From a virus: a stretch of DNA of 26,793 nucleotides. Location of the stretch: positions 1 to 26,793 of IMG/VR virus record IMGVR_UViG_3300031576_000253. One strand, written 5' to 3'. How positions within the stretch are numbered: the first letter of the stretch is position 1; each line of letters starts with the position of its first letter. Shown piece after piece: positions 1 to 26,793 of this stretch. The position numbers were made by a program, and so were the translations under genes. The notes under the pieces are model-generated. The model searched no databases and had not been told where the DNA came from. It saw nothing but the letters and a program-made list of their open reading frames with translations.

Positions 1-414
1 GCTAAATTCCCGGTTACGGCGGACGCTTTCCTTGAATACGTCTTCCTGCCGGTAATAGTCGGCAAACAGGCTTTCAACCGACAACCCGGAAACCCCGGCC
101 TCACCCGCCGCCACCCTTGCCGTTGCCCGTTGCTTGGCGGCGTCGATTTGGCCCTTTTGAATATTTTGGGACGCTTGTTCAGACTCTTGTTGTTGTCGGA
201 GGTTCAGTTGTTCCGACTGCCTGAGATAGGCTTCGTTGGCTAAACGGGCGTTTTCCAATATCTCCTGGTTTCTGGCCTGGGCCAGTTGGGTTTGATAGGC
301 GGCATCAGCCTGAGCCTGACGGGATTGCCCCACGTAGGAAGCAATTCCCGTGGCGGCGCTGGTGACAATCGCCAATCCGCCCAGGGCCAGGGAAATGGTA
401 GCCGGTTCACACAT
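1..414 (-). CDS. T7 gp14-like internal virion protein (partial)
   Basis: The reading frame is open from the ATG at 414 to the left edge, so the C-terminus is missing; 138 codons are visible. The protein opens MCEP and has a hydrophobic Ala/Gly/Ile-rich segment at about residues 6-27. A long Gln/Ala/Glu-rich, probably helical stretch follows. This start and composition are typical of T7 gp14-like internal virion protein B, which is ejected with the DNA and helps form the trans-envelope channel. The start overlaps the end of the gp13-like gene by 8 bases, consistent with T7 order 11-12-13-14. The family call rests on N-terminal character and position, not on a catalytic motif. Confidence 0.75.
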   Translation of the reverse strand, partial: MCEPATISLALGGLAIVTSAATGIASYVGQSRQAQADAAYQTQLAQARNQEILENARLANEAYLRQSEQLNLRQQQESEQASQNIQKGQIDAAKQRATARVAAGEAGVSGLSVESLFADYYRQEDVFKESVRRNREFS

Positions 415-889
415 GCTTGGCTTGTTCCTCTTTGATTTTGACAAACTCTAAAAACGGGATTTGAGCCGCACCCAGTTTCGGGTGACGGTTAATGAAGGTG
501 AAACCGCACCACTGGAGCCATCGGACATGAACGTCGTTTCGCTCGTCCACCACGTTAAACAACACGTCATAATGTGACAGCATGGCTTCAATCCACTGGC
601 GTGATTCACGGGCGAACTGACGCCGATGATTCAATAGCCTAGGAGAGGCCAGCATCCAGACCGCTCCGATTCTGGGTTCCGAACCGTAGGGAACCGCGCC
701 AAACATTCCCATGATCGAATCATCGTCATCCATAATCGAAACCGGAAGATTGGAATACATGACCCCGTGAATCAGAGATTCTACCGGCTCTTGTCCACTC
801 ATCGCCCGAATTTCAGCTTCGTCTTCGGGCCGAAGGTCTTTCGATAAAATCACGGCGTCTTCAAGCGTGGCAGGCTTCAAATATGGCAT
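407..889 (-). CDS. T7 gp13-like internal virion protein with GNAT-like fold
   Basis: A protein of 160 aa. The ATG at 889 overlaps the TAA of the upstream tail gene (TAATG) and has a GGAG ribosome site 8 bases away, so it is preferred over an in-frame ATG at 922. Patterns such as RPEDEAEI, MFGAVP, IGAVWML and the C-terminal RWLQWCGFTF resemble the acetyltransferase-like (GNAT fold) proteins found at the gp13 position of many T7-like phages. Some are annotated internal virion protein A. Whether it has enzymatic activity cannot be judged. It sits between gp12-like and gp14-like genes, supporting a virion or virion-assembly role. Confidence 0.7.
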   Translation of the reverse strand: MPYLKPATLEDAVILSKDLRPEDEAEIRAMSGQEPVESLIHGVMYSNLPVSIMDDDDSIMGMFGAVPYGSEPRIGAVWMLASPRLLNHRRQFARESRQWIEAMLSHYDVLFNVVDERNDVHVRWLQWCGFTFINRHPKLGAAQIPFLEFVKIKEEQAKHV

Positions 890-3243
890 TACCCGCTCCG
901 TTTCGAGTATAGCCCTTCCCATTCGGCGCTCAGGAAGTGGCAGGGTAAAAACGTGTCATTAACCAAATCAATTTGAACCTGATCATTTTTGGACTGAACC
1001 AGGAAAGTGTAGCTCCCATCCTCCAGGGGAATCACGCCGATCAGGTTGTTCCCGGAACCCAGAACACTGCCGGTAAACTTGTAGCGGGAGGTGTTTCGAT
1101 ATTTTGGCATCACCTCGACAATAAAGAAGCCGGTGTCCTCAAACAGGATTGTCCAGGATCGAAGTTGCAGGCGTCCTTCAACCACCACCTGTTCAGAGCC
1201 GTTGCTGGTTTGTTGACGAATGAACTGGTGACTGAAGGTATAGCGCATTTCATATTTTTGTCCAATGAACACGTCTTCGGTATCGTACTTGCCCTTTACT
1301 TTCACCGTGGAACCGGTTTGTTGAATCACCGGAATGACAATCCCTTCCTTCAATCCAACGGTACTATCCCGTGTCACCACCTGCATCGTATCGGACACCG
1401 CGTAAGGAAGCGTCCAGGTGGTTTCATCGGTGGAACTGTTATAGTTGACCGACACACCCGAAGTATTGTTTTGAACTCGGCGATCCAAATGGGTTAAATA
1501 GGTGGAATTAACGTCCACCTGTTTTGGCGCGACATTCAGTTTTTCCAGATAAACACCATCGGATCGTTGGCTTACCACGTATAGAACGGACTCGATAAAA
1601 TCAATGTTCAAAATCGAACAGTTGGAGCCGAATGTCCATTTCGACCATGAGGATTGGAGTTTTTCATCCCCGCGCCAATAGAATTTGTAGCCGTAAATCG
1701 TATTGGCCGCATCGGGAGAAATAACGCACAACAGGTCTTCATTGGTTGCAACCGCCAATTTTGTAACGTCTTTTGAAATATATTTGGGCACATGGGCGGT
1801 AATATCCGCCGCGTCGTTGGTCTCGTTCTGTTCGGAAACGAAGTATTCCCGGATTTGAGTAAACTTTCCGTTATTGACTCCAAAGAAAACATTCTTGCCA
1901 GCCCCCACCGGCTTGGCTATTTTCGAGTTCTCAAATACGGTTTTTTGGGTAATGGAGACCGTCTTGGATGACAGAATATCCCCACCCGCTAAAACGAATT
2001 GCGTTTGATCCGAGAACAAAAGCAGGTTTTCATCAAACGGAATCGCATGCCTTAAAATGGAAACCTTGTTACTGGAGGCTGAAACGTCAATGGGATCGCT
2101 ATCCAATACGGCGGTGACGGTTTCTGGAAAGAACTCAAAGAACTCACCGGCCCGGCTGAAAATAACATTCTCATCCGCCAGAAAGCCCAGACGATTCTTG
2201 AAAAAGAAGAGATCGTTAATCATACTGCCCACAAATGACGGATCGGGAGCCGAGTCTGCATCCCCGACAATCCGTTTCCCCCAAGTTGATTTCTGAAACT
2301 TGAACGTGCCATCCGATTGCCGAACCAACGTATGTGGCATTTTTGCAGGATCAAGCTCCCAGTCAATATCCGGCTTGACCGTCTCCACCCAGACACCGGT
2401 TCCAAACGTGCTTCCCGTATCGCTGGTTTCAAATTTCACGAAGTAGTTATCAAAGCTGGAACTGTTATCGCCTACCACTTCGATAAGAAAATCCTTGGGA
2501 GCCACCGTAGGCAGATCGGAAAACCGTTGTACCTTTTCCTTGGCCGATTTCAGGGAGCCACCCGCTTGACTGTCTTCCGTATCCAGCTTGAATGCCGTGG
2601 CATCGTTTTTCTTGATTTCGATGGTGGATTGAACCCGTGTCACCGTCCAACCGGCTCCCAGGTTGGTGGTTAATTGCGTTGCCAACTGGGTTGCGATGTA
2701 TTCCGTTTGGATGTTACTGGTGGTTGTGGCATGACTGGCTTTTTGCACCCCATCCACAAAGACCTTGTAGTTGCTGTTGGAGTTGGCCTGTTTGACAAAT
2801 ACCAGCCCCGCGCTTCCATATTTTGGAGACTTGGTAGCGGTGTAACCTACGGTTTTCGATAGGTTGACAACAAAGGTGTAATCCGCAATGGTCAGGGCGC
2901 GAAAACTGGTTTTTGGATCAGCGGCATCCAGATAAGTCGTTCCATCCGGGAAAGCCACTGTTTTTTGATTGCCAGACAAGTCATAAACTTTCAAATCCTC
3001 ATCGGTGATAATCACCACGTAGCGCTCCACACTGTCCCGGTTTATGGTGTGAACAAACGCGCTCCCCAATTGCAGGTTGTTTAGTTTGGCAACGTATTCA
3101 AGCGGCGGCCTCTTCTTCAGCCCTTCAACAACAGACGAATAAGCGTTGATCTGCTCTTCACACTGTGAAGACAATCTTAAAGGCGCAGGCTGTTGAGACA
3201 CCCCGTTGATCAAGTTGGGGATCGAACCATTGACCAGCGGCAT
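889..3243 (-). CDS. Tail tubular protein B (T7 gp12-like)
   Basis: A protein of 784 aa, close to T7 gp12 (794 aa). Early residues include LINGVSQQP, a hallmark of the gp12 nozzle protein N-terminus. Further on come FFFKNRLGFLADENVIFSRAG and SDQTQFVLAGG, both typical of the family. The protein forms the distal tail tube (nozzle) and carries the fibres. It follows the gp11-like gene with a 5-base gap and is translationally coupled to the gp13-like gene. The ribosome site upstream of 3243 is weak, so translation may depend on coupling from gp11. Confidence 0.93.
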   Translation of the reverse strand: MPLVNGSIPNLINGVSQQPAPLRLSSQCEEQINAYSSVVEGLKKRPPLEYVAKLNNLQLGSAFVHTINRDSVERYVVIITDEDLKVYDLSGNQKTVAFPDGTTYLDAADPKTSFRALTIADYTFVVNLSKTVGYTATKSPKYGSAGLVFVKQANSNSNYKVFVDGVQKASHATTTSNIQTEYIATQLATQLTTNLGAGWTVTRVQSTIEIKKNDATAFKLDTEDSQAGGSLKSAKEKVQRFSDLPTVAPKDFLIEVVGDNSSSFDNYFVKFETSDTGSTFGTGVWVETVKPDIDWELDPAKMPHTLVRQSDGTFKFQKSTWGKRIVGDADSAPDPSFVGSMINDLFFFKNRLGFLADENVIFSRAGEFFEFFPETVTAVLDSDPIDVSASSNKVSILRHAIPFDENLLLFSDQTQFVLAGGDILSSKTVSITQKTVFENSKIAKPVGAGKNVFFGVNNGKFTQIREYFVSEQNETNDAADITAHVPKYISKDVTKLAVATNEDLLCVISPDAANTIYGYKFYWRGDEKLQSSWSKWTFGSNCSILNIDFIESVLYVVSQRSDGVYLEKLNVAPKQVDVNSTYLTHLDRRVQNNTSGVSVNYNSSTDETTWTLPYAVSDTMQVVTRDSTVGLKEGIVIPVIQQTGSTVKVKGKYDTEDVFIGQKYEMRYTFSHQFIRQQTSNGSEQVVVEGRLQLRSWTILFEDTGFFIVEVMPKYRNTSRYKFTGSVLGSGNNLIGVIPLEDGSYTFLVQSKNDQVQIDLVNDTFLPCHFLSAEWEGLYSKRSG

Positions 3244-3248
3244 AGGGC

Positions 3249-3827
3249 TTACCGATCCAAAATTTGGGCCACGCCCCAGCTATCGAAAATGGTGTAATCC
3301 CCGGTATCGCCTTCCGCTTCCTGCAAGTCCACCAAGGCCCGTTTTTCATCGTCCACCGTGAACCCGTGGAGACTGTCCGATCCAACCATCCGGTCTTGGA
3401 ATATCCGGGCGGCCCGAATCATGATGAATTGCCTTGCCGCTTGTGGCAGTTCCTCAAAGGGAAGTAGAAAGACAATTTCCGCTTTTAAAGATTCGGTAAA
3501 TTTGAACGTGTGGTTTTTCTTGTCGTACAGCTTGGCTCCCCTCTGGACGACATCCACATCGGCATTAAAATCCACGTCCACCTTCACCATGTTGGAAGCC
3601 AGGATGATGTCCTGGTTGATGTCGGGAACCAGGGAATAATCCTTTTCCGTATTGAAGTGCCAGCCCACCGTTTGGACTTGCCGGGAAACCTCGTTCAGGA
3701 TCGCTTTGGCTTGTATGACATCCGTTGTGGAAGCTCCCGACAAATCGTTGATGGGCGCTTCCCCGATAACGGAGAGCATTGTATTGACGGCTTCTGTTTC
3801 CGTCAGTAATGGTGGTGTCGTGGACAT
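3249..3827 (-). CDS. Tail tubular protein A (T7 gp11-like, head-tail adaptor)
   Basis: A protein of 192 aa (T7 gp11 is 196 aa). The N-terminus has TEAVNTMLSVIGEAPINDL, and the family patterns GWHFNTE, LYDKKNHTF and LPQAARQFIMIRAARIFQ follow. This is the gatekeeper ring between portal and nozzle. A hairpin just upstream (3851-3888) separates it from the capsid genes, the same place as the T-phi terminator in T7, which lets capsid mRNA exceed tail mRNA. Confidence 0.93.
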   Translation of the reverse strand: MSTTPPLLTETEAVNTMLSVIGEAPINDLSGASTTDVIQAKAILNEVSRQVQTVGWHFNTEKDYSLVPDINQDIILASNMVKVDVDFNADVDVVQRGAKLYDKKNHTFKFTESLKAEIVFLLPFEELPQAARQFIMIRAARIFQDRMVGSDSLHGFTVDDEKRALVDLQEAEGDTGDYTIFDSWGVAQILDR

Positions 3828-3850
3828 CGAAAACCCTCACAAAGCTAAGA

Positions 3851-3888
3851 GAGAAAGCCACCCAGGAATTATCCCAAGCGGCTTTCTC
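3851..3888 (-). terminator. Hairpin after the capsid genes (T-phi-like position)
   Basis: Perfect 9-bp arms (GAGAAAGCC at 3851-3859 and GGCTTTCTC at 3880-3888) with a 20-nt loop lie between the 105-aa gene and the gp11-like gene. No strong T-run follows on the minus strand, so it could be a partial terminator or an RNA-processing hairpin. The position matches the T7 terminator downstream of gene 10. Confidence 0.6.
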
Positions 3889-3899
3889 ATTGGATTCAA

Positions 3900-4217
3900 T
3901 TAGGCATCAGTCCGGGCGATACCCGTAAAAGCCCCGCTCATCAGTGCGTTGACGTTAGCACCGCTTGAACCGGCCAAGGTAGCCCGAATTTTAGACCCAT
4001 TATCAACGGCGATCTTATAGTTTCTGAATGCCGCCGCTGTAAAAGAGTCCATTACCACATAGTTCGTGCCGTCCAGTGCCACTTCGATAGTGACCGTGCC
4101 ACCACCGAAGGTTCCAAAAACGGCAATCCCAATCTGGTTGCCATCGATTTTTGCGCTGAGTGTAACCGCCGAGCCTGAACCGTTGGAGGTTTGGCCCGAT
4201 AACAATGCAATAGTCAT
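3900..4217 (-). CDS. Small putative virion protein
   Basis: A protein of 105 aa rich in Gly, Ala, Ser and Thr, with alternating hydrophobic/polar segments (VTIEVALDGTNYVV) that look like beta strands. A GGAGG site lies 9 bases before the ATG. It sits immediately downstream of the major capsid gene on the high-expression side of a terminator-like hairpin, so a capsid decoration or head-fibre role is plausible. No family is recognised with confidence. Confidence 0.7.
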   Translation of the reverse strand: MTIALLSGQTSNGSGSAVTLSAKIDGNQIGIAVFGTFGGGTVTIEVALDGTNYVVMDSFTAAAFRNYKIAVDNGSKIRATLAGSSGANVNALMSGAFTGIARTDA

Positions 4218-4236
4218 CGTATTATTCCTCCATCAA

Positions 4237-5178
4237 TTAGGCTTTAGCCAGTTCCACAGCCGATTCCGGTCTCAAGATACCGTGACCGACAGCGAACTTG
4301 GATACCATCAACGTGCCTTGACGAGTGATTTGGTATTCCGACTCAACCGCCAAATCTAACAGCTTCACCGTTCCGATAGCGGATTTGTGCATCACCAGAC
4401 CGACGGTGTTTGAGAAATCACCGTGGTAGGTGTTGTTCGTACCCGTTTCGGCGGAAGCGATGTTGGTATTGGGCAGGTTGTTCGTTTTGACAATCTGGAC
4501 GTTGGCAACCTTGATGATTTTCCCTTCGGCGTACACACCCATACCGCCCCAGTCCTTGTTGTAGATTTTGGTCAACTGGGCCAGCATGTAATAGTGTTTT
4601 GGCCGAACGAAACAGTAACGTTCGTCTTCAGGGATGTCTTTCTCGTCCATTACCTGGGCGGCATTGAAGATGCCAGCCACCAGGGTATCCGCATCCGTGT
4701 CAAAAGCGGCGTTGATCAGTTTTGTACCGCCAAAACCGCCAGTGATCGTTGCGGCAGCACGAGCGGCGAGAACGCCCACCTGAAGACACTGTTTATCAAA
4801 CTTCCGGGACAGGGCGCGACCTTGTTCCACGGAGTAGATAGAGCGCACGTCATAGTGGTTCATCGCCTCATCGATGTTTGCTATGAAGGTGTCGGACACC
4901 AATAAGTCATCGATGTGGATGATTCGCTCCGCATGCTTGACTTTCTGAGAACCCAATAACTCGTTACCCGGTGTGTGATAAGCGGCATCCGCTTTCCAGG
5001 TAGCGGGAAACTGGGCAGATTTCCCCGAAGTGATCGTGCGGACAATTTGTTTGTCCATCATGACGTTTGTTTCAGAAAACGCCGTCAGGACTTCGCCCGC
5101 ATACACCTTGAGAAATAGCGCTTTTTCGTCGCCAGACTGGTTAATCTGGCCTAAGCGCGAAGGAGTTGCGTTAGACAT
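4237..5178 (-). CDS. Major capsid protein (T7 gp10-like)
   Basis: A protein of 313 aa, slightly shorter than T7 gp10A (345 aa). Family features include ALFLKVYAGEVLTAF near residue 20, the E-loop region FPATWKADAAYHTPG and the segment ERIIHIDDLLVS. RYCFVRPKHYYML lies mid-protein. The N-terminus (MSNATPSRLGQINQSG) is the typical start for podoviral T7-like capsids. It forms the HK97-fold shell on the scaffold. There is no evident slippery site for a minor 10B-like form. A 258-base spacer with a tRNA-like gene and hairpins precedes it. Confidence 0.95.
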   Translation of the reverse strand: MSNATPSRLGQINQSGDEKALFLKVYAGEVLTAFSETNVMMDKQIVRTITSGKSAQFPATWKADAAYHTPGNELLGSQKVKHAERIIHIDDLLVSDTFIANIDEAMNHYDVRSIYSVEQGRALSRKFDKQCLQVGVLAARAAATITGGFGGTKLINAAFDTDADTLVAGIFNAAQVMDEKDIPEDERYCFVRPKHYYMLAQLTKIYNKDWGGMGVYAEGKIIKVANVQIVKTNNLPNTNIASAETGTNNTYHGDFSNTVGLVMHKSAIGTVKLLDLAVESEYQITRQGTLMVSKFAVGHGILRPESAVELAKA

Positions 5179-5271
5179 AGCCTTGTTTCTCCGATTGATT
5201 ACGTGAGTAACTTGGCTACATCACCGATAATCACCGTCCACACAGGTTTTTCCCCGCAGGGAGCCAAGCAG

Positions 5272-5287
5272 AACGCAGTTCTGCGTT
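5272..5287 (-). other. Short perfect hairpin upstream of the capsid gene
   Basis: AACGCAG and CTGCGTT are 7-bp perfect arms around only 2 bases, so about 6 bp with a 4-nt loop in practice. It sits in the leader of the major capsid gene and has no T-run. It may be an mRNA-stabilising or processing hairpin. Confidence 0.4.
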
Positions 5288-5318
5288 AAGACAGAACCGC
5301 CATGCGAATGGTGAGGTA

Positions 5319-5343
5319 GCAGCCCCCTAAGAAGGGGCACTGC
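5319..5343 (-). other. Hairpin directly 3' of the tRNA-like gene
   Basis: On the minus strand GCAGT pairs with the downstream GCTGC, continued after one mismatch by a C-run/G-run stem, with an apical TTCTTA-rich loop. It starts about 5 bases after the encoded CCA of the tRNA-like element. Without a T-run it looks more like a cleavage or maturation hairpin than a terminator. Confidence 0.4.
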
Positions 5344-5347
5344 AAAA

Positions 5348-5428
5348 TGGTGGAGCCGGAGGGAGTTGAACCCTCGTTTCCTTCGTCACCAGCAAAGTGG
5401 TGTACCGTAAGGCGTTCCCATCGGCCCC
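5348..5428 (-). tRNA. tRNA-Thr(GGT)-like element with encoded CCA and odd D-arm
   Basis: It is 81 nt on the minus strand. The acceptor stem is a full 7 bp (GGGGCCG with CGGCTCC, one G-U), followed by discriminator A and encoded CCA. The T-arm is perfect (GAGGG, loop TTCAACT, CCCTC). An anticodon stem CTTTG/CGAAG holds the 7-nt loop CTGGTGA, giving anticodon GGT (Thr) with T33 and a purine at 37; the variable loop has 5 nt. The D-arm is poor: only about two G-C pairs and an enlarged loop of 13-14 nt, and position 8 is A instead of T. It could be a phage tRNA, a degenerate tRNA, or a tRNA-derived attachment relic. It lies between scaffold and capsid genes in the same orientation. Confidence 0.6.
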
Positions 5429-5436
5429 TAAACCAG

Positions 5437-6171
5437 TTAGAAAATGTTTGAGCGTGACAATCTCTGAATCACGTCATCCCGGTATGCCGGATCGTTTTTG
5501 TAGCGCGGGTCAGACATTGCCGTTTTGAGTTCGGCGGTAGAACGGAAGACCGATTCACCGGAACCACTGGCAGCGCCACGGACTAATACCGGTTCACGGC
5601 CTTCGGCATCCTGGAAGCGAGAGGTAAGCCCTTTGACCGTCATCTTGGCCGCTTCCAAGTCACCGGCATTGACGATGGTGTTGAATGAGTTGATTTCATC
5701 CGCTGTCAGGTTTTTGGCCGCCCAGTCAATCAGGCTCATATAGTTGTCACGGCCACCGGCCACGTTGAAAACGTCACTCTGATACTGAAGGACAATGGCC
5801 TCCTGACCCTTGATATAGGCATCCACGTATTTCCGATCAACGCCCACTTTGGACAGCTTTTCATAGCTCTCCTCACTGAGTTGGCCGCTTTGCTCATATT
5901 CGGAAGACAAATCTTCCATTTTCATCCCGGCGCTTTCAACCAATTCACTCACCGAATCGGTGTTGTTCTGGGATTGCTGGGTGAATTTCTTTTCCAACTC
6001 GGAGTACGCCTGGGCCAGGTCTTCCGGTTTTCCAAATTTTTCCGGCAACCAGCCCGGACGCTGTTCCTGGGTTATTTCTTCGGCGGTTGAATTTTCACCA
6101 CTGGCTGGTGAATTTTCTTCAGGAGCTAACGCCCCGGTCTCTTCACTTTTGACTTCGATCTTGTCAACCAT
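5437..6171 (-). CDS. Capsid assembly scaffolding protein (T7 gp9-like)
   Basis: A protein of 244 aa with a strongly acidic, Ser/Glu-rich N-terminal third, then RPGWLPEKFGKPEDLAQAY and a helical, charged body. It ends near basic residues (DDVIQRLSRSNIF). This layout is typical of T7-like scaffolds, whose basic C-terminus contacts the capsid protein. A GAGGAG site lies just before the ATG. It stands between portal and capsid genes, the T7 8-9-10 order. Confidence 0.9.
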   Translation of the reverse strand: MVDKIEVKSEETGALAPEENSPASGENSTAEEITQEQRPGWLPEKFGKPEDLAQAYSELEKKFTQQSQNNTDSVSELVESAGMKMEDLSSEYEQSGQLSEESYEKLSKVGVDRKYVDAYIKGQEAIVLQYQSDVFNVAGGRDNYMSLIDWAAKNLTADEINSFNTIVNAGDLEAAKMTVKGLTSRFQDAEGREPVLVRGAASGSGESVFRSTAELKTAMSDPRYKNDPAYRDDVIQRLSRSNIF

Positions 6172-6185
6172 TGATGATTCTCCTC

Positions 6186-6440
6186 TTAAAAATCAATTCG
6201 GGTAATACCACCAGCCATCGTTGAAATAACGGGCTTCCGGTGCTTTTGGGAAGCGGCAACCGCTTGGGCTTCTGCCATTACCGTTTTTCTGACGGAATGA
6301 TCGTTTTTATCTTCCGCTTGTTCGGCGCGTACTTCCGCGTCTTGGCGGGCTTTGGCTTCCTCTTGAAGTTGCGTCTGCAACTCGTCAATCTTTGCTTTCA
6401 TGGCGGACTCGTTATTGTCCTGTTTCTTGGCTTTGGGCAT
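6186..6440 (-). CDS. Small coiled-coil protein between portal and scaffold
   Basis: A protein of 84 aa. The ATG at 6440 is preferred over an upstream in-frame ATG because AAGGAGG stands directly before it. It begins 29 bases inside the portal gene. The sequence is charged and heptad-like from about residue 12 to 50 (Lys/Glu/Gln/Ala rich), suggesting a coiled coil, and ends in a short Gly-containing tail. No family is recognised; location suggests a head-assembly helper or a scaffold-associated protein. Confidence 0.65.
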   Translation of the reverse strand: MPKAKKQDNNESAMKAKIDELQTQLQEEAKARQDAEVRAEQAEDKNDHSVRKTVMAEAQAVAASQKHRKPVISTMAGGITRIDF

Positions 6441-7971
6441 TGGAACCTCCTTTCGACACATAATTACCAACTTGCTTGATCATTTCCGGGCCAAACTGAC
6501 TAAGCATGGCCTGTTGCTGGGCGGCCTGTTGAGCCGCCGCAATTTCCTCTTTGGACTTGATGAGACCCTTGGTATCAATGCCGATTGCCACCGCACGGCG
6601 GGAAATGTAATCATCAAGGTTCATATATTGGGCGAGAATTTCCGGGCCAAGCGTCTGGGACAGCCCGCCAATAAATACATCGAGCTTGTTCAAGTCGTGA
6701 CCACGGCCCAATGCCTCCAAACCTGTAATGATCATCGGCTTGACCGTATTCTTGGGAAGCGTGGGAAGTTTCTTTGTTTTCTCCATCTGGTATAACTTCC
6801 GGCGCACATACGGAAGTTGAAATTCCTGCGCCAGGATGGAATAAAGGCCACCCAGGGCGTCTTCCAGTTCCCGTGCCATAAAGCGAATCTCTTCCGCCGT
6901 GACACGCTCCCCATTACGTTGAATAGAGGAGTTCAACAGAAACGCGAAACTCAAGCGCTCTTCAATGCGTTGAATCTGTTCCAGGGCAACCCGAAAGTCG
7001 GCAAACTTCTCCAACTGGAGAACAGAAACGTCTTCTTTGTTTCCTTCCCGAATTGCACCATTCGGAGCTTCGGCAATGGTCTTGATTCGGGTTGTGCCAT
7101 TGGGATTGACGAGAATAAGAACTTTTGCAGCCGCAGCCGCGCCTTCCACAATCGCCTTGGATAAACCTTCAAGCGATTTCAAGTCGCCCAGGTACTCTTC
7201 AACGTATCCGCGTCCGTAGTCTTCGCCATCAATCCGAATGGCCCGCAAGGGAATAAAGGGGGAGCGGTCTAGCGGATAGGTTCCTTCCGAATTGGGAATA
7301 ACCATTCCCTTGATTTCCTGGAAAACCCGCCAATGGTTCCCGTGACGCTTGACGTAGGTATAAAGGTTGACGTTCTTTTCACTGGAATCGACCCGCCCGG
7401 CGATTAACTCCCGGATTTCCTTCGGCAGAGCAACCGGGGCAATCGTTTCATGAATAACAATTTCAAGAACATTGCCCATCGGATCGCGTTGGACAACATA
7501 GCGATCCAAGTGGAAGACCCGAACCGCATCCTGGGACATATCCATCAACACGTTACCGGCAATTAGCAGGTGTTTAAGGATTTCAAACACGGCAACCCGG
7601 TCTGACGACGTTTCAATGTCCGTCATGACCGCTTGCTCAATCCGGGACAAACCGGTTTCAACTTCCGTCTTTAAACCGGCTTCAGCATTTTCCAATTCCT
7701 GTAACGTGAAATCTTCAATTTTGAGCCTGAAAAACGGACTGTTTGGCGGTAGTAGCGCCAGCAGTAATTTGGAAGCCAGATTGTTGACGCCTCTAGCGCC
7801 GACGCCTTGATAAGGTGTTTCCAGTTTCGTGGTTGAACTATGCCCGTTTGGAGGCAATAAACTTGGAATCGTGTACCTGGAAACTTCTCTTGCCCGTTCC
7901 AAATAAACAGCACGTCGATATTCAAGCTCACGATAACGCGCCTCCGCCGAACCGACGTAGGTGGCATTCAT
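6412..7971 (-). CDS. Portal protein (head-tail connector, T7 gp8-like)
   Basis: A protein of 519 aa (T7 gp8 is 536). The N-terminus reads YRELEYRRAVYLERAREVSRYTIPSLLP, followed by TPYQGVGARGVNNLASKLLLALLPP, both hallmark segments of podoviral connector proteins. GEDYGRGYVEEYLGDLKSLE and the region with NGERVTAEEIRFMARELEDALGG add support. It forms the dodecameric vertex ring for DNA entry. The ribosome site before 7971 is weak (GGTG about 13 bases away). The last 40 residues are Gln/Ala/Ser rich, as usual. Confidence 0.95.
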   Translation of the reverse strand: MNATYVGSAEARYRELEYRRAVYLERAREVSRYTIPSLLPPNGHSSTTKLETPYQGVGARGVNNLASKLLLALLPPNSPFFRLKIEDFTLQELENAEAGLKTEVETGLSRIEQAVMTDIETSSDRVAVFEILKHLLIAGNVLMDMSQDAVRVFHLDRYVVQRDPMGNVLEIVIHETIAPVALPKEIRELIAGRVDSSEKNVNLYTYVKRHGNHWRVFQEIKGMVIPNSEGTYPLDRSPFIPLRAIRIDGEDYGRGYVEEYLGDLKSLEGLSKAIVEGAAAAAKVLILVNPNGTTRIKTIAEAPNGAIREGNKEDVSVLQLEKFADFRVALEQIQRIEERLSFAFLLNSSIQRNGERVTAEEIRFMARELEDALGGLYSILAQEFQLPYVRRKLYQMEKTKKLPTLPKNTVKPMIITGLEALGRGHDLNKLDVFIGGLSQTLGPEILAQYMNLDDYISRRAVAIGIDTKGLIKSKEEIAAAQQAAQQQAMLSQFGPEMIKQVGNYVSKGGSNAQSQETGQ

Positions 7972-7985
7972 TTATATAGACACCA

Positions 7986-8216
7986 TCAGTTGGGAAGGTT
8001 TAGTCCCGAACCTGGGCCGGGAATCAGAAGATCGATTCTCAAACTGCGAGTGCCGCTACGCTTGGCGGCCCGTTGACCGGACTCGTTTTTCTGACGCCTT
8101 CTGTCATCGTTCAATTCCGGCGCTTCCGGGGTTGGTTCCGGCGGTGGAGGTGGTAGTGGAACATCCGGCGCTTTGACCGGCTGAATCTTGGGTACTTTTG
8201 GTTTTGATCCGCACAT
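7986..8216 (-). CDS. Tail assembly-like protein (T7 gp7.3-like)
   Basis: A protein of 76 aa starting MCGSKPKVP, followed by a Pro-rich stretch at about residues 18-35. The end is basic and Gly-rich (RAAKRSGTRSLRIDL and GSGLNLPN). This Pro-rich N-half plus RSLRIDL/GSGLN end is the usual form of gp7.3-like proteins just upstream of the portal gene in T7-like phages, needed for tail assembly or adsorption. GGAG lies before the ATG. Confidence 0.75.
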   Translation of the reverse strand: MCGSKPKVPKIQPVKAPDVPLPPPPPEPTPEAPELNDDRRRQKNESGQRAAKRSGTRSLRIDLLIPGPGSGLNLPN

Positions 8217-8221
8217 GTGCT

Positions 8222-8407
8222 TTATGGCTCCAATATGTTTTCGTTCTGACGTTGGTACATCTCGTTCAAGAACCGAACCACGTTTCGCTCACCCGCTTTA
8301 AGCCATACCTCGCGGTCACTCCAGGCCAGCTCCGCAGAGCGCTCTGGAAAGCGGCGGTTTAGCTCCTCCAGCAGGGGCAGTGGTATATGTGGAAATGGGT
8401 CGTTCAT
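8222..8407 (-). CDS. Small conserved phage protein, first gene of the virion operon
   Basis: A protein of 61 aa, MNDPFPHIPLPLLEELNRRFPERSAEL onward, with a central ERNVVRFLNEMY helix. Small proteins with the PFPHIPLPLLE opening occur at the same place (before the gp7.3-like gene) in other T7-like phages as I recall them; function unknown. The likely transcript start is only about 15 bases upstream (box at 8418-8431), with GAGG near the 5' end of the mRNA as ribosome site. Confidence 0.7.
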   Translation of the reverse strand: MNDPFPHIPLPLLEELNRRFPERSAELAWSDREVWLKAGERNVVRFLNEMYQRQNENILEP

Positions 8408-8417
8408 GGTTTTGTTT

Positions 8418-8431
8418 CCTCTAAAGGCGTA
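8418..8431 (-). promoter_or_regulatory. Candidate phage promoter box for the virion operon
   Basis: Read on the minus strand this is TACGCCTTTAGAGG, preceded by 5 bases and then the operator palindrome. It is an exact inverted copy of the box at 8455-8468 and matches 11824-11837 and 14375-14388 in TACGCCTTWAGA. A TTTA followed by GAGG resembles the TATA/GGGA start region of T7-class promoters. Assignment to the phage polymerase is inference. Confidence 0.6.
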
Positions 8432-8436
8432 GGAAG

Positions 8437-8449
8437 GTCACTAAGTTAC
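8437..8449. promoter_or_regulatory. Operator palindrome between divergent promoter boxes
   Basis: GTCACTAAGTTAC, a near-perfect dyad (GTNACT-A-AGTNAC), centred between two inverted promoter boxes with 5 bases on each side. The same 13-mer recurs at 9288, 9342, 11788 and 14339. One bound dimer here would block both directions. The binding protein is not shown by sequence; the MarR-like regulator at 11255-11608 is the best candidate. Confidence 0.65.
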
Positions 8450-8454
8450 GTTCA

Positions 8455-8468
8455 TACGCCTTTAGAGG
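8455..8468 (+). promoter_or_regulatory. Candidate phage promoter box reading right
   Basis: TACGCCTTTAGAGG on the plus strand, 5 bases after the operator, with GTTCA as spacer exactly as at 11819-11823. It points toward a terminator 85 bases downstream, so its product may be a short RNA. Confidence 0.55.
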
Positions 8469-8594
8469 GAAGCGGAAAGCCAGCATATAGATTTAATACA
8501 GCTATAAAACGGTGTTTAACCTGTCTCCTTTCTCTACACACTCCTCATAGCAAAGGCAGTGCCCTCCTCACGGAGTCCACTGCCTTCTCTTTTT
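8465..8594 (+). ncRNA. Possible short phage RNA between promoter box and terminator
   Basis: A right-facing promoter box ends at 8468 and a strong terminator ends near 8594, with no credible gene between. A predicted RNA of about 130 nt would carry ACTCCTCAT (8540-8548) just before its terminator stem. That stretch is complementary to ATGAGGAGT at the ribosome sites of the genes starting at 9396 and 10378. Transcription and pairing are inferred; the complementary core is also a general anti-Shine-Dalgarno sequence. Confidence 0.35.
8553..8594 (+). terminator. Rho-independent terminator
   Basis: Perfect 9-bp arms AAGGCAGTG (8553-8561) and CACTGCCTT (8578-8586) are followed by CTCTTTTTCTTT. 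Direction is plus. Confidence 0.8.
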
Positions 8595-8744
8595 CTTTCA
8601 GGCTACTTTTTGAAGGAAATTTGTGAAAGGGTATATCGTATGCCGACGATCCCCGCTTCCCCCCTCAACCCGGTCTCTCGGCCCTATATGGAAATCAAGA
8701 GTCGTTATAGCGCCAGACTGCATACCTGTTATGGATGCTCTCTA

Positions 8745-8966
8745 AAACCTGTAAACCATTGAATATACTGGGATACAGGCATATACACCACCACCATAAA
8801 AACAAGAGATTCCCCAGTTTTTCCACAGTTGGCCCGGTAAACTAGCTATTCCCAAGCATCCTAGCCCTGTCATTCTAACCCGGATTTTTTATCCGCATTC
8901 ATTTCCCTTATCTATTGTTTGAGGGTGTATAGCTATAACTCAATAGGGACAATGGTTTACAGGTTT
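8745..8966. repeat. Perfect 17-bp inverted repeat 188 bases apart
   Basis: The arm at 8745-8761 (AAACCTGTAAACCATTG) is the exact reverse complement of 8950-8966. A related sequence, CAATGGGTTACA, is at 9008-9019. The enclosed DNA includes a DnaA-box-like TTTTCCACA (8819-8827). Confidence 0.75.
8811..8830. repeat. Tandem TCCNCAGTT site, copy 1
   Basis: TCCCCAGTTTTTCCACAGTT: two direct TCCNCAGTT units at 11-bp period. It matches three sites in and next to the second recombinase gene about 17 kb away (25836, 25866, 26125). The overlap with a DnaA-box consensus (TTTTCCACA) is an alternative reading. Confidence 0.6.
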
Positions 8967-9254
8967 AAAAATTAAAGTAATGTGGAATAATGTAGATAAA
9001 ATGGGTGCAATGGGTTACAACGATCACCAAGCATGGAGTGTGATCCCTGGCAATGAGAGACCTATACATAACAATCCCGTTTCTAGGGAGCGTTTATATC
9101 GATTTCCGATTATGTTCCCGTGCTTCACCATTTTTAATCACTTCCAAGCATCGGGATGAAACTTTCTTTTGTGTTGGTTCAGTGTGTGGAGTATTTACGC
9201 CTTATTTTCGGAAATCGGAAGCCCTCCAAAAAGAGGGTTAAAAAAATTGATGGG

Positions 9255-9283
9255 TTGACAAGGCGGGGGATGAGGTATTACAT
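9255..9283 (+). promoter_or_regulatory. Host-type early promoter candidate
   Basis: A perfect TTGACA at 9255-9260 is followed 15-17 bases later by a weak -10 (TATTAC at 9276 or TTACAT at 9278). The first operator palindrome (9288-9300) falls at the expected transcription start, the classic arrangement for a repressed early promoter. The weak -10 lowers confidence. Confidence 0.5.
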
Positions 9284-9287
9284 GAAG

Positions 9288-9318
9288 GTAACTAAGTTAC
9301 AGTCTTTCAATAAGTGAC
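9288..9318. promoter_or_regulatory. Operator pair O1 of the early operon
   Basis: GTAACTAAGTTAC (9288-9300), a perfect 6-bp-arm dyad, with a partner 18 bp downstream (9306-9318) retaining a full AGTGAC half-site. Confidence 0.65.
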
Positions 9319-9341
9319 TTTCTTTTTTTATCCCAAAGACG

Positions 9342-9372
9342 GTAACTAAGTGACCTTCTGTAAGAAAGTGAC
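9342..9372. promoter_or_regulatory. Operator pair O2 of the early operon
   Basis: GTAACTAAGTGAC (9342-9354) with GTAAGAAAGTGAC 18 bp downstream (9360-9372). The first lies in a 32-base block, including a T7 run, repeated with one mismatch at 11769-11800 before the RNA polymerase gene. The pair ends just before the ribosome site of the ArdC-like gene. Confidence 0.65.
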
Positions 9373-9395
9373 GTAACCAATGAGGAGTACAACCC

Positions 9396-10289
9396 ATGAA
9401 CAAACCAAAGCGCGATCTCTATCAGGAGATCACCGACAAGATCATTGTTTCCCTGGAACAAGGCGTAAGACCCTGGAAATGCCCTTGGGATCAAGCCCGT
9501 TACGGTGGCTTTGAGGGCATCCCGTACAACGTCAAAACGGGCTATTCCTACCGTGGGATCAATATCCCGATTCTTTGGGCAACCCAACAGGAAAAAGGCT
9601 ATCAAGCCAACGCATGGCTATCCTACAAACAAGCCGAACAATTAGGCGGCAACGTCAAGCGCGGTGAAAAATCGACTACCGTTGTTTACTGGAATTTCCT
9701 GGATAAAGAGGAAGACGGCAAGCACAAGCGCATCCCGTTTATGAAATGGTACAACGTCTTCAACCTGGATCAGTGTGAAGGCATCGAATCAAAACCCGCT
9801 ATCAAGCGGGAACAAACATGGGATGACCTCCAACATATTGAGGGCATCATCCAGGTCAACAAGGTTGATCTCCGGTTTGAAGCCGCAGGCGTTCGGGCCT
9901 GCTATTCCCCAACGTTCGATTTTATCAGCATGCCGAAAAAAGAACGCTTCAAAACCCAGGGGGATTATTATTGCACCCTGTTCCATGAAATGACGCACTG
10001 GACGGGCCACCATTCCAGGCTTGAGCGGGAGTTCAAAGGCCGATTCGGGGATGAGGCTTATGCTTTTGAGGAGTTGATCGCCGAAATGGGATCGGCTTTC
10101 CTGTTTGCCGATCTGGGCCTGGAAGGGAACGTACAACACGATTCCTATATTGCCTCATGGCTTCGGGTTCTCAAGAACGACAAGAAAGCCATATTCAAGG
10201 CCGCTACCGAGGCCAGCAAAGCCCATCAATTCATTCTCAAGGTATCCGGTGAACTGGAAGAGCCGGAATCAATGGAGGAAGCCGCCTAG
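9396..10289 (+). CDS. ArdC-like antirestriction protein
   Basis: A protein of 297 aa. The N-terminal domain (about 7-130) has the ArdC/DUF1738 pattern LYQEITDKIIVSLEQGVRPW and the ssDNA-binding-domain motif IPYNVKTGYSYRGINIPILW. The C-terminal zincin-like domain carries HEMTH (H197, E198, H201) followed by WTGH and a downstream EELIAEMGSAFL. ArdC proteins bind single-stranded DNA and protect incoming DNA from restriction. As the first gene of the early operon it fits protection on entry. GAGGAG stands 8 bases before the ATG, and two operator pairs lie just upstream. Confidence 0.88.
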   Translation: MNKPKRDLYQEITDKIIVSLEQGVRPWKCPWDQARYGGFEGIPYNVKTGYSYRGINIPILWATQQEKGYQANAWLSYKQAEQLGGNVKRGEKSTTVVYWNFLDKEEDGKHKRIPFMKWYNVFNLDQCEGIESKPAIKREQTWDDLQHIEGIIQVNKVDLRFEAAGVRACYSPTFDFISMPKKERFKTQGDYYCTLFHEMTHWTGHHSRLEREFKGRFGDEAYAFEELIAEMGSAFLFADLGLEGNVQHDSYIASWLRVLKNDKKAIFKAATEASKAHQFILKVSGELEEPESMEEAA

Positions 10290-10331
10290 TGCGGCTCTCT
10301 CCCTTCAGTCCCTAACGTTCAGGGATTGTAG

Positions 10332-10347
10332 GGAGGGATCACCCTCC
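10332..10347 (+). other. GC-rich tetraloop hairpin between early genes
   Basis: GGAGGG, loop ATCA, CCCTCC: perfect 6-bp stem in the spacer before the 10378 gene. No T-run follows. Probably an mRNA-processing or stability element. Confidence 0.4.
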
Positions 10348-10377
10348 ATTGTCAGTAAACCATGAGGAGTAACAACC

Positions 10378-10773
10378 ATGAACGCAGTCTATGAACAGGA
10401 TATGTATTACCGCTTCAACCCCTTTGCCAAAAACTGGATCGCTACCAGTGGCGTTATGAACTACTGCGAAAGAAACAAATGCTTTTGGGTGTTGGATACC
10501 TTGGCCTCTTACGTGCCAACCCTCGCCAAGGAAAAAGGCGTTGACTATTGCCTCATCGTAACCGTTGAAGTCAGCCCGGATCAAAAGGCTGTTTTCAAAA
10601 TTACCCAGGAAGAGCATGACGAGGAAGGCAACAGCGCCGATAAGACCCTGATCCGTCAGGACATCGACTATACAGACCTCAAAGAGGGTTTGAAGTTCTG
10701 GGCCATCAACGAGACGAGCGGAAGCTATGATCCCACGGCTCAAACCGTGGTTTTGCTCCCGGATGAATATTAA
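10378..10773 (+). CDS. DUF6876-like protein
   Basis: A protein of 131 aa. A segment YYRFNPFAKNWIATSGVMNY is followed by CERNKCFWVLDTLASYVP, matching the pattern of DUF6876 (a fish-out of a Tyr/Phe, 'GV..', then W-LLD--A). These proteins are often found beside ArdC-like genes on phages and plasmids; function unknown. The rest alternates beta-like segments with acidic loops. The ribosome site ATGAGGAGT is identical to that of the ArdC-like gene. An immunity- or antirestriction-related role is guilt by association only. Confidence 0.6.
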   Translation: MNAVYEQDMYYRFNPFAKNWIATSGVMNYCERNKCFWVLDTLASYVPTLAKEKGVDYCLIVTVEVSPDQKAVFKITQEEHDEEGNSADKTLIRQDIDYTDLKEGLKFWAINETSGSYDPTAQTVVLLPDEY

Positions 10774-10782
10774 CCCGTCGAA

Positions 10783-10821
10783 ACCGGCTTTGGCCGGTCG
10801 AGCGGGGATAGGCTACCGCTC
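10783..10821 (+). other. Two adjacent GC-rich hairpins
   Basis: ACCGGC-TTTG-GCCGGT (10783-10798) is directly followed by GAGCGG...CCGCTC (10800-10821), both perfect 6-bp stems, in the spacer after the DUF6876-like gene. No T-run, so partial termination or RNA processing is uncertain. Confidence 0.45.
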
Positions 10822-10856
10822 CTGATGAGACAGCCTGAACAAGAGGAGTTTTTAAA

Positions 10857-11150
10857 ATGCTTGAAGTTAATATATGCCCCAAGTGTGGTAAGAGATTGCA
10901 AACACCTACAGCACGTCAATGTTTTGAGGATTGCGCCGGAAAAATCCTGCTACGTTGCGGTTCCCACCGGGCAAGGCATAAGCTCTTTTCCCTGCTGGCG
11001 GATAAACCCCAAGGCTTTTACTCCTGGAAAACCCATGCCACGGGTGGGTTTTACGAGGTTCCAAACAAGGTTGTACCCAAAGCGCTTGAGATTACCGGGA
11101 TTACCAGGGCATCCAAACGCTATGAGTATCATCCCTGCTGGAACTATTAG
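10857..11150 (+). CDS. Small zinc-ribbon-like early protein
   Basis: A protein of 97 aa with an N-terminal CPKCG (residues 8-12) and further Cys residues at CFEDC and RCG that could complete a metal site. The C-terminal half is basic and aromatic. AGAGGAGT precedes the ATG. Not recognised as a family; a nucleic-acid-binding or host-takeover role is possible but unsupported. A longer overlapping frame from 10825 has no ribosome site and was not chosen. Confidence 0.65.
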   Translation: MLEVNICPKCGKRLQTPTARQCFEDCAGKILLRCGSHRARHKLFSLLADKPQGFYSWKTHATGGFYEVPNKVVPKALEITGITRASKRYEYHPCWNY

Positions 11151-11185
11151 CCTCAAGGTAGTTTATGGGGTAGAATGATTAGACG

Positions 11186-11234
11186 GTCACTTGGAGAAAG
11201 ACCCTCTTTTTTGTCCAGACTATCAGAAAGTGAC
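11186..11234. promoter_or_regulatory. Operator half-sites flanking the regulator leader
   Basis: GTCACT at 11186-11191 and AGTGAC at 11229-11234 are intact half-sites of the GTNACT/AGTNAC operator in inverted orientation, 37 bases apart. They sit immediately upstream of the MarR-like gene, consistent with autoregulation at lower affinity. No clear sigma70 promoter is visible between them. Confidence 0.45.
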
Positions 11235-11254
11235 AACGATAGGAGTTTAAACCC

Positions 11255-11608
11255 ATGAGTAGCAGTCCCGAAATCAGACGCTTGATTAAGTGTATCGAAT
11301 TTCTTAATGAGACGTTTTCTCCACGTCTTACCCTGGATAATCTTGCTCTCTTCCTGTTGATTGCCGAGAAAAGCCCATACCCCATGATTGATCTGGCCAG
11401 CCGGTATGATAACGATACCAGCCGAACTTCCAAAAAGGTAAACGCCTTGGCTGATCAGCGCTATGGAGGGGGAACCTACAAGGAAGGTTATCGGGTTATT
11501 TATACCGCAGAGAATCAAGAGAACCGCGCCTACAAAGACGCCTACCTGTCCGAGAAGGGAGCGGAAATCAAAAACAAGCTGATTTCCATCCTGAAGTCCA
11601 GTAAATAG
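11255..11608 (+). CDS. MarR-like winged-helix regulator, candidate lysogeny repressor
   Basis: A protein of 117 aa. Residues 28-66 (LDNLALFLLIAEKSPYPMIDLASR then SRTSKKVNALAD) match the helix-turn-helix of MarR-type winged helices. Residues 79-97 (GYRVIYTAENQENRAYKDAY) fit the beta wing, and LSEKGAEIKNKLISIL is the C-terminal dimerisation helix with the familiar LT/LS-x-KG. Such dimers bind short palindromes like the 13-bp repeats of this phage. It is the only clear regulator in the early region and is flanked by half-sites upstream and two terminators downstream. AGGAGT precedes the ATG. Being the repressor of the operators is inference. Confidence 0.7.
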   Translation: MSSSPEIRRLIKCIEFLNETFSPRLTLDNLALFLLIAEKSPYPMIDLASRYDNDTSRTSKKVNALADQRYGGGTYKEGYRVIYTAENQENRAYKDAYLSEKGAEIKNKLISILKSSK

Positions 11609-11653
11609 CGGTATTTTCGGGCTTTTTTGACATAAAAACATATAAAACCAACT

Positions 11654-11678
11654 AAAACCCTGTCTATGACGGGGTTTT
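11654..11678 (+). terminator. Terminator after the regulator gene
   Basis: Arms AAAACCCTG and CGGGGTTTT (9 bp, one G-U) around a 7-nt loop; the 3' arm ends in TTTT. Confidence 0.7.
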
Positions 11679-11702
11679 AATGTTTAAAGCCATATACAAC
11701 AT

Positions 11703-11775
11703 GGGCATAAAGCCTATGGATAGTGCATTTCAGTGTGGTACGGCACTATCCAGAGCGCTATGTGCCCTTTTTTTT
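11703..11775 (+). terminator. Two-tier hairpin with T8 tract before the polymerase promoter
   Basis: Inner arms GGATAGTGC (11718-11726) and GCACTATCC (11743-11751) are perfect. Outer arms GGGCATA (11703) and TATGTGCCC (11759-11767) pair with a 2-nt bulge, followed by eight Ts. It is a strong terminator that would insulate the RNA polymerase gene from early-operon read-through. Confidence 0.75.
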
Positions 11776-11787
11776 ATCCCAAATACG

Positions 11788-11818
11788 GTAACTAAGTGAC
11801 AGTCATTCCGATAGTTAC
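11788..11818. promoter_or_regulatory. Operator pair upstream of the RNA polymerase gene
   Basis: GTAACTAAGTGAC (11788-11800) and, 18 bp downstream, a half-site ending AGTTAC (11806-11818). The outer halves also form a GTAACTA/TAGTTAC dyad. The partner abuts the promoter box by 5 bases. Confidence 0.65.
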
Positions 11819-11823
11819 GTTCA

Positions 11824-11837
11824 TACGCCTTAAGAAC
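11824..11837 (+). promoter_or_regulatory. Candidate promoter box of the RNA polymerase gene
   Basis: TACGCCTTAAGAAC, with spacer GTTCA identical to that at 8450-8454. If it is a phage-polymerase promoter, the polymerase gene is self-activating. No sigma70 elements are evident here. Confidence 0.55.
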
Positions 11838-11880
11838 CAGGGCAACGGTGCATGCAGAGGTAACACAAGGAGGCAATGTC

Positions 11881-14334
11881 ATGACAAACCTGAACGTGCA
11901 ATCCAAACATGATCAACAGCTACAACTTGAAGAGGAAATGATCGGAGCCGGTATCGCCCGGTATCGAAACGATCTTGCCAAGGCCGCCACCAAGGATTTA
12001 CAAGCGTCAACAAAGGCCGGTCTTAAGATTTTAAAAAACACGCTACAACCTCTAACCAAGGCTATCGAAACATTTATACAGCCCTCCAAGGGCGTGAGGG
12101 TTCCCAAGACGCATTACTATCTGGGCTTGCTGGATGCTGAAAGCATTGCGTTTATCACCCTGAAATCCGTGTTGAATAGCATCACCAAACGGGTGACTCT
12201 CACCAAGGCAGCTTTGGATATAGGGGAGTTAATCGAAGATGAAACGAGACTCCGGTACTTTGAGAAAAGAGACCCGAAGCTCTACCAGCAAATCCATAAC
12301 AAGGTTAAGAACAAATCATCCTACGATCACAAGCGAACGGTTTTTGTTCACTACATGAACAAGAATGAAATCGAGTGGACACCGTGGCCCAAGTCCGACA
12401 AGCTGCGACTGGGCGAGGATTGTATCCACATCCTGATTCAATCGACCCGTCTGGCTGAAATTCTCATGAAGGGCGATGGCCGCTATTACATCACGGCAAC
12501 GGAGGAAACACTTCACTGGTTCGAGAAAGAAAACAAGCTCTGTGAAGTGCTATCCCCTTCGTTTTACCCGATGGTGATTGAGCCAAGGGACTGGACTTCC
12601 CCAACCGAAGGCGGGTATCTCACCAACATTAACCGACAAGTGCGTCTGGTAAAAACGTACAACAAGCCCTACCTGGAAGAGTTGAAAAACGTTCCCATGC
12701 CGCTGGTTTATCAGGCGATTAACCATCTCCAGAAAACGCCCTGGAAAATCAATCAACAGGTTCTCACGGTAGCCGATGCCTTGTGGGACGTTGATTCCGA
12801 AATAGCCAACCTGCCCCCAAGGGACGATTCCCAACCACGCCCCTGTCCTTTCCCTTCCGACTTGAACCCAAAGGACATGACACCCTCCCAGTTCGAGATT
12901 TTTATTGACTGGAAGAGAGAGGCGGCACGGATTTATGAAAACAATATCACCAACCGTTCCAAGCGTTTGCTGGTCAGCAAGGTGCTGTATCTGGCCCACA
13001 AGTTCAAGGATGAAGCCCGGATTTACTTTCCCCACATGCTCGATTTCCGGGGCCGGGTATATGCCATTCCCCATTTCTTAAACCCGCAAAGCACCGATCT
13101 TTCCAAAGCACTGTTGACCTTCGCCAATGGAAAGCCGATTACCAACGAAACGGCGGGAAACTGGCTTGCCATTCATGGGGCCAATGTCTATGGCTACGAT
13201 AAAGTCAGTCTGGAAGAGCGTGTTCAGTTCATCCATCGGATGCAAGACACCATTCTCGCCATAGCGGATGACCCATTTGGTTATCGGAAATGGACAGAAG
13301 CGGATAAGCCCTGGCAGTTTCTCGCCTTCTGTTTTGAATGGGCCGGATACCTGAAAGAGGGTTACGGGTACGTTTCCCACTTGCCCATTGCGTTGGATGG
13401 CAGTTGCAACGGTCTTCAGCATTTCAGCGCCATGTTGCGCGATCATATCGGCGGCGAGGCGGTCAATTTAATCCCCAGCGACAAGCCACAAGACATATAC
13501 CAACGTGTGGCCGATGTGGTTATCGAAAAACTAAAAAACGATGATTCCAAACTGGCCCGTCAGTGGCTTGAATTTGGCATTGACCGGAAGATCACGAAAC
13601 GCCCTGTCATGATTCTCCCCTATGGTGGAACCCGTCAGGCATGCCGGGAATACATCGAAGAGCATATATGGGAATCTCTGCATGCCGGTCAATCCAACCT
13701 CTTTGCCGAAGGCGACAAATCCAACATCTTTGAAGCGTCCCTCTATTTGGCGGGGCTTGTCTGGGACAGCATCGGCGAGGTTGTTGTCGCGGCCCGTGGG
13801 GTTATGGGGTGGCTTCGCAAGGCAGCCAGCCTTGCCGCCAAGGAAGGGCTTCCGGTCAACTGGACGAGTCCTTCCGGCTTTCCCGTTCAGCAAGCCTATC
13901 ATGAAGTCCGCTTTCGCCAACTCAAAACCCAGTTGAACGGAAACATTCTCAAACCCATTCAACATACCCTTCAGGAGTACACGGACGCGATAGACAAGCG
14001 CCGCCAATCGGACGGCATTTCTCCGAACTTTGTTCACTCGATGGATGCCGCCGCCCTCCACCTGTATGTCAACCGGGCGGTGGATCGGTATGACCTTGAA
14101 TCGTTCTGTCTTGTCCATGACAGTTACGGCACACTGGCGGCTGATACAGAGCTTTCAGCCCAGTGCATCCGGGAAGTTTTCGTGGAGATGTACCAGGACG
14201 ACGTACTGGAGGACTTCCGAACGCAACTGCTTGATTTGATCTCGTCCCGAAACGCCAACAAGCTGCCCTTGGTTCCGCCCAAAGGCAAGCTGGATTTGGA
14301 GGTGGTCAAGCAAAGCGCCTTTTTCTTCGCCTAG
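11881..14334 (+). CDS. T7-type single-subunit DNA-directed RNA polymerase
   Basis: A protein of 817 aa (T7 gp1 is 883). The start at 11881 has AAGGAGG 6 bases upstream; an in-frame ATG at 11848 lacks this. Diagnostic motifs are LDGSCNGLQHFSAMLRD (motif A, catalytic Asp), KRPVMILPYGGTRQACREY (motif B, Lys and Tyr), SPNFVHSMDAAALH, LVHDSYGT (motif C, catalytic Asp) and the C-terminal FFFA foot. It transcribes middle and late phage genes from its own promoters. The gene lies alone between insulating terminators with an operator pair and box upstream, and a second operator-plus-box cassette begins 5 bases after its stop. Confidence 0.97.
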   Translation: MTNLNVQSKHDQQLQLEEEMIGAGIARYRNDLAKAATKDLQASTKAGLKILKNTLQPLTKAIETFIQPSKGVRVPKTHYYLGLLDAESIAFITLKSVLNSITKRVTLTKAALDIGELIEDETRLRYFEKRDPKLYQQIHNKVKNKSSYDHKRTVFVHYMNKNEIEWTPWPKSDKLRLGEDCIHILIQSTRLAEILMKGDGRYYITATEETLHWFEKENKLCEVLSPSFYPMVIEPRDWTSPTEGGYLTNINRQVRLVKTYNKPYLEELKNVPMPLVYQAINHLQKTPWKINQQVLTVADALWDVDSEIANLPPRDDSQPRPCPFPSDLNPKDMTPSQFEIFIDWKREAARIYENNITNRSKRLLVSKVLYLAHKFKDEARIYFPHMLDFRGRVYAIPHFLNPQSTDLSKALLTFANGKPITNETAGNWLAIHGANVYGYDKVSLEERVQFIHRMQDTILAIADDPFGYRKWTEADKPWQFLAFCFEWAGYLKEGYGYVSHLPIALDGSCNGLQHFSAMLRDHIGGEAVNLIPSDKPQDIYQRVADVVIEKLKNDDSKLARQWLEFGIDRKITKRPVMILPYGGTRQACREYIEEHIWESLHAGQSNLFAEGDKSNIFEASLYLAGLVWDSIGEVVVAARGVMGWLRKAASLAAKEGLPVNWTSPSGFPVQQAYHEVRFRQLKTQLNGNILKPIQHTLQEYTDAIDKRRQSDGISPNFVHSMDAAALHLYVNRAVDRYDLESFCLVHDSYGTLAADTELSAQCIREVFVEMYQDDVLEDFRTQLLDLISSRNANKLPLVPPKGKLDLEVVKQSAFFFA

Positions 14335-14338
14335 CTAG

Positions 14339-14369
14339 GTAACTAAGTGACAGTCATTCCAATAGTTAC
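14339..14369. promoter_or_regulatory. Operator pair upstream of the replication operon
   Basis: GTAACTAAGTGAC (14339-14351) with a half-site ending AGTTAC 18 bp on (14357-14369). The whole cassette 14338-14388 differs from 11787-11837 at only a few bases. Confidence 0.65.
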
Positions 14370-14374
14370 TTTTA

Positions 14375-14388
14375 TACGCCTTAAGAAC
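14375..14388 (+). promoter_or_regulatory. Candidate promoter box of the replication operon
   Basis: TACGCCTTAAGAAC, identical to 11824-11837, 20 bases before the first gene of the operon. Confidence 0.55.
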
Positions 14389-14408
14389 AAACAAAACGGA
14401 GGTGCATT

Positions 14409-14573
14409 ATGAATAACCCGTTATTACAGCGTTTATCCCCGGTTATCAAAGACTGGTTTGAACTCCCGGAGCCTTATGTCCTGGTTCCCCAGGAAATACC
14501 CGTTCCGGTGTTTCAGCCACTCCAGGTTCCCCAATTGATGCCTTACTCACGCTTCCAAGCAAAGGAGTCATGA
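14409..14573 (+). CDS. 54-aa small protein heading the replication operon
   Basis: It has a strong GGAGG site and an ATG 7 bases on. The frame encodes an acidic/hydrophobic Pro-rich peptide, MNNPLLQRLSPVIKDWFELP and onward with PEPYVLVPQEIPVPVF. Its stop (TGA at 14571-14573) overlaps ATG at 14570 of the next gene. It occupies the place where T7 carries small host-takeover genes (around 1.7-2.5). No homologue is recognised. Confidence 0.6.
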   Translation: MNNPLLQRLSPVIKDWFELPEPYVLVPQEIPVPVFQPLQVPQLMPYSRFQAKES

Positions 14574-14575
14574 CT

Positions 14576-15211
14576 ATGACAGCAACCAAAACGAAAGAGA
14601 AAAACAAACAAGTCACCACCCAAACGGGCGTGGCAAGTTACCCTTTCCTGACCCGTCCCAATACCAAGTTCGATTCGGACGGTGAATACCGGGTGAATTT
14701 AATCCTTCCCCTCAAGGAAGCCAAGGACTTGATGAAAACCATTGATGTGGCCATGAAAGAGTCTTTGGAAGCGGCCAAAAAGGAAAACCCCAAGAAAGCC
14801 AGCAAGATTAAACTCGCCAACACGCCGTATTCAATGGTCACGGATGACGAAGGCAAGGAAACCGGTAACGTTCAATTCAACTTCAAAATGAAAGCCAAAA
14901 TTACCCCTCGCAATGGCGGTGAACCGTTTGAAGTCCGTCCGGCGATCTTTGATGCCACCGGGCAACCGATCAGCAAAACCCTCAGTATTGGTTCAGGAAC
15001 CAAGATGAAGGTATGCGCGGATTTGGTTCCTTACTTCACGGACTTGGTAGGGGCCGGGATCAGCCTTCGCCTGAAAGCCGTTCAGATTATCGAACTGGTG
15101 GAGTATCAGGGTCAGACTGCCGACAGGTTCGGCTTTGACTCCGAAGAGGGCTATACCCAGACCGCGAATGATGAGGGCGAAGAGGTTTCGGACGAGGATG
15201 TCCCGTTCTAA
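14576..15211 (+). CDS. Single-stranded DNA-binding protein (T7 gp2.5-like)
   Basis: A protein of 211 aa (T7 gp2.5 is 232). Start 14576 is 8 bases from AAGGAG; an alternative ATG at 14570 is too close. A YPFLTRPNTKFDSDGEYRVNLIL opening and a FKMKAKITPRNG strand fit the OB fold of DUF2815/gp2.5-type proteins. The last 15 residues are acidic and end in Phe (DEDVPF), the C-terminal tail used by gp2.5 to contact polymerase and primase-helicase. The primase-helicase here also ends in an acidic tail plus Phe. Overlaps the endonuclease gene by 14 bases. Confidence 0.9.
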   Translation: MTATKTKEKNKQVTTQTGVASYPFLTRPNTKFDSDGEYRVNLILPLKEAKDLMKTIDVAMKESLEAAKKENPKKASKIKLANTPYSMVTDDEGKETGNVQFNFKMKAKITPRNGGEPFEVRPAIFDATGQPISKTLSIGSGTKMKVCADLVPYFTDLVGAGISLRLKAVQIIELVEYQGQTADRFGFDSEEGYTQTANDEGEEVSDEDVPF

Positions 15212-15620
15212 CGAGGAAAACTCCCGAAGCCGTGGGTTTGAGAATCGGATCAAAACAGAACTGGAGGCCCAAGGGGTCTCTTTTCATTTTGAGCCATTTT
15301 CCATTCCCTACCGGAAAGAATGCCGCTATGTGCCGGATATTGTCCTGCCCAACGGCATCATCGTGGAGATCAAGGGCTGGTTCAAATCGGCGGATCGAAA
15401 GAAACACCGGCTTATTAAGGCCCAGCACCCGGAACTGGATATTCGATTCGTTTTTGGCAACCCCGACAACCTCATTGGCAAACAGTCCTCCACAACTTAC
15501 GCGAAGTGGTGTGAAACCAACGGCTTCAAGTACGCGCACCGGCACATTCCCCAATCCTGGCTGAACGAGCCGGTCAAACCGATTCCCAAACAATTCAAAC
15601 CGCGAGGCAAACAACAATGA
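15198..15620 (+). CDS. Endonuclease I, Holliday-junction resolvase (T7 gp3-like)
   Basis: A protein of 140 aa (T7 gp3 is 149). The PD-(D/E)xK signature is intact: E15 in FENRIK, D47 in YVPDIVLPNG, E57 and K59 in IVEIKGWF. The next segment (DRKKHRLIKAQHPELDIRFVF) matches the family. The ATG inside the SSB stop region was chosen because the conserved region starts just after; upstream in-frame ATG at 15135 would add a basic extension that overlaps the SSB gene. It resolves branched DNA and degrades host DNA. Coupled to the amidase gene by ATGA. Confidence 0.92.
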   Translation: MSRSNEENSRSRGFENRIKTELEAQGVSFHFEPFSIPYRKECRYVPDIVLPNGIIVEIKGWFKSADRKKHRLIKAQHPELDIRFVFGNPDNLIGKQSSTTYAKWCETNGFKYAHRHIPQSWLNEPVKPIPKQFKPRGKQQ

Positions 15621-16288
15621 GAAAAAGTACCGATTATATTGTCGTTCATTGTTCTGCCACGCCTGCCAAAATGGACATTGGGGCCAAGGAAATCGACCGC
15701 TGGCATCGCGCCAAAGGTTATTTCAGAATCGGCTACCACTTTGTCATCCGGCGGGATGGCACAGTTGAGCATGGCCGAGAACTCAACGAGGTCGGAGCGC
15801 ATGCTTACGGTGTCAACGAGCGTAGCGTGGGTATCTGCTTAGTCGGCGGTGTGGCCGATGATAATAAGACCCCACAGAACAATTTTACCGACGCCCAGTT
15901 TAACACCCTGGAACAACTGGTCTCCGAACTGGAGCGGCAGTTTCCAACGGCAAAAGCAGTGGCGCATCGTGACGTGACACCGGGCCGGGCATGCCCTTCT
16001 TTCGATGTCCAGGCTTGGAACGCCAAGCGAAAAAGCAACACGCCGGAAGCCATTCAAAAGGCTGCGGATTACCACCCGTTGGTTTATTCGGTTCTCCGAG
16101 AAGGCGCAAAAGGCCCGTTGGTCAAAACGCTTCAAGCCAAGCTGAACCGGTTCTACAAAATCGACGTGGACGGCATATTTGGCCCGCAAACCAAACGGTC
16201 TGTTCAATCCTTCCAACAGCATCACAAGCTGATTGACGACGGCGTTGTCGGACCAAAAACCTGGACTGCCCTTCTACGGTACGACTAG
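15617..16288 (+). CDS. N-acetylmuramoyl-L-alanine amidase (T7 lysozyme-like) with peptidoglycan-binding domain
   Basis: A protein of 223 aa; T7 gp3.5 is 151 aa. The amidase domain (1-140) keeps zinc ligands H11 (VVHCS), H117 and C126 (ACPSFD) and Tyr40 of GYHF; the T7 Lys128 position is Arg124. The start lacks the first residues of gp3.5 that contact T7 RNA polymerase. A second domain (about 155-222) with GPLVKTLQAKLN, DGIFGPQT and VVGPKTW is a PG_binding_1 repeat. It cuts cell wall at lysis. Inhibition of the phage RNA polymerase, known for gp3.5, is uncertain here. Confidence 0.93.
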   Translation: MRKSTDYIVVHCSATPAKMDIGAKEIDRWHRAKGYFRIGYHFVIRRDGTVEHGRELNEVGAHAYGVNERSVGICLVGGVADDNKTPQNNFTDAQFNTLEQLVSELERQFPTAKAVAHRDVTPGRACPSFDVQAWNAKRKSNTPEAIQKAADYHPLVYSVLREGAKGPLVKTLQAKLNRFYKIDVDGIFGPQTKRSVQSFQQHHKLIDDGVVGPKTWTALLRYD

Positions 16289-16297
16289 GGGGCAGTC

Positions 16298-16948
16298 ATG
16301 AAAATAATTTTGCTTCACGGGATTGGCAACTACAACCCCGGATGGTCTGACACGCTCAAAGCGGACGAACTCTTGGGCGTTTCAAGGGAAAACATCATCG
16401 AGTTCAATTACGAAGACCTGATGGAAAGAAACTGGGTCAACACCATTCTGGTTGTCGCCGCAAGAGCGGCAGCTTCCTATTACGCAACCCCCATTGCCGG
16501 ATTTGCCGCCAACTATATCCAGGATTACGTGGACGACATCCTGACGTACTTTGTTGTTCCCGGTGTCCGCAAGAAAATCCTGAACCGTTTTGCCGATGTC
16601 TTACAACGAAACCCGGATGCCATTGTTATTGGCTTTAGCCTGGGAAGTATTGTCGCTTATGAAACCATCAAAAACTTTCCCGGTGGAAACCCCGTTTTTA
16701 TCACGGCGGGATGTCCACTGGGTTCACCGGTTCTTGAAATCCTCCTCAAGAAATTCCTGAAGGTCAAAGACAAATCCCGCCCTGTTGTTAAAGACTGGTT
16801 CAACGTTTACAGCAAGATTGATCCGATTAGCGGTCATATTGAGGGACTGGGTTGTGAAGACAAGGATCAATACAAAATAAAATCGATTCACCGCTACGAA
16901 ACCTACTTGAAAAATATCAAAGCGAAACTGCCTGAACTTTTCTCCTGA
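16298..16948 (+). CDS. Alpha/beta-hydrolase (lipase/esterase-like)
   Basis: A protein of 216 aa. It opens ILLHGIGNYNPGW (oxyanion-hole HG), has the nucleophile elbow GFSLGS with Ser114 and plausible acid and base residues at Asp175 (YSKIDPIS) and His198 (SIHRYETY). A hydrophobic Ala-rich stretch at about 47-72 could be a lid or membrane-contact segment. There is no signal peptide. It follows the amidase by 9 bases and ends before a terminator, so an accessory lysis esterase or a lysogenic conversion gene are both possible. Not part of the T7 core set. Confidence 0.75.
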   Translation: MKIILLHGIGNYNPGWSDTLKADELLGVSRENIIEFNYEDLMERNWVNTILVVAARAAASYYATPIAGFAANYIQDYVDDILTYFVVPGVRKKILNRFADVLQRNPDAIVIGFSLGSIVAYETIKNFPGGNPVFITAGCPLGSPVLEILLKKFLKVKDKSRPVVKDWFNVYSKIDPISGHIEGLGCEDKDQYKIKSIHRYETYLKNIKAKLPELFS

Positions 16949-16973
16949 CCACACTCCTTATGCACCTCTCTCA

Positions 16974-17009
16974 ACAAACCCGGTGACGGATACCTGTTGC
17001 CGGGTTTGT
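16974..17009 (+). terminator. Rho-independent terminator within the operon
   Basis: Perfect 10-bp arms ACAAACCCGG (16974-16983) and CCGGGTTTGT (17000-17009), then CCTTTCTTT. It separates endonuclease/lysis genes from primase-helicase and later genes. Confidence 0.75.
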
Positions 17010-17038
17010 CCTTTCTTTGCAACCAAAGGAGACCCTGT

Positions 17039-17263
17039 ATGAAAAAGAACCAAAAGCGACTCATTCTTGAGCATCTGAAAAGATTCAACCCCGATACCGG
17101 GAGACGCCACACATTAACGCCTTTGGAGGCATTGGGGATGTTCGGCATTTTCCGTCTGGCCGCACGGGTAAAAGAACTCCGTGAGGACGGTTATCAAATC
17201 GCAACGCACTTGAAAACGGACGCGATGGGGAAGCGCTATGCAAAATACGAACTCGTCCGCTAA
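17039..17263 (+). CDS. Small helix-turn-helix protein (HTH_39-like)
   Basis: A protein of 74 aa. AAAGGAG precedes the ATG at 17039. It has HTLTPLEALGMFGIFRLAARVKELREDGYQI, the usual pattern of small phage helix-turn-helix domains that follow a basic N-terminal helix. Its 3' end overlaps the primase-helicase gene by 26 bases. A DNA-binding regulator or a replication accessory is likely; target unknown. Confidence 0.75.
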   Translation: MKKNQKRLILEHLKRFNPDTGRRHTLTPLEALGMFGIFRLAARVKELREDGYQIATHLKTDAMGKRYAKYELVR

Positions 17264-18881
17264 ACATGTCTTCTCCCATCACGAACCATGCCCAAAATGC
17301 GGTAGTACCGATAACCTTGCCCGTCATACGGACGGGTTCGCATTTTGCCACTCTCCCGATTGCAACTATATCGAATCGGAATACCACAAGCGGGAACACC
17401 AACAACAGCAACCCAAAAAATCGAAGCTGATTGAAGGCAAGGTTCGGGAAATCAAGGCAAGGGGATTGACGGAAGCCACCTGCCAAAAATGGGATTATCA
17501 AATCGGTCAATACCAAGGGCAAGTGGTTCATATCGCCAACTACAAAAATCCAAAAGGCCACACGATTGCCCAAAAGATTCGATTTCAGGACAAAAATTTC
17601 AAGTTCCTGGGTTTCCCACAAGCGGCCAGCCTTTATGGGCAATGGCTCTGGCGCGATGGCGGCAAAATGGTGGTCATTACCGAGGGTGAAATCGACGCCC
17701 TTTCGGTGTCCCAGATTCAAAACCACAAATGGCCGGTTGTATCCGTTCCCAACGGAGCGAAGGGCGCGAAGCGGGCCATTCAAAAAAGCCTGGATTGGCT
17801 GGAACAGTACGAGACGGTTGTTTTCATGTTCGATAACGACCGGGATGGCCGAAACGCCGCCGCCGAATGCGCGATGCTCCTGAGTCCGGGCAAAGCCAAA
17901 ATCGCCTCACTCCCCCTGAAAGACGCCAATGAAATGCTGCTTGCCCGTCGGGGCAAGGAAGTCGTTGACGCCATTTGGGAAGCCAGAGTATTCAGGCCGG
18001 ATGGTATAGTGGCCGGTCACGAGCTATGGGAGGTCATTTCAAAAGACGATGACGCGGACGCGCTTCCATACCCTTGGCCCAGTTTGAACACCAAAACCCA
18101 CGGTCTCCGAAAAGGCGAACTGGTGACGTTCACCGCCGGGAGTGGAATCGGAAAATCCCTGACTTGCCGTGAGATTGCCTATCACCTTTTGATGCGGGGA
18201 GAACGAATCGGATACATTGCCCTGGAAGAGAACATCAAGCGATCCGCCCTGGGGCTGTTAGGGCTTCATCTTAATATCCCCCTCCATCTGAATCGAGATG
18301 AGGTTTCCGATGAAGCCCTTTCCGTAGCCTTCAAGGAAACCCTTGGAACAGGGCGGGTCTTTTTTTATGACCACTTCGGCAGTATCGACAGTGAAAACCT
18401 CTTGCGCCGCATCCGCTTTATGGCCCGTGGCTTTGACTGCGGCTGGATCATTCTTGACCATCTTTCCATCGTGGTTTCCGGTCAAGGCGAGGGGGACGAG
18501 CGCCGGTTGATTGACAACACCATGACGGCGCTTCGTTCTCTGGTGGAAGAGTTGGGGATTGGATTGATTTTGATCTCCCACCTAAAGCGCCCCGAAGGTA
18601 ACAAGGGCCATGAGGAAGGCGCTCCCACTTCCCTGTCACAACTGAGGGGTTCCGCCGGGATTGCCCAACTCTCCGATGTGGTCATCGGTCTGGAACGTAA
18701 CCAGCAAGACCAGACTGATCCCAACCTCACCACCGTTCGGATTTTAAAAAATCGCTTCAGTGGGGAAACCGGCATTTCCGGCTATTTCCGCTATGACCCT
18801 AAAACCGGACGCCTGAACGAAAGCAACAAGTTCTTTAAACCGGAGGATAAGGCACATGAAAGCGAACAAGAGCCGTTCTAA
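17238..18881 (+). CDS. DNA primase-helicase (T7 gp4-like)
   Basis: A protein of 547 aa (T7 gp4 is 566). The zinc-binding module has C18, C21, C37 and C42. The TOPRIM domain shows VVITEGEIDALS (about 143-155) and FDNDRDGRNAA. The helicase domain has Walker A GSGIGKS (300-306) and a Walker B-like GWIILDHLSIVV. A LILISHLKRPEG segment and an arginine-finger region follow. The acidic tail ends in Phe. It unwinds the fork and primes Okazaki fragments together with polymerase and SSB. Overlaps its neighbours by 26 bases at both ends. Confidence 0.96.
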   Translation: MQNTNSSAKHVFSHHEPCPKCGSTDNLARHTDGFAFCHSPDCNYIESEYHKREHQQQQPKKSKLIEGKVREIKARGLTEATCQKWDYQIGQYQGQVVHIANYKNPKGHTIAQKIRFQDKNFKFLGFPQAASLYGQWLWRDGGKMVVITEGEIDALSVSQIQNHKWPVVSVPNGAKGAKRAIQKSLDWLEQYETVVFMFDNDRDGRNAAAECAMLLSPGKAKIASLPLKDANEMLLARRGKEVVDAIWEARVFRPDGIVAGHELWEVISKDDDADALPYPWPSLNTKTHGLRKGELVTFTAGSGIGKSLTCREIAYHLLMRGERIGYIALEENIKRSALGLLGLHLNIPLHLNRDEVSDEALSVAFKETLGTGRVFFYDHFGSIDSENLLRRIRFMARGFDCGWIILDHLSIVVSGQGEGDERRLIDNTMTALRSLVEELGIGLILISHLKRPEGNKGHEEGAPTSLSQLRGSAGIAQLSDVVIGLERNQQDQTDPNLTTVRILKNRFSGETGISGYFRYDPKTGRLNESNKFFKPEDKAHESEQEPF

Positions 18882-19563
18882 ACGGTACGAGATCATTCTG
18901 GCCGATCCGCCGTGGAAATATAATTCCCGCGCAAACCACAAAACAAAGTTCCGGGGAGGCGCTGACGGCCATTATGACTTGATGACGACAAACGCTATTT
19001 GTCAGCTTCCTATCCAAGAGCTTGCCGCCGATAACGCCATTCTCTTTCTCTGGGCCACGTTTCCCATGCTTCCTGACGCTTTCAAGGTCATTGAAGCCTG
19101 GGGTTTTGAGTATAAAACCGTGGCCTTTCTCTGGGTCAAGGAAAACGCCACACAGGAACAGATTCAACAATACGAGTATATCGATCTGCTGTTGAGAAAC
19201 CGGCCCAGCCGGGAACCCCTCTCAACGGGTTATCCCTTGAAAGCGCTTTGGGGAGAAGGTTCCCCTTTCTTTGGTGTGGGCTACTACACCAAGTCCAATC
19301 CCGAAGTGTGCCTCCTGGCAACTCGTTGTAAAAAAGGGGGTTCTGTGATGAAACCGGAACGTAACGACGTATCGAACCTGATTATTGCACCCCGGCGAAA
19401 GCATTCACAGAAACCATGGGAGGCACACTTTCGGATTGAGGCAATGTACCCGAACACCAAAAAGGTTGAACTGTTCGCCCGTGACAAACGGCATGGCTGG
19501 AACAGTTGGGGAAATGAGATCGAATCGGATTTGTCATTAACGATGGAGGGTCTTAAGGAATGA
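18856..19563 (+). CDS. MT-A70 family adenine-N6 methyltransferase
   Basis: A protein of 235 aa. Catalytic DPPW at residues 17-20, followed by MTTNAICQLPI and LFLWATFPMLPDAFKVIEAWGF, then SNPEVCLLATR and KPWEAHFRIEAMYPNTKKVELFAR: the standard order of MT-A70 enzymes. It likely methylates adenines in phage or host DNA, for protection from restriction or for regulation. The specificity site cannot be read. GGAGG precedes the ATG; it is inside the replication operon, after primase-helicase. No cognate endonuclease lies nearby, so it is a solitary enzyme. Confidence 0.93.
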   Translation: MKANKSRSKRYEIILADPPWKYNSRANHKTKFRGGADGHYDLMTTNAICQLPIQELAADNAILFLWATFPMLPDAFKVIEAWGFEYKTVAFLWVKENATQEQIQQYEYIDLLLRNRPSREPLSTGYPLKALWGEGSPFFGVGYYTKSNPEVCLLATRCKKGGSVMKPERNDVSNLIIAPRRKHSQKPWEAHFRIEAMYPNTKKVELFARDKRHGWNSWGNEIESDLSLTMEGLKE

Positions 19564-19745
19564 TTTACGTGATCCACTTTTGCAAAAATAAAGCCTGCAA
19601 TAAGGCATGGCTGGACAAGGATTTGTTCAACGCCGTGGAACCTCCACGGTGGCGGTATTGCCAAGAGTGTAAAGGGAAAGGGTTCAAGGATAGGTTACAG
19701 AAACAGAAGGAATTGCGTCATGCCAAACAAAAAGCCACGGCTTGA
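19560..19745 (+). CDS. Small zinc-ribbon-like protein
   Basis: A protein of 61 aa with CKNKAC (near residue 8) and CQEC (near residue 34), a four-Cys metal site, followed by a strongly basic Lys/Gln tail. ATGA coupling to the methyltransferase gene. Function unknown; nucleic-acid contact is plausible. Confidence 0.65.
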   Translation: MIYVIHFCKNKACNKAWLDKDLFNAVEPPRWRYCQECKGKGFKDRLQKQKELRHAKQKATA

Positions 19746-19914
19746 TTTGTCGGATAAACGCGCTGTTGTTTTGGTCATCCTAGCCAGTCTGTTGGGCGGC
19801 ATGATTTTGACCACCACTATCCAACAGAGTGTTTTCGCCTTCAAACAACAGATCAAGAAAGAAGTCATTATCGAGCTTCTGATGATGATGAAAGGTCAGC
19901 AGACTGTTATTTAA
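19720..19914 (+). CDS. Single-span small membrane protein, possible holin
   Basis: A protein of 64 aa. A basic N-terminus (MPNKKPRLDLSDKR) precedes one hydrophobic segment at about 15-34 (AVVLVILASLLGGMILTTTI), then a charged helix with a Met-rich tail. AAGGAA stands before the ATG, and the start overlaps the previous gene by 26 bases. Size and topology resemble small one-span holins such as T7 gp17.5 (67 aa), but its position beside the polymerase gene is unusual for a holin. Confidence 0.6.
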   Translation: MPNKKPRLDLSDKRAVVLVILASLLGGMILTTTIQQSVFAFKQQIKKEVIIELLMMMKGQQTVI

Positions 19915-19943
19915 CAGCCTGACGATTATCAAGGCATCTCAAT

Positions 19944-21764
19944 ATGCGCGTCGTCTTTGATATTGAGACCAATGGATTTTTAGCGGAACTCACGAAAATC
20001 CACTGTCTCGCCATACTCGACATCGACACCGGAGAAATCAAAAGTTACGGCCCCTCTCAAATCGAAGAGGGTCTTTTGATTTTAAGGGACGCCGAATTGC
20101 TGGTGGGACACAACATTATCAAGTTTGACATTCCCGCCATCCAGAAAATTCATCCCTCGTTTCAATCCAAAGGAAAAATCCGGGACACCATCATCCTGAG
20201 CCGCTTGATCTACACCAACCTGAACGAGCGGGATTTTGCCTACCGGAACACCCACCCGGAATATCCAACCAAAATGATTGGGAAACATGCCCTGGAAGCC
20301 TGGGGTCATCGGCTTGGGGAATACAAGGGCGATTTTAAAGGCCCGTGGGATGACTGGTCAGAGGAAATGCAATCCTATTGCGAACAGGACACACGGGTTA
20401 CATATCGTCTCTGGAAACGGATGGAAGCCAAAAACTACAGTGAACAGGCTATTCAACTGGAACACGACTTTGCGGAAATTCTGTTCAGACAGGAACAGCA
20501 CGGATTTTGTTTTGATGCGCCATCGGCTCAAAAACTATACGCCCAACTCTGCCAACGCCGGATGGAACTGGAGGCCCAGTTACAGGAGGTCTTTCCTCCC
20601 TGGGAAGAAAGAACCCCGTTTACCCCAAAGGTGAATAGCGCCAAATATGGCTATGTGAAAGGGGTTCCCACGGAGAAGGTCAAAGTCGTCACCTTCAATC
20701 CAGGCAGCCGGGATCACATTGCGGCCCGCCTGCAAGCGCAACGCGACTGGAAGCCCAAGGAATTTACCAATGACGGGAAACCCAAGGTCGATGAAACCGT
20801 TTTGTCCAAGCTGGCGTGGCCGGAGGCAAAGGTGCTTTCCGAGTACCTGCTGGTTCAAAAGCGTATCGGACAACTGGCTGAAGGCGCTCAAGCCTGGATA
20901 AAACTGGAAAGCAAGGGACGCATTTACGGCCAAGTTGTTACCAATGGCGCGGTGACAGGCCGGTGTACGCACAAGAACCCGAACATCGCCCAAGTACCAA
21001 CGAAAGGAGTTCCGTATGGAAAAGAATGTCGAAGTCTTTTTACCGTGCCTGAAGGTTATTGCCTTGTCGGTGCTGACGCAAGTGGCCTTGAGCTTCGTTG
21101 CCTTGCTCATTACCTCGCTATGTATGATGGCGGCGCTTTCGGGAAGGAGCTTTTAGAAGGGGATATTCACTGGCGAAACGCCAAAACCCTGGGCCTTGTT
21201 CCGGCTGACGAGGTTTACAACAAGGAACTGGAGAAACACGACTGGGCCAGAAACATCGTCTCAAAACGCTTTATCTACGCCTTCCTGTACGGCGCAGGCC
21301 CGGCCAAAATCGGCAGTATTGTGGGTGGAGATGCAGAAAACGGCGGAAGACTGATTCGTAATTTTCTCCGCAGGACACCCGCGATCAAACGCCTCAAGGA
21401 AGTGATTGCCCAAAAAGTTGAGGGGCGGGGTTATCTTATCGGAATCGATGGCCGTCTGTTGCATATCCGTTCCCAACATTCCGCCTTGAACACGTTGCTT
21501 CAATCGGCGGGCGCTCTTCTGGTCAAGCAAGCCACGGTGTTCTTGTATCAGGAATTGACCGCAAGGGGCTATGAGTGGGGCCGGGACTGGGCGCAAGTCG
21601 CCCACATCCACGATGAGATTCAACTGCAAATCAAAGAGGAACTGGCTGATGAAATCGGAAAAATTGCCGTCCGATGCTTCGAGCGGGCGGGAGACAACTT
21701 CAACTTCAAATGCCCAATCACAGGAGAGTACAGAGTTGGAAAGACCTGGGCGGAAACGCACTGA
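19944..21764 (+). CDS. DNA polymerase (T7 gp5-like, PolA family)
   Basis: A protein of 606 aa. The 3'-5' exonuclease has FDIETNG (D6, E8), HNIIKFD and D149 (EQDTRVTY). Polymerase motif A is VGADASGLELRCLAHY (D378), motif B is KRFIYAFLYGAG and motif C is HIHDEIQ (556-558). It is about 100 residues shorter than T7 gp5 (704). Much of the loss lies between FPPW (217-220) and VVTFNPGSRDH (248 on), where T7 carries its thioredoxin-binding loop: roughly 28 residues remain against about 75. Thioredoxin-independent processivity is thus an inference. HNH gene start overlaps by 29 bases. Confidence 0.96.
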   Translation: MRVVFDIETNGFLAELTKIHCLAILDIDTGEIKSYGPSQIEEGLLILRDAELLVGHNIIKFDIPAIQKIHPSFQSKGKIRDTIILSRLIYTNLNERDFAYRNTHPEYPTKMIGKHALEAWGHRLGEYKGDFKGPWDDWSEEMQSYCEQDTRVTYRLWKRMEAKNYSEQAIQLEHDFAEILFRQEQHGFCFDAPSAQKLYAQLCQRRMELEAQLQEVFPPWEERTPFTPKVNSAKYGYVKGVPTEKVKVVTFNPGSRDHIAARLQAQRDWKPKEFTNDGKPKVDETVLSKLAWPEAKVLSEYLLVQKRIGQLAEGAQAWIKLESKGRIYGQVVTNGAVTGRCTHKNPNIAQVPTKGVPYGKECRSLFTVPEGYCLVGADASGLELRCLAHYLAMYDGGAFGKELLEGDIHWRNAKTLGLVPADEVYNKELEKHDWARNIVSKRFIYAFLYGAGPAKIGSIVGGDAENGGRLIRNFLRRTPAIKRLKEVIAQKVEGRGYLIGIDGRLLHIRSQHSALNTLLQSAGALLVKQATVFLYQELTARGYEWGRDWAQVAHIHDEIQLQIKEELADEIGKIAVRCFERAGDNFNFKCPITGEYRVGKTWAETH

Positions 21765-22038
21765 CGACAGAACCCGGAGACGACAAACGCTCCGGGCCAA
21801 GTTGATTGCGTACAAAGGCGGCGTCTGTGAACGGTGCTTGAAACCCTATCACCCCAACGTGATGGAGTTCCATCATCGAGACCCAAACGATAAGAGGCTT
21901 CCCCTGAATGCGGCCAACCTGACGGAGCTTTCCTGGAAACTCGTCAAGGCCGAGGCGGACAAGTGCCATCTTCTTTGTTCCAACTGCCACAAAGAAGTTC
22001 ATGCGTTCAATGATTTTCGATTTTTAGAACCACGGTGA
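21736..22038 (+). CDS. HNH endonuclease
   Basis: A protein of 100 aa from a TTG at 21736, 9 bases after GGAG; an ATG start in this frame would lie far inside the polymerase gene. Basic N-terminus (RKRTDDRTRRR), then CERC, FHHRDP, and LLCSNCHKEVH: the beta-beta-alpha metal finger with two CxxC zinc pairs. Free-standing HNH enzymes of this size are common as homing endonucleases or as packaging-linked nickases. Its place next to the polymerase gene is a frequent homing site. Confidence 0.85.
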   Translation: MERPGRKRTDDRTRRRQTLRAKLIAYKGGVCERCLKPYHPNVMEFHHRDPNDKRLPLNAANLTELSWKLVKAEADKCHLLCSNCHKEVHAFNDFRFLEPR

Positions 22039-22048
22039 GGGTTACACA

Positions 22049-22606
22049 ATGCGAATACTTGTGGATATGGACGGCGTTATCGCCGACTTCCTGGAACACT
22101 GGTGCTACGTGTTCAACAGGCGGTACAACCGGGATGTCCAACCCTTCGAGATTATGACATGGAGCATGCATGAGTCCATTCCCGGTGCTACCCGCGAACA
22201 GTGCGAAGACCTGATTTGGGAACCGGGATTTTTCCTGCATTTAAAGCCCATTTATGGTGCTATCGACACCCTGGAAAAATTGCACCGGGAAGGACACGAG
22301 GTTGTCTTTCTGACCGCATGTTTAGCGGGTCATGCCGACAAGCTGGTGTGGCTGAAACACCGCTTCTCTTTTCCCATCAAGGTGATTTTTACCTCCGAGA
22401 AATACATGGTCAAAGGGGATGTCTTTCTGGATGACAACCAGGAGAACCTGAAAGCCTGGGCCAACGAATGGCCGGAAGGCAAGGCGGTGTGTTTCAGCAC
22501 ACCCTACAACAAGGGATGGGATGGCTACCGGGTCTATGACTGGAAAGGTTTCAACTGCTTACTGCCAACACTGGAGAATCAAACCGATGCGAACATTACT
22601 GATTGA
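22049..22606 (+). CDS. 5'(3')-deoxyribonucleotidase-like HAD phosphatase
   Basis: A protein of 185 aa. It opens MRILVDMDGVIADF (DxD nucleophile at D6/D8), with VVFLTA (motif II Thr), then a Lys in the central region and GDVFLDDNQENL (motif IV). This is the NT5C-type arrangement. It dephosphorylates dNMPs and tunes nucleotide supply during degradation of host DNA. Located beside the exonuclease, which releases nucleotides. GAGGG precedes the ATG. Confidence 0.88.
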   Translation: MRILVDMDGVIADFLEHWCYVFNRRYNRDVQPFEIMTWSMHESIPGATREQCEDLIWEPGFFLHLKPIYGAIDTLEKLHREGHEVVFLTACLAGHADKLVWLKHRFSFPIKVIFTSEKYMVKGDVFLDDNQENLKAWANEWPEGKAVCFSTPYNKGWDGYRVYDWKGFNCLLPTLENQTDANITD

Positions 22607-23366
22607 CGGTGACGTGATCGCCTACCAATTCGCTTGCGCGTCGGAAGTCTCAATCAACTGGGGTGATGACTTCTGGACATTGCATGCCGATGCCAAGGTT
22701 GCCAAAACCCAAATGACCGAATCTCTGGAGATTCTGAAAGAGAACCTGAACGCCGATACCATTGTCATTGCCCTGTCCGATTCAAGCCGGGAGTATTTCA
22801 GGAAGGAAATCCTGCCAACGTACAAGGATAACCGCTCGAAAGTCAGAAAGCCGATCATCCTGAAAGAGCTTCGCCAGTTCCTCCGGGACAATTACAAGTT
22901 CTATGAAAAGGAAGCGCTGGAAGGCGATGATGTGCTGGGCATTCTGGCAACGCACCCGAAGCTGGTTCCAGGGGAAAAAATCGTTGTCTCCATCGACAAG
23001 GATTTACTGACCATCCCCGGCCTTCACTACAATACCAGACACCCGGAAAACGGGGTTGTCCAGGTTAGTGAAGACTTGGCGGATTATTACCACCTCTTCC
23101 AGACGTTGACCGGTGACTCCAGTGACGGGTTTTCAGGGTGTCCGGGGATTGGCGCGAAACGGGCCGAACAGATTCTCGCAATGGCCGATGGGGACAAATC
23201 CCAGCTATGGCCATGCGTAGTGAAGGCGTTTGAGGATGCCGGATTTGGCAAAGAGGAAGCCTTGCGTCAGGCGAGAGTTGCCCGCATCCTACGGGCCGAT
23301 GAATACGACTACAAAATCGGGCAACCCATCCTCTGGAAGCCCATAACAGCGGGGGCCACATTATGA
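22587..23366 (+). CDS. 5'-3' exonuclease (T7 gp6-like)
   Basis: A protein of 259 aa from the ATG at 22587, where the conserved LLIDGDVIAYQF starts (D7, D9). The upstream in-frame extension from 22521 has no similarity and lies in the previous gene. Metal-site motifs: EGDD (112-115), SIDKDLLT (135-142), GDSSDGFSGCPGIGAKRA (176-193, helix-hairpin-helix). It removes RNA primers and degrades host DNA. T7 gp6 is 300 aa. The stop overlaps the next ATG (ATGA). Confidence 0.92.
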   Translation: MRTLLIDGDVIAYQFACASEVSINWGDDFWTLHADAKVAKTQMTESLEILKENLNADTIVIALSDSSREYFRKEILPTYKDNRSKVRKPIILKELRQFLRDNYKFYEKEALEGDDVLGILATHPKLVPGEKIVVSIDKDLLTIPGLHYNTRHPENGVVQVSEDLADYYHLFQTLTGDSSDGFSGCPGIGAKRAEQILAMADGDKSQLWPCVVKAFEDAGFGKEEALRQARVARILRADEYDYKIGQPILWKPITAGATL

Positions 23367-23575
23367 GGCTGTTTTTCAAGGGGATTATCGCCTCCGGCTC
23401 CGGCGTCGATTTTGTGCTGATTCCCCATTTCCATTTTGAAGAGGGACGGCATTTTGGATTTTGCTTTCTGAACTTCAAGTATTTCATTTCGCTCTGCGAT
23501 CCCGTGGACTTGTTGCCCACGATGCTGAACATCCACATCATTCATCATCCAATGCCAACGGAATCGGATAACTAG
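23363..23575 (+). CDS. Small protein of unknown function
   Basis: A protein of 70 aa, His- and Phe-rich (PHFHFEEGRHFGFCFLNFKYF), then HIIHHPMP; it may bind metal. It is coupled to the exonuclease by ATGA and followed by the DUF5664-like gene. It lies where such small T7 genes often lie, but no family is recognised. Confidence 0.55.
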   Translation: MRLFFKGIIASGSGVDFVLIPHFHFEEGRHFGFCFLNFKYFISLCDPVDLLPTMLNIHIIHHPMPTESDN

Positions 23576-23586
23576 AGGGTTCATCT

Positions 23587-23922
23587 ATGTCAGAGAAAAA
23601 AGCCCTCCGCTTCAATGCGGGGAAATTGCGCTGGGAACTTTTGCCGGTCGAATGGCAAGAGGAACTGGTCAAGGTTTTCACCAAAGGGGCCATCAAGTAC
23701 GAAGCCAATAACTGGCAACGCTCCATAGGGACGGATGACGCCGAACAGTTCAAGCAAGACCGTATCGGTTCCGCCTTGCGGCATATTGCCGCCTACCGAA
23801 AGGGTGAACGGGTTGACCCGGAAGTTGTTGTTGGGGCGGAAGGCATTCCCACCTACCACCTCGCCCATGCCGCCTGGAACTTGCTGGCAATTCTCTATTA
23901 TGACCTGAAGGAAGGGTTGTAA
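23587..23922 (+). CDS. DUF5664 family protein (dATP/dGTP diphosphohydrolase-like)
   Basis: A protein of 111 aa. RFNAGKLRWELLP then FTKGAIKYEANNW and RIGSALRHIAAYRKGERVDPE and HLAHAAWNLLAILYYDL: the DUF5664 layout with conserved GA.KY..NNW, R-H and H-AH--WN. Family members are MazG-like nucleotide pyrophosphohydrolases, and one lineage (MazZ) occurs in 2-aminoadenine phages. No PurZ is visible here, so general dNTP-pool control is the conservative reading. The stop overlaps the next ATG (TAATG). Confidence 0.85.
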   Translation: MSEKKALRFNAGKLRWELLPVEWQEELVKVFTKGAIKYEANNWQRSIGTDDAEQFKQDRIGSALRHIAAYRKGERVDPEVVVGAEGIPTYHLAHAAWNLLAILYYDLKEGL

Positions 23923-24842
23923 TGTCTAGCGCTCAAAAGCACATTGATTTTATAACCCTCTGGCAACAGGCAATGGCTACCGGGTTAATGGATGGCAGGC
24001 CATTTAGCCCGCATACGCAACAGTGTTACCGATATTACGTGACGGAGTTTTTGAAAAGGCATGACAATGTATCTTTTGAGACCCTGCGGGCCGAACTGGT
24101 TTCCATTCCTATTGAACATTTTGCCAAAAAGGATGAGATTTACAGGAGCATTATTTCCTTTTCAAAATTGTTGATTGGCGAAGGTGCCCTTGACAAGTCA
24201 TTTCTGGAAAGGGCAAAAGCTATACGGCCCAAGAGACACCAGGAACCCAAACGCCTCACCGTCAAGGAAGCCGATATTGGGAAGTTAATCAGCGTATGTA
24301 AGAGACCCCTGGATCGGTTAATCATTATTCTTCTGGCCTCAACAGGTCTACGTGCCTCGGAAGCCTGCTCTTTGAAGTTGAGGGATATAGACCTTCAAGA
24401 ACGTAAAATCCATCTCTACAAAGGCAAATGGGGGAAGTCTCGAAGGGTTGGAATTACGGAAGGACTGTATGAAGCCTTAATGGAATACCTGAAATTACGC
24501 GAAACCCTTAACCCTAATGATCCTTTGCTCATCAATCAGGACGGCCAGCCAATGGACAGGAGCGGTATCTACAAGCGCCTCCAAAAGCTAGGGCGCAAGG
24601 CTGGTGTTCAAGTCAGTCCTCACGCCCTGAGACGAGCTTTCGTTACTATTAACGTCGGGAATGGCATCCCATTGGTTTATCTCCAATTGGCCTGCGGTCA
24701 TTCCGACATCAAAACTACCCGTGACTATTGCCAAACCTCGGAAGACGAGGTTATTGAAGCAATGAAGACACGGTTTGCCAATTTTTCATTGACTCAACCA
24801 CCTCCTTCTCCGATGTCCGATCATAACGCAGCATTGTCTTAA
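23922..24842 (+). CDS. Tyrosine recombinase, integrase-like (recombinase 1)
   Basis: A protein of 306 aa, Xer-like size. Core-binding domain about 8-110; catalytic residues R144 (STGLR), K172 (GKWGKSRR), H234-R237 (HALRR), H260 (CGHSD) and Y269 (RDYCQTS). It lacks a separate N-terminal arm-binding domain. It is the last gene of the long replication operon, so it is made with lytic genes. Its 3' end overlaps the convergent recombinase 2 gene by 92 bases. The two proteins are clearly related through most of their catalytic domains (LLASTG-R, KW-K-RRVG, YRSVI/YRSII). Confidence 0.9.
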   Translation: MSSAQKHIDFITLWQQAMATGLMDGRPFSPHTQQCYRYYVTEFLKRHDNVSFETLRAELVSIPIEHFAKKDEIYRSIISFSKLLIGEGALDKSFLERAKAIRPKRHQEPKRLTVKEADIGKLISVCKRPLDRLIIILLASTGLRASEACSLKLRDIDLQERKIHLYKGKWGKSRRVGITEGLYEALMEYLKLRETLNPNDPLLINQDGQPMDRSGIYKRLQKLGRKAGVQVSPHALRRAFVTINVGNGIPLVYLQLACGHSDIKTTRDYCQTSEDEVIEAMKTRFANFSLTQPPPSPMSDHNAALS

Positions 24843-25899
24843 TATCGGCCCAACCTCCGGCCTTTTGAACTTTCTTTGGGTTTTCCCCGTGGTTCAGGTT
24901 GAATGTCACAAACCGGCGACGGAACGAATGAGGTGGGGCTGCCACGCCAACATCTTCTGCAATCCGGGTTATCCGGTGATAAACGCCCCACCGTCCCATG
25001 TTCTGTTTAAACCGGCTTAAGAAAAGGCCGTTGGCCTTAACAACGGGCCTTTCCTCAAGATGTTCCCGAATGACCCTAGCTGTTTCCAAGCAAAAGCCAA
25101 CTCGCCGGGTTTTGTCCCACTTGCAATCCCGAAGGAGAATTTCCTGGTTATCCAAATCCAGGTCATCCAGGGTCAAGGTGGCACACTCATTTGAACGAAT
25201 GCCGGTGGAGGCCAGCAAAAGGAGCATGGCTTTTTCCTGTTTGGTTTTACAACCAGAAAGCATCTTTTTCAGGTTTTCATCCGAGATAATCGGCTGTTCC
25301 GGGTTCTTATTCGGCTCAGGCCGCATTTCCTTCCGCATCATTTTCTCCAGAACAGCGATTTCCATTATCTCTTCCTCCACAAGGTACTTGGAAAAACAGA
25401 TAACCGAACGATAGATAAAGACTTGCTTATCCGGGGTTTCAGGATATTTAACCAACTCAGAGGATAGAACCTTGCTATTGATGGCCTGATGGGTTTTAAG
25501 GAACTTTTCCACATAGCCAACATAGGTATTGATGGTGTTTTCGCTGAATTTCCAACGGTAGATAAGGCCAGCCCGCATGGTTTGCTTCCATCCTGGGATA
25601 AAGGTGCTTAAATCCTCTATCTGTTTTTTTGCCCGTTTCACTGGCATAGCAAGAGCCTGTTGCCCTTTCACAAAGACTTCCACCGCCTGGGGAGTTATCT
25701 GGTAGGTAACGGTCTTGCCATAGGGCTTAGGAGTGGCAGCCAGTTTTCCGGTTTTGCACCAGTCTATAATTGTTTTCTTATCTTTACAAAGAACCTTAGA
25801 AACCTCTTGAGGGTTAAGGAAGGGCTGTGAAATACTCCTCAGTTTTTCCACAGTTTCGTTAAAATTCCCCAGTTTTTCCTCAGTTTTGATATACTTCAT
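24751..25899 (-). CDS. Tyrosine recombinase with N-terminal excisionase-like HTH (recombinase 2)
   Basis: A protein of 382 aa. The N-terminus (about 25-80) reads FLNPQEVSKVLCKDKKTIIDWCK then a KPYGKTVTYQITPQAVEVFVKG wing, the HTH_17/Xis-type fold. A core-binding domain follows (100-195). Catalytic residues: R235 (STGIR), K263 (KWDKTRR), H324-R327 (HSFRR), W350 (GGWAD) in place of His, Y359 (LRYDRTS). It could act as integrase, excisionase or both. GGGAG precedes the ATG, within a predicted switchable hairpin. The first 20 codons contain two tandem repeat sites. Confidence 0.9.
   Translation of the reverse strand: MKYIKTEEKLGNFNETVEKLRSISQPFLNPQEVSKVLCKDKKTIIDWCKTGKLAATPKPYGKTVTYQITPQAVEVFVKGQQALAMPVKRAKKQIEDLSTFIPGWKQTMRAGLIYRWKFSENTINTYVGYVEKFLKTHQAINSKVLSSELVKYPETPDKQVFIYRSVICFSKYLVEEEIMEIAVLEKMMRKEMRPEPNKNPEQPIISDENLKKMLSGCKTKQEKAMLLLLASTGIRSNECATLTLDDLDLDNQEILLRDCKWDKTRRVGFCLETARVIREHLEERPVVKANGLFLSRFKQNMGRWGVYHRITRIAEDVGVAAPPHSFRRRFVTFNLNHGENPKKVQKAGGWADIKTMLRYDRTSEKEVVESMKNWQTVSSLLQ
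25836..25855. repeat. Tandem TCCNCAGTT site, copy 2
   Basis: TCCTCAGTTTTTCCACAGTT inside the N-terminal coding region of recombinase 2; starts 30 bp from copy 3, about three helical turns. Confidence 0.65.
25866..25885. repeat. Tandem TCCNCAGTT site, copy 3
   Basis: TCCCCAGTTTTTCCTCAGTT, within codons 5-11 of recombinase 2. Confidence 0.65.
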
Positions 25900-25900
25900 G

Positions 25901-26069
25901 GTGAGTCTCCCGTCTTTAACTAAAGTCGGAAACTCACGTATTTATTGGGCTGTACTGGTTTTCCTTCCTTAAAACCCCTGTTCTGGGAGCATACTTCACA
26001 CGTATGATGCCAAAACCCCAGAAATGGAAAGGAGAAAAAGCCTGAAACCCTCAATAGGGGTGAGTTTCC
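25901..26069 (-). promoter_or_regulatory. Candidate riboregulatory leader of recombinase 2
   Basis: Three 10-base segments in the minus-strand leader: A GGAAACTCAC (26069-26060), B GTGAGTTTCC (25937-25928) and C GGAGACTCAC (25910-25901), the last with the ribosome site and touching the start codon. B pairs perfectly with A, or with C with 9 Watson-Crick pairs and one G-U. B:C closes a hairpin with inner CTTT/AAAG pairs and hides the ribosome site. No known riboswitch class is recognised. Confidence 0.55.
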
Positions 26070-26087
26070 AGTAACTCGAACATGCCC

Positions 26088-26115
26088 ATTATAGACCATG
26101 TTTTTGAGTTGTCCA
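26088..26115 (-). promoter_or_regulatory. Sigma70-type promoter for recombinase 2
   Basis: On the minus strand TGGACA (-35, one mismatch) and TATAAT (perfect -10) are separated by 16 bases. The predicted start near 26081 gives a leader of about 180 nt. An operator-like half-site (AGTTAC on the minus strand, 26071-26076) lies at about +5, and copy 4 of the tandem site is 10 bases upstream of -35. Confidence 0.75.
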
Positions 26116-26124
26116 CCCCTAGAC

Positions 26125-26144
26125 TCCACAGTTTTTCCATAGTT
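26125..26144. repeat. Tandem TCCNCAGTT site, copy 4
   Basis: TCCACAGTTTTTCCATAGTT, between the recombinase 2 promoter and the tRNA-Val gene (14 bases from the tRNA). Confidence 0.6.
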
Positions 26145-26157
26145 AGATGAATAGCAT

Positions 26158-26230
26158 GGGCAATTGGCGCAGTTGGTAGCGCACCACATTCACATTGTGG
26201 GGGTCACTGGTTCGAGTCCAGTATTGCCCA
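26158..26230 (+). tRNA. tRNA-Val(CAC)
   Basis: It is 73 nt with acceptor GGGCAAT/ATTGCCC, a normal D-arm (GGCGCAGTTGGTAGCGC), anticodon stem CCACA/TGTGG with loop TTCACAT (anticodon CAC, Val), variable loop and T-arm CTGG-TTCGAGT-CCAG. Discriminator A; CCA is not encoded. A T6 run follows. It is the likely landmark of the prophage edge, but the phage lies on its 5' side, which is not the usual arrangement for tRNA integration. Confidence 0.95.
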
Positions 26231-26387
26231 TTTTTTGCTTTTTATAGCCGAAAGTAAAGTCAGAACAACTCCCCAGACTTGCCTTCAATCTGTAGGCGGG
26301 TTATATATCCCTCTACGTTTACCTGCGATATACTTGTTTGTGAGGTAAAATTGATGTTTTTAGCGTTTTCGGGAAGTAATCTGGCTT

Positions 26388-26793
26388 ATGAAAAAACGAC
26401 GGAAACCTTTAGTTATCGACTTGTTTGCCGGATGTGGCGGCCTGACTGAAGGTTTCAAGAATGCAGGCTTCAAGGTAGTTGCTGCTGTTGAATATGACAA
26501 GAATGCAGCAAAAACATACAGGGTCAATCATCCCGAAGTTGCGCTGCTTGAGGATGATATAACCAATCCAGATATTGTTGCCCATCTTGAAAGGCTGACA
26601 GGCGGTAACAATGTGGATGTGGTTATCGGGGGGCCGCCTTGCCAGTCATTTTCCCTTATAGGCAGGGCCAAAGATCCTTACGGGATGGAGAATGATCCAC
26701 GTAACAGGCTTGTGAACCGTTATGCGGAAATAGTTGAGCATTTGAATCCCAAATTTCTGGTCATGGAAAACGTTCCTGGCATTCTTAATGCGC
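26388..26793 (+). CDS. DNA (cytosine-5-) methyltransferase, partial
   Basis: The frame from ATG at 26388 stays open to the window edge; 135 residues are visible. Motif I FAGCGGLTEGF (13-23), motif IV GGPPCQSFS with catalytic C85, and motif VI ENVPG (127-131) are intact. No good ribosome site is close to this ATG. It may be part of a host or neighbouring-island restriction-modification system. Whether it belongs to the prophage is not clear; it lies beyond the tRNA gene. Confidence 0.93.
   Translation, partial: MKKRRKPLVIDLFAGCGGLTEGFKNAGFKVVAAVEYDKNAAKTYRVNHPEVALLEDDITNPDIVAHLERLTGGNNVDVVIGGPPCQSFSLIGRAKDPYGMENDPRNRLVNRYAEIVEHLNPKFLVMENVPGILNA

Follow-up and report, generated by a model that had tools for sequence, protein, structure and literature searches.

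Three copies of a 10-bp site, here called segments A, B and C, lie between the start codon of a tyrosine recombinase gene and a tRNA-Val gene at the right end of a phage genome. Our leading, though tentative, interpretation is that they are protein-binding repeats in the attachment/autoregulatory region of that recombinase (recombinase 2). Reading the repeats as DNA sites explains them at least as well as the RNA switch in the recombinase 2 leader that had originally been predicted from the same letters.

The window, that is, the whole stretch of 26,793 nt analyzed, is a 26.8-kb viral record of a T7-like phage in which head, nozzle and DNA polymerase genes are present. Its RNA polymerase gene (11848-14334) encodes a product 39-43% identical to the enzymes of T7-like phages such as LUZ100, an integrase carrier and one of the few temperate T7-like phages studied (PMC10134795). 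The right end of the window holds two convergent tyrosine recombinases, a tRNA-Val(CAC) gene and a truncated cytosine methyltransferase gene, of which the following features are relevant here.

23922-24842, plus strand: recombinase 1, a tyrosine recombinase convergent with recombinase 2 and sharing 37% identity with it
24751-25899, minus strand: recombinase 2, a tyrosine recombinase of 382 aa, catalytic domain at residues 207-364
25663-25821, minus strand: HTH_17 domain at the N-terminus of recombinase 2 (residues 27-79), excisionase/BldC-like
26157-26231, plus strand: tRNA-Val(CAC), a candidate integration target or captured tRNA

The recombinase 2 gene runs leftward from an ATG at 25899-25897, and its 3′ end overlaps that of recombinase 1 by about 90 bases (24751-24842). 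An excisionase-like HTH_17 domain is joined to the N-terminus of recombinase 2; residues 27-79 scored 24.9 bits against HTH_17, slightly under the curated cut-off of 27, and the BldC match was weak. The structure prediction for the protein (pLDDT 46) was too poor for use. About 257 bp, the size of an attachment region, separate the recombinase 2 gene from the tRNA gene, whose 5′ end faces the recombinase; the usual prophage side is the tRNA 3′ end, which here is opposite. Elsewhere in the window, a Type II hammerhead ribozyme match on the plus strand (10776-10839; 41.4 bits, above the Rfam gathering score) directly follows a DUF6876 gene (10378-10773).

The repeats at the start of recombinase 2, together with its ribosome site, are arranged as follows.

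26060-26069, minus strand: segment A, GGAAACTCAC (GTGAGTTTCC on the plus strand), an exact inverse of B and a direct near-copy of C
25928-25937, minus strand: segment B, GTGAGTTTCC
25901-25910, minus strand: segment C, GGAGACTCAC, overlapping the ribosome site and ending 1 nt before the ATG
25907-25911, minus strand: GGGAG, the recombinase 2 ribosome-binding site, with 7 nt between it and the ATG

Letters and coordinates bear out the original prediction that A and C differ at a single base and both pair with B. C was also said to contain the ribosome site and to abut the start codon, and it does cover GGGAG except for the first G and ends one base short of the ATG. A and B form 10 of 10 possible Watson-Crick pairs, with an 11th at 26070:25927; B and C form 10 pairs, one of them G.U, the single differing base of C still being paired. 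Taken as a DNA site, the three copies read GTGAGTYTCC in mixed orientation with spacings of 27 and 132 bp. Aligned directly, A and C are identical at 12 of 14 nt, the match extending to neighboring bases that play no part in pairing with B.

Dinucleotide shuffling of the 184-nt leader (120,000 shuffles) reproduced the triple over the ribosome site 5 times and at any position 23 times, whereas 1,851 shuffled leaders had the ribosome site covered by a 10-bp helix. The A/B/C triple is unlikely to be due to chance; the B:C hairpin alone could be. That the whole coincidence merely reflects scanning 26.8 kb for patterns is thus very unlikely: helices of the B:C type turn up over the ribosome site in 1.5% of shuffles, and many types of pattern might have been noticed, but the triple itself has a probability of 4e-5 per leader, or below about 0.002 allowing for the roughly 30-40 gene starts in the window. 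To the right of the tRNA gene, no A/B/C copy was found at ≤1 mismatch, as expected if the right flank is host DNA.

Repeats of another kind, AGTTACKTTYATACGCCTTWAGA and GGTAACTAAGTGAC..., occur upstream of operons at 8444-8466, 11813-11835 and 14364-14386 (also 9286-9375), and at 8415-8471 they make a 28-bp inverted repeat. These are possibly the phage RNA polymerase's own promoters. The same role was considered for A/B/C and rejected: AGTTACKTTYATACGCCTTWAGA (8444, 11813, 14364) fits it, and A/B/C have no exact copy elsewhere in the window.

The area around the recombinase 2 start also carries members of a second repeat family, separate from A/B/C. The motif of this family, YTCCNYAGTTTTTCCNYAG, consists of two direct half-sites 11 bp apart and occurs exactly four times in the window, each time on the plus strand.

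25835-25853, plus strand: tandem half-site motif YTCCNYAGTTTTTCCNYAG, copy 1, within recombinase 2 codons
25865-25883, plus strand: copy 2, within recombinase 2 codons
26124-26142, plus strand: copy 3, between the promoter described below and the tRNA gene
8810-8828, plus strand: copy 4, in a 1-kb divergent control region

Four copies at ≤3 mismatches were reached in 0 of 100 shuffles, and two of the four fall outside coding sequence, which rules out a repeat at the protein level. The region around copy 4, about 1 kb long and largely non-coding, separates divergent structural and early operons; a 42-nt imperfect inverted repeat (8745-8786 and 8925-8966, sharing AAACCTGTAAACCATTG) lies on either side of this copy. 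HTH_17 proteins of the Xis/BldC/RdfS kind sit head-to-tail on direct repeats about one helical turn apart (PMC7498355; PMC11963761), as described for the BldC-like/HTH_17 class (PMC11963761; PMC5859096), and Apl of phage 186 binds such repeats at its early promoters as well as at att (PMC7498355). The tandem motif (YTCCNYAG) shows the layout of an operator array of this type, with direct repeats one helical turn apart at the att/int and early control regions. Recombinase 2 may thus plausibly recognize the motif at both places through its N-terminal domain. A host factor may be involved instead: the motif has 52 exact matches in viral_contigs, about the chance level, and since a few of these sit in tandem arrays resembling DnaA boxes (TTTTCCACA), binding of DnaA-like boxes is possible.

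A protein-DNA control and attachment region would be expected to contain direct and inverted repeats of 10-19 bp. The span up to the tRNA gene resembles such a region, and A/B/C fit there as a further family of sites. The binder would most likely be a recombinase, using them as arm-type sites, or a phage regulator; once bound, the protein would shape the recombination complex, repress the recombinase 2 promoter and start, or both. The ability of the leader to fold as B:C or A:B would then follow from one site being present in both orientations, and the B:C hairpin may modestly lower translation. We infer the identity of the binder, the presence of an attachment site and the effect on expression. 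This DNA-site reading is favored by repeats beyond chance, by an A-C match that takes in bases not pairing with B, and by the presence of three of the four YTCCNYAGTTTTTCCNYAG copies in the same region and of the fourth in the divergent control region. This placement follows the scheme of 186 Apl (PMC7498355), whose sites likewise occupy both att and the switch as direct repeats with a spacing of one helical turn, and the N-terminus of recombinase 2 resembles HTH_17/BldC, a class that binds such repeats. However, the A/B/C motif differs from the tandem motif and is in mixed orientation, its binder is putative, and nothing in DNA-site logic requires C to fall exactly over the ribosome site. Moreover, no attachment core was found, the best upstream match to the tRNA being 8 bp (chance level), and the contig lacks the other prophage end.

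We then considered the same segments as RNA, in a leader that would begin at the promoter and could adopt either of two hairpins.

26088-26115, minus strand: TGGACA-16-TATAAT, a sigma-70-like promoter reading leftward into recombinase 2
25901-25937, minus strand: B:C hairpin pairing the ribosome site, -16.4 kcal/mol
25927-26070, minus strand: long imperfect hairpin with the 11 A:B pairs at its base, able to fold on either strand, interior only marginally structured

The promoter proposed upstream of a leader of about 180 nt was recovered, matching at 11 of 12 positions; a promoter scan found 1 site against 1.1 expected. A 10-codon frame, MFELLETHPY, had been suggested to be translated leaderless from within this transcript. 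The frame exists, but its leaderless use is doubtful: A 26083 of its ATG is just 5 nt past the -10 box, the usual distance to a transcript start being 6-7 nt, and this ATG is for that reason possibly untranscribed. Starting transcription at the more usual G 26081 would drop the ATG altogether. No ribosome site was found ahead of the frame, and a leaderless peptide would be a weak candidate for triggering a switch.

The B:C hairpin is stable (z = -4.1), and among 577 other phage gene starts, taken from related and unrelated viral loci, 18 have hairpins of equal or greater stability. Its predicted inner CTTT/AAAG pairing is present in the sequence; with the arms kept and the loop shuffled, an equally stable hairpin formed in 50% of cases (p 0.50), and the inner pairing is therefore not special. 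The 146-nt span from A to B also folds well, with z of -3.6 and -3.9 on the two strands; once G+C is taken into account, only 4 of 732 tiles of the window score as low. The A and B arms account for most of this strength. With A and B kept and the 122-nt interior shuffled, the real interior was only marginally better on either strand (p 0.05-0.10). The B:C hairpin was ruled out as a terminator by its lack of a T run. An Rfam search of the leader gave no family above chance and no aptamer.

These folds bear on two further explanations. According to the RNA switch, which we regard as less likely than DNA sites but as a serious rival, A:B pairing comes first and keeps the ribosome site accessible until B:C replaces it and masks the site; recombinase 2 translation would be set by whatever tips this balance, be it a ribosome, a ligand or an antisense RNA. 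Exact alternative pairing over the ribosome site, rarely matched by shuffling, and the one changed base of C that keeps a G.U pair speak for such a switch. The Turner 2004, Turner 1999 and Andronescu parameters all place the two states within about 3 kcal/mol of each other, the forced A:B and B:C structures differing by 0-2 kcal/mol in minimum free energy; under Langdon parameters the difference reaches 5.9 kcal/mol. Prefix folding of the growing RNA gave A:B a probability of 0.99 until C emerged, after which B:C was favored (0.56-0.91 at longer ends). Alternative pairing is thus physically plausible. However, the claim that A:B frees the ribosome site held only in part: its mean unpaired probability rises from 0.28 with B:C to about 0.5-0.6 with A:B, and in longer transcripts the A:B fold leaves the AUG more paired. 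The loop and interior shuffles revealed no RNA signal past the repeats, and stability was similar on both strands, as the DNA-site reading would have it; the folds add nothing to the repeats, and the RNA switch is without independent support. The missing aptamer and the unconvincing leader peptide also count against it, as does the lack of homologues in viral_contigs and genome_contigs that could supply covariation. Protein, alignment and sub-domain searches of both collections found no relatives of recombinase 1 or 2 by scans that need an exact short-peptide match, so that relatives below about 60-70% identity could escape. Likewise, recombinase 2 was absent from 45 viral records with a related RNA polymerase, a host search by exact tRNA-Val pattern gave no match, and when the 541-bp region was compared with phage and plasmid DNA, the best among the matches listed covered the tRNA part only.

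Simple translational damping, in which only B:C matters, recombinase 2 synthesis is kept low and A has no function in the RNA, agrees with the B:C probability of 0.8-0.93 for every transcript start tried, with or without A, and with the comparably stable hairpins at other phage gene starts. We consider it unlikely, however, as it leaves the exact copy A, whose match is beyond chance, unexplained. In a combined scheme, recombinase 2 would unite an excisionase-type domain with a tyrosine recombinase, bind its own promoter/attachment region and the divergent control region, and also be gated in its synthesis by a bistable leader built from repeats of that region. A single protein would then set the direction of recombination, its own level and the lytic/lysogenic balance of a temperate T7-like phage; we regard this scheme as improbable.

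To our knowledge, little is known about the control of integration in temperate T7-like phages. Should the repeats prove to be operators or attachment sites, as we favor, the window would provide a concrete map of the places at which the recombinase is controlled. A genuine RNA switch would be an unusual way of regulating a phage integrase at the level of translation.

Finally, we compared the region with known systems. In an ermC-type translational attenuator, leader segments pair alternatively, the last covers the ribosome site, and a short frame overlaps the first. The A/B/C leader shares this overlap and, in silico, has mutually exclusive pairings of which one hides the ribosome site; unlike ermC, its leader peptide has no ribosome site, its ATG perhaps lies outside the transcript, and there is no known inducer. 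MFELLETHPY is not a convincing translatable leader peptide over the first segment. Another foldable leader beside a gene and overlapping a tyrosine recombinase site region is the supposed aminoglycoside riboswitch that coincides with an integron recombination site, which experiments ruled out, whereas the A/B/C leader was assessed in silico (PMC9410878). Because that riboswitch at an integration site proved wrong, we are cautious about the RNA switch; repeats in recombination regions can fold into convincing, possibly meaningless RNA switches (PMC9410878). Like the arm-type sites of lambda attP, A/B/C are 10-bp copies in both orientations between integrase and tRNA genes, although here no core was found, recombinase 2 is without a typical arm-binding domain, and no copies were found past the tRNA gene. 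The likeness to the arrays of phage 186 Apl, P2 Cox and lambda Xis concerns the YTCCNYAG motif, not A/B/C. Unlike in those systems, the HTH_17 domain here is fused to the recombinase, and the putative sites are half-site pairs rather than runs of five to seven. Nonetheless, both share an HTH_17-type domain, direct half-sites about one helical turn apart, and sites at the integrase/attachment and early control regions (PMC7498355).
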